Both the position numbers and the translations under genes were made by a program. From NCBI GenBank assembly GCA_947510165.1, contig CANNSB010000007.1, positions 17,637 to 81,636 of the forward strand: DNA of 64,000 nucleotides, written 5' to 3'. The stretch is from an uncultured Clostridia bacterium. Lineage in GTDB: Bacteria > Bacillota > Clostridia > Oscillospirales > Ruminococcaceae. Shown here piece by piece: positions 1 through 64,000 of the stretch (within the stretch, counting starts at the first letter, position 1; each line of letters starts with the position of its first letter). A model generated the notes under the pieces. It was not told where the DNA came from, did no database searches, and saw only the letters and a program-made list of their open reading frames with translations.

Positions 1-670
1 TTAAAAATTTGAATAATTCCATATCTGAAAAATTATATTTTTGATACAATGCTTCTAAAAGTTCGATATAGAGATACCCAAAATCCTCATATATATCTAC
101 ATTATACGGTAATTTTTTTAACTTTTTTTCCTCTTCTGGCTTATAAAGACGATAATAAAGTTTAATATTCAGAAAATCTTTATCATTTCTTGGTATTTCA
201 AAATAATAATTTGGATTATACAACATATTACTTAGCGTATATTTTTTAAGTTTAGATTCCTTTTTTTCAAAGTCATAAGGAATATGTTTTTCTATTAAAG
301 CCCTAAGCTGACCTTCTCTTACAGGGTCAATTTCTTCCTCATTATCAGATAATATTATAGGAGTATCTTCTTTATTAAAGATACTCCTATAATTATTTTG
401 TATAGGAATTGGAGGAAGTTCTCTATTAGCTAATTCTCTAGATCTATTTCTACGCATATCTATTTCTTCTATATTATTTTGTACATTTAATATAGGAGAT
501 GGCTGTATACTTCCACCAACTGCACCTAAAGATTGTAGAGTATTTTCATCATCTAAATCTAAAGTTGCATCTACAGTTGAATCATCACTCTGATTATTTT
601 GAGGTACTGATTGATTTCGTCGTTTAAATCCTTTTTTAAATTTATTAAACAATATATTTAACCTCATCAT
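1..670 (-). CDS. Unrecognised protein, 3' end outside window
   Basis: An open minus-strand frame runs from ATG at 670 off the left edge, giving at least 223 residues with no stop. The N-terminus is basic (MMRLNILFNKFKKGFKRR), followed by an Asn/Asp/Ser-rich stretch and then a charged, Tyr-rich region. There is no signal peptide or membrane segment and no motif that I recognise. No clear ribosome-binding site precedes the two adjacent ATG codons at 670 and 667, so the start is uncertain. Coding character (no stops over 223 codons in AT-rich DNA) makes a real gene likely. Function unknown. Confidence 0.55.
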   Translation of the reverse strand, partial: MMRLNILFNKFKKGFKRRNQSVPQNNQSDDSTVDATLDLDDENTLQSLGAVGGSIQPSPILNVQNNIEEIDMRRNRSRELANRELPPIPIQNNYRSIFNKEDTPIILSDNEEEIDPVREGQLRALIEKHIPYDFEKKESKLKKYTLSNMLYNPNYYFEIPRNDKDFLNIKLYYRLYKPEEEKKLKKLPYNVDIYEDFGYLYIELLEALYQKYNFSDMELFKFL

Positions 671-870
671 TATGTATGTTATAATAAGTTTTTTTATTAT
701 ATTTGATTAGATTTCAAATTGTGATTTAACCTGTATATCCTTTGATATTCTTTATAATATATTTTTTTAACATTCTATTTTGTACAAATTGGGTTGCAAC
801 TTGAGAACACTTTACAGCTATTTTATATAAATCTATAATATTACCCTGTATTGGACTTATTATTTTTTAT

Positions 871-3846
<2,976 letters not shown>

Positions 3847-3980
3847 TTATGAATTGATTTTTTGAATATGTAAGAGAAAATATCTGTAATTACAACAGTA
3901 TCAAAATAATCTATTTCCGATTAATTAAACATCTCATTAACTAATAATTCAATATATTTATTTGACAATTCATTACTTTA

Positions 3981-4008
3981 ATTATATAAAAATTTTCAAT
4001 ATATGCAA
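3981..4008 (-). promoter_or_regulatory. Candidate promoter of the beta-glucoside operon
   Basis: Minus-strand TTGCAT (4003-4008), 16 nt spacer and TATAAT (3981-3986), about 190 nt upstream of the glucosidase start. The rest of 3808-4130 is AT-rich with no gene. I see no BglG gene and no convincing antiterminator site, so control of the operon is unknown. Confidence 0.4.
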
Positions 4009-4200
4009 TCATTTTATTAAAAATTTATATCTTTTATTTTTAATTATACAACCATCTATCTTAATACTTATTAGAGTTTATCGTGTATAAAAATTTAATA
4101 TCATAAAATATATAATCACCTTAAAAATTGTAAATTGATTCACTATCAGAAATTTTCTACATATAGAAAATTTCCTACAAAATCTCTTGATTATGACTTA

Positions 4201-4480
4201 TCATCTTCAAGTTTAATCATTGGAAATATTGATGTTGAGAAAACTTCTGACACTGGTAAGGTGGATGGTTTTTCTTTTACTTTATCTGAAAATGGGATAG
4301 ATAAAATTGTTGTTACTGATACGTCTGGTAAAGCTATTGTTGGTAGTCTTCCTGTTGGAAGTTATACTATTTAAGACATTAATTTAACAGATGAATTTAT
4401 ACAACCTGATCCTCAAATAACCACCGTTACTACTAGAGCTACTGTTACTTCTAAATTCTATAACACTATAAAAAAGGTAA
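4201..4480 (+). pseudogene. CnaB-repeat fragment of a SpaA-like adhesin
   Basis: Plus-strand remnant closely matching part of the thioester/CnaB adhesin at 48582-50519. It carries GNIDVEKTSDTGKVDGFSF, DTSGKA and LPVGSYT, then, after an in-frame TAA at 4372-4374, INLTDEFIQP and NTIKK in the same frame. No signal peptide, thioester domain or sorting signal remains. It is a diverged scrap, in the opposite orientation, of a second element of the same family, and marks an old insertion or deletion point just outside the beta-glucoside operon. Confidence 0.75.
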
Positions 4481-4539
4481 TATATCTATCAAGATTATGA
4501 AAACAATGTGTTTTTTGTTGGATATAAGAAAGAAAGAAA

Positions 4540-4584
4540 AACAACCAGTTAATGCTACAAAACGTAGTACATTAACTGGTTGTT
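4540..4584. repeat. Long perfect hairpin
   Basis: A 15-bp perfect inverted repeat (left arm AACAACCAGTTAATG at 4540-4554, right arm at 4570-4584) encloses a loop that itself contains CTAC/GTAG. No T-tract follows, so it is not a standard terminator. It lies in non-genic DNA between two element remnants. Confidence 0.6.
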
Positions 4585-4784
4585 CCTTTATAGGGTATCT
4601 TCTTGGAAGTGATAAATTGGTAGGTTTTTTTATCAATAATAAATCACCGAATTTGTATGTAACAGAATCTGTAATTAACAGCTTTTCCATTATGATTTTT
4701 CTCCATCTAGAGGAGAGAAATTTTAATGATAATAGCTACCTTTCATTGTCATGAGCCAGTAACTTTAAGGCATTATAATATACC

Positions 4785-4975
4785 GTGGACAACTATTCTA
4801 ATATAAAAAATATATTCATTGCCATTGACAATGATACCACAGGAAGAAAGCAGAAAAACAAAATATTAAACTTGATAAAAGAAAAATAGCCAGATAAAAC
4901 TTTGCATTATATTTTACTGATAGGTGCTGTAACAGATTACTAAACTGTCCAACATATTATACAGAAACACTGTTT
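4785..4975 (+). pseudogene. Toprim-like remnant (DUF3991 relative)
   Basis: A short plus-strand reading contains NIFIAIDNDTTGRK, which resembles the aspartate-rich core of the toprim domain in conjugative-element DUF3991 proteins such as the one at 45371-46981 (LNFCLDSDVSAKKV). TAG and TAA codons follow within 50 codons. With the adhesin scrap upstream it suggests remains of a related element. The remaining sequence to 5132 shows nothing I can assign. Confidence 0.4.
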
Positions 4976-5132
4976 TTAGAAGTAATAGGACATATCGCTC
5001 AATACCTTTTGATATTTTATTTACGAAACAAAATCTTTGCAGGGGGGTCTTAGGCGGTAACACTTCAGTGGTTGGCACAAAGCAAGGAAAAAACCTCTAT
5101 TTAGAATATTAACCTTTCCTCTCCTTCATCAT

Positions 5133-5602
5133 TTATTTCAATGATTTAACCCTGTTTTTATACTTCTTAATTCCAAGTTCATATGCTTCTTGTATCAATA
5201 ATATAAACTCTCTAAATGTTTCTTCTATAGGATTTAGCACGCATACCCATCCCATCCATGCATATACAGGATGTGGCATAATCTTATTAATTTCTGTAAA
5301 GTCATATGGCATATCTACAACTCTTCCTGCTTCAGGACGCTCTGGAATAAAACCAAAAAGTTCTTTGAATTTATTCTTACTTATACCCGTATTTACTCTG
5401 TAAATTCCAGACCTATCCAAATGTGAACCCTTATCATTTTCACCATCTTTTTGCTTTATAGTCATAATATACACACACCGCGCTTCAGTATATCCGCTGG
5501 ACTATAAAAAACACCTTCTTCTCCACATGCATTTACACGGACGGTTCCTTCCATACTCTCATGACAATATTTTATGATAACTTCTGGTTCCATTTCCTTC
5601 AT
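5133..5602 (-). pseudogene. DUF6194-like protein, frameshifted
   Basis: The 113-aa downstream frame contains SHLDRSGIYRVNTGISK and MPHPVYAWMGWVCVLNP, which I recognise as DUF6194-like. The family N-terminus is present in another frame starting at ATG 5602 (MKEMEPEVIIKYCHESMEG) with an RBS-like AAAGGA upstream. The two frames meet at a short GT repeat (about 5480-5488); removing one GT unit would restore one continuous ~155-aa protein. This is a recent slippage mutation or a phase-variable tract. The function of the family is unknown to me. Confidence 0.6.
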
Positions 5603-5650
5603 AATAATTTTAATTCCTTTCTATTATTTTCTTTACAAATACTACGAATT

Positions 5651-6994
5651 TTAACACATTGCTGATTTTTGTTTGATAATTGCTAATAGCAACCTCACAT
5701 ATTTAGAACCATCAATTGTCAACGATGTAACATATGCCACATTTTCAATGGATGCTTTTTCAATCAATTCCATTTCACAGATTATACAGTCTTTCGGAAG
5801 TGAAAATGCAAGAATAGGAAGTAAACTTCCTCGATGCACTTCGCAACCAATATTCTCAAGTTCACTTTGTAAAATATTTGCTATATGCGAAAGTTGCTTT
5901 AATAATTGGGTATATCCCTTTTTCCCTAACTGACACATAGACATATATAAACCTAATGTTCTCCATGCACGTGTACAAGTAAAACTCATTTGAAAATTAT
6001 CAACTTCCTTCTGCATTTCCCAATAATCAGAGTCTGCTGCATAAATGTTACATAATTGCTTGCTATCACTCACCAATAAACATCCCACTCCGTATGATGT
6101 GAAAAGCCATTTACTTGGATCAATAGATACGCTATCACCCATGCTAAGATTTCCATGCTTTTTAATACATGTATACAATGCACAAAATGCTCCTCCTGCG
6201 GCTGCATCAATATGGAGCCACATTCGGTACTTCTTGGCTATTTTATTTATAGCTGCCAATTCATCAATTGCCCCTATTGAGGTTGTCCCATAGGTAGCTA
6301 TAACTACTGCTAGTGTATATCCAGCCTTCATATCATCATCTACTTGTTTTTTCAGTGCAACTACATCCATTCGTTGTTCTGAATCTACAGGAATATTTCT
6401 AATATTATCCGGTGTTGCACCTAACACTTGTAGTGAACGATAAACTGAGAGGTGCACATTAACACATACATAGTATCTCAATCTCTCCAGAGAGATACCG
6501 CCTTTTATGGCATTTTCCCTACCCAACTGTAAGCCAGATAGATTTGACATTGATCCACCACTTGTAATAATTCCTGGTGGAAATTGGCTATCTTAATATC
6601 TATAATTTACAAATTGAGCTATCCACTTTATAACTGTATTTTCAACTAATGTTGCAACAGGTCCGGCTCTCCATGCCCCTGACGTCTGATTACCTATCAT
6701 GGCAAGCCAATCCCCCATTATAGATATAGGTAGCGGGCGAGGTGTTACATATCCATAATAATCTGGTGATAAAACATTGCAACCACCGGATTCCATCAAC
6801 CGAAAGACATTGTTTGTTATTTCCTCCACTGTCATCGGGTTTTGTGGAATATTATTATTTAATACGGTCTCTGCTATCTGTCGATTTTCTTTAAAAAATT
6901 CTTGTAGGCTCGCCATTTCATATGTACTACTTAAATATTTTAATATCATCTCACCAATTTTTGAATTAAAAACTTCACTTTCAATATTATTCAT
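5651..6994 (-). pseudogene. PLP-dependent decarboxylase, in-frame ochre
   Basis: Fold-type I group II decarboxylase (aromatic amino acid/glutamate decarboxylase family). The N-terminal part (133 codons from ATG 6994) ends at TAA 6593-6595, and the same frame continues DSQFPPGIITSGGSMSNLSG to a stop at 5651. TSGGSMSNL is the PLP-phosphate loop; WLHIDAAAGGAF and DPSKWLF (Schiff-base Lys) are intact. Full reading would be about 446 residues. Only the single stop interrupts it. It is the last gene of a decayed biosynthetic group (P450, ATP-grasp, radical SAM, O-methyltransferase), where it probably made an amine building block. Either a nonsense-inactivated gene or a sequence error. Confidence 0.8.
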
Positions 6995-7555
6995 CTCGAT
7001 TACCTACTTTGGAAATAGTCAACATCATATTCCTTGGTCTTAATACCAGAGAATTATCGTCTTCAACTTCTTTGTCCTTATATACTCTAATTTCATACTT
7101 AGATAACATCGCAGCTATAAGAATATTTCTTTCCATAATCGAAATCTTTTCTCCCATGCACTTCAATTGATGGCATCTTCCCATTTTTCAAGAACACTGA
7201 CCGCAATTTTCTCAATTTTATCCACATCAATTTTGGGTAAAAAAAAGAATGGAGCAACCATTTTTCTTTGTTTTTCCCACTTCTCTCCATCATTCAGTAT
7301 TAAGCTACCTCCTGCAATTGGAGTAAATATTCGAGAGAAGCTACTCCTTCCCACTTCTTTTTCCTCAATTACTCGCTTCACATAGTGTGCATTAAATGGA
7401 AATATATAGCTTTGCTCTCCCATTTTCACTTCTACAATATCTTTAAATTCATCATGAAGATTGGAAACAAACTTTATTGGACTCTCCTGAAATTCCTTAA
7501 GATCATTTGTTGTACATATCTTAATTGGTATACTAATATTTTTCTCATTTTTCAT
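6987..7555 (-). pseudogene. Cytochrome P450, internally deleted
   Basis: The N-terminal ~130 residues have LNDGEKWEKQRKMVAPFF, the P450 C-helix motif. After a stop near 7166 the other frame resumes with LKCMGEKISIMERNILIAAML, the haem-cysteine loop and L helix, and ends LRPRNMMLTI. About 240 residues in between, including the I and K helices, are missing and the frames do not join, so it cannot make an active enzyme. An RBS (GGGAGG) just upstream sets the start at ATG 7555, inside the 3' end of the ATP-grasp gene. The deletion junction is at 7165-7184. Confidence 0.8.
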
Positions 7556-7559
7556 TTTA

Positions 7560-8813
7560 CTACCTCCCTGAAACTTCAACTTCTATTAATTCTTGAATTT
7601 TATAATGACACTCTTTCAAAGACTTTATTGAATCACCACTCAAGTAGTAATAGCATAAATGTGGCTGTGCAGAATATGGTGGAGCCACTACATAATCTCC
7701 TATTTCAACCAGCTGGCAAACCTCTTTTATTTGAGGGATGACTTCTAATTTATTTATCCCATTAACACTCTCAATATAACCAGTTTCTCTGAAAACGATA
7801 CCTCCATAAACAATCCCAATTTCATTTATTACTTTTGGTTGCTCTATAGTTATGTTCAAAAAAATATCTACTATTAAGCGAACATAATCCAATCCATAGA
7901 TTTCATTTACTGCCCGTATTGTATATGCTCCTCCTGGACGTAATCCCATATCTAACAAATACCGAACTCCATCTTTTATTCTAAATTCTATATGAGCAAC
8001 TCCATTATCTATGCTTAATGCATCACATGCATACCCCGCGCATTCTATAATTTTAGCCAGTAATTCCTCTTCCATTTGTGCGGGGTAAAAGGACATCGTC
8101 TCAGGAAAAAATGGACCAATACATATATTTTTTTCAAAAACACCTAAATCATACTTATTTCCACGACATACTAATAAATCTAAATTTACTTCCTTTCCAT
8201 CTAAGAACTCTTGTGCAATAACTTTTACATCATCATTTCCGTAACAAAATCTATTTCTATCCATCATTGATGAGATTTTAGGATTCTTTATATACTTAAA
8301 TAATTCCGCAAGTTTTTCTACATATTCTTCTTCGTTTCGAATAAGCATCACTGCTTGGCTGTTCATCGAATCAACTATCTTAAGAACAAATTTCTCTCCC
8401 AAGCATGTTTTTAGATATTCATAAGATGTAAATTCGAATACAGGAACAGAGTTCGGAACAGAAACACTATAGGATTGCATCACTTGTTTTTGATAATACT
8501 TATTCCTACTTCCTAAAGTTGTTGATATTGAGTAAAATTTTAAACTCATCTTTGCTGAAACAACCGCTGATAGAAGTATTCCCCCCTCATAAAGAGGAGG
8601 AAATTTTTCTATTTTATATTCCTCTACCACTTTGCAAATTTTATTTATACATTGTTCATTCTCTACAAGTTCCATCTCGTGGATAAACACATTCTCTGTG
8701 CTATCTAGAATTAAGGTTGCTTTTGGCGGTACAAAAAGATGTATTAAATGTCCATGTAGTGATTGAATAATATCCATATTGGGATAAGTATGTATAACTC
8801 CTACAATTCCCAT
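7560..8813 (-). CDS. ATP-grasp ligase of biosynthetic cluster
   Basis: 417 aa, intact, good RBS (GGGAGG). ATP-grasp fold: KFVLKIVDSMNSQAVMLI (nucleotide-binding beta strands), IAQEFLDGKEVNLDLL, then the Mg-binding AHIEFRIKDGVRYLLDMGLRPGG. Resembles carboxylate-amine ligases of the biotin carboxylase/BacD type used in small-molecule pathways. Stop overlaps the RBS of the downstream P450, and the radical SAM gene is 33 bp upstream, so the genes form one transcription unit. The acceptor substrate cannot be read from the sequence. It is the only fully intact enzyme of the cluster besides possibly the radical SAM protein. Confidence 0.75.
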   Translation of the reverse strand: MGIVGVIHTYPNMDIIQSLHGHLIHLFVPPKATLILDSTENVFIHEMELVENEQCINKICKVVEEYKIEKFPPLYEGGILLSAVVSAKMSLKFYSISTTLGSRNKYYQKQVMQSYSVSVPNSVPVFEFTSYEYLKTCLGEKFVLKIVDSMNSQAVMLIRNEEEYVEKLAELFKYIKNPKISSMMDRNRFCYGNDDVKVIAQEFLDGKEVNLDLLVCRGNKYDLGVFEKNICIGPFFPETMSFYPAQMEEELLAKIIECAGYACDALSIDNGVAHIEFRIKDGVRYLLDMGLRPGGAYTIRAVNEIYGLDYVRLIVDIFLNITIEQPKVINEIGIVYGGIVFRETGYIESVNGINKLEVIPQIKEVCQLVEIGDYVVAPPYSAQPHLCYYYLSGDSIKSLKECHYKIQELIEVEVSGR

Positions 8814-8846
8814 TCTAAAACCTCCCTGTTCGCAAATTCTCTATAT

Positions 8847-10025
8847 CTAATATTTTTTCTCTATTCCAGTTGCTATTGTATATTGTCTCTCTGGCATCAA
8901 CCTGATAATCATTTCATCAATGTGGATCTTTCCAGCATGAGTTATTTCATATAAATCTCCTCTTCTCTTTATCCACTCATACCTTTCCCACTCTGCTAAG
9001 TGCTCTTTTGAACTCAAATCAAGAATTGAAATCACATCATTGGGAATGCAAAAATATTTTGGTGAAAATACACCACGTCGTTCTTCAACTGTACAAACAT
9101 CACTAATCTGATCTATAGGGAATAGCCCTTTTGAAAGTCGCTCTTCATATTCTTCTACTGTAGCAACATTCATATAAGAACGTCCATTTAGAAACCCTCT
9201 TGCAGATGCTCCAATTCCCACCATATAGGAGCTTGCTACATAATCACTTTTTCCCCACAGCAAACGTGTATACTCTGATACGCCAACCTTTGAATAAACT
9301 TGATCACACACATTATAAAACCCCTGTTTACTAAGACCATCAATGATACTCTCCACAAATATATGTTTAAAACCGTTTGCTTTTTGAATCCAATCCCCCT
9401 TTAGCGAATTGGGCAGTGAATATGGATGTAATCGATAGTAATCCACACTTCCAATATTAACATTATGCAATTGGTTGATATCATATTTTAATTGCTCAAT
9501 TGTATGATTTGGTAAACCGTACATCATATACGCATTTAACTCTTTAAATGCGTATTCTGCAGTAGAATTAACCATTTTAATTGCTGTATCTGCATCATAT
9601 GGGATGTTAAAACGCTTTCTCAAGTCATTGTCAAAGGTTTGTAATCCAAAGCTCAGACGTTGGACACCAACACTTTTATATGCTTCCAATCGTTTTTTTG
9701 AATGTAGTGTTCTAAGCTCTCCTTCCACTGTAATCTCAGCATCATCTGATATACCGAATATTCTTTTCAATGATTTGTGTAGGTTTATAAAGGTATCACC
9801 ATCTATAATTGAGGGCGAGCCTCCTCCATAATAAATCGACTTAAACTCTATTCCCTTAACCAATGGTGCAATCATTTCTGACTCATGGACTAATGCATCA
9901 ATATAATGATGCATATTACTTTCCAAAGAAATTACTTTAGTATTAAAGGGACAAAAGAGGCAGTGACTTATGCAGTATGGAATATGCACATATAATACAG
10001 ATTCATTTTTTTCGGTAAAACACAT
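8847..10025 (-). CDS. HemN/HemW-like radical SAM enzyme
   Basis: 392 aa. CISHCLFC (Cys18, Cys22, Cys25) binds the [4Fe-4S] cluster. YYGGGSPS and GIGASARGF are HemN-family motifs and a HemN_C-like domain follows. In this context a class C radical SAM methyltransferase of a biosynthetic cluster is more likely than haem synthesis. The ATG at 10025 has a poor RBS. A different frame opening at ATG 10126 behind GGGAGGAAGG encodes MYETDGLPVTIYFYPLL, which looks like the missing N-terminus of such enzymes. A frameshift near 10010-10025 is therefore probable and activity is uncertain. Confidence 0.7.
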   Translation of the reverse strand: MCFTEKNESVLYVHIPYCISHCLFCPFNTKVISLESNMHHYIDALVHESEMIAPLVKGIEFKSIYYGGGSPSIIDGDTFINLHKSLKRIFGISDDAEITVEGELRTLHSKKRLEAYKSVGVQRLSFGLQTFDNDLRKRFNIPYDADTAIKMVNSTAEYAFKELNAYMMYGLPNHTIEQLKYDINQLHNVNIGSVDYYRLHPYSLPNSLKGDWIQKANGFKHIFVESIIDGLSKQGFYNVCDQVYSKVGVSEYTRLLWGKSDYVASSYMVGIGASARGFLNGRSYMNVATVEEYEERLSKGLFPIDQISDVCTVEERRGVFSPKYFCIPNDVISILDLSSKEHLAEWERYEWIKRRGDLYEITHAGKIHIDEMIIRLMPERQYTIATGIEKKY

Positions 10026-10098
10026 AACTCATTCATATATCTTTCTATCTCATGATTCTGAGCCTTAATATTCGACAATAGTGGATAAAAATATATCG

Positions 10099-10425
10099 TT
10101 ACTGGTAAACCATCTGTCTCATACATTTCATTTCACCTTCCTCCCAATTATTCCATGTTTTTCTCCATAAACTTTCAAACCCTGATATTTCTAATATTTT
10201 AACATATTCTACATATGTCCTGTGGCGACTATCTGTCTCAACCATCATACAGATATCCATCATTGCAGCATTAAAAGGACTACAAGAACCTTCATCAAAT
10301 AATTTTTCTAAAATTATTACATCAGATCCAATTGGAACAAACTTGTATATCCGCTTAATCAATTCGATACACTCATCATCACTCCAGTCTGATAAAATAT
10401 ATCCTAATGAATATATTTTATACCA
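10099..10425 (-). pseudogene. O-methyltransferase C-terminal fragment
   Basis: The frame read from about 10425 gives YILSDWSDDECIELIKRIYK, then FVPIGSDVIILEKLFDEG and HRTYVEYVKILEISGFE, the C-terminal part of class I SAM O-methyltransferases (PF00891 type, HDWSD motif). The SAM-binding glycine motif and the N-terminal dimerisation domain are absent, and unrelated sequence adjoins at about 10430. The end overlaps the probable N-terminus of the radical SAM gene. Fragment of the same decayed cluster. Confidence 0.65.
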
Positions 10426-10435
10426 AATTGCAATG

Positions 10436-10660
10436 TTCCACCTCTAATAGGTTTTACACGAACATAAATATGTGTAGATCTTCCTTTTTTTAAATCTTTA
10501 TCTTAAATATTGAACAAAACAACACCGTTTCGTGCTTTTGAAACATCTCTTACAGTACTTATTCGAAGATCAGATTTAGCCGAAACATAATGGGCATAAT
10601 TTGTATTCCATTCTATACTAGCAACATCTAATGGTCCGGCAAACCACTCACCTATTTACC
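10436..10660 (-). pseudogene. Unrecognised remnant
   Basis: A minus-strand frame reads GEWFAGPLDVASIEWNTNYA ... ISTVRDVSKARNGVVLFNI, then TAA, then DKDLKKGRSTHIYVRVKPIR in the same frame. Both ends are cut (by the methyltransferase fragment and by the ASCH-like remnant). I cannot place it in a family. Confidence 0.4.
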
Positions 10661-10686
10661 TTCTGGTTAAAAAATAAGCGTGGGTA

Positions 10687-11019
10687 TTATGGTATATAAA
10701 TCATAGACTGCGGTGGATATGATATGCCAATTTCTGATAGAGTTTTAGGTGTTTTATATCCAGTAGCTTTCCCTAGTCTATAAGCTATAGCTTTGTCTTT
10801 ATTTCTAAAATAGGTATAAAAAAAGTCTTCAGAAATTTCTGAAGACTTTTTTGTTTTATTCAAGATTGCTTCTGGAGTATCTAGAAGTATTTCTAAAACT
10901 TTAACCTCTCAAATCACCAGTTTAACGGGATTTGTATAATAGATAATTATTTTATCTATTATACGTTTAGGGTATACCTTTCTATATTCAAAGGTCTTTC
11001 TGCAGTTTAATATATTTTC
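10687..11019 (-). pseudogene. ASCH-like gene, degraded third copy
   Basis: Clearly related to the complete gene at 61421-61789: NILNCRKTFEYRKVYPK, DKIIIYYTNPVKLV, then an in-frame TGA where the intact copy has Gly, then KKSSEISEDFFYTYFRNKDK and YPPQSMIYIP to a TAA. The start is missing. It carries the same internal hairpin (10819-10852) as the other two copies. An older relic than the truncated copy at 12709-12978. Confidence 0.75.
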
Positions 11020-11084
11020 TTGGTTTGTTTATAATTTTTTATAGAACTTCATTTTAGATAAGAATAAAATAATAATGCAAATAT

Positions 11085-12083
11085 TTAATATACTTTTGTA
11101 AATACAAATTTTTGATTATCATTTCCTTTATTATGATCAATACTTATATTACATCCATCACTATCAATATTTAATCTTTTATAAACATTAGCAGCAGAAA
11201 TTACACTATATTGATTATTACCTTGATCTTTTAAATACCAGTATTGATCGTTATAATCATTATCTGGATACGTAATAACGTTTGATCCTTTATTACTGTC
11301 CCATGATAGAGTTGATCTTGGATAGTCAGCTGGTTTAATTTTATATGCTTTTAAATTATCATTATATTCAATATTCCATTTTTGATTAATACTTGAATCT
11401 ATATTTTCTACACTTACATTACCAAGAGCAGTTGCTGTAGATAGACGTTTATTAGATAATGAATTAATCGTATATGTTCCATCTTCTATTTTATTTTGCT
11501 CAAAATAATAAGAATATAAGCCATCTTGTTTTGGTATAAAAGAATATTGTTCAGCTAAATCTTTAGGAAAGTTTGAAAAATTAATATTATCTAAGTTATT
11601 TTTAACTGCACCACCAATTTTAAAGCTTAAATACTCTCCTTCTTCAACTCTTACTTGAACACTATCTTTTCCATATCTCATTTTGATATCTGCAATTTTA
11701 TATGCCATATCTTTTACTTTATGATCTCTATAAAATTTTTGTTGATGATAAACATTATTATTTTCATCCCTAAATATAAATGTAAAGTCTGTTGTTATTT
11801 TAACATCATTTTTTATTGTTCCTGGGTCAATTATTTGACCACCGCTAGTCGGTCTTAAAGTAACTGTTCCATCACCCATATCTAAAAATTTAAAAACTCC
11901 CCAATAAGGTTTTATAAATGTTCCTACTACACTAAAATCTAAACTGTAGTCGTTTAATACAGTACGATTATTTGATACTTCATATAATTCTGATGATTCT
12001 GATTTATATTCTGTACCTTTTGCTTGATATGTAAACCCTAAAAATAAAACCAATGATAACATTAAAGAAAAAAACTTTTTCAT
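11085..12083 (-). CDS. Secreted ricin-B-lectin protein
   Basis: 332 aa with a Sec signal peptide (MKKFFSLMLSLVLFLGFTYQ, cleavage near AKG) and strong RBS AGGAGG. Residues about 45-190 are a beta-rich domain that may be a carbohydrate-binding module (tentative). Residues about 200-332 form a ricin-type beta-trefoil: GTYTINSLSNKRLST, NQKWNIEY, YWYLKDQGNNQYSV, NQKFVFTKVY, with the recurrent QxW/QxF motifs. No catalytic domain and no wall-sorting signal, so it is probably a secreted glycan-binding or toxin-like factor. Flanked on both sides by element relics; intact while its neighbours are decayed, which argues for recent use or recent acquisition. Confidence 0.75.
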   Translation of the reverse strand: MKKFFSLMLSLVLFLGFTYQAKGTEYKSESSELYEVSNNRTVLNDYSLDFSVVGTFIKPYWGVFKFLDMGDGTVTLRPTSGGQIIDPGTIKNDVKITTDFTFIFRDENNNVYHQQKFYRDHKVKDMAYKIADIKMRYGKDSVQVRVEEGEYLSFKIGGAVKNNLDNINFSNFPKDLAEQYSFIPKQDGLYSYYFEQNKIEDGTYTINSLSNKRLSTATALGNVSVENIDSSINQKWNIEYNDNLKAYKIKPADYPRSTLSWDSNKGSNVITYPDNDYNDQYWYLKDQGNNQYSVISAANVYKRLNIDSDGCNISIDHNKGNDNQKFVFTKVY

Positions 12084-12725
12084 TATAATTCATCCTCCTG
12101 TTTAATAATATGTATACATTATACACAAAATATATACGCGTATAATGTATAAATATGTCGTGTAATAACAAGATTATTATTTAGAATATTTGATATAGAT
12201 TTAAATAGAAGTTTATGATATAAATAATCTCTGATATAATATTGTTCTCCAATTACATCAGAAAATAGGCTACAATATTATACGATACGTTTAAATGATT
12301 TTCCAATTATTCGGAAAATCATAGGGATGGGTATTGCATAATAATTCTCCTTGTATGTAGAAAAAGCTATAGTTTTAATTTAAATATAGCTTTTATTTTT
12401 TCTATAAATCCATAACATATATTATTATCTAAAAATGTTTTTTTCTATGGTATTGTGATATATTAGAATAATAGTCATCAATACAATTAAGTATATTATT
12501 ATTAGTTTTAAGATAATTATGTGGATTTTAATTACTAGATATAGCATTTTCAAGTCTAATTTTATATCTTAGATATAAATAGTCTGCTTTTGAAAAATTA
12601 AAATCAGTTTTAAATAGTTAATATTCATTATCTTGACTATACGAAATTAATGAATGGAAAATTGTACCCGCGCATTTTTCCCATACATACCATTTATAGG
12701 AATGTTAGCTAGTATTTGTTTTTTT
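12084..12725. other. Intergenic, no gene found
   Basis: About 640 bp without a supportable gene on either strand. It contains an inverted repeat CATTATAC/GTATAATG at about 12117-12148 upstream of the lectin gene (possible operator) and a 10-bp stem ATGATTTTCC/GGAAAATCAT near 12294-12321. Otherwise AT-rich sequence with scattered stops. Confidence 0.5.
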
Positions 12726-12978
12726 TTCTAAAATAGGTATAAAAAAAGTCTTCAGAAATTCCTGAAGACTTTTTTGTTTTATTCCAGATTACTTCTGGAG
12801 TATCTGCTAAAATATCTATAACTGTTACTTCTCCAAGAACTAGCTTAACAGGAGCCGTTACATATATTATTATTTTATCTATTTTTTGTTTAGGATATAC
12901 CTTTCTATATTCAAAGGTCTTTCTGCAGTTTAATATATTTTCTGCATGGTATAGGTGTATTGGTAATAAGATATTCAT
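12709..12978 (-). pseudogene. ASCH-like gene, C-terminally truncated copy
   Basis: Identical to the first ~84 residues of the gene at 61421-61789, then leaves the repeat at YFRKKNKY and stops. The last ~35 residues are replaced by unrelated DNA. It directly follows the RepA copy at 12979-13860 with no gap. Probably non-functional, as conserved C-terminal residues are lost. Confidence 0.75.
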
Positions 12979-13928
12979 TTAAATATTCTCCTTACTATAT
13001 AAAATAAATTGACTTTCCATAAAAGAAAAAATGGTAGTTTTAAGATAACTTTTAAGGTTATTTATCTTATCAAATCCTACCCTTTTTATATAATCTAAAA
13101 ACTCTATTATATCGCAACTATTTATCTTATCAATAACCTCTACAAGTTCAGATTTATGGTGGATATGGTTGTGCATTTTGGTCGTATCATAATATTTCAT
13201 CTCGGTAATAGATTGTACAAGAATATCTATAAATTCTTTTGTAGTGTTAAAAGCTTTTCTATTTTCAATTAAAAATTCATATTCAATCTGATATTTTATA
13301 TTATCAGATATATGTTTAGTTGCTTTTTTCTTTTGAGTTTTATAAGCATTAATTTTATCTTTTGTTTGTTTGATTTTATCGTTAACCATTTCAAGAAGTT
13401 TGTTTTTAACCTTTATATTTCCATTTAACTTTTTAAGAAAATCCTTTTGTTTTTGGGCATAGGTTTTTTTAGCATTGATATTTTTGTTTACTTTATTTTC
13501 ATCTTTTTTAGCATCTTTGGGAAGTTTAACATAGATGATATTAGCTTTGTTATGGCTTTGAGGTAGATCATCGATTAGTCCTACAGAAGATAACTCTTTA
13601 AATGTTTTGGTCGCTTTATTTCTTCCACAGTTTAAAATATCTTTAGCTTCATCTCTAGTCATAAAGACATATACCCTACCCTGTTTATCTATAAAGTGAC
13701 TTGAAATTGATAGTTTTGTTCTATTAAGAAGAATACTGTATAATATCTTTGCTTCTGCTGAGATTTTTTTATAGATTGGGTTTGTAAATATAGCCGATGG
13801 TATTATGTTATATGTAAAATTATACTCCATCTTCCCTGTTATATAGTTGTTATTTTTCATAGTAATTCTCCTTAATATTTTGGTTTAGGACATAAAAAAA
13901 GCAGGATAGAAATTAATCTATCCTGCTT
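12726..13928. repeat. 1.2 kb direct repeat, left copy
   Basis: Matches 61537-62738 almost base for base (offset 48811), covering the truncated ASCH-like gene, the whole RepA gene and the hairpin upstream of it. The only difference I noticed is one extra A in a homopolymer near 13894. Left boundary falls at the TTTCTAAAATAGG of the ASCH-like gene, right boundary just after the TCCTGCTTT hairpin. Confidence 0.9.
12979..13860 (-). CDS. RepA_N-type replication initiator (left copy)
   Basis: 293 aa, identical in sequence to the protein at 61790-62671. The N-terminal ~110 residues match the RepA_N winged-helix initiator domain (IIPSAIFTNPIYKKISAEAK, LSISSHFIDKQGRVYVFMTR, DILNCGRNKATKTFKELSSV). A Lys-rich coiled segment (about 120-180) and a C-terminal helical domain follow. 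Initiators of this family start theta replication of Gram-positive plasmids and are also carried by integrated elements. Good RBS (AAGGAG). Two identical copies about 49 kb apart imply very recent duplication or gene conversion. Confidence 0.85.
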   Translation of the reverse strand: MKNNNYITGKMEYNFTYNIIPSAIFTNPIYKKISAEAKILYSILLNRTKLSISSHFIDKQGRVYVFMTRDEAKDILNCGRNKATKTFKELSSVGLIDDLPQSHNKANIIYVKLPKDAKKDENKVNKNINAKKTYAQKQKDFLKKLNGNIKVKNKLLEMVNDKIKQTKDKINAYKTQKKKATKHISDNIKYQIEYEFLIENRKAFNTTKEFIDILVQSITEMKYYDTTKMHNHIHHKSELVEVIDKINSCDIIEFLDYIKRVGFDKINNLKSYLKTTIFSFMESQFILYSKENI

Positions 13929-13929
13929 T
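13898..13929. terminator. Hairpin, AAAGCAGGATAGA stem
   Basis: Perfect 13-bp stem with loop AATTAA, A-rich on the left and T-rich on the right, so it can act in both directions. It lies between the HerA gene and the rep gene, which are both transcribed leftward, and would insulate rep. Same hairpin at 62707-62739. Confidence 0.7.
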
Positions 13930-14096
13930 GTTTTTGTTTTATCTTTACAAAGTTTTATATCTTTTAAAGTTAGAGTATCATTTGTATATAGTCTATATAT
14001 GAACTAAACTCTTTTCCTGTTAATTATATGAATTTACTGTTTAGGATTACTCCTGACATTTTGAAATATGAAAATTCCTTAATATTATCAAATTTA

Positions 14097-15935
14097 CTAA
14101 TTTTGCCACAGTTTATTTAAATTAGCATTCTCACTGTTAGGCTGGTAATTATCATCTAATTTATCTACAGAAACAACAATAGGAAAATTTACTCCTGTGC
14201 CAGCTACTACACAAGTTCCCGGAGGAAAAGATGGAATCAGTTCTATAGAAGTACTATCCAAAAAAGATAATGTATTAGATAATATTTTTAAATCTTTGTC
14301 GCTAACTAGTCTATGTATAAAGTAATTATGTAGTTGAGATAATATTGTCTCTGAAATGTCTGAAGGTTTTTGACTAGATATTGTTAAGAAAACTCCAAAT
14401 TTTCTACCCTCTTTAATTATTTCCTCAAATGTTTCTAATCTAAAATCTTTCCAAGATTCACTTTCTCTTGTTGAATTATGTGAAAGAATATTATGAGCTT
14501 CATCTATTATTATATGGAGCGTTTTTTCTACAGATGACTTTTTATGTGTTTTTTTTATGTTATCATAATTAGATTTACATATAAGCATAGGAAGAATTTT
14601 TTTAAAGTTTAAATCTACATTTTTAAGTGAGAAAACTTCTATTTGATTATCTTCTATTACTTTATCTTCTATTTGTATATACTTACACATATCGTCTATT
14701 CTTTTAGATATGCGAGATATTAAAGGGGATATATTCTTTTCAAAAAACTCTCCATATAATATAGCTTCTGTTTGAGCTGTAACGAAACATAAAAAGCTGA
14801 ATTGATTTAATATATTAGAATTAGACTCTTTAAAATTTAAATCATTTATATTAATATACTTCTTAAGCTCAGTATAGCTATTAATGTAATTCTTTGTATC
14901 AGTATCAGTATTAGTATTATAATATAATTTATTTGTATTAGTATTAATTTTAATATTTTCAATATTTTTAATATTTTCAATATTTTTAACCTTTTTATCT
15001 GAATTAAAAAAAGTTTCCAGTAATTTGATTAACTCAGAGGGTTTAAACATTTTAGGGTTATCACAAATTGCTTTTAACAATTTATTTATTTCATCCTTAT
15101 AATCTTTAGTATTTATATTTTTATATTTTTTAATAACTCTTTCTAAAAAAGGTTTTTGTGTTTTTTCTGTTGCATCGAAAATAATGCTCCAAAATGTAAT
15201 ATCTTCTATAATTGATTTATCAAACGATATTTTATCTATATCAGATCCTAATTTATAGTATTTCAATTTAATATCATCAAATTTAAAAGAGTTTTCATAT
15301 TCCTCATTAAAGTCTATAATTAAAATTTTTGCTTTAGCTTTAAAATTTTCACTATCTTTATAATGGTTAATAAGATCTCTAAAAATTTTTGCTAAGGTAT
15401 TCGACTTGCCACTTCCTGTGTTCCCAAAAACACCTATATGTGAACAAAAAATATTTTGTATATCAATTTTTGATTGTATATCCTTATTAAAAAAGTGGGA
15501 ACCAATAGTTAATGCACTTTTTGTATCTCTAATATCATAATTATAAATTTTATACAACAAATCATCATCAACTAGTAATGCATAAGAATGTATACTGGGA
15601 AGTTCAGATAAACCTCTATAAAATTTATTGTTTTCTATAAATCCTATAACAGAAGCTATAGCTGTTCTATTTATTTTTTCTGAAGTAGAGTGTAGTTCAT
15701 CTTTTATATAATTTAAATTTTCTGTAATATCTTCTTCTTGTATTTTACAAATTATCTTTTTATATCCTTTTATGATTTGTATAAAAGTTCCTGAAGATAT
15801 ATTTTTTATTAAAGTACCATCATATAAAAGATAATCATGATGCATATTGTTAAAAACACCTATTGTTATTTTACTATTTTTAATTTTTATTACTTTACCA
15901 ACACTTAAAATATTATTATTCAAATCAGATGTCAC
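14097..15935 (-). CDS. HerA-family ATPase of SIR2-HerA defence
   Basis: 612 aa. N-terminal HerA/HAS barrel-like part, Walker A GNTGSGKSN (about 171-179), Walker B HIIIDEAHNIL (about 474-484), and the HerA signature SSQKPSDISETILSQLHNYF followed by HRLVSDKD. A hexameric DNA-translocating ATPase that in defence systems assembles with SIR2 NADases. It starts at GTG 15935, overlapping the end of the SIR2 frame by 11 nt, a translationally coupled pair. Residues about 316-350 are a low-complexity Asn/Thr/Asp/Ile insertion coded by simple DNA repeats, unusual for the family. Intact, but its partner carries an ochre codon. Confidence 0.85.
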   Translation of the reverse strand: MTSDLNNNILSVGKVIKIKNSKITIGVFNNMHHDYLLYDGTLIKNISSGTFIQIIKGYKKIICKIQEEDITENLNYIKDELHSTSEKINRTAIASVIGFIENNKFYRGLSELPSIHSYALLVDDDLLYKIYNYDIRDTKSALTIGSHFFNKDIQSKIDIQNIFCSHIGVFGNTGSGKSNTLAKIFRDLINHYKDSENFKAKAKILIIDFNEEYENSFKFDDIKLKYYKLGSDIDKISFDKSIIEDITFWSIIFDATEKTQKPFLERVIKKYKNINTKDYKDEINKLLKAICDNPKMFKPSELIKLLETFFNSDKKVKNIENIKNIENIKINTNTNKLYYNTNTDTDTKNYINSYTELKKYININDLNFKESNSNILNQFSFLCFVTAQTEAILYGEFFEKNISPLISRISKRIDDMCKYIQIEDKVIEDNQIEVFSLKNVDLNFKKILPMLICKSNYDNIKKTHKKSSVEKTLHIIIDEAHNILSHNSTRESESWKDFRLETFEEIIKEGRKFGVFLTISSQKPSDISETILSQLHNYFIHRLVSDKDLKILSNTLSFLDSTSIELIPSFPPGTCVVAGTGVNFPIVVSVDKLDDNYQPNSENANLNKLWQN

Positions 15936-17001
15936 CTTTTTTCTTATTATATTCAGTTTTTGTAATCGTTCCCAAAAAAGAGTTGAATTTATCTAATGTA
16001 AATTCATCTTTGTATGTTATAAAAGTAATATTAATTAGTTTATTATCAAATTGTTCTTCATAAGACATAACGTCATTTTCTTCATAGCAAACAATGAATA
16101 CTAATAAGCTAGGATTTATAAGGGCTCTTTTAGTTATACTTAAAATATGCTCATCTTTAAAAGAGAAACCAAATACAATTAATATAGAATTAGGTATTTC
16201 TAATTTTTGAGCATATATTCTTAAAAGTTGGTAATATTCATTTTATAATAATGTTTGATTAAATTTTCTTTTTGAAGGTAGAACGATATTAAATATATTT
16301 TCTTTATCTTCATATTGATCTATAAGTGAATCAGATGTTAAAAAATTTTTTTCATCTTGAGACAATATGTTTCTATAGTATATTTTATCGTCTTTAACTT
16401 TTGTTTTCCATGATAAAGAACCATGTAATTTTATAATATTAATTAATGTTTTTTCAGTTTCTTTATTTGATAACATAGATGTGTTATATATTCTTTGTCC
16501 AAATAACTGTGTATCAAATTCTGGTTCTAATTTTCCTAAAAAACCATCTATATAATCTACATGGTTTTTTTCGCATGCATATTCTAAACACATATCATAA
16601 TTTGTGGTAAATATATTAACTTGTTTATCTATAGTATAGGACATTCTGTTATATATAAGGTCGTTAATTGTTTTTATAAAATCACTTTGCTTTTTAATAA
16701 CACCATTTTGATTTTCATTAATAGATTCTTCTAAACTCTCTTCAAAACACTTTATTGCTGGTTCAATACTATTTTTAAAAAAAATTTCTAATAATTCATT
16801 TCGATTTTTATCTTGATTTTCATTAATATATTTTTCTAAATTTTCTTCCAAATCTTTTTCTAGTGGCTTTGCTATCCCACAAGAAAATCCAGATCCAATT
16901 AAAAAATTTATATTACAATTTTCAAAATATTTTGTTATATGTAAACTTTCATCCTTATCATCAATAGAATATTTAATTATATTATTTTTCCTATCCTCCA
17001 T
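15925..17001 (-). pseudogene. SIR2-domain NADase with in-frame ochre
   Basis: From ATG 17001 (RBS GGAGGG) the frame encodes NINFLIGSGFSCGIAKPL (NAD-binding), NIFTTNYDMCLEYAC and IIKLHGSLSWK, hallmarks of defence SIR2 proteins. It meets TAA at 16243-16245 and continues in the same frame NEYYQLLRIYAQKLE ... ILIVFGFSFKDEHI to TGA 15925. The downstream part is the conserved end of the SIR2 domain, so truncation at residue 252 would remove core structure. Together with HerA it forms a SIR2-HerA (NAD-depleting anti-phage) pair that is probably inactive unless the stop is misread or an error. Confidence 0.8.
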
Positions 17002-17031
17002 AAAACCCTCCGTATATTATTTATTGAGATA

Positions 17032-17037
17032 ATTATA
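17032..17037 (-). promoter_or_regulatory. Extended -10 for SIR2-HerA
   Basis: TGATATAAT on the minus strand 30-40 nt upstream of the SIR2 RBS, with no convincing -35 hexamer. Confidence 0.4.
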
Positions 17038-17091
17038 TCATAAACAATACACGACATTATTTTACAAATTAGTGACAATAGTATGATTTTT

Positions 17092-17265
17092 TTATTTAGT
17101 ATTTTTCTCAAAATTACGTTGTCTATAACCCTCGATTCTTTTCTTAACTGTAGCATTTGATTACTCGATTCCTTTTAGTTTTATTAGATCGGTACTATTC
17201 TTGACAAGTTGATTTATACGATTCAAGCAAGATATATTTACATTTTTAATTATTATTTCTAACAT
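17092..17265 (-). pseudogene. Small unrecognised ORF split by ochre
   Basis: ATG 17265 follows GAGGTGG. The frame reads MLEIIIKNVNISCLNRINQL ... KLKGIE, TAA (17161-17163), then SNATVKKRIEGYRQRNFEKN to TAA at 17092; 57 residues if read through. Basic C-terminus. No family recognised. It lies between the SIR2 gene and a terminator that closes the helicase relic. Confidence 0.45.
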
Positions 17266-17320
17266 TTATACCACCTCTTTAGTTGTATTTATTTTTTCAT
17301 TTCATGATTACAGAAAATTA

Positions 17321-17352
17321 AAAAAGAGTATAGAAATTTCTATACTCTTTTT
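17321..17352. terminator. Bidirectional terminator
   Basis: AAAAAGAGTATAG stem, loop AAATTT, complementary arm ending in a T run. It sits just downstream of the stop of the helicase relic (17364), which is transcribed leftward. Confidence 0.8.
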
Positions 17353-17363
17353 ATTTATTTATA

Positions 17364-19960
17364 TTATATTCCTCTATTTTTCGAAGTAGTTTCTTCTGAT
17401 ACATATTCTTCTCTAGATATATCTACTTTATTAATTTCTATATTTATCTTGTTTAATTTTTTTATTTTATCAATTAAAATATCTTCCTTTTCAAACGGTT
17501 TAGATACCATTTCTTTTGCTACTATTAAGTCTTTTTCTAATTTGTTAAGAGATGAAATTTTATAAGAAAGATCTTTATCTAATTTTAAATTAATATTCTC
17601 TATTCTTGTGATATTTCCAACAGGACTTTCTGCTAGAGGTATACTATAGCTATGATTACCTTTCATAATTAGCTTGATATTATGAAAATCAATTCTAATA
17701 CACTCTAGATTAAAGTTGTGATAGTTTCCAAGTTTTTCTTTACCACCTATTTGAACTTTTAAAAATAAATCTTTAAGCACTTCAAAACAAGTAACTCTTT
17801 TAAGATATACTTTATTTCTTAAATTAATACTAAAATCTTTAAGAATACTAGTATCAAACTCTTTAATATCAGCTTTAATATCATTGATAATATCTTTTGT
17901 TTTGATTATTAAGTTAGGGTTAAATTTTATTTTATCTCTATAGATTGATAACTCTTTTATATATGATGACTTTAAAATATTAAGTTTTTTAACATCAATT
18001 TCAAGTTGCATTTTCCCTTTAATAAGTGGATTACCGCAGGCTATAGCTTTTATTTCCGAAAAATTAAGTATTGTATCATCTATATCTTCACAACTTCTAA
18101 CACCTATTTTATTTGTTATTATCTGACTTATAAAGGTTTGTTTTTGTTCTTGTATCTGCCACAGATAGATATCAAATGTAGACTTTGTTACATACTGATA
18201 TACCTCAACTTCCTTATACATATTCCCCTGTCTTTGTATTCTTCCGTTTCTCTGTGCTATATCAGATGGTCGCCAAGGACAGTCTAGATGATGTAAAGCT
18301 ATCATTCTATCCTGAATATTAGTCCCAGCACTCATCTTTGAAGTTGAACCTATAAGAACCCTTACCTCTCCACTTCTACACATCTTAAATAGTTCATCTT
18401 TTGCTTTATCCGTTTTAAAATTATGTATAAATTCAATTTCTTCAGGTTTCATCCCTTTATCAACTAAATCTTTTTTAATGATATCATACATAACAATACC
18501 AAAATCAAGGAAAACAGTTTGAAAACCTCTGTTCTTTTCTTCTCTTTTATATATTGAGTATACATTTTCAGTAAGCTTATAGACCTTACTACTATCTCTA
18601 TCTACGACTGCTAAAGGGTCAAGTATCCTATGGTCTATCGCTATTGCTTTTCCCTCCATTGTTATTTTTAACATATTATCAATAGCTGGATCTATACCAC
18701 TTTTAACAGCTTCTGCTCTTTTAGATAACTGTTTAATATACATCATAACTTCATAACTAGCCTCTACTGATATAACTATCGGTTTACCAGTTTTCAATAT
18801 AGGTCTTTCTATATCTAAATCTTCAATCATCTTTATATCTGCAACTTGATGAAAAAGTTTTGTGAGTTCAGTCATATTATGAAACTTACAAAACCTAGAT
18901 TTCATTCGATAACTATTACCATCTGTAGATAGTTCAAGATTATCTTCTATTTCTCCAAACGTAGACGCCCATCTATCAAAATGATACACACCTAAATCCT
19001 TCAAAGCATCAGGTTGTAGATATCTTTGCATCACATACAGTTCTGTTATAGAATTTGTAATCGGTGTTCCTGTTGCAAAAACAACCCCCTTTACCATTAT
19101 TTTTCTCTGTTATATATTTGGTTTTCATGAGAATATCAAAAGATTTTTTAGCTCTCGTAGTTCCAACTCTAGCAACATTAGATAGCTTTGTATAAACATA
19201 GCAATTCTTATAATTATGTGCTTCATCAACAAATAAATAATCTATACCAAGGTCTTCAAAGTCTATAAGGTCGTCTTGTTCATTTAACTCATTTTCCAAA
19301 GATTCTATCTCTTCTTCTAATTTCATTTTTTGTGTTTCAAGTCTTTTTACAGAAACTTTATTATTATCTTCTAAAAGCAGACTACTAATAGCCTCTTTTA
19401 AAATTTCCAACTCTAAATCTAACTCATTATACAAAAATGTCCTAGATACGGGTATTTTTTCGAACTGTGAAAAGGATATAATAACTGCATCATAATCTCC
19501 AGTCGCAATTTTAGATATAAGTTTCTGGCGATTTTTTCTCTCAAAATCTTTTTTTGTTGCCACTAAAATATTAGCAGTAGGAAAAAGGGTAAGAAATTCT
19601 TTTCCCCATTGTTCCGTTAAATGGTTTGGTACAACTTGGGTATATATACATTATCCCCGTTAAATTTTCTTACAACATTAACATTAAATGTATCGTTATA
19701 TATCTTTTCTATAGTTTTGTTTTTTTCTTCATCATTTATTATATAATTAATAAACTCATTTTTTATTATCTCTTGTTTTTCTCGTACTATTTGAGTTTCC
19801 TCAAAATTAACTGTTTTTTGGGTTTTCTGTCTTCCTTTATAATTGTTTTATAAACAGTTGGAGATTTCAAATTAAGCGTATCTTCAATAATATAAATTGA
19901 ACCTGAATGAGTACCACCAACTTCACTATTTGTTTGAATGATAATAATTAAGACCTTATC
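17364..19960 (-). pseudogene. SNF2-like helicase part of conjugative-element methylase/helicase
   Basis: C-terminal half of the >2000-aa DNA methylase/helicase proteins of Tn1549-type elements. Order: degraded start near 19960 (YIIEDTLNLKSPTVYKT), TEQWGKEFLTLFPTANILVA, DYLFVDEAHNYKN (DEAH box), GVVFATGTPITNSITELYVM, then IGSTSKMSAGTNIQDRM and CPWRPSDIAQRNGRIQRQGN (helicase motifs V and VI). Frameshifts occur at a run of five C/G at 19085-19089 and near 19640, plus degraded sequence above 19700. The methylase half is at 20896-21260, separated by an inserted plus-strand gene. Inactive. Confidence 0.85.
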
Positions 19961-20091
19961 CATTAAGTGTTTAATAATCCTTATTCTAAATTATATTTCT
20001 AATTATAAAATTTAAAGAATCCATTATTTAACTCTGAAATATCAGGTTAAATACATTATTTTAATTTTGTTTAATCTCTCTCCAAAATTAA

Positions 20092-20120
20092 TTGACTACG
20101 GAAATTAATCGTAGTATACT
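20092..20120 (+). promoter_or_regulatory. Promoter of the DUF5626 gene
   Basis: TTGACT (20092-20097), 17-nt spacer, TATACT (20115-20120), about 96 nt upstream of the ATG at 20216. Confidence 0.65.
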
Positions 20121-20215
20121 AGCCTACAAACGCCCATAAAATTCAACTCATAAGACTGAACATTTATACTATAACAAATATTAAAACAAATAAAAATAAA
20201 TAATGTGGAGAAAAT

Positions 20216-20731
20216 ATGTTAAAATTAAAAAAAATATTATCTATAGTCATAACAGTAGTTTGTTTTGTAGTTTTCAACGTAAATGTTATCGCTTCAGCTA
20301 ATACTAATGATGATGTCATAAATATAGTAACAACTACCTTTAATTTAAGTTCACATGTTACACAAGAACAAAAAATAACATTAGCCAATGGTTATGAAGG
20401 AATAGTAGGATTAGAATTTATTGAGCCAACTATAGAATCGTATATGACAAATGATTTAAGTAACAGAACATGGAAAATTTATTTTTATGGTGTTGGAATC
20501 AATATACATTATTATATTAATATTCATGATTCCAAAATAACAGACGCATATGGTTTATCATTTTTTAATATAGGTTGGGCTGTTCAAGATAGTTCATTAA
20601 CTTACACCTCTAAAAAATCAACTGGATACTTGAATTGCTTTTATGGAGTAGGAAGTATTGGAATATCATCAACTTTTAGATTAAACGCTACTATATCAGG
20701 TAATAAATTAATAACAAGTTTTACAGGTTAG
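20216..20731 (+). CDS. Secreted DUF5626-like protein
   Basis: 171 aa with a signal peptide (MLKLKKILSIVITVVCFVVF, cleavage near VIASA). The C-terminal half (KIYFYGVGINIHYYINIHDS, KITDAYG, FRLNATISGNKLI) resembles DUF5626, a small secreted beta-rich family of unknown role. RBS GTGGAGAA. It lies on the opposite strand inside the broken methylase/helicase, with its own promoter and a small membrane-peptide gene 4 bp downstream. Intact, so probably a later arrival than the decay of its surroundings. Confidence 0.7.
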   Translation: MLKLKKILSIVITVVCFVVFNVNVIASANTNDDVINIVTTTFNLSSHVTQEQKITLANGYEGIVGLEFIEPTIESYMTNDLSNRTWKIYFYGVGINIHYYINIHDSKITDAYGLSFFNIGWAVQDSSLTYTSKKSTGYLNCFYGVGSIGISSTFRLNATISGNKLITSFTG

Positions 20732-20735
20732 TCGT

Positions 20736-20825
20736 ATGGTGTTTTTAATACAGTTATTACCAATTATTATAACAGCTTCTATTATTATTTTGGTAATAAT
20801 AATAATAAAATCAAGAAAAAAATAA
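20736..20825 (+). CDS. Small single-span membrane peptide
   Basis: 29 aa, begins MVFLIQLLPIIITASIIILV and ends KSRKK: one hydrophobic span with a basic tail. It starts 4 bp after the DUF5626 gene, so it is likely co-transcribed and translationally coupled. No obvious separate RBS. Possible immunity or localisation partner of the secreted protein (inference only). Confidence 0.5.
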   Translation: MVFLIQLLPIIITASIIILVIIIIKSRKK

Positions 20826-20895
20826 CAACTTCACAAAAATATAATTTAAATGTACGTAATTAAATTAATAAATAAAATTTATAGTATAATAAAAA

Positions 20896-21260
20896 ATAAC
20901 GACTATCTTTTTTATCAAGTGTTCCTGTAGAAGTGATAAAAGCAAGTAGCCCGTTTGGTTTTAATTTATCAAGTATTTTTCTAAAAAATAATCATGAATA
21001 TATAATGAATTATTATACCCTTTGTCAGATATTTTAAAATCTCCAAAAGGAATATTGGATATAGATAAATCAAAAAGATTATCAGGATAATTACTATCCT
21101 GATAACCTTTTATTTCTATATTTACAGATGGATATAAAGCTTTTGCTATTTGCCCTGTAACAGGCTCTATCTCAACTCCGTATAGCGTTGTTTTAACCGA
21201 TAGCTCTTTAGGTATACTTCCAAAAAAGTTACCTATACCCATACTAGATTCTATTAAGTT
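20896..21260 (-). pseudogene. Methylase part of conjugative-element methylase/helicase
   Basis: GIGNFFGSIPKELS, LYGVEIEPVTGQIAKALYPS and SNIPFGDFKISDKGY match the N6-adenine methylase segment (NPPF-like motif, here NIPF) of the large Tn1549-type proteins. A one-base shift in an A run near 20975 puts KILDKLKPNGLLAFITSTGT in another frame. Both ends are lost. Same original gene as 17364-19960. Confidence 0.75.
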
Positions 21261-21392
21261 CGTGTCTTTGATACAATGGCAAATTGCCTTATACTCTGAT
21301 ATTTTGGGTTGAACTCTGACATTTTGAGTTTTAGGGCATAAAAAAAGCCCTAACCACTTGGGTTAAAGCAATTTACATAATATAGTTTTTTG

Positions 21393-23560
21393 CTAAGAAG
21401 TAGACTTATTTAATTCATTAAGATAATCAATGGCATCGTTAATTTCATCAAATCTTTTTCGATGGCGTTTTTCTTGGATTGTTTTCTCAACTGTGAATTT
21501 GATTTTATTCCCCTTTTTCTCCTTGTATAAGTTTTGAATTTTATCAATAGGAGTATCATAATCATAAAGTTGAATCTCTAAGCTTTTAGCTGTTATCAAC
21601 TATTTTTGCATTAATTTTGGTTGTTTTACTTGCTTCGTTGTCATGCTACTATTTATCAATTTTTGAAGGTCTATTCCTGTATTCATCTTAGAATAAATTG
21701 AACAAACTACAAAAATTTTTCTACCCGCAAAATCAACGTATTTTTCTCTTCCTTTCGAAGCAGGAATGTGATGATGCCCATGCATTATCCCAATAACATT
21801 ATATTTTTTAAATATCTCATACAAACCATCCACCAAACAGCTATTTTCAGATTTGTAAGATTTACTTTTAGGAGAAAGTATACTTAATTCATTAAATAAC
21901 GGTGCATGAGAAACTATTACTGTAGGTGTACTAAAATCTTCATTAAGCATTTTTTTAAGTTGAGACTTCATAAATTGTTCTGCTTCGAGCTTTCTTTTTA
22001 CTAAAGCAACAGGTACTGTCAAGCCCATATATCTAATCCCTTAATAACAAAGCACATCATTGTTAAGGATAGTCATATTTGGAAATCTTTTAGAAAGCTT
22101 ATTTTTTATCACTTCATAGAATTGACTGCTACCTGTTGGAAGGTATGTCCAAGATGCGTCAGGAAAAAGAAATAATAGTTTGAACCAAAACAATTCTCTA
22201 AATTCGCTAAAATCACTCAACTGCTTATCATAAAGAAACTCATTGATTTAATTCTTATAAGAATTAAAAAGTTTTGTTACTTCTGTTTCGAGAAGGTAGC
22301 CTCCGGTACTAATACTTTTTATTTTCTCTTGAACTTCAATTTGGAATTCAAGAAATCGATTATCATTTTTTAATGAAACGATATCTGAGAGTTCATGATT
22401 TTCAATTACTATTACCCCATTAATACGTTCGTCTTTGACCACAGAATCAGAAATATCACCCGCAAGAATATTGAAGTTGTCATTCTGAAATGGTAAATAC
22501 CCATCAACAGAATGAATATCCGAAACAACATTAATCAAATTATCATTATGTGTTGGCAGCACATTCTCAAACATTGGATCTAATAATCGTGGATCAATAC
22601 TATGAGCAATATAATTTTTCCTCACTTTTTGCAATGCTGTACCAACCTCTGAACGTAACATCGGGGTTGAAACAGATGTCATATAATTATCTACTGCCAT
22701 TAGCTCTTTGCTAATTTCAATTTGTGTTTTATCTGGTAGCAAGTTCAAATTTAAATTTGAATAGTTCGAAAGATAAACTTGTCCATATATTGAATTTGTA
22801 AGTTCATTGTTTTTGAAATTTTCTATCAAAGTAACTCTCTCACCATCAGTCGCTATTGGTAATTCTCTAGTAGCTTCTATAACAAATTTTAAGTACTCTA
22901 TTAAATATCCAGTAATTCCAGTGTTTAAATTAACGTAATATAGAAATTTTCTAGGAAGATTCGCTGACAAAGGTCCCGTTTCATCATGTTGAAGCATTCT
23001 GACTAAGATTTGCATCATAAATACTGGTTGATTAAAAATCTCGTTATAATATTCATCTGTATTAGATAGAGGCTTTTCAACCTGTTTTAATGACTGTTTT
23101 ATATAACTAATTAGATTAGGTTTGTGCATTTCAAGATATTGTTTTGTTGATTCTGGATAAAGCAAAGTTAAAATAGCAGCTCTTTGTATATAATTTCTTC
23201 CAGTATCATAAGGAATAGCAGAATATACTATCTCATCTTTTTTTGTATTATCATCTTCTGCTCATTAAGGTTGTACACAACGTTAAAATAATTCCCTTTT
23301 TGAATAATTTTATTGACTGGACGTCTTCTATTCTCTGGAAACAACTCAAACAATTCATAAAGCCCATCAAAAATTGTTATAGTATTTTGAACGATAGATA
23401 CACCCAAAGTACATCTAAGTTTCTTAGCTTCTTCTTTAGATTTTTGTAACCTGTCTTTTGACCGATCGTCCACAATGCCTTCAAAATTTTTGTCTTTAAA
23501 TTTATTTTCTAAATAATCAATATAATTTTCCAAATATTCAAGTTTTCTTAAATCATTCAT
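21393..23560 (-). pseudogene. Calcineurin-like metallophosphoesterase, multiply broken
   Basis: Start ATG 23560 behind AGGAGG (MNDLRKLEYLENYIDYLENK). A ~430-residue unknown N-terminal region shifts frame near 23260. The phosphoesterase core follows: INVVSDIHSVDGY, FNILAGDISDS, VIENHE, a second frameshift near 22247, FPDASWTYLPTGS, an in-frame TAA near 22042, then TVIVSHAPLF and IGIMHGHHHIPAS. A TAG at 21600-21602 is followed in the same frame by 67 more residues to 21393. The metal-binding motifs (SDIH, GDI, NHE, SHAP, HGHHH) are all recognisable, so decay is recent. Confidence 0.7.
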
Positions 23561-23672
23561 AGACTTACCTCCTAACACTGAATTTATTTACTTAATTATA
23601 ACACGGTGTATCTTCTAACTGAATGTACAAAGTAAAGCAATCACTATTAATCGACTGTTTTAAGATAATTTA

Positions 23673-25224
23673 TTAAAATTTTATGCTTGTTCCATCTTTG
23701 AAGTAAAATTCAACAGTTCCGGTTGTTCCTACTTCCAAGTAATCCATCATTGCAATCCAAACATCTTCATCAAATGTTGTCAAAATCCATTGTTTGGATA
23801 TCTGATTAAGATACATCTGCAACTGCTCCTTTTTAGCCTATTTAAGTTGAATCTCCTCTTGAACTTTTTCCAATCGTTTTGTTGCTCTGTCATATCGCTC
23901 TACAAAAGCAGTATAGCGATTTTCATAATCTGTCTGGTCAAGGGCAACTCGAGCGTTTTCACTGATGCATTCTTCAATCAGACCTGCCACTTGATTAACT
24001 TCTGTTTCAAGTTCTAATTTTTCTGATTCGAGTTTTTCTGTAGAAAATATCGTATCTTTGATGATATTAAAATTCTCAATAATTTCATCCTTGTTTTCAA
24101 TAATCTGATTGGCTGCAGTAATGAACTTCTCTTGGATATCTTCTTCGATGAAGTGGGGAGTGGCGCATTTATTCCCATCATGGTACTTGTGGTTACATTG
24201 CCAAATGGTTCTTTTATATTTGCTATTGGAGTGCCAAGTTTTTGAACCATACCAAGAACCACAATCTCCACACTTAATTTTACTGGAGAAAATACTAACA
24301 GAACTCAATCCGTTTTTGCCTTTCGTCCTTAGTGCCATTTTGTTCTGTACCAAATCAACAACTTCTGGTTCAATGATAGCTTCATGATTTCCTTTAACAT
24401 AATACTTAGGAATCTCACCCTCATTGTCTTTCTTAGCTTTGGTCAGAAAATCCACAGTGAATGACTTCTGGAGTAAGGCACCCCCTTTGTATTTTTCATT
24501 AGTCAAAATGCCACGAACGGTTCTATCAGACCATTTTTCTTTACCACCCAGTGTCGGAATACCTTGTTCTGTTAGCATCTTGGCAATCATTCGAGGTGCT
24601 TTGCCTTTTAGAAATAAACCATAAATCTGTTTGACAATTTTGGCCTGTTCTTGATTTATCACAAGGTTTCCATCTTCTCCATGGTCATAACCTAGAAATC
24701 GGCTAAATGGAACTGTCACTTTGCCCCCATGTGAAGTTCTCGGAAATTGACCTTGATTCTTCTTGAGATAAAGAACTCATAATAGTGATGAGCAGTTCTC
24801 ATTTGGAATCCAAAGTCCAAATATTCTCTTTCTCGAAGAAAATCTCGACCCCTTTTTCCTTGAGTTGCCTAACTGTTGTTAAACTGTCTACGGTATTTCT
24901 AGCAAATCGACTGACTGACTTGGTGACAATCAAATCAATTTTTCCAGCTAATGCATCTGCCACCATTCGGTTAAAACCTTCAAATTTCTTGGTGGTCGTT
25001 GTTGATATTCCATAATCCGTATAAACTTCAACAAATTCCCAGTCCTCTCGACCTTGGATGAAGGTTGAGTAATAATCAACCTGTGCCTCGTAGCTTGTCG
25101 CTTGTTCTTCACTGTCAGTCGAAACACGAGCATATCCTGCCACCTTGCGTTTTGACATTTGGTTAATTGGGGTTTGAGAAAATTTACTTATTGATGCTGG
25201 AATCGTTGTTACTTTCTTTGCCAA
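23673..25224 (-). pseudogene. Large serine recombinase, nonsense-mutated
   Basis: N-terminal resolvase domain with catalytic serine in GYARVSTDSEEQATSYEAQ, then FARNTVDSLTTVRQLKEKGV. The frame is stopped by TGA at 24799-24801 (family has Gly in SKGELLITIMSSL). A ~20-bp deletion follows near 24735. The recombinase domain (TVPFSRFLGYDHGEDG) and a zinc ribbon (KCGDCGSWYG ... QCNHKYHDGNKC) continue to TAG at 23838. The same frame goes on AKKEQLQMYLNQISKQWILT to TAA 23673. Element integrase of the three-recombinase type, now dead. Confidence 0.8.
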
Positions 25225-25648
25225 GTCGCTCCCTCCATTTCTTTTTCATTGACCTACTCATTTTATCTTTGGATTCTTCACTCCATTTTGTACCATGCTT
25301 AGGACTTGAATAAGCTCTAGAATCAGTTGTGCCATCCTTGAAGGTAAAAGTTGCCACACCATTTCGAATAACTACTTTCTCTAGTTTCTCATCCATTTTA
25401 TCCTCTGAGAAATTTTCAATGTTAAGCACTTCTACCACTAAGGATTCCATGATGTCATGTCGGATAGAATTTCTTTTGGGGCTATCGCAATCATTAGCCT
25501 TTGTTGAGCAGTGCCATTTCTTGACTCTTGTACCATATTTCAATATCGTGATTTGGCATCGGTAGTTTGAGACACAATACCCACACTTAATAAAACCAGT
25601 AAACTCATAACCTCTAGTTCGATGAACACTTGTCGCTTTCCGTTTGTT
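25184..25648 (-). pseudogene. Serine recombinase C-terminal fragment
   Basis: Begins directly after the stop of the next recombinase relic and reads NKRKATSVHRTRGYEFTGFI, KCGYCVSNYRC (zinc ribbon), KYGTRVKKWHCSTKANDC, then a basic C-terminal tail ending in KKKWRERLGKESNND. The catalytic and recombinase domains are deleted. Overlaps the start of the downstream recombinase by about 40 nt, as in intact triple-recombinase operons. Confidence 0.7.
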
Positions 25649-26190
25649 TTACTCACTCCATGACTTTCTTCGTTCAGGAGTCCACCAGTCCTTTTTAGCT
25701 GTTGATGACCGTGTTTCCTTTGTTTTCGTTCCATCTTTGAAAATAATTTGAATGCCTTGTTGTCCATCAGATATGATTTTTTCTACTTTTTTATAGAATA
25801 ATTCATCATCGAATTCTTCTATACCTAATGCTTTGGAACACATTTCTTTGAGCTTAACTTCTGAGATGTCTTTTGGATGACAAGCACTGATGCCTTCTTG
25901 GTCTTTGGTTTGACAAGTCCAAACATGGTATAGTTTTTTCGCTTTTCACTGTCTTTTTCCAGATCTGCGATATTTCTTGCCACAAAGTCCACATTCAATC
26001 ATTGAGGTAAACGCTGTAACATTTAAAGAAGAGTTTGCTCTTGCTCCGAGTTCTTTTCTTCTTGCAATTTCAGCTTGAACCTTATCAAAGGTTTCTTGAG
26101 AAATAATAGGCGGATGCGTATTTTCGACCCAGTACATTGGCAACTTACCTTGTTCTTCATCTCTCGGTGGCTGATATGATTTTCGGTATA
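25649..26190 (-). pseudogene. Serine recombinase C-terminal fragment
   Basis: PMYWVENTHPPIISQETFDK and SMIECGLCGKKYRRS belong to the recombinase/zinc-ribbon part. A frameshift near 25945 leads to KKLYHVWTCQTKDQEG and the C-terminal GIEEFDDELFYKKVEKIISD ... WWTPERRKSWSE, stop at 25649. The catalytic N-terminal domain is missing, cut off at about 26190-26240. Confidence 0.7.
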
Positions 26191-26266
26191 GGTTTTTTGA
26201 AGTAGACGGTAGAAGAATTGCGACAAGTAGAAGTATATGTATTTACCATGCCAACTGGAGGAATAA

Positions 26267-26473
26267 ATGGATAAAGAAGAAATAGAAAATAAAAATATAG
26301 AAAAATGGGTCAACCTTGAATATATTGCTGAATACCTAAGTGTCAGCAAAGACACTATTCGGCTATGGCTAAAAGATGGCAAATTACCAATTCATCGTGC
26401 AGGAAAAAGATATAAATTCAAGATTTCTGAAGTCGATGAATGGTTGAGGGAAGGAAAAATCGCACGGGATTAG
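26267..26473 (+). CDS. Excisionase-like HTH DNA-binding protein
   Basis: 68 aa, RBS GGAGG. NLEYIAEYLSVSKDTIRLWL and GKLPIHRAGKRYKFKISEVD are the classic HTH_17/excisionase-family motif (winged MerR-like). First gene of the plus-strand restriction-modification island and 12 bp upstream of the AAA gene, so more likely a regulator of that operon than a recombination directionality factor, although it lies next to recombinase relics. Confidence 0.75.
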   Translation: MDKEEIENKNIEKWVNLEYIAEYLSVSKDTIRLWLKDGKLPIHRAGKRYKFKISEVDEWLREGKIARD

Positions 26474-26484
26474 GAGGAAATTGA

Positions 26485-28742
26485 ATGATAAACAACAAAA
26501 TCAAATCAGTCATCCCTAATATTGATTTGAATGCAGCAATATTTACAAATATTTCAATAAAGCCAACGCTCGTGAATTTCTTCTATGGAAAAAATGGTGT
26601 TGTAAAATCTACGGTCGGACGAGAGATATTCTCTGATAATGGGGTTCAATGGGAAACAGGCAAGTCAAAAGATGATTATTCGATACTTGTCTATAGTGAA
26701 GATTTTATTAAGAGAAATTTTTCTAATTACGAAAACCTACCGGGAGTATTTTCAATTGGCGAGGAAGATATTGAAGATCGTAAACAAATTAATGAAAAAA
26801 CGATCGAAAAGAAAAATCAAGAAGATTTACGGGCGATCAAACTCATTGAGTATCAAAAAAAGCAGAAAGAATTGAATACCACAATTTCTGGCTTCAAAAC
26901 CGACTCTTTTAATTCTGCACGTAAATTAAGAGATAACTTTGGAAAAGTTTTGTCAGGATACTTAAAGTCTGCAGGTTTCGCCAAAAAATTATTAGAACAG
27001 ACTACAGCAGTTGAACACAGTATTACCGACATTACTTCTCTTTACGATGTCGCTTTTGATGATAAGGCTATTGTATATCCCGAGATGCAAAGTATTGAGA
27101 CTGACACTCTTCTTGAACCAGAGCTACTTTCTAAATCCATTGTTAGTAGTAGCAGTTCTACTTTTGCAGAATTTGTTAAGAAATTTCAAACAGGTGACTG
27201 GGTTAAACAATGCCATGATAACTTCCAACATACGGATGGTAAGTGTCCCTATTGTCAGCAAATTTTACCTGCAAACTTTGAAGAAGAAATCACTAATATT
27301 TTTAACCAGCAATTTCAGAATGAAATTGACTCATTGAAAGCATCAAAAAAAAATTATAAAAATGTATCAACTTCTATTTATAATCTGCTTAAAGGCAATT
27401 CAAAAACAGAGTTCAAGAAAATTAACCTCATAGAGTATAATGACAAGTTTCGAATTTTCTCCGACCTTGTAAGACAAAATTTAGAGATTTTTGATAAAAA
27501 ACTAAAAGAGCCAACAGTTATTTTCAATTTAGAGAATACCTCTGAAATTCTAATTGAGATAAACAATTTAATTGATGGCTTTAACCATCAAATTAGGTCA
27601 AACAATGACATAGCAAATGCTCGTCCACAAAAGAAGAAAGAGTGTACCAAGATGATTTGGGAGCTTATTTACTTCAATCTTCAATCGCAGGTAAAGACTT
27701 ATAACGACAGTTTAAAACAAATAAATGCAGATATTAAGACGATTACAGATGCAGGTACAGCAGCTAAAAATGAAGTCTTGAGATTAACAAATGAAATAGC
27801 TGTCTTAAATTAACAAAGTATTAACACTACAAATGCAATAAATAGTATCAACAGCTTACTTCGTGATTCTGGATTCCAAGGTTTTAGCATCCAACCAAAG
27901 AAGGATGTTCCAAATGTTTATGAGGTTGTACGTGCGGACGGAGAAATCGCTGTAAATCTTAGCGAAGGTGAACAGAACTTCATAGCATTCCTATACTTCT
28001 ATCAGCAGGTTTTCGGAAGTGAAAGCAAAGATGGAAATATAAAAGATAAGATAATCGTTATCGATGACCCGGTATCAAGTATGGATAGTGGTCTTTATTT
28101 ATCGTCAGTTCCCTAACTCGTGGAATGATAGAGATTTGCAGGAATAATGCAAGCCTTCATCCAGAAAATAGCATCAGCAAAGAAAACTTTATCAAGCAAA
28201 TTTTTGTCCTGACCCATAAAACATATTTCCATAACGAAATCACAAGTAATATGACCAAGTATTGGGATAGCGTTTCATTTTACATTATCAACAAGATTGA
28301 AAATAAATCGTCTGTCAAATGCTGCATTAAGGAGACCAAAGTACTTGATGACACCAAGTATGAAAACATTAATCCCGTCCAAAATAGCTATAACGCATTA
28401 TGGACTGAATTAAAAGAACTAGAATCACCAATTGCGGTGGTTCACGTAATACATCAGATACTCGACCATTATTTCATTCAGCTTTGCTGCTATGATGGAC
28501 ATTCCGTAAGGGATAAAATTCTCAAAGACAACAAACACAAGTTCATCCACATTAACGCTGATGGTACAAAAAACTTTGATGATTATCACTCTGTCCAATC
28601 CATGCTTTCATACTTGTCACTTTCTAAAGATAAAATAGTAGATGGGCAGCATTTCGTTGATTATGCTATTGATGTCAATCAATGCAAAAAATATTCAGAA
28701 AGATATTCGAACTCATGGAGCAGAAACAACACTACAACATGA
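26485..28742 (+). pseudogene. AAA_13-type ATPase of R-M island, broken
   Basis: SMC/RloC-like ATPase (PF13166 type). The Walker A region reads FFYGKNGVVKST where GKNGSGKST is expected, so the glycine before Lys is lost. There are coiled-coil arms and a zinc-hook-like CPYC in the middle, a stop TAA at 27811-27813, same-frame continuation QSINTTNAINSINSLL, LSEGEQNFIAF (signature) and KIIVIDDPVSSMDSG (Walker B). A one-base deletion near 28093 precedes SSLTRGMIEICRNNASLHPE, with the C-terminal ~205 residues to 28742. Probably sensed DNA or guarded the R-M system; inactive now. Confidence 0.75.
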
Positions 28743-28775
28743 TGATGGGTATTAGATAAAGAGGAGGTAATAATT

Positions 28776-29242
28776 TGACATCATTAATGAGTTTTTGGCC
28801 TAGCATCCATGACAAAATTGCTACTCAAATAAAAATAATCGAATACAGAAGAGTTTTCCAAAAGATTATACTCATGCGTATATGTACGTAAGTAAACCTG
28901 TTAAAGCTGTATGTGGAATTGTTTATTTCAAAAAAAAAGCACTCTATCCACAACTGGAAAGATGAGTACTCACATTCCAGTGAAATTCTTTCTAGAATAA
29001 ATCATACGATGGAAAGTGGCGCTAGATATGCAATGGAAATTGGGGCATACCAAGAAATCGAACCTGTTACTCTTGAAGAACTAAGAGAAAATGTAGAGGG
29101 ATTTATTGCTCCTCAATCATATCTACTTTTAGAAAATAATATCGAATTGTTAAAATTTATCCAAAGAAAGACTGTAAAATTTGGAAAACTAATAGAAAAC
29201 GATCTTATTAATATTTTTCCTGAACACATATGTAAGAGGTAA
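28776..29242 (+). pseudogene. ASCH/EVE-like domain protein of R-M island, frameshifted
   Basis: Starts TTG 28776 behind GAGGAGG: SLMSFWPSIHDKI and KIIEYRRVF, then a shifted frame PKDYTHAYMYVSKPVKAVCG, and a third frame SIHNWKDEYSHSSEIL ... EGFIAPQSYLLLENN to 29242. PUA-like ASCH fold (IEYRRxFP ... YVSKPVKAxCG), a family often found beside restriction and methylation genes and thought to bind modified nucleic acid. Two indels (near 28858 and 28933) break it. Confidence 0.65.
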
Positions 29243-29245
29243 ATC

Positions 29246-30319
29246 ATGTTAAAAGTGTTTGAAGCTTTTGCTGGTTATGGAAGCCAGCGATTAGCACTTA
29301 TAGAAGCAAACATACCACATGAAGTGGTTGGAATATCGGAAATCGAAGGCGATGTTCTTCTTTCCTACGCAGCAATACATGAAGATTTATTAGACAATAG
29401 AGAATTGAAAGTAGAATTAAATGATGATGAAATGCGTCAGTATCTGAAAAAAATCAACGTACCTTTAGATTACAAAACATTTGAAAATAAGGCAAAAAAT
29501 CTTAGAGGACAAAAACTAAAGTACATGTATCTTGCCAATAAGTTAAGTAACAATTTTGGCGATATCAGAACTATCTTGCCAGATCAATTACCTGACTTTG
29601 ACTTCTTTACTTATTCATTCCCTTGTCAAAATATCTCGGTTGCAGGATATCAAAATGGCTTAACAGCAGAATCGGGCACACGTTCATCTCTATTATGGGA
29701 GTGTTGTAAAATAATAGAGACTAAAAAACCCAGATACATGATGATGGAGAATGTAAAAAACTTAGTTGGTAAAAATCATAAGTCGAGCTTTGAGGAATTT
29801 CTCTCGTACCTTGAGTCTTTAGGATATTCTAATTATTGGGATGTGCTTAATGCTAGAGATTATGGCATTCCACAAAATAGGGAACGAGTCTTTTGTATAA
29901 GTATCTTAAATCCAGAAAAAGATTTTATTTTTCCAAAATCAAAAGATTTAACTATCTTTATGGAGGACTTACTTGAATACAGTGTTCCAGAAACTTTCTT
30001 TCTAAAGAGTGATCAGGTAAGTGATGTTCCGATTACTCAAGATTATATATATTGCTTAGATTCAAACTATTGGAAAGGCACATTTCTAAAGGACTTCTTA
30101 TCCAAAAAAAGAAGACAACTTGTATCTGGTCCTGCACGTGAAGATGGTAAATATCCAGCTCGAAGACTTACACCGAGAGAAACTTGGAGATTCATGGGAG
30201 TTTCAGACTCAAATTTCGATAAATCTAGTAAACTTGTCAGTAATACTAGTCTTTATAAACAATCAGGAAACAGCATTGTTGTACCAGTTATGACTGCAAT
30301 ATTTTCTGAACTATTTTAA
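29246..30319 (+). CDS. DNA cytosine-5 methyltransferase
   Basis: 357 aa, intact. Motif I FEAFAGYGSQRLAL, motif IV SFPCQNIS with catalytic Cys127, motif VI MMENVKNL, motif VIII NRERVFCISIL, motifs IX-X RRLTPRETWRFMGV and YKQSGNSIVVPV. Transfers methyl from SAM to C5 of cytosine in a specific site. Four bp after the ASCH relic and 16 bp before the PD-(D/E)xK nuclease, in an R-M operon; protects host DNA from that nuclease. Specificity lies in the target-recognition region (about 225-300) and cannot be read by eye. Confidence 0.9.
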   Translation: MLKVFEAFAGYGSQRLALIEANIPHEVVGISEIEGDVLLSYAAIHEDLLDNRELKVELNDDEMRQYLKKINVPLDYKTFENKAKNLRGQKLKYMYLANKLSNNFGDIRTILPDQLPDFDFFTYSFPCQNISVAGYQNGLTAESGTRSSLLWECCKIIETKKPRYMMMENVKNLVGKNHKSSFEEFLSYLESLGYSNYWDVLNARDYGIPQNRERVFCISILNPEKDFIFPKSKDLTIFMEDLLEYSVPETFFLKSDQVSDVPITQDYIYCLDSNYWKGTFLKDFLSKKRRQLVSGPAREDGKYPARRLTPRETWRFMGVSDSNFDKSSKLVSNTSLYKQSGNSIVVPVMTAIFSELF

Positions 30320-30335
30320 TTAAGGAGAACTTAAT

Positions 30336-31145
30336 ATGGAAGCAAATAAAATAAAAATTATTGATTTATTTCATAAAAATGTGAAAGGCAGAACACCAGA
30401 CGTATCTGGTAAAAATATCAGACACGACGGCCGAAGAGGACATTGGCTCGAAGCTCAATTTGGTGTGTCGGCAAATGCTGATAACGGAGCTGATTTATAT
30501 GGATATGAACTTAAAAATGAAACCACCTCTGGAAAGACAACATTTGGAGATTGGTCTGCAAATGAGTATATTTTTAAAGTAGGACCATGCATTTCTCTTT
30601 TTTCAGGTAACTCCAAACCTGAAAAACAAGATTCTTTTTGTCGTATATTTGGAAAACCAAACAAGGAAAAAGGAGGCCGATTTTCATGGTCAGGGAGTCC
30701 AGTTCCAAAAATTGGTCATTTCAATGATTTTGGACAAATTCTAGTAATTGAAGACAATTTTGATATCACTGCTTACTATTCTTATAGCGAAGATAAGCGC
30801 CCTGATAAAACAATTATAGTTCCTTACCAACTTCGACAAGAATGTTTGATTCTAGCTAGATGGTATGGAGTAATCTCTCCAACTGGAAAAGGAAAAACTC
30901 TTAAAGAGAAACTTGAAGATAAATTTGATGACTTAGGATGGTTTACATGTAAAACTGGCCATAGTGGAGCCTACTACAAAATATGCTTCGGAGAACCAGT
31001 AGTATTTGAAAACTGGATTAAATTCGTTTCCAACGGTACAGTTTATTTTGACAGTGGAATGTATGAAGGAAATAATCGTCCTTATTCACAATGGAGAGCA
31101 AACAATGATTACTGGAATAGCCTAATAACAGAAAGTTATGAATAA
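30336..31145 (+). CDS. Type II restriction endonuclease, PD-(D/E)xK
   Basis: 269 aa, intact, RBS AAGGAGA. HWLEAQFGVSANADNGADLY followed by GYELKNETTSGKTTFGDWS carries the D-x4-E-x-K active site (Asp53, Glu58, Lys60). The arrangement and flanking residues remind me of LlaMI/ScrFI-type enzymes (CCNGG), also accompanied by two C5 methyltransferases, but that specific assignment is inference. Acts on unmethylated incoming DNA in the cytoplasm. Its survival together with both methylases suggests the core R-M system still works while the accessory genes decayed. Confidence 0.75.
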   Translation: MEANKIKIIDLFHKNVKGRTPDVSGKNIRHDGRRGHWLEAQFGVSANADNGADLYGYELKNETTSGKTTFGDWSANEYIFKVGPCISLFSGNSKPEKQDSFCRIFGKPNKEKGGRFSWSGSPVPKIGHFNDFGQILVIEDNFDITAYYSYSEDKRPDKTIIVPYQLRQECLILARWYGVISPTGKGKTLKEKLEDKFDDLGWFTCKTGHSGAYYKICFGEPVVFENWIKFVSNGTVYFDSGMYEGNNRPYSQWRANNDYWNSLITESYE

Positions 31146-31157
31146 AAGAGGTGGATA

Positions 31158-32677
31158 ATGTTTAATTTACAATATGAAAACGAAATAGAAATCCAAGGTA
31201 TTACCCCCTTGGATTCCAAAGATTGAACTATATTATCCAGATTTACCACAGTTTCCAATTATCTATATTAACGAATTTGTTAACGATACTCAAGTTGTGG
31301 CATGTCCTGTAGCAATCAGCTATACGATTAATGAATCTGATTGTGATGCAATATTTACAGTTTTGGCAAACACTCCGGCATCAAATGAAATAAATAAATC
31401 TTTAAAAACACTGCTATCCTAAAGAATAGTTTTAAACATAAAATATCATTAGACGATATTGTTCAATGTTTCAATGGTAATGTTGAATATATTACATTAT
31501 TTACAGATGTTTGGCAGTACATTCAAGAATCATATGGAGAGTATATTCCCTATGGTAAATATTATGACAAGTATTATTCAATAGTGAGATTTGTATATGC
31601 ATGGCAACCAAAAACAGGATGTCAAAGCGAGATGCGAATGTTATATAATTTTATGAGTACTTTTGGGGGAAAAGTAAATCTTCTTCAAAAATGGAATCAC
31701 TTAGAGTTTACATGATTCCCAACATTCGAGAAACACAAGATAATATTTTGGCAGACTAGCCAAAATTTCAGAATCTAAAGAATGTAGTAAACGTTCTTTT
31801 TTCACGTTTTTTTACAAAAGAGATTGTTAAAGATGATGTAACCTTCAATATTATAGAGAGAGCATGGAAACAGAATAAAAATGACTTTATTACATTAGTA
31901 TCCAACCCAATATACAGCAACAACGAGCTATCCGAAAACGATAAAATTGCCGCTGAAACATTAGTAGATGCATTTAATAGACATACTTGGATAGCAGCTT
32001 ACTATATAAGTTCTTTAATGAATCTATCTAATAATTATGCTAATTGGTCTAAGGAATTCTTTGTACATTTTTACGAAAACGGAAACAAGTTAAAAGGATA
32101 TTCTGAAAAAGTAATGGCTTGCTTCTTGCAGCAAGGCTTTCTAAATCAAGATGTTATTCCCATAGACACTTGGATTAAGACATTCTATGAATATCCACTA
32201 GGAATAGCAGATAATAATGAATTCTTCAATAACTTCTCTTCTTTGGGAAAATTAGAGCGTGTCATCTGGCTCGTAAGTCAATCAAATAAAACAAATATGC
32301 ACGCTTTCTTTGATGTCCTCTGGTGTCAGCGATATGGGACGACTGGAAATAGGAAATTAAGAGGTATTAATCCTATATCTTGTTACAGTTGTAAATTGAA
32401 AAGAACCTGTGTGGATGAAAATAATACTAAATCAACTCAAGTCTATTTATTAGATTAATTATCAGCTATAACAGTAAAAACAATAGCCAGTACTCACCCC
32501 TATATACACTCTGTGCTAATAACTAGAAACAAAGTACCAGTGAAGTGCTATAAAATCATAAACTCTTTAACCGTTTTAATTGATGAATTTAGTAGCTATA
32601 AACTAAATAGTTCAAATCAAATAGTCGATGATTTGATTTCGAGAAAAATCACCACTTTAGAAGAGTTAGTATACTGA
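31158..32677 (+). pseudogene. HhH-GPD glycosylase-like helper, broken
   Basis: Start ATG 31158 (MFNLQYENEIEIQGI) follows GAGGTGG. At least three frame changes (near 31203, 31421 and 31715) separate VLPPWIPKIELYYPDLPQFP, ISLDDIVQCFNGNVEYITLF and IVKDDVTFNIIERAWKQNKN. The last part, from 32018, has KGYSEKVMACFLQQGFLNQD and IDTWIKTFYEYPLGI plus CYSCKLKRTC, resembling the helix-hairpin-helix glycosylase core with an iron-sulfur-type cysteine loop. TAA at 32456 is followed in frame by another 72 codons to TGA 32677. Perhaps repaired T:G mismatches at methylated sites, as glycosylases paired with C5 methylases do. Confidence 0.5.
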
Positions 32678-32712
32678 AATAAATAACTTAGTCTCAACTA
32701 AGTTATTTATTT

Positions 32713-33906
32713 CTATTGCCTAAGCATCTCATATTTTTCAAGATATCTCATCATTTTATCAGCCACTGCATCTATTACATTTATACATACTGAATTTCCA
32801 AATTGTTTGTATGCTTGTGTATTTGATACTGGAATTATGAAATCTTCTGGAAATCCCTGAAGTCTAGCACACTCCCTAGGAGTCAACATTCTTGGATTCT
32901 TGTTATCTTGTGCAATTAAGGCCTCACTTCCATCTTTATAATATCTTGCACTAATAGTACTAGTATACTTACTTTCGCTATCAAATAGGCAAAATCCAAA
33001 TCCATTTCCCTTTTTCTTATGGTTTTTCTTTCGTCCTAAATGTCCCGTCCATAATTTATCTGAGATTGTATATTTATCTTGAACATCTTGTTGAAGAATT
33101 GTACCGACCCTTATGGAATCATCAATCTCTCCAATTGGATATTCAAATTCAGAGTAGTCATCCGGTAAATAATCTTTATTGAATCCTACAATAATAATAC
33201 GCTCCCTATTTTGTGGTGATCCAAAGTGATAAGCGTTAAGAATTTGAGGCTCTGGAACATAATAATTTAGTTCTTTTAGTATTGACATAATAACTTTAAA
33301 AGTATTCCCACCATCATGTGTTCTAAGGTTTTTAACATTTTCAAGCATAAAAGCTTTTGGTCTTTTTTCCTTGATGATAGAAGCAATATTAAAAAATAAT
33401 GTGCCACGAACATCTTCAAATCCTTTTTTTAGTCCTGCATTTGAGAATGGTTGACAAGGAAAACCAGCTAACAAAATATCATGGGCAGCAATATCAGTTG
33501 GATTGATTCTAGTAATATCTCCTTCTGGCATTTCACCATAGTTAATCCTATAAGTCTTTTGAGCAAATTTATCCCACTCAGACGAAAATACTGTTCTACC
33601 ACCGTGACGTTGAAATCCTTGTCGAATACCACCTATCCCTGCAAATAAATCAATCTGTGTAAATCTTGCTTCTTCTTCACAAGGACCTTCCAATGGAGGC
33701 TCGGTTGGAAATTTAACAATTCTTTTGAAAATTTCTTCTGGAACATCTTCTTTTTCAGTTTCCCAAAATTTAAGTTTCTTCTCTTGTTCTTTATCAAAAG
33801 CTAAGGCATCAGAAAATTCTTTTCTTGTAATATCCAATTTTTTTCGAATATTAGTTATTTCAATACTTTTTGTCAATTCCAAGCTAATACTATTATCTAC
33901 CATCAT
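32713..33906 (-). CDS. DNA cytosine-5 methyltransferase with N-terminal HTH
   Basis: 397 aa. Residues 15-65 look like a short XRE-type helical segment (IRKKLDITRKEFSDALAF). Motif I QIDLFAGIGGIRQGF (about 84), motif IV AGFPCQPFSNAG with catalytic Cys151, FMLENVKNL, SPQNRERI, and RMLTPRECARLQGFP / YKQFGNSV at the end. Dcm/ScrFI-B branch. Divergent in orientation from the other methylase and nuclease, and preceded by a controller gene whose end it overlaps by 14 nt. With the enzyme at 29246 it gives the two-methylase arrangement of CCNGG-type systems (inference). Confidence 0.9.
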   Translation of the reverse strand: MMVDNSISLELTKSIEITNIRKKLDITRKEFSDALAFDKEQEKKLKFWETEKEDVPEEIFKRIVKFPTEPPLEGPCEEEARFTQIDLFAGIGGIRQGFQRHGGRTVFSSEWDKFAQKTYRINYGEMPEGDITRINPTDIAAHDILLAGFPCQPFSNAGLKKGFEDVRGTLFFNIASIIKEKRPKAFMLENVKNLRTHDGGNTFKVIMSILKELNYYVPEPQILNAYHFGSPQNRERIIIVGFNKDYLPDDYSEFEYPIGEIDDSIRVGTILQQDVQDKYTISDKLWTGHLGRKKNHKKKGNGFGFCLFDSESKYTSTISARYYKDGSEALIAQDNKNPRMLTPRECARLQGFPEDFIIPVSNTQAYKQFGNSVCINVIDAVADKMMRYLEKYEMLRQ

Positions 33907-34123
33907 TAAAATCCCCTATACCCTCCTCAATACACATAAGTTCTGTAATTTTACAATTAAAAAGTGAACAGAGTTTTTCAATTGTATCGTAGTCAATTCT
34001 TGTCGACTTATCATTATATAAATTTGAAATTGTAGTCCTTGATAATTTGGTCCTATCATGAACTTCCTGTATCGTCATTCTATTCTTTCCCATTAAAGTG
34101 GACAACTGACATTGTAATCCCAT
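33893..34123 (-). CDS. XRE-family R-M controller protein
   Basis: 76 aa. NRMTIQEVHDRTKLSRTTIS NLYND is a Cro/CI helix-turn-helix of the YozG/DUF-type small regulators. RBS GAAAGGGG before ATG 34123. Translationally coupled to the downstream methylase. Two 12-bp direct repeats over its own promoter (34151-34162 and 34172-34183) are likely its operators, so it probably controls the timing of methylase expression. Confidence 0.85.
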   Translation of the reverse strand: MGLQCQLSTLMGKNRMTIQEVHDRTKLSRTTISNLYNDKSTRIDYDTIEKLCSLFNCKITELMCIEEGIGDFNDGR

Positions 34124-34150
34124 AAATTACCCCTTTCAATAACGACCAAC

Positions 34151-34188
34151 ATATTGGTTATTATAATCTAAATATTGGTTATTCTCAA
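34151..34188 (-). promoter_or_regulatory. Controller promoter with two operators
   Basis: Minus-strand TTGAGA (34183-34188), 17-nt spacer, TATAAT (34160-34165). The repeat ATATTGGTTATT occurs at 34151-34162 and 34172-34183, exactly 21 bp apart, flanking and overlapping the -10 and -35, so bound protein would sit on one DNA face and block the promoter. Confidence 0.75.
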
Positions 34189-34253
34189 GTAGAAAATATC
34201 AATTTAAAATTTAAATTACCAGATCAAATAGTCTGGGGACAATTTTAAACGCA

Positions 34254-34277
34254 AGGGGGGTAAAAAATACACCCCCT
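34254..34277. terminator. Possible GC-rich hairpin
   Basis: AGGGGG and CCCCCT arms around an A-rich loop, without a clear T tail. Only a possible terminator between the R-M controller and the next relic. Confidence 0.3.
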
Positions 34278-34402
34278 AATTCAATCAGCCAAAATTAAAT
34301 CACCTTCAATCCAAAAAGACCAAAACAAAAAAGAGTCCCAAAACTCCAACTCATTACAAACCCTTGAAATAAAGGCATTCATTCAATTTTCCATTGTATC
34401 AA

Positions 34403-34886
34403 TTAAGCTACTTTCATGTCTAGTATATTACCTCCATCAAAACCTAAATTCATAACCCCTTTATACATAGCCTCTATAATATTCTTAGCTGTATAAAAAG
34501 CTGTTAAAGAAGTAATATAATCCCTTGTTTCTAAAAATACATAGCTTCTTCCTCTGTATCTTCTTGGAACCACAGAAGGCGTATAGAATAAGGTTCGCAA
34601 GCCTCTATAACTATATCTATTATTCTGCTTTGAACTTCTTCTCTGCCTCTGTCATCGATGGACTTATTCGACGTTGATATGCTTCGTCTATCTTGTTGTC
34701 TATCGATTCTCCCATATCTATGCATATCTTCTCTAGCATGTCCATCACTAATATATCCTGAAACATTCTGTTGTTGTGTTCCTCTATTATGTCTAATATC
34801 ATCTGAGCTGTTGAGCTTAAGTCCATATCCTCTATATTGGTTATTTTCATTGGTTCGTCTTTCATAATTTCCTTGTTCATAATCAA
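34403..34886 (-). pseudogene. Unrecognised gene, frameshifted
   Basis: The upstream frame (MNKEIMKDEPMKITNIEDMD ... EAYQRRISPSMTEAEKKFKA) stops at about 34620; a shifted frame continues RYSYRGLRTLFYTPSVVPRR, YRGRSYVFLETRDYITSLTA and YKGVMNLGFDGGNI to 34403. Both parts have coding character and together would give about 155 residues. No family recognised. No membrane segment. Confidence 0.45.
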
Positions 34887-34919
34887 ATATGTATAATGCT
34901 GGGTTATACTGCCTTTAAT

Positions 34920-35072
34920 AGACTTATATATTTCAAATAAATATTTAAGCTACTGAACAACTTCATAACTAGGATGTAACAATATAACCATTGGTTTACC
35001 CATGTTTATATATATTACATCATCAATCAACTTTATATCTGCCATCTAATTAAATATTTTAGTAAACTCTAT
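34920..35072 (-). pseudogene. Second scrap of the helicase gene
   Basis: FTKIFN, TAG, MADIKLIDDVIYINMGKPMV, then SYEVVQ, TAG. It parallels LTKLFHQVADIKMIEDLDIE ... GKPIVISVEASYEVMMYIKQ of the helicase at 17364-19097, with TAG exactly where that copy has Gln. Only ~50 codons remain. It shows that two related elements contributed to this region. Confidence 0.65.
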
Positions 35073-35114
35073 TATATATTTTACTTTTTGTTAAGTTATA
35101 TAATATATCCGTTC

Positions 35115-36098
35115 TTAATTATATTCAGAAAGTATTTCTCTCAAATCATCATCCAATTTACGAAATGTAATATTTATATTATCCGCAATATGTATTTTTG
35201 AGTTAATTACATCACAACAATTAGTATCAAATAAAACAACATTAATACCATCTTTACGCAAAGAACTTTTAAATTTAATACCATCTAATTTTAAATGTTC
35301 TTTCACGTACTCAGTAATATATTGAGTAGGTATATATTTCAACTCATCATTATAATTCGGATTTTGAAACTGTTCCGCTATAGCTTGAATAACTGTTGGT
35401 GATGAAAATTCTATTCCATCTTCTAGTTTAAAAGATTCTACGTACTCATCTTTTGTCAAATCTAAAAGCATAAGATCTTTCTTGGTTTTTAATTCAGCTA
35501 TACTTATACTCTGTCCAATCACAGGCTTTACTTCATACATGGCAGTATCCTTATCTTGAGCGGTATAGAGATAACTAATATTCTTAGGGTTTAAACGCCC
35601 TTCTGACGTTTTATTAGAAGGTGGCGCTAAACAATCCTCAGATTTATACCCTTGAAAATCCCTATCTATAATTTTTTTACTGTATATATTAATATTTGAT
35701 ACAAATTTTGGTTTTCCTTTTCCATATAATAATAAAATGCGTATAATATTATATATTTCAGAAGGATTTGAATGTAATTTTTGTATATATTCTTTTCCCA
35801 ACTTTACACCCGTAATATTCTCCAAAAATTCTTGAATTTGATTTTTCATATGATAATTATCCACTATTCTTGCACGATATAATAATCCTCTTTGTGGTAA
35901 TACTTCAATAGCCGAGTTCATCTACTTATTAATTTTATCTAGAAATAAAACTGATTTTTCAGAGGGTATAAATCTGTTTTTATTTAATACACCATCCTCA
36001 AATTCAGCATACTGAGTATAGCTGTTCATTAATATTTGAAATAATATAATAATCCACTTATCTGTATCTTGAATGTCATCTGAATTAATTTCATTCAT
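35115..36098 (-). pseudogene. RES-domain toxin with in-frame amber
   Basis: RES fold (NAD+-degrading toxins): RGLLYRARI, LNPKNISYLYTAQDKDTAMY, VIGQSISIAELKT, YIPTQYITEYVKEHLKLDGI and NVVLFD. AAGGAG supports ATG 36098 (MNEINSDDIQDTDKWIIILF), giving a ~58-codon N-terminal region, TAG at 35922-35924, and then in the same frame ATG 35921 and the whole RES domain to 35115. Either the amber truncates a ~325-aa toxin, or the RES part is made separately by re-initiation at the adjacent ATG. No Xre/ParS-type antitoxin partner is visible next to it. Confidence 0.65.
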
Positions 36099-36367
36099 AC
36101 TAACCATACTCCTTAACAAAATATCTGTTGGAACAAATCTTTTTAATAATTTTAGCTTATATACAATGTGTTTTTATATGTTATTTTTATCTTCAAAGAT
36201 TGAGATCAAATTGAAATTTTTTTATTATAAATTATACCATAATAAAAAAATAAAATCAATTTAATATCATTATTAAAAAGCACCGATGTATCTTCAATAT
36301 CTGTATAAAAATCTATTGTTTTATCAGATATTTCTTTTATATATTCAGATATATATATAAATTACAT

Positions 36368-36778
36368 TTAACACCTATATATGCTATCATTTGTTATTTT
36401 CGTCCTTATCAAATATGTATAATGCTGGGTCAACAGAGCTATCTTTGATATTATTTCTTCTCCATCATTAACAAGCTTTTTAGCACGAGTAATCTCCAAA
36501 GGGTCTGAACTTGTTATCCCTTCTGCTATCATCTTATGATTAGAAACTTGCTTCCCTATATCCTTTAAAATTTCCTCTTCATTATTAGAAGGCGTATATG
36601 TTATTGATGTTATAGTTGATGGAATATTACACACTTCTGAAAGCCAACCATAGTTGATACTGTTAGGATATTTTATAACTCCTAGTCCTTTTAACGCAAC
36701 ATCACCTAGTTGTATTTTTGTCTTTTCAAATTCTATTCAACTTGGAGATATCATATTTAGTAAAGCATTATTTATCAT
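36368..36778 (-). pseudogene. VirB4/TraE-like ATPase, N-terminal fragment
   Basis: ATG 36778 behind AAGGAGGAAG: MINNALLNMISPS, TGA (family has Gly or Ala here), IEFEKTKIQLGDVALKGLGV, YGWLSEVCNIPSTITSITYT and further helical residues, ending at 36368. This is the N-terminus of the conjugative VirB4-type ATPases of Tn1549-like elements. The Walker domains, over 400 residues, are absent. As VirB4 is essential for type IV secretion, the element should be unable to transfer itself. Confidence 0.7.
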
Positions 36779-36842
36779 ATCTTCCTCCTTGTTAAATTAG
36801 TGCATAAAAAAAATAAGGCATATAGCTTTATTTAAAATAATA

Positions 36843-36950
36843 TTATTTTTTATTTTTAAAATATTTAATTATCATTGTAATCGAAATAGTTATAACAGAT
36901 ACTATCCCAACTAATATAAGAATACTTCCTATCGATGCTGAACCTGTCAT
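36843..36950 (-). CDS. 35-aa hydrophobic peptide
   Basis: ATG 36950 follows AAGGAG at good distance. The peptide starts MTGSASIGSILILVGIVSVI, has one long hydrophobic span and ends KYFKNKK. Similar in build to holin-like or type I toxin peptides but unrelated in sequence to the MEY peptides next door. It lies between the VirB4 fragment and type I module 1. Confidence 0.55.
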   Translation of the reverse strand: MTGSASIGSILILVGIVSVITISITMIIKYFKNKK

Positions 36951-37025
36951 ATAATGCTCCTTTTTAATTAATATTATTAAACATATATCTTGACAAATAC
37001 ATACGGGTATGTATATACTATAAAT

Positions 37026-37122
37026 ATAAAGGAACTACCGATGAACGGTTAGCCCTTAAACTATACTTTAAAAAATGTTACTAATTTAAAATAATCGTCT
37101 TGGCAGAGACGGTTATTTTTTT
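37026..37122 (+). ncRNA. Antisense-type RNA of module 1
   Basis: Promoter TTGACA (36990-36995), 18-nt spacer, TATACT (37014-37019). Transcript expected from about 37026 (GGAACTACCGATGAACGG), ending at the hairpin with T run at 37093-37122, which overlaps the 3' end of the toxin message in antisense. Class A. Confidence 0.6.
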
Positions 37123-37175
37123 ATGGCAATAATTAATAGAAGTAGCAAAGCTAAAACTATTACTATGTAATCCAT
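37113..37175 (-). CDS. Type I toxin-like peptide, module 1 (class A)
   Basis: 20 aa, MDYIVIVLALLLLLIIAIKK, preceded by AGGAGGTGAT. One membrane span with a Lys-Lys end. Transcribed from an extended -10 promoter (TGATATAAT, 37238-37243 on the minus strand, weak -35) and converging on a plus-strand small RNA; the stop codon lies in the shared bidirectional terminator. This is the Fst/Ibs-like arrangement of type I toxin-antitoxin loci, although the peptide does not match a family I know. Located between the VirB4 relic and the conjugation operon; the only copy outside the 55.8-60.1 kb clusters. Confidence 0.65.
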   Translation of the reverse strand: MDYIVIVLALLLLLIIAIKK

Positions 37176-37261
37176 AATATCACCTCCTTTTAAAAGGAGT
37201 GACTAACCGTCCACCGTTTGGTAGTTCCTTGATTGTGATTATATCATAAATACTATTAAAT

Positions 37262-37295
37262 AAAAAGACTATAGAATTTAATCTATAGTCTTTTT
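37262..37295. terminator. Terminator of the conjugation operon
   Basis: AAAAAGACTATAG stem with perfect complementary arm ending in T5, right after the stop of the TrsD-like gene at 37300 (leftward transcription). Confidence 0.8.
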
Positions 37296-37299
37296 CATG

Positions 37300-37905
37300 C
37301 TATATAACAGGGATAGTTGTATACAAATCACCAACTTCAGTATCATATGTTATTGGATTTAAAAATAGATTACATAGTGTTCGTATATCATATTCACCAC
37401 ATATATGAGAGATATATCCACATCTTTGCAAGCTATTTTTAAAATCATACGCCATCGATGTAAGTTCTTTTTCCATAGATTTCTTCTGCCAAAGACAAAC
37501 ATAGGATTGTCTTTCTAACACTCCGCCACCCATTGATATATGTGATAGATACCTTATCGTTTTAGTTAGATTATCTCTCTTTATCGTATTAACTGTATTT
37601 CCTTTTATCTCCTCATAATGGGATATCAACATCTTTATATCTGCTTTTCTTGAGATAAATAAAAATTTAAAAGGTATTCTTAAGCAAGATATTTCGGAAG
37701 TTAACTTGTTTGTTATCTGCTTTTTTTCTGATTCTGTCATAAGGTCTATTGAGATAGGTTGCACTTTAATATATGAAAAAATATAACCATCTTTAGTAGA
37801 TAACACCTCCCCTTTTATATCTTCTATATTAATTAAATCTGATACATTCTTCTTTTCAACCTGTTTTATTTTCTTCTTAAATATGTTATTTAATGGTTTT
37901 ATCAT
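37300..37905 (-). CDS. TrsD-like conjugation protein
   Basis: About 201 aa. TTGGAG upstream selects ATG 37905 (MIKPLNNIFKKKIKQVEKKN) over the in-frame ATG at 37923. SDLINIEDIKGEVLSTKDGY and SYIKVQPISIDLMTESEKKQ resemble TrsD/VirB4 N-terminal-like proteins that follow PrgI in Gram-positive type IV secretion operons. No Walker motifs, so a structural or adaptor part of the channel, cytoplasmic. Overlaps the PrgI gene by about 20 nt. In intact elements the VirB4 ATPase comes next; here it is only a relic. Confidence 0.65.
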   Translation of the reverse strand: MIKPLNNIFKKKIKQVEKKNVSDLINIEDIKGEVLSTKDGYIFSYIKVQPISIDLMTESEKKQITNKLTSEISCLRIPFKFLFISRKADIKMLISHYEEIKGNTVNTIKRDNLTKTIRYLSHISMGGGVLERQSYVCLWQKKSMEKELTSMAYDFKNSLQRCGYISHICGEYDIRTLCNLFLNPITYDTEVGDLYTTIPVI

Positions 37906-38224
37906 TAATAAAACTCCAATCATTTAATCTTTTATAAAGATACCTTTTCTGGCTTTTTTCAAACTTTATAATCTGAACTATAAAGTCATAGAGTGATATA
38001 TTTAGGGCTGTCTTTTGCACACACAAATATATACAACCAACAACTACTATACTTCCACCTAACACCAATATATAATCTGCGTTAAATATAAATATCAAAA
38101 TAACTGCTATAGGAATTAAGATTAAAACCCCTACAAAAAGCCTTTTAGCCTCTTTAAATCCAATCCCTTTAGCAATAGTTTCTTTAAGACCTATTGTTTT
38201 ACTTGGCATAAAAAGTTCATTCAT
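37886..38224 (-). CDS. PrgI-family conjugation protein (VirB3-like)
   Basis: 112 aa. LFMPSKTIGLKETIAKGIGF start and two adjacent membrane spans (about 28-46 and 50-68) are the PrgI pattern; C-terminal KRYLYKRLNDW. Inner-membrane scaffold that works next to VirB4 in Gram-positive type IV secretion. Operon member between the VirB2-like and TrsD-like genes, overlapping the latter. Confidence 0.8.
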   Translation of the reverse strand: MNELFMPSKTIGLKETIAKGIGFKEAKRLFVGVLILIPIAVILIFIFNADYILVLGGSIVVVGCIYLCVQKTALNISLYDFIVQIIKFEKSQKRYLYKRLNDWSFINDKTIK

Positions 38225-38237
38225 TATTTACCTCCTT

Positions 38238-38456
38238 TTAACCAAAATAGCTACGTATAACTATCTCTATTGAATTGCTAAAGGCAATTACTATCGAGAT
38301 AGCAAGAACTATTAATATGTTTTTAATCTTCTTTTTTTGTGGTGTTGTATCTTCACTAGTGAAGATCATTTGTATAGCTGTTCTTGTTATTGCAAATCCA
38401 CAACCAACTGATGATATCATTCCCATAGCTTGAATTAACCCTTTTATAGTCTCCAT
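38238..38456 (-). CDS. Small conjugation membrane protein (Maff2/VirB2-like)
   Basis: 72 aa with two hydrophobic segments (QAMGMISSVGCGFAITRTAI and NILIVLAISIVIAFSNSIEI) separated by a charged loop rich in Lys. Size and operon position match the Maff2/VirB2-like small membrane proteins of Tn1549-type elements. Follows the TrbL-like gene by 3 bp. Confidence 0.6.
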   Translation of the reverse strand: METIKGLIQAMGMISSVGCGFAITRTAIQMIFTSEDTTPQKKKIKNILIVLAISIVIAFSNSIEIVIRSYFG

Positions 38457-38459
38457 CTA

Positions 38460-39275
38460 CTATCTCCTAAACACACTTCTAATACTAGAAATACTTTTTC
38501 CTACAAGACCATTTTGACTTGCTGAACCAATAAGTATATCTCTTAAATCATTTGACACCGATATTGAATATCCTAAAACAGCTATAGCACCAATCACTGT
38601 TGTTACACCCGTCATATTCATAATTGGAAACATTGATAGTTGAAGAAGTCCTAGTTGGACAAGTATCGTTAAAGAAGTTTGAAAAAACTTCTTTATAACA
38701 ATATCAAAAGTTCCATTATCACTATCAATAAGCCCCGTTGTGGCAAAGGGTATCCCCAGTCTTAACACAAGCAAACGAACCCCACTCATAAGTATATGAA
38801 TGTATAATATGATAGCAAATATCACATATATAAGGGTGAATATTAAACTTAAAAGGGAGCCTGATATATAAATATCCGGGGTTAGATCTCCAAGATAGGC
38901 TATCATATTTTCAATTATATCAAGGGATATATCACCAAACCATTTATATATAACTGTAAAAGAAAGTATCACTATTATTCCTTTAATATATCCTTTTAAA
39001 TAGTCAAAAGGAGAGCTTGTGGCATCTCCCGAAGTTTCAAGTATATATATTGATATATACTTGTTTAAAAGTTTCAATGATAAAAGGGAGATTGAAACTA
39101 CTGCAAAAAATAAATATATATTGTTTAAAACTTGATTATTTATTCCTAAGAAATTTTCAAAATAAAATATATTATGTAGACTATTAAGTATAAGACCATC
39201 TTTCACAATAACTAAAAAATGTTCTATAAAAAAACTTATAATTCCTGCAAATAGATTTTCTAAAAAACCAAACAT
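38460..39275 (-). CDS. TrbL/VirB6-like conjugation membrane protein
   Basis: 271 aa, about six membrane spans, with GVRLLVLRLGIPFATTGLID in the middle and a polar C-terminus (SASQNGLVGKSISSIRSVFR). Typical of DUF6102/TrbL proteins that form the inner-membrane pore of the mating channel. Between the two small membrane proteins in the operon (gaps of 8 and 3 bp). Confidence 0.75.
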   Translation of the reverse strand: MFGFLENLFAGIISFFIEHFLVIVKDGLILNSLHNIFYFENFLGINNQVLNNIYLFFAVVSISLLSLKLLNKYISIYILETSGDATSSPFDYLKGYIKGIIVILSFTVIYKWFGDISLDIIENMIAYLGDLTPDIYISGSLLSLIFTLIYVIFAIILYIHILMSGVRLLVLRLGIPFATTGLIDSDNGTFDIVIKKFFQTSLTILVQLGLLQLSMFPIMNMTGVTTVIGAIAVLGYSISVSNDLRDILIGSASQNGLVGKSISSIRSVFRR

Positions 39276-39283
39276 CTACCCAC

Positions 39284-39640
39284 CTACTTAAAGTAGCTTG
39301 ATATAATAGTTATTAATGTTGATGCTGAAAAAACAATAACTACTGCTATCGCTACCTGCTTTATTCTTTTTACATATTTCTCACCATCATGATTATCCGA
39401 CGAAACCATCTTCATAAGAGCAAAAAAACCTATCATAACAGCTCCAGCAATCGGTGCTATAAATAATAATGCAAAACTTGCATCGTTAAGCATTTTGGAA
39501 AGTCCTTGAATCACTTTAGAACTTAAAATAGGATTTGCAAAAACTTTTTGAGGAATTAAAAAAAGAGTAGATAAAACTACTCCTAAAACTATTATTATTT
39601 TATCATCTAACTTTTTTAAATTAGTTAATATATTTTTCAT
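39284..39640 (-). CDS. TrbC/VirB2-like conjugation protein
   Basis: About 118 aa. AGGAG spacing favours ATG 39640 over 39646. Signal-like first span (VLGVVLSTLFLIPQKVFANP, possible cleavage at VFA), then two spans (LLFIAPIAGAVMIGFFALMK and AIAVVIVFSASTLITIISSY) around a charged loop, the pilin-like TrbC/VirB2 layout. Operon member after VirD4. Confidence 0.65.
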   Translation of the reverse strand: MKNILTNLKKLDDKIIIVLGVVLSTLFLIPQKVFANPILSSKVIQGLSKMLNDASFALLFIAPIAGAVMIGFFALMKMVSSDNHDGEKYVKRIKQVAIAVVIVFSASTLITIISSYFK

Positions 39641-39654
39641 TATCATTCTCCTAA

Positions 39655-41727
39655 TTAATTGAATATTTTATCAAAATCAATCTCGTCAAGTTCATCTAAC
39701 TTAGCCTGTTCTTCTTCATATATTTTTTTATCTTTAATACCATCTAGCTGGATTAGATGGATTAGATAATCCCATAATTTAATATCTTCTATAGTATGAA
39801 TATCTCTAATCTCATTTCTATAATTCTTAACTTTCGTGTTAAAATCTTCATCTCCTAATCCAAGGATAGTATTAAATGTCCAGCTTGAAAGATCAGGAGA
39901 ACTTGTTATAAAGTTTTTTCCTTGCCCTATTATAAGCATATATGGTCTTTCTATCTTTGATATCTCTGACGGGGTTAAAAGTGGTCTGCTTATTAAGTTT
40001 TTAGAAGAAGAAGCACTCCCTCCATCTTTACTACTCGTATTTGTAGAATTACTATCAGAAGTAGACATAATACTATACGTTCCAAGCTTTTTCGAGATTA
40101 ATTCTAAGGTTGTTTGGTCACTTGTTTTTAAATATATCCAGTAGTGACAGTTAGCAACTATTGTACCGGCTACTTCTTTTGAATATATAGTATTAAGTTG
40201 AGAAAACGACTGAAGATATATATTAAAGTGAATCCCCCGTCCTGCCCCTACTGTTAATTTAACATCAAAATCAGGTATTTTAGAAAAGTTACCAAACTCA
40301 TCAAGATTAAATTTAAAATCCTTAACAAGCCTACCCCCTCTATCATCTGATATATTTACAAGATATTGATAGTATTGATTTACAATTAGACTTGCAAGAG
40401 GATAGTATGTTTTTTTCTCATCAGGAAGAATTATGAATATAGCTTTCTTTTTATCATTATCAAATAGATACTCATTAGTATCCGAAGATAAAGCTGAAAT
40501 ATTAGGGTCGGTAAAAAGTCTTAGTGTTGAAAGTGCTGATGCTATAAAGCTTCCTCTAGTTTCATCGGGAGAGCTTTCTATAAGACTTATAGTAAGCCTT
40601 GCTGGATGGTTTTTTGGCAAACTGTTTATTAAATCATTAACTAAAGGTTGTTTTTCATTTTTAAAACTTCTTTTAGTTAGACAGGATATTACATTATACA
40701 CATTTGTCATATTCTGATAGATTTTTTGCTCTTGATAAATCTTCATAATTTCTTCTTTAGTAAGATCATAATATTTTTGAGAAAGTCCTGTTTTAGAGTT
40801 ATCATAAACAACAATTAAAATCGCTGTTACTATAACAGATTTTTCTCCATTGCTCCAAATGGGATCAGTCTTATTATCAGTAACCAAGCTATCTGCTAAA
40901 TCCCAAGCATAGGATACTGCTTTTGCAATATCTTCATCTATATATTTAATAACAAAATACAAGAAATTATAACTATCACTCTTTTTAGGGTTTTTAAAAT
41001 CAATCACAATTACTTGATAACCAACCTTTTTCAAAAAGGGATATGTGTATAAATATAGCTCTCCTTTAGGGTCAGAAGTTAACATTGAAACTCCTGAAAG
41101 TGCTTGTAGGCAGATTGATTGTATAACAAGTGTCCTTGATTTTCCCGACCTTGTTGACCCCACACAACAAGTATGAAGATCCCCTGATATCACCGATATC
41201 TTTTCTTCAGAAAAAGACTTTTTAAAATCAACAGGAACACAAATATTAGAAAAATTATCTCCTATTATATCTATACAATTCTCATCATCTTCTCCCCTTT
41301 CTATCATCTCTATATCTTTCTTTCCATCTTGGATAAGCTTTAAAATATTCCTATCATTTAAGTTTAAAACTTCCGTTTTAAAGATTAATGCTTTTTCTTT
41401 ATCATCTACAAAGATAGAACTTCCATGTTGAAACTGACCCGCTGGAACTGGTATTGATATCTTATCAGTTATCTTAATCATTCCACTTTTATACGAGCCA
41501 TGATTTCTTATGCCTATCTGAGAAAAGATTAAAACAGCAATAAAAAAAGCTGAAGATATAAATACCGATAAGAGTATTTTTTCTTCAACTAATTGTTTGA
41601 ATATATTTAAAGAATAAATCTTACTAATGCTTATATTAAAAAATGTTGTAAACAAGTAAGCTAAAACAACTGATAGGGTAATCGTTGAAACAACTATTAC
41701 TCCCGATTTAATCACCTTGTTTTTCAA
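39655..41727 (-). CDS. VirD4/TraG-type coupling ATPase
   Basis: 690 aa. Two N-terminal membrane spans (about 9-30 and 52-70), Walker A GSTRSGKS (190-197), SDPKGELYLYTYPFLKKVGY with VIDFKN, and Walker B region FNLDEFGNFSKIPDF, then YLQSFSQLNTIYSKEVAGTI. Hexameric ATPase that couples the relaxase-DNA complex to the secretion channel. Starts 4 bp after the relaxase gene. Ser/Thr-rich insert (STSDSNSTNTSSKDGGSASS) near residue 560. Intact. Confidence 0.9.
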   Translation of the reverse strand: MKNKVIKSGVIVVSTITLSVVLAYLFTTFFNISISKIYSLNIFKQLVEEKILLSVFISSAFFIAVLIFSQIGIRNHGSYKSGMIKITDKISIPVPAGQFQHGSSIFVDDKEKALIFKTEVLNLNDRNILKLIQDGKKDIEMIERGEDDENCIDIIGDNFSNICVPVDFKKSFSEEKISVISGDLHTCCVGSTRSGKSRTLVIQSICLQALSGVSMLTSDPKGELYLYTYPFLKKVGYQVIVIDFKNPKKSDSYNFLYFVIKYIDEDIAKAVSYAWDLADSLVTDNKTDPIWSNGEKSVIVTAILIVVYDNSKTGLSQKYYDLTKEEIMKIYQEQKIYQNMTNVYNVISCLTKRSFKNEKQPLVNDLINSLPKNHPARLTISLIESSPDETRGSFIASALSTLRLFTDPNISALSSDTNEYLFDNDKKKAIFIILPDEKKTYYPLASLIVNQYYQYLVNISDDRGGRLVKDFKFNLDEFGNFSKIPDFDVKLTVGAGRGIHFNIYLQSFSQLNTIYSKEVAGTIVANCHYWIYLKTSDQTTLELISKKLGTYSIMSTSDSNSTNTSSKDGGSASSSKNLISRPLLTPSEISKIERPYMLIIGQGKNFITSSPDLSSWTFNTILGLGDEDFNTKVKNYRNEIRDIHTIEDIKLWDYLIHLIQLDGIKDKKIYEEEQAKLDELDEIDFDKIFN

Positions 41728-41730
41728 ACT

Positions 41731-42981
41731 CTACCTCCTTTTATCTTTCAGTTTTATCGCCATTTCTTTTTTAGCTGTTTCTGATAACTCCGAGTTGCTC
41801 ATATTATTTTCAAGATTAATATTATTATTTTCAGATTCAATGAAACTAAATATAGAGTTCATAATTCTTTGTATTCTAGCCTTAGATATAATATATTTCT
41901 TTTCTAAAGTTTTAATATCTTTAATATTATTTAAAATCTGATTCCCAATATATTTATATATCTTCTCATCAGCTTTCAAAACATATTCATTAATATTATC
42001 TTTTCCCCCAAAAATCTCTGATTGAGCTTTAACTCTATGTAAATATTTTGAATATTCATTTTTTATATCTTGATTAGAATCAATCAACATTTTTGTTATC
42101 CTGTCTAAATCTTTTTTAAGATTTATAGGGATATATGCATACTTTAGTCCTCCTCTAGGATATTCTTTTTTGATATTTTTATAGAGTTTAATTAGATCAG
42201 AATTAATATTATTAAACTTACTACCTAATTTTTTATCAATAAGTCTAGTTGATTTTTCATTAGTCAATCTATATATATCTTTAAGTTTCATATTTTTAAG
42301 TATATTAGAACTTGTTTTTAAAACAAATTCATCTGACTTAACCTTTTCTGTTATATAGCTATAGCTTTCATCTTTACTTTTAATAATCTCATCGAGTTCA
42401 TTTTTATAAACATATGATGTTAATTTTTTTCTAATTCCATTGGAAAGTTCAGGTTTAATAAAATCTCTTCCTATTTTTTGAGCTTTATCCCAGTAGATTA
42501 AATGTAAATGTGGATGACCTTTTTCCATATGTACCGATGCAAAATATTCTAAGTTTCGAGGAGGAATATTCATATCTCTTGATATTTTATACATATTATC
42601 TTGGATAAGCTTTTCCCATTTTTCTCTTTTATGATACCCTAAATAAACAGCATCTTCTTCTTTAAGCGATACTATACCGTTATAGATAGTTGTTTTTTCT
42701 TTAGCAAGTTTTGATATATAATCACTTGCTAAACCGAGATTATTTATATTCCCTTGTTTAGGCATATTTGCATATTTACCAAATAATCCATGTTCAGTAT
42801 AATCTTTATCAACTCCTTTTCTTGTTGCTATATAGTCTACATATTTTTCTTCTTGTTGTTGTTTTTCTTCTTCATTAAATTCAACACCGTCACGAGTTGA
42901 TATATATTTAACCATACCAACTATTGCTTTTGCTGTTCCTTTTTTATTAGGAGAATATATCCACTGTTTATATACAAGCAT
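41731..42981 (-). CDS. MobL/MOBP3-type relaxase
   Basis: 416 aa. HMEKGHPHLHLIYWD holds the metal-binding histidine triad (His156, His158, His160); the N-terminus VKYISTRDGVEFNEEEKQ is typical of MobL. Nicks oriT and leads the strand into the recipient. C-terminal half is Lys-rich and helical. First gene of the conjugation operon, upstream of VirD4; RHH accessory and candidate oriT lie 1.2-2.4 kb further upstream. Intact. Confidence 0.85.
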   Translation of the reverse strand: MLVYKQWIYSPNKKGTAKAIVGMVKYISTRDGVEFNEEEKQQQEEKYVDYIATRKGVDKDYTEHGLFGKYANMPKQGNINNLGLASDYISKLAKEKTTIYNGIVSLKEEDAVYLGYHKREKWEKLIQDNMYKISRDMNIPPRNLEYFASVHMEKGHPHLHLIYWDKAQKIGRDFIKPELSNGIRKKLTSYVYKNELDEIIKSKDESYSYITEKVKSDEFVLKTSSNILKNMKLKDIYRLTNEKSTRLIDKKLGSKFNNINSDLIKLYKNIKKEYPRGGLKYAYIPINLKKDLDRITKMLIDSNQDIKNEYSKYLHRVKAQSEIFGGKDNINEYVLKADEKIYKYIGNQILNNIKDIKTLEKKYIISKARIQRIMNSIFSFIESENNNINLENNMSNSELSETAKKEMAIKLKDKRR

Positions 42982-43000
42982 GATCTATTAATCTCCTTAT

Positions 43001-43444
43001 TTAAAAATTACTTCTAGTTTTATTATTTTTTTCCATCTCTTCTATATCATTATTATTACATCTATCTAGATAAATAAAGTCATGACAATTATTACAGTTT
43101 TTAGATTTTGTAAGTTTACTACAATTATTACAATTATGGCAAGTATCTAGATTATTAGAATTATGGCAATTAGAAGATCTGTAACTATCTTCACAATTTG
43201 AAGAATTGATAATAAATTGGCAATTTTTAAGATTCGTAGACCTTTTACAAAAATATGAACCCTCACAATCTATAAGTTTATTTGAATATGAGCAGTTCCT
43301 TGAATTAATACAGTTATAGCTATGGTCTTGTATCATACGTTCAGAATAATTTTTAATATCAGATTCTCTAAAAAGATTAATATTCCATTTATTATTATTT
43401 TTATCTACTAGATAAGTTTTTCCATCTATAATTATAGTTTGCAT
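43001..43444 (-). CDS. Cysteine-lattice protein 1
   Basis: 147 aa, no signal peptide. N-terminal ~30 residues (IIIDGKTYLVDKNNNKWNIN) form a small module shared with the gene at 43612. From residue ~45 thirteen cysteines follow at spacings 6,9,6,9,9,9,9,3,3,9,3,9, all multiples of three; Ser, Leu or Ile fill most lattice positions without Cys (YNCINSRNCSYSNKLIDC). That strict period-3 pattern suggests a repetitive solenoid or metal cluster array. RBS AAGGAGAAG. 20 bp upstream of the relaxase gene. No known function; I do not recognise the family. Confidence 0.75.
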   Translation of the reverse strand: MQTIIIDGKTYLVDKNNNKWNINLFRESDIKNYSERMIQDHSYNCINSRNCSYSNKLIDCEGSYFCKRSTNLKNCQFIINSSNCEDSYRSSNCHNSNNLDTCHNCNNCSKLTKSKNCNNCHDFIYLDRCNNNDIEEMEKNNKTRSNF

Positions 43445-43507
43445 AAAACTTCTCCTTTTTAAAATATGATATAATAATTTTATATCAATTAATTTGGGGT
43501 GATTTAT

Positions 43508-43615
43508 ATGTCAATAGATGCTTTCGATATTAATAAAAATCGGGTTGTTTTTGCCGATAACTCCATTGATAATGAAAAAAATATTTACATATGTAATACA
43601 TATACCAAATACTAA
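43508..43615 (+). CDS. 35-aa ORF, possible CoiA-like N-terminus
   Basis: ATG 43508 behind GGGGTG, with TATAAT about 35 nt upstream. MSIDAFDINKNRVVFADNSI ... KNIYICNTYTKY, then TAA, tail-to-tail with the gene at 43612 (stops overlap). The opening resembles the zinc-finger start of CoiA/DUF7830-like proteins but the second cysteine and the rest are missing, so perhaps a truncated relic. Confidence 0.4.
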   Translation: MSIDAFDINKNRVVFADNSIDNEKNIYICNTYTKY

Positions 43616-44100
43616 CAAGGAAAATTAACTTTTTGTTCCATAATATATGATTTGTTTTTTATTCCTGTAGATTTGTAAATATGAGAAGAATTCTTACAAT
43701 AAAAACTTTCTTTACACTCAATGCAATCAGAAGAAAAAAACATAACATTACAATCTATAACATTTTTACATTTAACTAAACTTGTAGAGGATATGCAACC
43801 TACAGATTTTTTACAATTATGACAGTCTATGCAATCTTTACAAAAAGCACAATTACTACATGATTTTAAATTTTTAGAATATTTAGAATAATCAACGTTA
43901 TAACAATTTTCTAAATTATTAGAAAATCCACATTGAATGCAATTAATACACTTAAAACAAAAATGAATCGTAAGATATGTTGAGTGGTGAATTGCTTTTT
44001 GTTTTGTGAATTTTTTAGTATCCCACATATTTTCATTTTTATCTATCCAATAAGTCTTTCCTTTTACTAATGTTTTTTCCACTAGGTTTAACAGAAACAT
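43612..44100 (-). CDS. Cysteine-lattice protein 2
   Basis: 162 aa, paralogue of the 43001 gene: shared N-terminal module (VKGKTYWIDKNENMWDTKKF), then seventeen cysteines at spacings 3,3,3,9,15,3,3,3,3,3,6,9,6,9,3,6, again all multiples of three (CFKCINCIQC and SCSNCAFCKDCIDCHNC). Residues at unoccupied lattice points are mostly Ser, Leu, Val or Phe. No signal peptide, so cytoplasmic unless exported otherwise. RBS GAGGTGG. Tandem with its paralogue within the mobilisation region. Confidence 0.75.
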   Translation of the reverse strand: MFLLNLVEKTLVKGKTYWIDKNENMWDTKKFTKQKAIHHSTYLTIHFCFKCINCIQCGFSNNLENCYNVDYSKYSKNLKSCSNCAFCKDCIDCHNCKKSVGCISSTSLVKCKNVIDCNVMFFSSDCIECKESFYCKNSSHIYKSTGIKNKSYIMEQKVNFPC

Positions 44101-44158
44101 AAATCCACCTCACTTAATTAATATAGCAAATTGAGATTGAATGGATATAAGACTCTCC

Positions 44159-44599
44159 TCATTTCAAATCTAGCATATCAAGAGAGATATCTTCACTTTC
44201 CATAAAATCTTTGAATTCTTTTTCACGAAGTTTTAAATAGGCTATGCCCATCATTTTAGATTTTTTCTTTATTTCATCAAAATCTTTTCTTTTTGAGATA
44301 GGTAAAATACTCTCAATTATATATGCAAGTAAATAAAAATTTGATACAGATTGATAGCCAATCTTTGCATTAAGTTTTGCTATCCTCTCAAATTGTGGAT
44401 TGCAGATATTTTCAATTTCATCATGAATATTTTCACGTATATAATCTATGCTTTCTTTTGTAAGTTCCTTATCAAGACCTTGGTTGATAAATTTTCTTAT
44501 CAACTCTGATTTTGATATATTTTGTTTTGCAGATAGAGTTTCTAAAGTTTTATTTGTTTGATTATCTAGTTTGATTGATATTTTATCAGCTTTTTTCAT
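44159..44599 (-). CDS. Ribbon-helix-helix relaxosome accessory protein
   Basis: 146 aa. DKISIKLDNQTNKTLETLSA followed by NISKSELIRKFINQGLDKEL is a CopG/Arc ribbon-helix-helix fold; the C-terminal ~90 residues are helical. Size and position (between relaxase and a cluster of inverted repeats) fit a MobC-like protein that binds oriT. Its leader (TAGGAGGTTTGTTATG and the codons for KKAD) is duplicated in front of the ParB-derived fragment at 45170. Confidence 0.75.
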   Translation of the reverse strand: MKKADKISIKLDNQTNKTLETLSAKQNISKSELIRKFINQGLDKELTKESIDYIRENIHDEIENICNPQFERIAKLNAKIGYQSVSNFYLLAYIIESILPISKRKDFDEIKKKSKMMGIAYLKLREKEFKDFMESEDISLDMLDLK

Positions 44600-44792
44600 A
44601 ACAAACCTCCTAAGATAACTAAGACAAAGTCTTAGCTAAATTTTTAACCTACTTAGTATATCTTTATCTTCAGTCGATAAAAAAGAAATATCAACAGCTG
44701 GTCTAATTTCAATATCTCCAATATCTACAAGTTTAACTAGATAGTTATTCAAATAATTTAGCCTTATATATCTTCTAATATTTCTTTGTGAT

Positions 44793-44819
44793 AACTTCTG
44801 GCCCACTGGTCCAGAAGTT
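44793..44819. repeat. 27-bp palindrome, unit a
   Basis: 13-bp arms (AACTTCTGG C CCA / TGG T CCAGAAGTT) around one central base, one mismatch. Confidence 0.85.
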
Positions 44820-44936
44820 AAATCTGTTTCATTATCATCATCTTTTCCATTACAAATATCTCCAATATTTACAAGTTTAACTAGATAGTTATTTAAATAA
44901 TTTAGCCTTATATATCTTTGTATATTACGTTTATTT

Positions 44937-44963
44937 AACTTCGCGACCACTGGTCGTGAAGTT
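44937..44963. repeat. 27-bp palindrome, unit b
   Basis: AACTTCGCGACCA and TGGTCGTGAAGTT around a central C; one mismatch that would be a G-U pair in RNA. Pairing extends to 44933-44967 (ATTT/AAAT). Identical to the palindrome inside parB at 53415-53441. Confidence 0.85.
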
Positions 44964-45114
44964 AAATCTGTTTCATTGTATATCTTGATGTTCACTAGAT
45001 AAAAAAGAAATATCAACAGCTGGTCTAATTTCAATATCTCTAATATCTACAAGTTTAACTAGATAGTTATTTAAATAATTTAGCCTTATATATCTTCTAA
45101 TATTTCCTTGTGAT

Positions 45115-45141
45115 AACTTCTGGACAAGTTGGCCAGAAGTT
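45115..45141. repeat. 27-bp palindrome, unit c
   Basis: AACTTCTGGACAA and TTGGCCAGAAGTT around a central G; one mismatch. The inner CAA/TTG replaces CCA/TGG of the other units by a compensated change. Confidence 0.85.
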
Positions 45142-45251
45142 AAATCTGTTTCATTATCAGCTTTTTCCATAACAAACCTCCTAAGATAACTAAGAATTTC
45201 TCTTAGTTAATTTTTTACTTATTTGGTTAAAATATTGACTTTTGGCAATAA

Positions 45252-45372
45252 GACTTATTAATTTTATTAATAAGTCAGGAATAGGAGTGCGACCCACTCC
45301 AAACAACAGCTTAAAGCCACAGGCTTTAACGGGTACTACCCTTAAATTAAAGGTACTACAATTGTAGTACCT
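45252..45372. other. Candidate origin of transfer (inverted-repeat cluster)
   Basis: Four perfect inverted repeats in 121 bp: 11-bp arms GACTTATTAAT at 45252-45276; GGAGTG/CACTCC around CGACC at 45284-45300; TTAAAGCC/GGCTTTAA around ACA at 45311-45329; and a perfect 22-bp palindrome at 45351-45372. Non-coding, between the toprim gene and the RHH/relaxase genes, as expected for oriT. The last palindrome could instead terminate the toprim gene. Confidence 0.5.
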
Positions 45373-46981
45373 ACATTTTTATTGTTTTTGTAGTTGTTTT
45401 TGTTTCACTTTGCAAAAAATTATTATCTTGATTTCTTTTATCTTCTACAGTTATATCATTATTTTTGCCAAACCTTTCTATCTTTTTATAGATTAATTCT
45501 GAGTAATTTATAACATCATATTCTTTTGTTTCTGTATTAAGTTTTTTAAAAGATAGATCATCAATACAGATTTTTATATTGTTAATTTCATGATTTTTAT
45601 TTATAAAATCTATTATTGAATTCTCAATATTTTTCATATTCATAACAGTTAAAACATTCTCCTTATTTTGTAAGGAATATTCAATACTTTTTACAGGGTT
45701 ATTAAATACTGCTAACATACTACTATCTGCCTTATTTAATATATATGATACCTTTTCAGGATTTGCATGTTCCTTCATATATTCTGTTTTTCCATCTTTA
45801 CTATATAATGACATTTCAATTCCGTAGGTTTTATCATTATTAATAAATACACATGAAGAAACTGTATATTTTTTATCATTTCTCTCTATATTATTTTTAC
45901 TTTGATATATTTTTTTATCTTTGATAAGTTTTTCCACAATATCTTTTTCAAAACCTTTTTCTTTCGTAAGATAGGAAATAACTTTTTCATTATTTATATC
46001 CTGTCTAGGTAGATTTAGAAGATTATTGATTTTATCTTCAGTTTTTATAGCTATTAAGTCTTCGTTAAAATCTTTTAATTTAGGATAATCTGTTAAAACA
46101 GTATATCCTAAATTTTGATATTTTTCTTTAAAACTAACTAAAACTTTCTTAGCTGAAACATCACTATCCAAACAAAAATTTAGAGTTGATATATTTTTAT
46201 TATTATCTAAATATCTTTCTAAAGATTTATCAGATAATCCTCCAAGAGATAGATAATCTACTGAAGTATAATCTTCTTTTTTAAGAATATCTAAACTAGC
46301 ATAAGACATACAGTCTATAGGACTTTCGCAAATATTAACCCAGTTAACATCTTGTTGACTACTTTTCATAACAAAAGGAAATGACTTATTAGATCCATAA
46401 ACATCAGCCTTATATACACTTCCCTTTGTATTTGTACTTCTTTGTGATGCATATTTAATATTTCCAACACTATCTTTACCAACAAAGACACAGTTAGAAA
46501 AACTTAACTCTTTATCACCCTTTTTAACCTTATATTCACTCTGATATATATCCCCCGACTCTACAAGAAATTTAACTATATTAGTATCGATACCTCTTGA
46601 TTTTGTAAGATAAGCAAATAGTTTTTTATTATCTATATCTTTGTTAGGAAGTCTTATTTCTTTTTCTAAAACAGCTGTTTTCTTTAGTTTTTTATCTATG
46701 TATTCATAGTTAGTATTATCTCCTGAAAGTTCTATAATAGAAGATATTATAGAACTATTTTCAAACTGAACCATAAAATCTATTGTAGTTTTAAAATAGA
46801 TTTTTTGGCTAAACCAATACGCAGTATCGGTTTGTGGAAATAAAACAAAACTATCATGCTCTTTAAGTTTTATTGTATTACCATCTTTAAAGTTTTCATA
46901 TCTACTTGTTATATAACCCACAAGGCTTACCTGTTTTGCTTTTTCATATTGTTCTTTTGTGTATCCTTTTTTATTTTCCAT
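45371..46981 (-). CDS. DUF3991/toprim-domain protein
   Basis: About 536 aa. SD spacing favours ATG 46981 over 46987. N-terminal CHC2-like/DUF3991 part (YTKEQYEKAKQVSLVGYITS; LFAYLTKSRGIDTNIVKFLV), then a toprim domain (WVNICESPIDCMSYASLDIL, LNFCLDSDVSAKKVLVSFKE). A second, diverged DUF3991-toprim pair follows (VISYLTKEKGFEKDIVEKLI; NIKICIDDLSFKKL), so the protein is an internal tandem duplication. Such primase-like proteins occur in Tn1549-type elements and may prime the transferred strand. Intact. A related scrap is at 4785-4975. Confidence 0.8.
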   Translation of the reverse strand: MENKKGYTKEQYEKAKQVSLVGYITSRYENFKDGNTIKLKEHDSFVLFPQTDTAYWFSQKIYFKTTIDFMVQFENSSIISSIIELSGDNTNYEYIDKKLKKTAVLEKEIRLPNKDIDNKKLFAYLTKSRGIDTNIVKFLVESGDIYQSEYKVKKGDKELSFSNCVFVGKDSVGNIKYASQRSTNTKGSVYKADVYGSNKSFPFVMKSSQQDVNWVNICESPIDCMSYASLDILKKEDYTSVDYLSLGGLSDKSLERYLDNNKNISTLNFCLDSDVSAKKVLVSFKEKYQNLGYTVLTDYPKLKDFNEDLIAIKTEDKINNLLNLPRQDINNEKVISYLTKEKGFEKDIVEKLIKDKKIYQSKNNIERNDKKYTVSSCVFINNDKTYGIEMSLYSKDGKTEYMKEHANPEKVSYILNKADSSMLAVFNNPVKSIEYSLQNKENVLTVMNMKNIENSIIDFINKNHEINNIKICIDDLSFKKLNTETKEYDVINYSELIYKKIERFGKNNDITVEDKRNQDNNFLQSETKTTTKTIKM

Positions 46982-47011
46982 TTTCATTTCTCCTTTTTCA
47001 TATATTTTGTT

Positions 47012-47920
47012 TTATTTTATATCTCTCTTTTTTTTAATATAAAAGAAGGTGAATAAAATAAAAGAAACTATAACCATTACTGCAATAATAGTGGTGATAA
47101 CTGGAGATAATATATTTTCTTTTTCCACAACTATTTCAGGAGTAATTATTGGTTTTTCTTCAACTATAGAAATGATTTCTTTAGGTATTTTCAAAGTATA
47201 AACAGCAGTTGCTGTACACCCATCTGCATCAGGTAGAGTTACCTCTGATGCATAGTTTCCAGTGTGGGAAGATACGTATCTTTTTCCATAAAATCTAGCT
47301 TTTCTCTTTAAGCTATCTCCATCAAAATACGGTTCTGAACTCCAACTACTAGATAGAATTTTATATGAATTTGTATCTAGATTTAGATAGTTTAGATAGT
47401 CATCTTCATACCCTAAAAAAAAAGGATATTCCTGGTTATGAGGAATATCCTTTTTAGCAAAAGTATAGTAAGTAGATCCATAATTTTCTATAATAACCTC
47501 TATATAAAAATCATCTCTCCAGTTTAAAGGTTCTCTCTCCTCAAGAGAAATCAGTCGGATTGTGACAGGGATATTTCGGTTTAAAACCCCATCAAAATAA
47601 TCAAAAGTATTACTTTTAGGAGGGGTTGGTTTTATACTATCTAGTGGAAAATCAATAGAACCTATAGCTATTCCAGTACGATTTTTAATAACAGTATCTT
47701 CAAATTTTAGAGACTCTAGAGTAAACTCTTTAGTCTCTCCATCAATATTAAAGTTCATAATATTAGGGAATAAATCTTCTTCTTTTGATACAAGATCTTC
47801 TTTTGTAATTGTTTGGGAGATAATCTCGAAATCTTTATTTTCCAAAGAAAAAGCAGTAGTAAAACCAATGTTTACTACTGCTAAAAATGATAATATTATT
47901 GCTGATATTTTTTTACCCAT
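47012..47920 (-). CDS. Membrane-anchored surface protein
   Basis: 302 aa: signal peptide (MGKKISAIILSFLAVVNIGF, cleavage near AFS), an extracellular beta-rich domain of ~230 residues, and a C-terminal membrane span (VITTIIAVMVIVSFILFTFF) with basic tail KKKRDIK. No LPXTG. Position after the adhesin and coiled-coil genes matches surface proteins of Tn1549-like elements, probably for donor-recipient contact. Shares leader sequence (AGAAAGGTAAACAATAATGG and AAAAAAATATCAG) with the gene at 48589. Confidence 0.65.
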   Translation of the reverse strand: MGKKISAIILSFLAVVNIGFTTAFSLENKDFEIISQTITKEDLVSKEEDLFPNIMNFNIDGETKEFTLESLKFEDTVIKNRTGIAIGSIDFPLDSIKPTPPKSNTFDYFDGVLNRNIPVTIRLISLEEREPLNWRDDFYIEVIIENYGSTYYTFAKKDIPHNQEYPFFLGYEDDYLNYLNLDTNSYKILSSSWSSEPYFDGDSLKRKARFYGKRYVSSHTGNYASEVTLPDADGCTATAVYTLKIPKEIISIVEEKPIITPEIVVEKENILSPVITTIIAVMVIVSFILFTFFYIKKKRDIK

Positions 47921-47926
47921 TATTGT

Positions 47927-48589
47927 TTACCTTTCTCTACCAAAATCTTTTTTTGTTTTATATTCATAATGATAATTTTCAGTTAATTTATTTAAAGTTT
48001 TTTCTAGAATCAAATTTCTATCTTGTAGAGATTTAATCTGTTCTTGTTTAGAAGATATATCCTGTTTTAATTTTTGATTTTCATAGTTTGACTGTTTAAG
48101 ATGTTCTCCAATATTTTTTAGATTATTAAGATTATCTATAATAGTTTTTTGGTCTATAGATAGATGTTGATATTTTAGATTATTGACTTCTTTATCCGTT
48201 TGTAGTGTTGCACCTATATTAAAAATAGATTGTTTAGTTTCACTAAAATCTCTCACCAAAATATCTTTTATATCTTTATGTTCTAAAGAGAGCCCACTTT
48301 TTCTAGCTTCTGTGCCATTTTGAATTGCATTTATTAAAGAGTTATGATTAGAACTTTCATAAGATAATCTTTGATTTAGAAGATTATTAATTTTATCTTC
48401 AGTTTTTTCAGGTATTTTTTTAAGATATTTATAGTACATAAAAATAGTTAGAAGAAATGATGTGATTAATCCAACAGCAATGCTAATTAAAAGTTCATAC
48501 CACATTATATACCCCCGCTTTAATATTGTTAATAACAGTATTATTATAGCAGAATTTGTAATAAGCAAAACTGATATTTTTTTATCCAT
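47927..48589 (-). CDS. Membrane-anchored coiled-coil protein
   Basis: 220 aa. Hydrophobic N-terminus (VLLITNSAIIILLLTILKRG) and a second span (LLISIAVGLITSFLLTIFMY), then a long charged coiled coil (IDNLNNLKNIGEHLKQSNYE; SSKQEQIKSLQDRNLILEKT). ATG 48589 has RBS AGAAAGG and overlaps the adhesin stop by 8 nt. An alternative ATG at 48505 behind GGGGGT would give a single-span form (MWYELLIS), similar to RmuC-like N-termini. Probably a cytoplasm- or wall-facing tether in the same surface operon. Confidence 0.6.
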   Translation of the reverse strand: MDKKISVLLITNSAIIILLLTILKRGYIMWYELLISIAVGLITSFLLTIFMYYKYLKKIPEKTEDKINNLLNQRLSYESSNHNSLINAIQNGTEARKSGLSLEHKDIKDILVRDFSETKQSIFNIGATLQTDKEVNNLKYQHLSIDQKTIIDNLNNLKNIGEHLKQSNYENQKLKQDISSKQEQIKSLQDRNLILEKTLNKLTENYHYEYKTKKDFGRER

Positions 48590-50519
48590 TATTGTTTACC
48601 TTTCTTTTTTTCATAAATAATAATGTTACTAAACCTCCAAGACCAGTGATGATAAATAATAATATCCCTGAAACATCTCCAGTAGAAGGATTTTTTATTG
48701 TTCCAATAGAGATATTCGGCTTGCCATCAGGCTTTATATATTCAATATCAATCTTACCTTTTTCAGGCTGATTTACCATAGAAATATTTACTACAAGTCC
48801 ATCAGAAAATATATCTACAGGATACTTTTTATCCGATAAAATAAACCCCTCTGGAGATGCAATTTCCATAATATAATAATTTCCGTATGGAATATCTGTA
48901 AAACTAAATAGCCCATCTTCACCAGTTATCATGCTTTCTACAAGTTCAAATTTAGTCATATCTTTATCGGTGTAAGCGTATAACCCAATCTCTGCTCCTG
49001 CCAAAGGCTTTCCACTTATTGCATCGGTTTTTATCCCTTTAACCGAGCCTTTCATGATAGTATTTATGATATCTTCAATCTCAATTGTTACACCGTTTTC
49101 TCTAACTGTAACAGGATAAGTTTTATCTGAAAGAATATATCCATCAGGGGATTTTATTTCTTTCACAATATAATCTCCATAAGGAATATCCTGAAATTCA
49201 AAGTAGCCAATCTCATTAGTAATTCTAGTTAAAACTGGGTTTGTAAACTCTGTATCATCATCCCTAAAAAGTCCAATCTCAGCACCACATAAATTCATAC
49301 CATTATCACCTTTTTTATACCCTGATATATTACCTTTTTTTATAGTGTTATGGAATTTAGAAGTAACAGTATCTCCCGTAGTAACGGTGATTATTTGAGG
49401 ATTAGGTTGTATAAATTCATCTGTTAAATTAATCTCTGAAACAGTATAACTTCCAACAGGAAGAGCTCCAAAACTAGCTTTACCAGATGTATCGGTAACA
49501 ACAGTTTTATCTATCCCATTCCCAGATAAAGCAAAAGAAAATCCATCCACCTTACCAGTGTCAGAAGTTTTTTCAACGTCAATATTTCCAATAGTTAAAC
49601 TTGCAGATGCTAGATCAATATGTTCCTGTTGAGTTGGAGTAGTTGAAAGAGTAGTAACTTTTTGGTATTTATTGTTACTAGGTAATAATTCATCCGATAC
49701 TTTCTTTTGATATTGAACTCTAGCGCCGAGTTGAATATTAATACCTTTATTAGCATCTTCTGATTTTATTCTTAGTTTAAATTTAGAATTTGGGGCAATG
49801 TCTGAGTTTGTCACAACAAGACCATCTTGATTTACAATCTCCATTTCAGCTGGTAAACCATTTGCTATAACCCTATAGTTTGTATATTCTCCAGATGTAT
49901 TTATTGAATAAAGTTCTGTTTCAAAATATCCAGTATCTGGTTTGTATTTTAAAGTTTGAGTAGATGGAGAGATTGAAACGGTTAAAGCTTTTGTGTCTAC
50001 TTCTTTTATTTTAATCCTTGCATCTGCTACAAGCTTTCTTGCGTTTGCAAGTATGTTTGGATTTCCTGTAGATGATACCATAAATCTATCATTTAAACCT
50101 TGATAGATGTGTATAGCAGTTTGGGTTATGTAAAAATCATAATCATCATTATCAACTAAATAATTAGGATTTCTATCTGCCTGACCATATGCATGAAGTC
50201 CATTCTCAAGAATATATGTCATACCTCTATCCATCTCACCACCGTTAGTATATGTTATCCCTCCTGTAGGAGGATTTGGTTTTGCTTGTTCAAGACAATA
50301 TGCGGGTAGGTTATCACTAGAGATGTTTTTAGGAAATATAAGAGAACTACCATCAGTATATTTTATATAGTTTAGAGTAGAGCCAAACTGTCTAATAGTC
50401 ACAATATTCTTTTCAGTAGTACTATTAGGTAGCTCTGTTGCAAAACCAGTTATACTAGTTGTAAAAGCAATTGTAGTTGCAATTACACCAGATAGGATTT
50501 TTTTAATTAGTTTATTCAT
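48582..50519 (-). CDS. Thioester/CnaB-domain adhesin, sortase substrate
   Basis: 645 aa. Signal peptide to about residue 28 (FTTSITGFATEL). Thioester domain with LPAYCLEQAKPNPP (Cys75) and FYITQTAIHIYQG (Gln133), which can form an internal Cys-Gln thioester for covalent host binding. Three CnaB/SpaA repeats follow (NIDVEKTSDTGKVDGFSF; GNISGYKKGDNGMNLCGAEI; GSVKGIKTDAISGKPLAGAE). C-terminal sorting signal NPSTG (610-614), hydrophobic span and KKRK tail; NPxTG is a non-class-A sortase motif. No sortase gene in the window, so a chromosomal one must act. First gene of the surface operon; a decayed relative lies at 4201-4480. Confidence 0.85.
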   Translation of the reverse strand: MNKLIKKILSGVIATTIAFTTSITGFATELPNSTTEKNIVTIRQFGSTLNYIKYTDGSSLIFPKNISSDNLPAYCLEQAKPNPPTGGITYTNGGEMDRGMTYILENGLHAYGQADRNPNYLVDNDDYDFYITQTAIHIYQGLNDRFMVSSTGNPNILANARKLVADARIKIKEVDTKALTVSISPSTQTLKYKPDTGYFETELYSINTSGEYTNYRVIANGLPAEMEIVNQDGLVVTNSDIAPNSKFKLRIKSEDANKGINIQLGARVQYQKKVSDELLPSNNKYQKVTTLSTTPTQQEHIDLASASLTIGNIDVEKTSDTGKVDGFSFALSGNGIDKTVVTDTSGKASFGALPVGSYTVSEINLTDEFIQPNPQIITVTTGDTVTSKFHNTIKKGNISGYKKGDNGMNLCGAEIGLFRDDDTEFTNPVLTRITNEIGYFEFQDIPYGDYIVKEIKSPDGYILSDKTYPVTVRENGVTIEIEDIINTIMKGSVKGIKTDAISGKPLAGAEIGLYAYTDKDMTKFELVESMITGEDGLFSFTDIPYGNYYIMEIASPEGFILSDKKYPVDIFSDGLVVNISMVNQPEKGKIDIEYIKPDGKPNISIGTIKNPSTGDVSGILLFIITGLGGLVTLLFMKKRKVNNNG

Positions 50520-50548
50520 TCATATTCTCCTTTAAATTTATATATACA

Positions 50549-50583
50549 AAAAGAGAGAAAAAGTATTATTCCTTTACTCTCTT
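50549..50583. terminator. Terminator after the CAP-domain gene
   Basis: AAGAGAG/CTCTCTT stem followed by a T run in the leftward direction, between the CAP-domain gene and the adhesin gene. Confidence 0.65.
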
Positions 50584-50596
50584 AAAATATTATTTC

Positions 50597-51409
50597 TTAT
50601 TCAAATAAATCATTCCAAAAATCAGTAACAACATAGAAACGACCATTACTATCTTTATATACTGCAACAGCTCCACCTGTATATAATATTTGTAGCATAC
50701 TTTGTTTATGCCCTTTATCTGAATCACTCCACTGTTTAATAAAAGATTCTGCTGTTCCAGTACTGTTATTAAGTGCTATTTGACCTTCTTCATGATATAT
50801 AACTTGTTCTTTTGCATTTCCTTCAGCAATCTTCTTAGCTCTCCTATTACAAGTTTCATTCCATTTAAGGGGAGCGACACCGTTATCTTGGCGAAACTTA
50901 TTCATTAAATCAAAAGTCTGTCTTGATAATGCGGGCATATATTCCCATGTTCTCTGAGCTACTGGAGGAGGCGTTGGTGGTGGCGGAGTTGGTGGTGGCG
51001 GGGTTGGTGTAGGAGTTGGAGGGTTTGGTTTTGTTGAGATATTTCCACCATTTGATGTTGGTGGAGTTGGCTGTTTTGATGGTGTTGAACTAGTACTATT
51101 TCCCCCAGTTGAAGTTAAGTTAGATGAGGAAGTAGTTTCTGTAGCAGAAGAATTATCAGAATTATTAGTATCAATATCACCTTCATTTAAAGAACTACTA
51201 CTTTCATCTGAAGAGCTATCTGATAATGAACTAGAAGAATCATAGGAACTATTAGATAGATTATTATTATTAACCTGATTATCCTTGTTAGAAGTTATAG
51301 CGATAATAGGAATTGAAATTATCACTGCTATGGTTACGCAGGCTAGGGAGATTGCTGTTTTTTTATGGGATTTTATCCAATCGGTGGACTTTTTAATAAT
51401 AGGATTCAT
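50597..51409 (-). CDS. Membrane-anchored CAP (SCP/PR1) domain protein
   Basis: 270 aa. Short cytoplasmic start and one N-terminal span (TAISLACVTIAVIISIPIIA), a Ser/Asn-rich then Pro/Thr-rich stalk (about 45-150, including PTPPPPTPPPPTPPP), and a CAP domain (MPALSRQTFDLMNKFRQDNG; RAKKIAEGNAKEQVIYHEEG; GHKQSMLQILYTGGAVAVYK). Type II membrane protein with an extracellular head; CAP domains in Gram-positive elements are thought to act in wall binding or remodelling. RBS AAGGAG. Own terminator, so a separate unit from the adhesin operon. Confidence 0.75.
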   Translation of the reverse strand: MNPIIKKSTDWIKSHKKTAISLACVTIAVIISIPIIAITSNKDNQVNNNNLSNSSYDSSSSLSDSSSDESSSSLNEGDIDTNNSDNSSATETTSSSNLTSTGGNSTSSTPSKQPTPPTSNGGNISTKPNPPTPTPTPPPPTPPPPTPPPVAQRTWEYMPALSRQTFDLMNKFRQDNGVAPLKWNETCNRRAKKIAEGNAKEQVIYHEEGQIALNNSTGTAESFIKQWSDSDKGHKQSMLQILYTGGAVAVYKDSNGRFYVVTDFWNDLFE

Positions 51410-51473
51410 GAGATCACTCCTTGTCTATATATGTGTATAATATTACCAAATATATCAGGATGTGTAAACCAAA

Positions 51474-51812
51474 TTATACAACTAGTTTACTTTTAAAAGG
51501 ATTATTTATTATTAACCTTTTATCCATATTCAGTATTTTATCATTTAGGAAATCTTCCAAATAGTCATAACAAGACTGAAATGATGTCCAATTAAAATAG
51601 GTAATATCTAACAATGGGGATATTCCTATCAAATATTTGGCAACAGATTCTGGAAATTCTGTAGAAGATAGATATCCATAAACATCATTATATATATCTA
51701 TCTTTCTAGCTCTGTCAAAGATATATACCTTTTCTTCTAAGAGTATTTTTTCCTTAAAGTTTAGATATTCCTCTGTAAGTTTTTCTATTAAAATTGTTTT
51801 TACGTCTTTCAT
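51474..51812 (-). CDS. Unrecognised 112-aa protein
   Basis: 112 aa, Glu/Lys/Tyr-rich, cytoplasmic: MKDVKTILIEKLTEEYLNFK ... YGYLSSTEFPESVAKYLIGI ... CYDYLEDFLNDKILNMDKRL. RBS GGCGGA-like before ATG 51812. No motif recognised. Part of a group of small genes downstream of parB. Confidence 0.5.
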   Translation of the reverse strand: MKDVKTILIEKLTEEYLNFKEKILLEEKVYIFDRARKIDIYNDVYGYLSSTEFPESVAKYLIGISPLLDITYFNWTSFQSCYDYLEDFLNDKILNMDKRLIINNPFKSKLVV

Positions 51813-51842
51813 ATATATGTCCGCCTTTCTTTTATTTTTTAA

Positions 51843-51998
51843 TTAGTCATTGTACTCAACTTCTAATTCTAATTGTTTTATCATAGATACCATTTCTTCC
51901 AGTTGATCTTTTTCTAAATCAAAGTTTTTTTCTAGGTGATTAATTATTTTCACCCTTTCTTTAGGAACTTTTGGATTTAATATTATTGTTTTTATCAT
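51843..51998 (-). CDS. 51-aa protein, paralogue of the 52762 gene
   Basis: ATG 51998 follows AAAGGAGAAT. MIKTIILNPKVPKERVKIIN, then an acidic helix ending LELEVEYND. The opening parallels KITISLDPKVPEEREEIIRS of the gene at 52762-52956. Function unknown. Confidence 0.6.
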   Translation of the reverse strand: MIKTIILNPKVPKERVKIINHLEKNFDLEKDQLEEMVSMIKQLELEVEYND

Positions 51999-52034
51999 TT
52001 CTATTCTCCTTTCAATTTAAATTTATATATAAAA

Positions 52035-52071
52035 AAAGCAAGACTATAATATATTTTCTAGTCTTGCTTTT
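52035..52071. terminator. Terminator at the end of the DUF2786 gene
   Basis: AAAGCAAGACTA and TAGTCTTGCTTT arms with A and T runs at both ends; covers the stop of the gene at 52058. Confidence 0.7.
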
Positions 52072-52741
52072 GTTGGATAGCTATTTGATTTGAGGTATAT
52101 TTTACACCTTTTTCAAATCCATCTTGATACAGTTTGTTTGTAAGGCTATATTTTGATTTAGAAACATAACTTTTACCAACAGTTATAAAAGAGTCATATT
52201 CTTTTTGAACAATCTTGTCAACCTGAATAATTAAACCCCAATTATTATCAGATACTTGAGTGTCAAACTTTTGTTTGATTCCATCAAGATATCCTTTAAT
52301 AAAAGAGTTTTTATCAGTATTATAATTCCCCTTATTTATATATCTTTTATATCTCTTTTTAAGAGGTAATAAGTAATATTTAATCTTTTCTAAAATATCA
52401 TTAAAAACAATATGGGCAATATTAACATCTTGATGATACCCATAAAAAATAATATTTTTTGATGAATTATTACGTTGATAATAATACAGAATTTTAAAAT
52501 TTTTACTAACTATATAAGCAATTATCTTAATATACCACGGGTGTCTTTTTTGATTATAAACTATATCTTTCGATATATCTTTAATAGATTTTTCTGTAGA
52601 ATAATCTACTATTTCTTGCTGATTAATATTATTTTTAATCATTAATTCTTGAGCTTTTAGCAATGCAGATTGGCTTTCTTCTAGGTTTGAATTATTCGAT
52701 GAAAGATTTAATAGCTTTTTAATTTTATCTAATGTTTTCAT
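52058..52741 (-). CDS. DUF2786-domain protein
   Basis: 227 aa. The N-terminal ~40 residues (LDKIKKLLNLSSNNSNLEES; ALLKAQELMIKNNI) match DUF2786; the rest is a basic helical domain (PWYIKIIAYIVSKNFKILYY; FYGYHQDVNIAHIVFNDILE) like the DUF7168 region that often follows. Found on many plasmids, phages and integrative elements; role unknown. In the ParAB-linked gene cluster. Confidence 0.75.
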   Translation of the reverse strand: MKTLDKIKKLLNLSSNNSNLEESQSALLKAQELMIKNNINQQEIVDYSTEKSIKDISKDIVYNQKRHPWYIKIIAYIVSKNFKILYYYQRNNSSKNIIFYGYHQDVNIAHIVFNDILEKIKYYLLPLKKRYKRYINKGNYNTDKNSFIKGYLDGIKQKFDTQVSDNNWGLIIQVDKIVQKEYDSFITVGKSYVSKSKYSLTNKLYQDGFEKGVKYTSNQIAIQQKQD

Positions 52742-52761
52742 AATTTTAACCTCATTTATAA

Positions 52762-52956
52762 TTATTCTAGTAAGGATTTTAGATAAAGTTTAAGGTTTGA
52801 AATGGGCATAAAATCATCCTTTTCTTTTTGTATTTGAACTGAAATAATATCATCAATTTCATTATGAATATTAGGTATTTTATGATGCAAACTCCTAATA
52901 ATCTCTTCCCTTTCTTCTGGAACTTTTGGGTCTAGGCTAATTGTTATTTTACTCAT
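52762..52956 (-). CDS. 64-aa protein following parB
   Basis: MSKITISLDPKVPEEREEII, then a helical C-terminus (ISVQIQKEKDDFMPISNLKL). Start overlaps the parB stop by 8 nt, so it is translationally coupled. Paralogue of the 51-aa gene at 51843-51998. Possibly a partition accessory factor (inference). Confidence 0.6.
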   Translation of the reverse strand: MSKITISLDPKVPEEREEIIRSLHHKIPNIHNEIDDIISVQIQKEKDDFMPISNLKLYLKSLLE

Positions 52957-54049
52957 CTAGTTCCTCCTGAATTATGTTAATCTGTCCTTTAAAGTTTTGA
53001 AGTTGTTTTTCTTTAGGAGGGGTATATTCTTTTAAAGCATCAATAATATATTCTTGAATTTCTTTGAAAGTTTTGTTTTCAAAATCTATATACTGGTTGA
53101 TCTTTTTAATAGGAAGTTTTATAGAGGTTATATTTTTTTCTTTCTTATCAAATACAGCCCCCGAAAGAATATATCTTGTTGTATCCTCTGTAAGTTTATC
53201 TTCTCTTGAATACTCCTTAAGTTTTAAAGCTTTGTTCATATCAATTTTATAGTTAGAAGTTTGTAAAACTGATACTAGTATAGCTTGATGTTCAGTCGAT
53301 AAAAAAGAAATATCCACAGCAGGTCTAATTTTAATATCTCCAATATCTACAAGTTCAACAAGATAGTTATTCAAATAATTTAGCCGTATATATCTTTGTA
53401 TATTACGTTTATTTAACTTCGCGACCACTGGTCGTGAAGTTAAATCTGTCTCATTATCATCATCTTTTCCATTACAAATATCTTCTATCTCTTTAATCAA
53501 ATCAGTACGTTTTCCTTGTTGTTTTATAGCATGATAATGAAGTTGTAAAGACTTTCCAATCTCACTAGGTTTCATATCTGAAAGTGATCGTTGTAAATAA
53601 TTACTTTCAGTAACGATGATACTAGCCTCGATATCGTTAACATTCTTTATAACCGTGGGTATTGTTGTAAGTCCAGCAAGTTTACCACAGTTAGTACGAT
53701 TATGACCAGAAAGTATCTCATAACAACCTTTTTCTGTAGGGTGTATCCTTGCTATAATCGGGATAATAACCCCTTGACTTTTAATACTTTCTACCATCTC
53801 TTGTTGTTTTTCTTTATCATAAAGCTTAAAAGGATGGTCTTTAAAAGGGATAAGTTTATCTATATTAATCAAATCTATATCGTTATCTATCTTAGGTTTA
53901 ATCTCTGATAATGGTTTAAATTGATCTTCTTTAGGTTCAATTTGGGGTTGAGAATCTTCTTTTTCTGCCATTTGTTTTTCTTTTTCTAATCTAGTTTTTT
54001 CCATAACCTGTTTTGTTAAATTTTTAAAATGGTCTGCATAACTCCCCAT
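52949..54049 (-). CDS. parB: ParB-family partition protein with shortened HTH
   Basis: 366 aa. N-terminal linker; ParB/sulfiredoxin domain (LIPFKDHPFKLYDKEKQQEM; ILSGHNRTNCGKLAGLTTIP; ESNYLQRSLSDMKPSEIGKS). The DNA-binding region reads DLTSRPVVAKLNKRNIQRYI, where relatives have about 13-16 more residues between KL and the QRYIRL helix, so a recognition helix seems to be missing. The same shortened form occurs in all three fragments at 44636-45170. A 27-bp palindrome (53415-53441) sits exactly at this junction. Downstream of parA with a 2-bp gap. Confidence 0.85.
   Translation of the reverse strand: MGSYADHFKNLTKQVMEKTRLEKEKQMAEKEDSQPQIEPKEDQFKPLSEIKPKIDNDIDLINIDKLIPFKDHPFKLYDKEKQQEMVESIKSQGVIIPIIARIHPTEKGCYEILSGHNRTNCGKLAGLTTIPTVIKNVNDIEASIIVTESNYLQRSLSDMKPSEIGKSLQLHYHAIKQQGKRTDLIKEIEDICNGKDDDNETDLTSRPVVAKLNKRNIQRYIRLNYLNNYLVELVDIGDIKIRPAVDISFLSTEHQAILVSVLQTSNYKIDMNKALKLKEYSREDKLTEDTTRYILSGAVFDKKEKNITSIKLPIKKINQYIDFENKTFKEIQEYIIDALKEYTPPKEKQLQNFKGQINIIQEELDE
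53415..53441. repeat. 27-bp palindrome within parB
   Basis: Same sequence as unit b at 44937-44963, with extended pairing 53411-53445. It codes LTSRPVVAKLN. May be a protein-binding site (a parS-like centromere) or a recombination/deletion scar. Confidence 0.8.
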
Positions 54050-54051
54050 AA

Positions 54052-54825
54052 TTAAACTCCCCTTTTAATATATTCTAAAACAAAATTTAGATAGGCAACA
54101 GCACCTTTACACCTTTTTCCATCTTTATATATATTTTTACCTTTACTAGCCTCTGATATCTTTACCGATAAGGGTATAAAATCATATATATGTAAGTCTT
54201 TAGAAAATACTTCATACAGCATTTTAATAAATTCTTTTGTGTTATTAGTTCGTATATTAACCTTAGTTGGGAGTATTCCATCTATAACAAGTTTAGGGTT
54301 ATACCTTCTTTTTATAGTAAGAATTTCTGATATTAAAGACTGCACCCCTTTCATACTAAAAAATTGTGGTTCAGTTGTTATTATTGCTTCATCTGAACAA
54401 CACAGAGCATTTTCAGTTAGCAAACCAACAGACGGCATACAATCAATTATGACATAGTCATACTTTTTATTAAGTTTTGATAAAACTTCATCAAGGATAA
54501 ATTCCCCACCACGTATATTAGGTAGCATCTTATCTAGCATAGAAAGTTTAGAATTACCTATAAAAAAATCCACCCCAAATTTGTTTTTAACAAAAGGAGT
54601 AGTGTTAATATCTTTTTTATCTACAATATCAAGCATTAATTGTGAGATAGAAAATGGTTGTTCATCGGGAAAGTTAACCCCTAAACTCATAGATAAATTT
54701 CCTTGGGGATCAAGGTCTATAAGGAGGACGGTATATCCCATACTCCCTAAAGCAATCCCTAGAGCATTAGTAGTGGTGGTTTTAGCCACACCACCTTTTT
54801 GATTAACAATAGAAATTATCTTCAT
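54052..54825 (-). CDS. parA: ParA-family partition ATPase
   Basis: About 257 aa from ATG 54825 (MKIISIVNQKGGVAKTTTTN), preceded by AAAGGA. Deviant Walker A KGGVAKTT (10-17), VLLIDLDPQGNLS, DYVIIDCMPSVGLLT and TTEPQFFSMKGVQSL. Soj/ParA type without N-terminal HTH. Drives segregation of the plasmid or the excised element together with ParB. Confidence 0.92.
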   Translation of the reverse strand: MKIISIVNQKGGVAKTTTTNALGIALGSMGYTVLLIDLDPQGNLSMSLGVNFPDEQPFSISQLMLDIVDKKDINTTPFVKNKFGVDFFIGNSKLSMLDKMLPNIRGGEFILDEVLSKLNKKYDYVIIDCMPSVGLLTENALCCSDEAIITTEPQFFSMKGVQSLISEILTIKRRYNPKLVIDGILPTKVNIRTNNTKEFIKMLYEVFSKDLHIYDFIPLSVKISEASKGKNIYKDGKRCKGAVAYLNFVLEYIKRGV

Positions 54826-54865
54826 AAATGTAAAATATCCTTTCATCTGAAAATGGGTATAAAAA

Positions 54866-54906
54866 AAGCCGTGATAAAAAAGATTAAATCTAATCTAACA
54901 CGGCTT
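54866..54906 (-). terminator. Terminator/attenuator upstream of parA
   Basis: AAGCCGTG/CACGGCTT arms enclosing AGATTA/TAATCT pairing, followed on the minus strand by seven T. It stops leftward transcription just before parA or attenuates parA expression. Confidence 0.65.
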
Positions 54907-54941
54907 ATATATATATTACTTAATCAATTTATTCAAGAATA

Positions 54942-54977
54942 AAAAAACAACACTAGTAAAAACTAATGTTGTTTTTT
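54942..54977. terminator. Bidirectional hairpin
   Basis: A6 and T6 flank ACAACACTAGT/ACTAATGTTGT arms (one mismatch) and an AAAA loop. Second of two terminators between the tRNA and parA. Confidence 0.6.
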
Positions 54978-55141
54978 CGTCCTTGATAGAGATAAAATGT
55001 ACTGTAAATACAAAAAACCTCTATAAAAGACATTTGTTCAATATAAAAGATAGAACTGTACGACAAATACAAAACTATTTCTATAAAGAACTTTACTTAT
55101 TTTTGATAGTCAAAAATAAACAAATTAACTTACACGGTTAA

Positions 55142-55228
55142 TGGTGCTGATGACCGGACTTGAACCGGTACGCGGTTTCCCGCACAGGATTTTAAGTCCT
55201 GGGTGCCTATCCTGTGAAACCAACCAAC
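55142..55228 (-). tRNA. tRNA-Leu (anticodon UAA), divergent
   Basis: 87 nt. Anticodon arm CAGGA-CTTAAAA-TCCTG (anticodon TAA), class II variable arm GCGG-GAAA-CCGC, T arm ACCGG-TTCAAGT-CCGGT, encoded CCA at 55144-55142. The acceptor stem has two wobble pairs and one mismatch (GTTGGTT with CATCAGC), and the D arm is atypical, so it is an element-borne, diverged tRNA rather than a normal chromosomal one. A lone tRNA upstream of parA with terminators beyond it. It may supply Leu-UUA decoding in this AT-rich element or replace a nuclease-cleaved host tRNA (inference). Confidence 0.8.
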
Positions 55229-55814
55229 ATAATTATTATAAAAAAATAATATCACAACAATGAATAATTGTCAAGTGATTTTAGTTGAAATCTACATAAT
55301 TAGAGCATACCCTAATTCCACCATCTAAGGGGGCTACCACGTAAGCAGTAGAAGTATCATTATCACTATATAACATAACGGCAATTAACCTAACCAAGAT
55401 TAATTTAGTAACAGATATTAATCGCAAAGGCGTATTGTTACAACTGCTAATTATACAGATAAAGTCTTGATAATTATTATGTAGTAGTTGCAGAAAACAA
55501 AGTAACCGAGAAAGATTAATTTGTTTATTTAGATGACTACCTTGTCAAGTAACACCAGTTACAATATAAGATTAGAAACTTTATGTAACACATATAACTT
55601 AAATTTACAGTAAAAGTTATATGGAAAAATCAATAAATAATAGATTAAAAGTAATCTATGTATGCATTATATTACATAATTAACCAATAGTCAACTTATA
55701 TTAGCTAAAAATAAATAAATATTATATAATTATTAGCCAATTAATATAATAAGCTTTAGAAACTACATTATAATCAAAATATCTTTTTACATAGATTAGT
55801 TATTGTTCTTGTTG
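55229..55814. other. Intergenic, possible replication or regulatory region
   Basis: 585 bp without a gene. The pentamer GTAAC or its complement GTTAC recurs six or more times between 55390 and 55600 but without regular spacing. Contains the presumed promoter of the tRNA. No convincing iterons. Confidence 0.35.
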
Positions 55815-55849
55815 TTGACATTTAACAAAATCCTGTATATACTGGAATA

Positions 55850-55948
55850 TATAAAGGGAACTACCGATGAACGGTTAGCCCTAAAAAATATTTTTAAGTA
55901 ATTGAATTAATTAAAAATAATCGTCTGGCTAGAGACGGTTATTTTTTT
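55850..55948 (+). ncRNA. Antisense-type RNA of module 2
   Basis: TTGACA (55815-55820), 17-nt spacer, TATACT (55838-55843). RNA from about 55850 (GGGAACTACCGATGAACGG) to the T run at 55948. Class A. Confidence 0.65.
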
Positions 55949-56001
55949 ATGGATTGTAATAATAGAAGTATTAAAACTAAAATTATTATTATGTATTCCA
56001 T
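55939..56001 (-). CDS. Type I toxin-like peptide, module 2 (class A)
   Basis: 20 aa, MEYIIIILVLILLLLQSIKK, behind AGGAGGTGATAATTT. Promoter on the minus strand: TTGACA (56092-56097), 18-nt spacer, TATAAT (56068-56073), a consensus match. Message leader starts near GGGAATTACCACAACGG. It converges on the small RNA and shares the terminator AATAATCGTCT...AGACGGTTATT. Confidence 0.7.
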   Translation of the reverse strand: MEYIIIILVLILLLLQSIKK

Positions 56002-56147
56002 AAATTATCACCTCCTATCTCTAGGAAGTAGCTAACCGTCCACCGTTGTGGTAATTCCCTTACTAGTATTATATATCTTTTTGGTGAATTTTGTCAATTG
56101 ATTTACTAGTTATTGACATTTAATAAAATCCCTTATATAATATAACA

Positions 56148-56242
56148 TATAAAGGGAACTACCGATGAACGGTTGGTCTCCCCAAAAACTTAGATTAAAA
56201 GATTAATCGTACACTTTTGTGAGAGGACGATTAATCTTTTTT
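56148..56242 (+). ncRNA. Antisense-type RNA of module 3
   Basis: Perfect promoter TTGACA (56113-56118), 17 nt, TATAAT (56136-56141). RNA from about 56148 to the T run after GATTAATC (56242). Class B. Confidence 0.65.
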
Positions 56243-56302
56243 GTTATGTAAAAATCTATCTAATAATATTAATATTACAATTAAAAAAATCAGATATTCC
56301 AT
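56231..56302 (-). CDS. Type I toxin-like peptide, module 3 (class B)
   Basis: 23 aa: MEYLIFLIVILILL then DRFLHNKKD; one membrane span and a charged tail. RBS AGGAGGTGGTTGT. Minus-strand promoter TTGACA (56395-56400), 18 nt, TATAAT (56371-56376). Stop codon lies in the shared terminator stem (GATTAATCG). Same peptide as modules 5 and 7. Confidence 0.7.
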   Translation of the reverse strand: MEYLIFLIVILILLDRFLHNKKD

Positions 56303-56450
56303 ACAACCACCTCCTTTTAACAGGAAGTGAAGACCAACCGTCCACCGTTGTGGTAATTCCCTTGTTAGCTATTATATATCTTTTTGGTGAATTTTGTCAA
56401 TTGATTTACTAGTTATTGACATTTAATAAAATCCCTTATATAATATAACA

Positions 56451-56544
56451 TATAAAGGGAACTACCGATGAACGGTTGGTCTCCCCAAAAATTTGATTAA
56501 AAGATTAATCGTTTACTTTCGAAGAGCGACGATTAGTCTTTTTT
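56451..56544 (+). ncRNA. Antisense-type RNA of module 4
   Basis: TTGACA (56416-56421), 17 nt, TATAAT (56439-56444); RNA from about 56451 to 56544. Class B left end. Confidence 0.6.
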
Positions 56545-56604
56545 GTTATGTAAAAGTCTATCTAATAATATTAATATGACAATTAAAAAAATCAGATATT
56601 CCAT
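56533..56604 (-). CDS. Type I toxin-like peptide, module 4 (hybrid, promoter lost)
   Basis: 23 aa, MEYLIFLIVILILL then DRLLHNKKD, one substitution from the other class B peptides. The RBS is kept, but beyond 56640 the leader and promoter found in the other copies are gone, and the remaining leader reads GGTTAGCC on the minus strand, the class A form. The small RNA side still has a perfect promoter. This looks like a recombinant in which the toxin is silent but the RNA is made. Confidence 0.65.
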   Translation of the reverse strand: MEYLIFLIVILILLDRLLHNKKD

Positions 56605-56654
56605 ACAACCACCTCCTTTTAACAGGAAGTGGCTAACCGCATACTGTTATTACA

Positions 56655-56690
56655 ACACCTTGATATATAGTATATCAAGGTGTGTTTTTT
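56655..56690 (+). terminator. Strong terminator
   Basis: Perfect 13-bp stem (ACACCTTGATATA, loop TAG) followed by seven T, replacing the right end of module 4. Confidence 0.8.
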
Positions 56691-56838
56691 TGTAAAATAA
56701 TGTTAGTAATATAGTTAATATATACTTTGTTTATCAATACGCTATATATTTTTTACAAACTCTTTAATCCTGATAAGTCATAGGACAAGAGTCAAAAGAA
56801 TATGTATCTAGACCATAATTCACTACATATATTTTATA

Positions 56839-59190
56839 TTATAATCCAGTTATAATAACTCCTATATTTTCGTTATCTTCATAGTAAAAATTAATTAATA
56901 CATTTATTTTTTTAAGTCTTACTTTTATTAAATTGGATAAGTCATCATAGTTTAGGAGTAGGTCTACACAATGATATGTATATATGTAATTATCTTCAAA
57001 TTTTTCACATTGTTCTATTTCGGATTTCATTTTTTCAGAAGATAAATCTTCATATTTTATATCTAAACTTTCTAGGTCAAAATAACAGTTAAGTTTATCT
57101 GCTTTATATATAAAAATATCATTATAATATTCTTTATAATATTCTTTTGAAAATAAAAGCCCCTTATATTTAAATTTGTCGTTAAATATCTTATCTTTTT
57201 CATTCAAATTACTTAGAGGATGATTAATCATATATGTATCATAATTTGATGAATCAACTTTTTCAGTATCTTGTTTTTCATAATGAGCTATATTTTTTTC
57301 GTTAATAAAATTTTTTAGTATATTAAAACACAACATATCTGATATGTAACTAGCGCTAACTTGCATAATTGTATTATCATAAAAATTATACAGTAAATTT
57401 ATTTTTTTATAATTTATATTATCTAATTTATTTAGGTTATAAAAACTACTTTTTTTTATAGAGTCTTCTAATCGATTTAAATATTCTTTTTTATTTGTAT
57501 TCATATCTTCAGTTGAAACTTCTTCTTTTTTGATTATTCTATCATAAAATTCGTCTTTAAATAAATTATAAATACTACTTATATTATTGTCACTCATTAT
57601 ATCATTGTCACTTATATTAAAATTGCTCTCGTCTAGAATAGAATATATGTCCTCTATTCTTTTTACATTATCTTCTTTCAAACCGATCTTTTCTTTTGTT
57701 ATGTCAAATAGGTTTAAAATATTTTTTATGGTGTTGTCTTCTAAATTTTTTATACCATGATCTAATATTGACTCATATGAATGAATAAGTAATAATGACA
57801 TATATCCATTAAATATAGATGGAAAATCATATAATGTAGATGAACTGGAATAATTAGAATAGTATATTCCGTTAAGCATATATTTAAATACAGTATTACT
57901 ATTTAAATTATTTGAAAAATTATATATTTTAGATATAGTATTTATATCAGTTTTTTTATTATTCATACTCATACTCATATCGATATTTATAATTTTATAA
58001 TATTTTTTAATTATATATTCAACCTTTTCTTTGAAGATATCTACTGTATCGTTATATAGTAATACGTATATTAACACAAATAGTAAATATAATATAAAAA
58101 CTTTATTGTATTGGAATTTAAAAAAATATTTTGTAAATTTATTTATATCATACTTTTCATGATTATAAAAAATATATATGTAGGCTATTTCTAACATCAT
58201 TTCCACTGAAAAATATTCTATGTTTCTGATGTTTTCCATATTTGTACTTGAAGATAGATTAGAAAAATAATCAATCAAATAATATATATCAAAATTGTTT
58301 GTATCAAAAGTACCTATAATGCTTTCTGTTAATATAAATCTGTTCTCTTCTCTTGATATTGTAATGCTGTCATCATCATTTTTTATGTATAATTTTTCTA
58401 TATTTATATCAAAAAACTCAAACAAACTTTTATAGTAATTATTTTGAACATCTCTTTTTTCAACTATTTTATCTAGTTTACAAAAATATAATATCAAAAT
58501 ATCATTTGTTAAGTATAATGAAGATAATCTTTGATTACCAGTATAAGAAATATCTTTTAAATGAAACATTAGTATATCAATGTTTTGTGAAAATTCTTTT
58601 GCATTTAGTTTGGAAACATCTAATTGGTTTTTCATTTTTGATAACCAATTTGCATATTCTTCCCTTTCTATATTTAAGTTTTCTATGTATTTTTTAGACT
58701 GTTCATAACAATACTCATCACTTGAAATGTATTTAAACAGATCTATTATCAAGGCAAAAAATATCCATATGTTTATTATTAATATAACTATAAAAGCATT
58801 CATAGAGTTTAAATTAACATTTATTATATTTATAAAAACTAAAGAAATACAAATTATTATATTTTCAAGGAAATTAAATGGTGTTACCTTTGTTTTAGTT
58901 AAAGAAATAATATCTAAGATAGAAAGACCATAGTATGTTTTATCTAGTCTTGATAGTAGTAATGAAAACATTGTGATTCCAAGCACAGATACAGTAGCTT
59001 GAACTCCTAAAAGAGAAGGCAAATTAGAATAATCAGTATTAAAAAGGTATCCATTGAATAATGTATTAGCAATATATTCTCCTTCAGCTGCAATTATAAA
59101 ACTTATTACAAAAAGTATACCTATAAATATAAGTATACTAATAATATTTATATGAGGTTTTGGTTTGATTTTCTTGTTTTTATCTGACAT
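56839..59190 (-). CDS. 783-aa multi-span membrane protein, unknown
   Basis: N-terminal part with about four membrane spans (IISILIFIGILFVISFIIAA; SLLGVQATVSVLGITMFSLL; NIIICISLVFINIINVNLNS; FIVILIINIWIFFALIIDLF), a large Asn/Asp/Tyr/Ile-rich cytoplasmic region, a further span at about 370-390 (FILYLLFVLIYVLLY), and a ~390-residue C-terminal domain. RBS AAGGAG. No family recognised. It sits alone, bracketed by three type I modules on each side, so it behaves like cargo of that cluster. An abortive-infection or other defence role is speculation. Confidence 0.7.
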   Translation of the reverse strand: MSDKNKKIKPKPHINIISILIFIGILFVISFIIAAEGEYIANTLFNGYLFNTDYSNLPSLLGVQATVSVLGITMFSLLLSRLDKTYYGLSILDIISLTKTKVTPFNFLENIIICISLVFINIINVNLNSMNAFIVILIINIWIFFALIIDLFKYISSDEYCYEQSKKYIENLNIEREEYANWLSKMKNQLDVSKLNAKEFSQNIDILMFHLKDISYTGNQRLSSLYLTNDILILYFCKLDKIVEKRDVQNNYYKSLFEFFDINIEKLYIKNDDDSITISREENRFILTESIIGTFDTNNFDIYYLIDYFSNLSSSTNMENIRNIEYFSVEMMLEIAYIYIFYNHEKYDINKFTKYFFKFQYNKVFILYLLFVLIYVLLYNDTVDIFKEKVEYIIKKYYKIINIDMSMSMNNKKTDINTISKIYNFSNNLNSNTVFKYMLNGIYYSNYSSSSTLYDFPSIFNGYMSLLLIHSYESILDHGIKNLEDNTIKNILNLFDITKEKIGLKEDNVKRIEDIYSILDESNFNISDNDIMSDNNISSIYNLFKDEFYDRIIKKEEVSTEDMNTNKKEYLNRLEDSIKKSSFYNLNKLDNINYKKINLLYNFYDNTIMQVSASYISDMLCFNILKNFINEKNIAHYEKQDTEKVDSSNYDTYMINHPLSNLNEKDKIFNDKFKYKGLLFSKEYYKEYYNDIFIYKADKLNCYFDLESLDIKYEDLSSEKMKSEIEQCEKFEDNYIYTYHCVDLLLNYDDLSNLIKVRLKKINVLINFYYEDNENIGVIITGL

Positions 59191-59267
59191 AAAATCTCCT
59201 TGTTTATGAATGATTTATTTAGTTTTATTAAGTTGACATTTAACAAAATCCTGTATATACTAAAATA

Positions 59268-59365
59268 TATAAAGGGAACTACCGATGAACGGTTGGTCTC
59301 CCCCAAAAAATACAAAATCAAAAGATTAATCGTACACTTTGGTGAGAGGACGATTAATCTTTTTT
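59268..59365 (+). ncRNA. Antisense-type RNA of module 5
   Basis: TTGACA (59233-59238), 17 nt, TATACT (59256-59261); RNA from about 59268 to 59365. Class B. Confidence 0.65.
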
Positions 59366-59425
59366 GTTATGTAAAAATCTATCTAATAATATTAATATTA
59401 CAATTAAAAAAATCAGATATTCCAT
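59354..59425 (-). CDS. Type I toxin-like peptide, module 5 (class B)
   Basis: 23 aa, same peptide as module 3. RBS AGGAGGTGG; minus-strand promoter TTGACA (59517-59522), 18 nt, TATAAT (59493-59498). Leader GGTTGGTCTCC is the exact inverted counterpart of the start of the facing RNA. Confidence 0.7.
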   Translation of the reverse strand: MEYLIFLIVILILLDRFLHNKKD

Positions 59426-59572
59426 ACAACCACCTCCTTTTAACAGGAAGTGGAGACCAACCGTCCACCGTTGTGGTAATTCCCTTACTAGTATTATATA
59501 TCTTTTTGGCGAATATTGTCAATTGATTTACTAGTTGTTGACATTTAACAAAATCCTGTATATACTGGAATA

Positions 59573-59666
59573 TATAAAAGGAACTACCGATGAACGGTTA
59601 GCCCTTAACGAATTTTTTAGTAATTAAATAAAAAATAATCGTCTTGGCTGAGACGGTTATTTTTTT
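59573..59666 (+). ncRNA. Antisense-type RNA of module 6
   Basis: TTGACA (59538-59543), 17 nt, TATACT (59561-59566); RNA from about 59573 to 59666. Class A. Confidence 0.65.
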
Positions 59667-59737
59667 ACGGACATAATTAGAAGAAGAATAAGCACTAAAA
59701 TTAATGCAAATCCAAATATAATAAGTATGTATTCCAT
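59657..59737 (-). CDS. Type I toxin-like peptide, module 6 (class A variant)
   Basis: 26 aa: MEYILIIFGFALILVLILLL then IMSVKK, six residues longer than the module 2 peptide but with the same ends. RBS AGGAGGTGATAATTT; minus-strand promoter TTGACA (59828-59833), 18 nt, TATAAT (59804-59809). Confidence 0.7.
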   Translation of the reverse strand: MEYILIIFGFALILVLILLLIMSVKK

Positions 59738-59883
59738 AAATTATCACCTCCTATCTCTAGGAAGTAGCTAACCGTCCACCGTTGTGGTAATTCCCTTACT
59801 AGTATTATATATCTTTTTGGTGAATTTTGTCAATTGATTTACTAGTTATTGACATTTAATAAAATCCCTTATATAATATAACA

Positions 59884-59978
59884 TATAAAGGGAACTACCG
59901 ATGAACGGTTGGTCTCCCCAAAAACTTAGATTAAAAGATTAATCGTACACTTTTGTGAGAGGACGATTAATCTTTTTT
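59884..59978 (+). ncRNA. Antisense-type RNA of module 7
   Basis: TTGACA (59849-59854), 17 nt, TATAAT (59872-59877); RNA from about 59884 to 59978. Class B, almost identical to module 3. Confidence 0.65.
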
Positions 59979-60038
59979 GTTATGTAAAAATCTATCTAAT
60001 AATATTAATATTACAATTAAAAAAATCAGATATTCCAT
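59967..60038 (-). CDS. Type I toxin-like peptide, module 7 (class B)
   Basis: 23 aa, same peptide as modules 3 and 5. RBS AGGAGGTGG; minus-strand promoter TTGACA (60131-60136), 18 nt, TATAAT (60107-60112). Confidence 0.7.
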   Translation of the reverse strand: MEYLIFLIVILILLDRFLHNKKD

Positions 60039-60215
60039 ACAACCACCTCCTTTTAACAGGAAGTGAAGACCAACCGTCCACCGTTGTGGTAATTCCCTTA
60101 TTTACTATTATATATCTTTTTGGCGAATATTGTCAATTGATTCACTAGAAATTAATATTTAATAGAACACTATATATACTAAAATATAAAAGAGAAAAAA
60201 TTTCTATGAAAATAA

Positions 60216-61232
60216 TTAATATATGCTATTAATATTTTTATCTAGAGTATATGCAACCTTCTTTTTATCAGACATATTGATATGCGTGTAGGTATTAGCG
60301 GTAATAGTTATTGTGCTATGCCCAAGCCATTCTTGAACATATTTAAGATTAAAGCCACTATTAGAAATAATAGTGGCACAGGTATGTCTAAGACCTTTTA
60401 ATGTTATTGGTTTAAGATTATAGTGGTTGATATAATACAAAAAGCTATGGGAAATACTGCTACAAGAAAGATTATCCCCGTTTTTGTTAGTTGCTATAAA
60501 ATTTTTATCTTTATTGTAAATACAGCTATTTCTAATATTTAAAAACTCATTTATAAAAAATTCAGGCAAAGTAATAACCCTATAACTAGAATTGGACTTT
60601 AAAGTATAATCCAATTTATTAGTTATAGGGTTTATTTTTTTATCTATTGTAATAGTTTTTTTATCAAAATCTATGTCACTCCATTTAACAGCTAAAGCTT
60701 CCGACCGTCTGAGTCCAAGGCTACAAAGCAGGACAATAGGATAGATGTTATAATCTCTAAAATGATAAAACAGCTTTATAAGTTCAGTCAGATTATAGTA
60801 AGAAATATATGATTTCTTTATTGGTGGAAGATCAACAAGAGTAGCGGGATTTTTATCTATTAACTGGATTTTAACAGCATAGTTTAAGGATTTATTTATA
60901 TTAGCATGATGTTTTTTTATTGTATTTGAGGATAACCCCTTCCCTATTTTATATGAATAATATTTTTCAATATCCAAAATAGAAAGTGCTGATAAAGATA
61001 TGTTTTTTTCTTTAAAATAAGGATATATATGATTATGTATAATATTATAATATCCGTTGTAGGTGGTGGAGGCTATTTTATGTTTATGAAGTTCTAACCA
61101 ATCGATAATATAGTTAGAAAAAAGAGTATTGCTATTATTATATTGTTCTACCGATTTTTTAAGGTTAGTATTTTCCATAGAGAGAGAGACAACAAGTTCT
61201 ATTAAGTTTTGTTTATTAAATTTATCATACAT
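60216..61232 (-). CDS. Tyrosine recombinase/integrase
   Basis: 338 aa. SAM-like N-terminal arm (FSNYIIDWLELHKHKIASTT), catalytic domain with Arg in CSLGLRRSEALAVKWSDIDF, TLKGLRHTCATI (His-x-x-Arg box, R and H in reverse order as usual), WLGHSTITITANTYTH (His and nucleophile Tyr). Site-specific integrase of the Tn916/phage type. No separate excisionase is adjacent. Located between the module cluster and the rep block, consistent with an element end or a resolution function. Confidence 0.9.
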   Translation of the reverse strand: MYDKFNKQNLIELVVSLSMENTNLKKSVEQYNNSNTLFSNYIIDWLELHKHKIASTTYNGYYNIIHNHIYPYFKEKNISLSALSILDIEKYYSYKIGKGLSSNTIKKHHANINKSLNYAVKIQLIDKNPATLVDLPPIKKSYISYYNLTELIKLFYHFRDYNIYPIVLLCSLGLRRSEALAVKWSDIDFDKKTITIDKKINPITNKLDYTLKSNSSYRVITLPEFFINEFLNIRNSCIYNKDKNFIATNKNGDNLSCSSISHSFLYYINHYNLKPITLKGLRHTCATIISNSGFNLKYVQEWLGHSTITITANTYTHINMSDKKKVAYTLDKNINSIY

Positions 61233-61420
61233 AATATAAATTCTCCTTTATTGTAAAAGTTTATTTATATTGTCGTTTTATGAATTGTTATTTTTAATTT
61301 ACAAATGTTATTTTTAAAATATAATTTTTCAATTATTATGTATAATTGAGTGATAATAATATATATAATATATATTATTAACTTTCTATTTACCTTATGG
61401 TTAAAAAATAAGCATGGTTT

Positions 61421-61789
61421 TTAAGGTAGATAAACCATAGACTGAGGTGGATATGATATGTCTATTTCTAATAATGTTTTAGGCTCTGTGTATCTAGTAG
61501 CTTTCCATAGTCTATAAGCTATAGCTTTGTTTTTGTTTCTAAAATAGGTATAAAAAAAGTCTTCAGAAATTCCTGAAGACTTTTTTGTTTTATTCCAGAT
61601 TACTTCTGGAGTATCTGCTAAAATATCTATAACTGTTACTTCTCCAAGAACTAGCTTAACAGGAGCCGTTACATATATTATTATTTTATCTATTTTTTGT
61701 TTAGGATATACCTTTCTATATTCAAAGGTCTTTCTGCAGTTTAATATATTTTCTGCATGGTATAGGTGTATTGGTAATAAGATATTCAT
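61421..61789 (-). CDS. ASCH/PUA-like domain protein
   Basis: 122 aa. IHLYHAENILNCRKTFEYRK and KVYPKQKIDKIIIYVTAPVK, then GEVTVIDIL and YPPQSMVYL, the ASCH/EVE PUA-like pattern of an RNA- or modified-base-binding protein. Directly follows rep (adjacent codons, coupled). Contains a perfect terminator-like hairpin in its coding sequence (61553-61586). Two damaged copies are at 10687-11019 and 12709-12978. Structural parallel to the ASCH relic in the R-M island (28776-29242), although the sequences differ. Confidence 0.7.
   Translation of the reverse strand: MNILLPIHLYHAENILNCRKTFEYRKVYPKQKIDKIIIYVTAPVKLVLGEVTVIDILADTPEVIWNKTKKSSGISEDFFYTYFRNKNKAIAYRLWKATRYTEPKTLLEIDISYPPQSMVYLP
61553..61586. 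terminator. Terminator-like hairpin inside the ASCH gene
   Basis: 14-bp perfect stem AAAAAAGTCTTCAG, loop AAATTC, arm ending in T6. Encodes KKSSGISEDFF. Same structure at 12742-12775 and 10819-10852. Confidence 0.6.
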
Positions 61790-62671
61790 TTAAATATTCT
61801 CCTTACTATATAAAATAAATTGACTTTCCATAAAAGAAAAAATGGTAGTTTTAAGATAACTTTTAAGGTTATTTATCTTATCAAATCCTACCCTTTTTAT
61901 ATAATCTAAAAACTCTATTATATCGCAACTATTTATCTTATCAATAACCTCTACAAGTTCAGATTTATGGTGGATATGGTTGTGCATTTTGGTCGTATCA
62001 TAATATTTCATCTCGGTAATAGATTGTACAAGAATATCTATAAATTCTTTTGTAGTGTTAAAAGCTTTTCTATTTTCAATTAAAAATTCATATTCAATCT
62101 GATATTTTATATTATCAGATATATGTTTAGTTGCTTTTTTCTTTTGAGTTTTATAAGCATTAATTTTATCTTTTGTTTGTTTGATTTTATCGTTAACCAT
62201 TTCAAGAAGTTTGTTTTTAACCTTTATATTTCCATTTAACTTTTTAAGAAAATCCTTTTGTTTTTGGGCATAGGTTTTTTTAGCATTGATATTTTTGTTT
62301 ACTTTATTTTCATCTTTTTTAGCATCTTTGGGAAGTTTAACATAGATGATATTAGCTTTGTTATGGCTTTGAGGTAGATCATCGATTAGTCCTACAGAAG
62401 ATAACTCTTTAAATGTTTTGGTCGCTTTATTTCTTCCACAGTTTAAAATATCTTTAGCTTCATCTCTAGTCATAAAGACATATACCCTACCCTGTTTATC
62501 TATAAAGTGACTTGAAATTGATAGTTTTGTTCTATTAAGAAGAATACTGTATAATATCTTTGCTTCTGCTGAGATTTTTTTATAGATTGGGTTTGTAAAT
62601 ATAGCCGATGGTATTATGTTATATGTAAAATTATACTCCATCTTCCCTGTTATATAGTTGTTATTTTTCAT
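61790..62671 (-). CDS. RepA_N-type replication initiator (right copy)
   Basis: 293 aa, identical to 12979-13860. RepA_N domain at residues ~10-110 (IIPSAIFTNPIYKKISAEAK), Lys-rich linker, C-terminal helical domain. Here it is followed by the complete ASCH-like gene and is linked to integrase and partition genes, so this is the native setting and the left copy the duplicate. Good AAGGAG RBS. Confidence 0.88.
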   Translation of the reverse strand: MKNNNYITGKMEYNFTYNIIPSAIFTNPIYKKISAEAKILYSILLNRTKLSISSHFIDKQGRVYVFMTRDEAKDILNCGRNKATKTFKELSSVGLIDDLPQSHNKANIIYVKLPKDAKKDENKVNKNINAKKTYAQKQKDFLKKLNGNIKVKNKLLEMVNDKIKQTKDKINAYKTQKKKATKHISDNIKYQIEYEFLIENRKAFNTTKEFIDILVQSITEMKYYDTTKMHNHIHHKSELVEVIDKINSCDIIEFLDYIKRVGFDKINNLKSYLKTTIFSFMESQFILYSKENI

Positions 62672-62706
62672 AGTAATTCTCCTTAATATTTTGGTTTAGG
62701 ACATAA

Positions 62707-62740
62707 AAAAGCAGGATAGAAATTAATCTATCCTGCTTTT
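62707..62740. terminator. Hairpin upstream of rep
   Basis: Same AAAGCAGGATAGA stem as at 13898-13929, with a longer T tail on the right. Confidence 0.7.
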
Positions 62741-62744
62741 TTTA

Positions 62745-63041
62745 TATATATTGTTGTTAATTTTAATTGTATAACTTTTCTAAGATTAGGTTCTAAATTC
62801 TAGCGTTTTCTCTACAGATATCCTTAATTATTTGGGTAATTTATCGTATTTTCTTTCTAGACTTTCAAAGTTTTCAAGGTAAGGGGGTCTTGTGTAATAT
62901 ACTTTCTGATAAAGTTATTTTTCTCTATACCCTGATTTTTGTCAATGCTGTAATTCTTTATACAATAACTAAATTAATACAATATATATAAATTTATGTT
63001 GTTTTATTTTGCATAGTGAGAATCTCCTTTATTAATTTATT
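62745..63041 (-). other. Intergenic with possible decayed ORF
   Basis: About 300 bp. Minus-strand scraps IEKNNFIRKYITQ and, in another frame, PYLENFESLERKYDKLPK suggest a degraded small gene, but stops and frame changes prevent an assignment. Otherwise nothing seen. Confidence 0.3.
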
Positions 63042-63737
63042 TTAATTAAAAAGACTATATAAACCTGCGAGATTATCATGGATAATTTTAATAAAACCTT
63101 CCCTTGTATCTGGGTAGATAAGGCAGATTATTCCAATGCCTGAAAATATAAACATCAAAATATTTGCAACTATTCTTATAGTATTTGAGATTGTTTTTAT
63201 ACAAAATTTAAAGGTATTAGTTTTTTCTACAACTAATACCTTTTCTGTATTTACGTTATATTTTTTTCTAAGTTTTCGTTGATGTTTTTTATGTAGAGAT
63301 ATAGCAGATGTAACTATTTTGTTTTCAGATATTATTTTAGGAATTTCTATAGGTTGTTTTTTTATATCTATATACAAATCATCTTTTTTAAATTCTTTTG
63401 GATTATGAAGAAATTCTATAAGTTGTTTTCTTAAATGAATATCAGAATAATTTATTATAATATTAGAAATATTCTTTTGCTGTAATAGATTAATATTTTT
63501 GTTATAAGAATACTCATCAATTATTAGAATAAGTTTGTTTTTTATGGTTTTTTCAAACTGTATAATCTTTTCAATATCTGTATTAATAAATTCAGTATCT
63601 ATTATAATATATTTAAAATCTTGATGAAGTAAACTAGATAGTTTTTTATTCTCAGTATGGTTTAATTTATAGTTGAAAATCTTATTTGTTTCTTGAATAA
63701 TAGAAAGTATATTTTTATCAGAGATTATATTGATCAA
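63042..63737 (-). CDS. Unrecognised protein with C-terminal membrane segment
   Basis: 231 aa, starting at TTG 63737 behind a strong AAGGAGG at 8 nt. Residues 1-110 have an alternating strand/helix pattern like a receiver or P-loop-lacking Rossmann domain (FKYIIIDTEFINTDIEKIIQ; NKLILIIDEYSYNKNINLLQ). Then a basic linker (KKHQRKLRKKYNV) and one C-terminal span (IRIVANILMFIFSGIGIICL). Perhaps a conjugation regulator or TadZ/VirC1-like remnant protein; unknown. Confidence 0.6.
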   Translation of the reverse strand: MINIISDKNILSIIQETNKIFNYKLNHTENKKLSSLLHQDFKYIIIDTEFINTDIEKIIQFEKTIKNKLILIIDEYSYNKNINLLQQKNISNIIINYSDIHLRKQLIEFLHNPKEFKKDDLYIDIKKQPIEIPKIISENKIVTSAISLHKKHQRKLRKKYNVNTEKVLVVEKTNTFKFCIKTISNTIRIVANILMFIFSGIGIICLIYPDTREGFIKIIHDNLAGLYSLFN

Positions 63738-63758
63738 GTTCTATTCCTCCTTTTATTG

Positions 63759-64000
63759 TTAAATATTAATCTCAATCTCTCCAAATAATTCTCTTTGAAG
63801 TTTCTCAAATTCATATTGATTTTTTGATTTTTTAAAATCTTTTTTCAAAGAGTTTTTCATCCTTGAAACAGGGTTATATTCTTGTTTATTTTTATCGTAT
63901 TTCTCTAATTTAAGATTTTTATCATACTCTTTAATTTCTTTTAAAATAGAGTTTCCCATTCTAGTATTAAGGTCGTCTAGTTTTGTATTCACAAAGTTTT
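63759..64000 (-). CDS. Unrecognised charged protein, 5' end outside window
   Basis: The frame stays open to the right edge; an in-frame GTG at 63992 has no RBS, so the start is probably beyond 64000. Visible part (about 80 aa) is Lys/Glu-rich and helical: NTRMGNSILKEIKEYDKNLK ... NQYEFEKLQRELFGEIEINI. 21 bp upstream of the TTG-started gene, so same operon. Confidence 0.5.
   Translation of the reverse strand, partial: NFVNTKLDDLNTRMGNSILKEIKEYDKNLKLEKYDKNKQEYNPVSRMKNSLKKDFKKSKNQYEFEKLQRELFGEIEINI

Follow-up and report, generated by a model that had tools for sequence, protein, structure and literature searches.

TxpA and BsrG are toxins of the Hol_Tox kind. As described in the sources cited, the hydrophobic toxin mRNA and the antitoxin RNA of TxpA/RatA and BsrG/SR4 overlap at their 3′ ends (PMC4147584, PMC6562991). 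The plasmid system Fst/par (RNA I/RNA II, pAD1) is described with convergent promoters, a bidirectional terminator and a Shine-Dalgarno (SD) sequence held in a stem-loop, and a PXXXG-type motif is reported in Fst-type peptides (PMC7472228). The full-length aapA3 mRNA (225 nt) is described as inert and as activated by the loss of its last 35 nt, with hok likewise requiring 3′ processing (PMC6733600). For systems present as several paralogs, published accounts hold that the specificity of Orz is set by V1 (PMC3919570), that variation in the zor/Orz pairing region "may prevent crosstalk" (PMC11264685) and that Sib RNAs contain recognition domains (PMC8309996, PMC4147584). In Clostridioides difficile, CD2517.1-RCd8 and similar modules are described as convergent and overlapping, with small hydrophobic toxins and mostly cognate-specific antitoxins (PMC6563280). 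Judged by that description of layout, the modules reported here resemble the C. difficile modules, whose toxins are 34–59 aa long compared to 20–26 aa here.

The window analyzed is a stretch of 64,000 nucleotides from an uncultured Clostridia bacterium. It contains six convergent modules in two triplets (A-B-B and B-A-B) either side of a gene for a 783-aa protein, and a seventh at 37 kb, apart from both triplets (Table 1). This number and order, first proposed in the initial annotation, are confirmed by the positions of the promoters, open reading frames (ORFs) and repeats. The plus promoters have the form TTGACA-17-TATAAT/TATACT and the minus promoters the form TTGACA-18-TATAAT, and module promoters account for 11 of the 12 top-ranking promoter-like sites between 55700 and 60300. 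The accompanying statement that every module has both promoters and inverted ends holds for most modules; however, module 3 has lost both its GGAATTACC right end and its TTGACA minus promoter, and no TTGACA promoter was found on the minus side of module 7. Modules 2 and 6 are near-identical, with the same promoter, head, variable segment and loop and 4 substitutions over the next 150 nt, and four further copies are found in the same genome beyond the window's seven. The repeats, together with 77–87-bit matches to a shared RNA model that itself includes the window sequences (or an identical copy) except module 3 (77.3 bits), exclude chance as the origin of the modules.

Table 1. Predicted features of the modules and the gene between the triplets (window positions; a single promoter number is its first position)
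Feature	Position	Strand	Promoter	Details
Module 1 (class A) antitoxin-type RNA	55853-55950	+	55815-55843	variable segment 55883-55915; hairpin loop 55927-55932
Module 1 toxin-like ORF, 20 aa	55939-56001	-	56097-56068	SD closed in predicted leader hairpin
Module 2 (class B) antitoxin-type RNA	56151-56242	+	56113	variable segment 56184-56196; loop 56211-56225
Module 2 toxin-like ORF, 23 aa	56231-56302	-	56400-56371	
Module 3 (class B) antitoxin-type RNA	56454-56544	+	56416	variable segment 56487-56498; loop 56513-56527
Module 3 toxin-like ORF, 23 aa	56533-56604	-	weaker TTTACA-16-TATACT site 56696-56669	without module right end
783-aa protein gene	56839-59190	-		between the triplets; linked to the modules by position alone
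Module 4 (class B) antitoxin-type RNA	59271-59365	+	59233	variable segment 59304-59319; loop 59334-59348
Module 4 toxin-like ORF, 23 aa	59354-59425	-	59522-59493	
Module 5 (class A) antitoxin-type RNA	59576-59668	+	59538	variable segment 59606-59633; loop 59645-59650
Module 5 toxin-like ORF, 26 aa	59657-59737	-	59833-59804	
Module 6 (class B) antitoxin-type RNA	59887-59978	+	59849	variable segment and loop same as module 2
Module 6 toxin-like ORF, 23 aa	59967-60038	-	60136-60107	
Module 7 (class A) antitoxin-type RNA	37027-37124	+	36990	variable segment 37057-37089; loop 37101-37106
Module 7 toxin-like ORF, 20 aa (MDY)	37113-37175	-		adjoins 207-aa ORF of transfer region

The predicted features thus include an antisense RNA gene that has its own promoter and terminator and overlaps the toxin mRNA. 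Convergent promoters, a bidirectional terminator, an SD stem-loop and a plasmid setting are shared with Fst/par. In contrast to the direct repeats DRa/DRb of Fst/par, which provide 5′ complementarity, the window modules have inverted ends, and pairing between the head of the plus RNA and the leader is not above that of shuffles (z of -2.4 to 0.15 in 13 modules). A PXXXG-type motif was not seen on inspection of the window peptides, which are MEYIIIILVLILLLLQSIKK, MEYLIFLIVILILLDRFLHNKKD (three copies), MEYLIFLIVILILLDRLLHNKKD, MEYILIIFGFALILVLILLLIMSVKK and MDYIVIVLALLLLLIIAIKK, each with a GGAGG-type SD before it.

The plus RNA is predicted to fold into a 5′ stem-loop, a mostly unpaired segment and a terminator in 14 of the 16 RNAs folded. 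A model built from the ~95-nt plus RNAs alone (R2) matches 125 of 392 genomes of the class (E ≤ 0.01). Among 78 matches found, the 66 at 39.7 bits or above were used (strong matches outside the genus, at 52 loci) and 12 weaker ones were dropped, 11 of which mirror a module from its opposite strand; the peptide check covered the strongest matches only. Opposite the plus RNA, an SD-led hydrophobic ORF with its stop at a fixed position accompanies 49 of these 66 matches, compared to 61 of 20,000 random positions; no peptide was found by this rule at the 17 others, and both modules of genome G502 fail it too. The SD is paired in the leader fold of 40 of the 49 leaders (23.8 expected). The hydrophobic core is retained beyond neutral drift in two of three pairs (P 0.0016 and 0.012; 0.41 in the third), and a synonymous-bias comparison of diverged module pairs, as put forward in the initial annotation, is uninformative, with pN close to pS. 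Retention of the hydrophobic ORF suggests that the small peptide gene is under selection.

Relatives of these peptides provide a connection to known toxins. In a set of 43 peptides (36 relatives from strong RNA matches, 3 other relatives and 4 window peptides), matches at E ≤ 0.1 were obtained for Pfam Hol_Tox (PF16935) with 13 peptides (best 1.1e-10), for PepG1, a named type I toxin, with 5, and for NCBIfam ComI, a named competence inhibitor, with 5. The window peptides of modules 1, 2, 5 and 7 do not match PF16935, and none of the window peptides reaches a curated cut-off in the peptide libraries; the best library match, PF14341 PilX_N for the module 5 peptide (0.0011), was taken as chance. 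Since Hol_Tox peptides occur in relatives that share the RNA, the window modules appear to be kin of a known toxin group. Consequently, the earlier view that no described family has this sequence can be kept for the RNA, for which no Rfam family reaches its gathering score in the window or in 10 relatives, but not for the toxin. The BsrG and RatA families likewise fall short of gathering scores in the window: BsrG matches all six toxin mRNAs at 55.8–60.1 kb weakly (15.4–20.2 bits versus a gathering score of 55), and the one alignment inspected rests largely on the SD hairpin. The predicted toxin mRNA and antitoxin RNA of the window modules overlap at their 3′ ends as those of TxpA/RatA and BsrG/SR4 do, whereas the window peptides are shorter (20–26 aa) and begin with MEY/MDY, their antitoxin is short with a variable segment, and their ends are predicted to fold back.

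The modules are present in all three genomes of the genus, and the same RNA design is found in many other Clostridia, in a setting of multiple copies, mobile elements and some viral contigs. A family-wide search with a sequence pattern returned only the genus's three genomes (3 of 298), suggesting a genus-only element, a view overturned by the RNA model matches. With an earlier model (R1), 16 of 246 genomes of the order had matches; ten of these matches (L089, L090, L092, L094-L097, L131, L132 and L136) were terminator-only on recheck, while L099 is a module with a 24-aa peptide that was left out of all counts. A further match set comprised 25 matches, of which 14 were tested. In plasmid and phage collections, neither a blastn query of 826 nt from the first triplet nor a tblastn query with one relative's peptide gave a match. 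The genus pattern had no occurrence in viral contigs, where head patterns of 18 and 16 bases found 1 and 31 stretches, all judged chance by inspection.

The inverted ends have been probed in silico, assuming a full-length mRNA, in 62 modules (49 peptide-bearing and 13 from the genus; the 17 without a peptide, C3, C13, W6 and g1C116 are left out). A module's own ends pair at -36.2 kcal/mol compared to -24.2 kcal/mol with the ends of other modules, and its own ends are better in 61 of 62. At least 8 end-to-end pairs form in 60 of the 62 mRNAs, a count that alone proves little because swapped-in 3′ ends still give at least 8 in 66%. The predicted fold-back of module 3 is broken (1.0 expected pairs). 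G.U-type differences between the ends fall on the mRNA strand (78 versus 13). Most of this asymmetry (58 to 5) comes from an 8-nt core and in part reflects common descent; the remaining positions give 20 to 8 (p=0.036; by groups p=0.052). With matched inverted ends, the two termini of a full-length toxin mRNA could base-pair with each other, an arrangement known from hok and AapA. Similar to hok/Sok and aapA/IsoA, the window modules would have a full-length toxin mRNA (~225 nt) with predicted long-distance 5′–3′ pairing; in contrast to them, the antitoxin sits over the 3′ third of the mRNA.

Otherwise very similar modules often differ in the mostly unpaired 12–36-nt segment of the plus RNA. 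The segments of 23 module pairs were compared by a shuffle test that has low power on short AT-rich segments: in 15 pairs they resemble each other no more than shuffles do, in 4 they are identical and in 4 some likeness remains. Among the 15 pairs within the genus, 9 are at the level of shuffles, 4 identical and 2 related; among the 8 pairs outside it (the six closest from a 21-pair table plus the G475 and G502 pairs), 6 are at the level of shuffles and 2 related. Segments still related include those of W2/W3 (P 0.006) and of two pairs outside the genus (P 0.011 and 0.015); the segments of class B modules measure just 12–16 nt. In g2C10a/b, g2C11a/b, C1/g2C11a and C1/g2C11b the flanks have 0–4 changes in ~220 nt while the segments are as unlike as shuffles. 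The loop differs in most pairs whose segments differ, yet loops can be shared although segments differ (W1 = g2C22, W5 = g1C116, C1 = g2C11b). Judging from these comparisons, the variable segment is probably a specificity barcode that decides which copy is silenced. The class-specific addiction suggested in the initial annotation is not borne out: because toxins can match while antitoxin segments differ, module-specific recognition is indicated instead. Like zor/Orz and Ibs/Sib, the window modules are multi-copy paralogs with a pairing region that would be important for specificity, but they differ in gene arrangement and toxins. Three bases decide in Orz, whereas the whole 12–36-nt segment differs here, and the Ibs/Sib antitoxin spans the whole ORF and ribosome binding site, whereas the module 1 RNA and ORF overlap by 12 nt.

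It is proposed, with a probability of about 70%, that each module is a type I toxin-antitoxin unit with a fold-back toxin mRNA and a barcoded antitoxin RNA. The type I layout, already recognized in the initial annotation, is well supported by comparison of the RNA fold, the ORFs at RNA-model matches, the Hol_Tox matches and the SD hairpins; the sequence itself shows how the modules are built and distributed, that the ORF is conserved, that the barcode varies and that the ends have the potential to fold back. The minus strand would give an mRNA for a membrane peptide of 20–26 aa, presumably a toxin, with its SD closed in the leader hairpin. If transcribed past the central hairpin, the full-length mRNA would be kept inert by base-pairing between its two ends, and, by analogy with hok and AapA, 3′ trimming would be needed before translation. 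The plus strand would give a short RNA complementary to the 3′ third of this mRNA, with pairing that may begin at the variable segment and hairpin loop, extend through the regions common to all modules and trigger decay of the RNase III type, neutralizing the toxin. Barcoding by segment and loop would allow near-identical modules on plasmid, chromosome and phage to coexist without silencing each other, so that each element could keep its own addiction. A broader proposal, to which we give slightly less than even odds, is that the modules represent a phylum-wide unmodelled antitoxin RNA family with a fixed scaffold, in which recognition segments are exchanged like cassettes, across toxin classes too, leaving duplicated or incoming addiction modules mutually blind inside one cell, and in which the tail of a hok-like fold-back toxin mRNA holds the barcode.

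The modules could instead be type I systems whose mRNA ends at the central hairpin and whose recognition depends on loop-loop kissing only, the interaction that initiates Fst/RNAII recognition, leaving the segment unconstrained or binding another target in trans. A T-rich tail after the central hairpin on the mRNA strand of several modules implies that the mRNA may terminate at this point and lack the barcode altogether, and the frequent difference of loops in pairs with differing segments also fits. However, an unconstrained segment should not outpace silent flanks, as it does in the four pairs with nearly unchanged flanks; moreover, loops are reused while segments differ and the matched ends pair only in a read-through mRNA, making this explanation unlikely. 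Improbable to a greater degree is that the peptides are not toxins but RNA-regulated membrane peptides, such as membrane regulators of a phage or plasmid, with the plus RNA an ordinary antisense repressor. Peptide toxicity is a prediction from sequence, and the ComI matches are in keeping with such a role, but the Hol_Tox and PepG1 matches, the multi-copy distribution, the mobile-element setting and the viral contigs argue for the toxin-antitoxin reading.

Inverted ends and several copies would also be seen in an inert or MITE-like repeat, whose terminal inverted repeats would be mobilized by some other element and whose ORFs and promoters would be by-products. That origin is highly improbable given that the ORF is kept at a fixed position across families of different sequence, that promoters are paired and that end mismatches are strand-biased, where DNA repeats would be symmetric. 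We give equally little credence to protection or regulation of the 783-aa membrane protein by the triplets, for which only its position speaks. This protein has hydrophobic segments at residues 10-156 and 359-386 and no Pfam match, and it is found in 1 of 61 family genomes, namely its own, being absent from the 60 others and from both other genomes of the genus. Modules exist in genomes without it, and all three genus genomes have them, leaving the earlier idea that they protect this cargo unsupported.

If the toxin-antitoxin reading is true, the RNA model reveals hidden toxin-antitoxin pairs across Clostridia, in as many class genomes as it matches and with the peptide checked in the strongest matches, and an antitoxin partner can be proposed for Hol_Tox peptides in this group. 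The fold-back ends would link a convergent module of the Gram-positive type to the means by which hok and AapA delay toxin synthesis. Furthermore, natural modules with the same toxin and different segments would make the coexistence of near-identical addiction modules testable by exchanging ~30 nt. Module 7 is present as one copy in the window element and as a tandem pair in the 98.6% identical element of genome G002.

The initial annotation had described seven toxin-antitoxin-like modules in the window, and this feature proved to be real and well bounded: the promoters, the peptides and the A-B-B and B-A-B order of the toxin classes were all found, except that the right end of module 3 is lost and the minus side of module 7 has no TTGACA promoter. 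In the window modules, the plus promoters (TTGACA-17-TATAAT/TATACT) and the minus promoters (TTGACA-18-TATAAT) meet at one hairpin, and module promoters account for 11 of the 12 highest-ranking promoter-like sites between 55700 and 60300. The peptides encoded on the minus strand are 20-26 aa long and hydrophobic, start with MEY or MDY, and have a GGAGG-type Shine-Dalgarno (SD) sequence. Where module 3 has lost its end, a 13-bp inverted repeat (56655-56683) overlaps the promoter-like site, and a related end is present on a degenerate module of G002, another genome of the genus (contig C48).

Toxin-antitoxin modules in the window
Feature	Position	Order	Remarks
First triplet	55815-56640	A-B-B	modules of ~290 bp
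Second triplet	59233-60136	B-A-B	modules of ~290 bp
Seventh module	~36990-37240		outside the triplets

Of 298 family genomes, a fixed pattern matched three, all of them of the genus; in a named genome collection, which may omit records near the window's genome, it found five stretches, all in two other genus genomes. Searching with an RNA model built on the plus RNA (R1) uncovered clear relatives in further families of the order. A second model (R2), built from 16 sequences without any ORF information, gave matches at E<=0.01 in 161 of the 395 genomes from the order and in 125 of the 392 from the class, with a best E<=1e-5 in 54 of the 392 by hand count. In the phylum, 15 of 200 genomes matched at E<=0.001, and 11 of the 15 do not belong to the class. 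These E-values are rough and per genome, and weak matches were checked only in part. The strongest R2 set comprises 66 of 78 matches found, at 52 loci outside the genus and none of them in the model. In 49 of the 66, an SD-led hydrophobic ORF lies on the opposite strand with its stop 9-15 nt inside the RNA 3' end, a rule satisfied at 61 of 20,000 random positions of these loci. Among 14 tested matches of the phylum-level search, L198 being from a class genome, seven also have an SD-led hydrophobic ORF, all seven at >=38.9 bits; so do nine of 13 viral contigs with a pattern match. The ORF rule is imperfect, as it missed both modules of genome G502, where the MVTYEAL ORF has no close SD. These toxin-like ORFs (L134:1653-1739 and 1982-2065) overlap an SD-led ORF that begins just upstream in a different frame (MNFHYAP...), which by analogy could reflect translational coupling as in mok/hok.

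Peptide family searches used 43 sequences: 36 of the 46 distinct peptides from R2 matches (two cut to an inner Met), three from other relatives and four from the window. Matches were obtained to Pfam Hol_Tox in 13 (E<=0.1; best 1.1e-10), NCBIfam PepG1 in five (E<=0.1; best 0.00062), ComI in five (E<=0.1; best 3.1e-7) and a PHROGs holin family in three (E<=0.01). None of the window peptides searched alone reached a curated cut-off, and the antitoxin RNA reached no Rfam threshold in the window or in 10 relatives. All six triplet toxin mRNAs match BsrG at 15.4-20.2 bits, far under the Rfam threshold of 55, and these matches are given little weight. The modules are kin of Hol_Tox-type type I modules, and the variant is new while the kind is already known. 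The earlier interpretation, of class-specific type I units, is borne out in part: comparison supports the type I assignment, some relatives carry Hol_Tox-type peptides, and specificity would reside in a variable segment plus loop.

The plus RNA is predicted to fold into a 5' stem-loop, ~12-36 nt that are mostly unpaired (the variable segment) and a strong terminator hairpin; among 16 folded, g2C10a and g2C22, both from G002, have pairing inside this stretch. By inspection, the SD is closed in a hairpin in 17 folded mRNA leaders of the genus despite their differing sequences. Among 49 leaders from other genera, 40 have at least 75% of the SD paired, whereas 23.8 would be expected after shuffling of the remaining leader sequence.

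The plus RNA has a 5' end that, in 48 of 49 modules, is closer to the leader of the module's own mRNA than, on average, to the leaders of other loci; in 25 of the 49 this likeness ranks in the top 5%. Such end identity cannot mediate pairing between plus RNA and mRNA; an mRNA read through to the plus-RNA start, in turn, would have a 3' end complementary to its own 5' end. For 62 assumed read-through mRNAs (median 224.5 nt), a mean of 21.2 end-to-end pairs is predicted with own ends and 12.0 with exchanged 3' ends. At least eight such pairs form in 60 of the 62 (the exceptions being truncated module 3 and locus L187), but 66% of the controls with exchanged ends reach this number too. Duplexes between own ends average -36.2 kcal/mol versus -24.2 for exchanged ends and are better in 61 of 62 modules, while local hairpins sum to -17.2. 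Alternatively, the toxin mRNA could stop at the central hairpin, as T-rich sequence following it on the mRNA strand in several modules would suggest. Both the own-end pairing and the strand on which the ends differ favor read-through instead: in 47 groups, each locus or class being represented by a single module, differences of the kind tolerated as G.U number 78 on the mRNA strand and 13 on the plus strand. Most fall in an 8-nt core (58 to 5) and are partly common by descent; beyond this core the count is 20 to 8 (p=0.036), or 16 to 6 by groups (p=0.052). This strand bias lends moderate support to the view that pairing within the mRNA strand maintains the ends, and hence to the existence of a read-through mRNA.

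Additional copies allow the variable segment to be compared. The window's genome (1.32 Mb, 19 contigs) holds 11 modules: seven in the window, one on contig C15, and three on C1, C3 and C13 that are identical in compared parts. Of two further metagenome assemblies from the genus, G002 has five intact modules and one degenerate module, and G001 has one. In the G002 tandem C10a/C10b, promoter plus head (the plus-RNA 5' part) has 71 positions the same and 2 changed, and the 150 nt that follow the hairpin have 148 the same and 2 changed, while segment likeness is at shuffle level (20 versus 20.0+-1.5). C1 and g2C11a of G002 show 0 changes in 73 and 0 in 150, with a segment likeness of 21 versus 19.5+-1.5. 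Among 15 partly non-independent genus pairs (W, window module), the segment is identical in four (W7/g2C10b, C1/C3, C1/C13, W2/W6), no more alike than shuffles in nine (P 0.054-0.92) and related in two, W2/W3 (P 0.006) and C15/g2C10a (0/500 shuffles). In the latter pair one toxin is of class C and the other of class A, suggestive of segment exchange between toxin classes. Predicted pairing of segments with their complements averages -27.7 kcal/mol for cognates; non-identical pairs average -3.9, and C15/g2C10a (-18.8) has the strongest cross pairing. Class B has short segments of 12-16 nt and weaker predicted cognate pairing (-7.9 to -15.4). Modules 2 and 6 have their segment in common and would be expected to cross-neutralise.

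Eight close same-genome pairs were compared outside the genus: six from four loci (the closest among 21 same-locus pairs), one from G475 and one from G502. Their ORF and leader stretch is 81-99% identical and their heads match at 26-32 of 28-32 positions, and segment likeness is at shuffle level in six (P 0.077-0.87) and partly kept in two (P 0.011 and 0.015). The hairpin loops also often differ, yet in five of the six pairs from loci at least one loop side stays closer than shuffles, or almost so; the loops of the L149 pair differ at one base.

Taken together, we assign a probability of roughly 0.7 to the module being a type I toxin-antitoxin unit in which the toxin mRNA would be born folded back with its SD sealed, the antitoxin RNA would be complementary to the 3' third of this mRNA, and specificity would be seated in the variable segment plus loop. 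The broader description, of an antitoxin RNA family with a constant scaffold, an exchangeable barcode segment and a hok-like fold-back toxin mRNA, is put at slightly under even odds. Each step has precedent elsewhere: Fst, where pairing begins at the loop and the SD is sealed, for the proposed loop-first pairing and SD sealing (PMC7472228); txpA/RatA and bsrG/SR4 for 3'-overlap followed by decay (PMC4147584, PMC6562991); aapA3 for 5'-3' pairing and 3' trimming (PMC6733600); zor/Orz, whose pairing regions differ among paralogs, for a paralog-variable pairing region (PMC3919570, PMC11264685); and C. difficile for antitoxins that are cognate-only for the most part (PMC6563280). A single scaffold combining these features with a wholesale-changed segment was not found in the open-licence literature searched.

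The genes near the modules encode ParA, ParB, a phage-type integrase, a RepA_N protein, and VirD4-type and TrbL-type transfer proteins, a gene content indicative of a conjugative plasmid or integrative element. The window's contig has no terminal repeat that would show a circular form. The window and G002 elements are 98.6% identical across 5.6 kb, where the window has one module and G002 two, just one of which retains the window module's variable segment. In G002 (L076:4613-7915), the two modules are flanked by a 207-aa ORF and a 595-aa VirB4-like ATPase (PF19044), as if a virB4 gene were split at the modules. The window (36395-36778 and 37300-37923) retains the 207-aa ORF and the ATPase only as a fragment (1-127 of 595). 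Since the 207-aa ORF has no Pfam match, a VirB4 origin is a guess from its size and place.

Several minor observations concern the surroundings of individual modules. Immediately downstream of module 7, an SD-led 35-aa membrane peptide is encoded at 36843-36950 (-), with no family match above cut-off in the peptide family searches; G002 has one too. The same region contains a RES-domain protein and a C-5 cytosine methylase (35115-35921 and 32713-33906), of which the RES protein may be part of another toxin-antitoxin pair. The stretch 48582-51409 encodes surface-type proteins, in which SpaA repeats, a CAP domain and a weak match to a thioester domain were recognised, and ORFs that look similar by eye are near the C1 module of the window's genome. 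In G001 (L016, contig C116), a one-base deletion near the hairpin turns the KK-stop end of the peptide into a longer tail. Locus L093 (2713-3052) has a cspA thermoregulator match adjoining its module (66.7 bits, Rfam threshold 78, E 1.9e-15). Finally, a clustered array of five modules in ~1.6 kb is present at L140 (G674 C1:2360674-2363758) on a 2.76-Mb contig.
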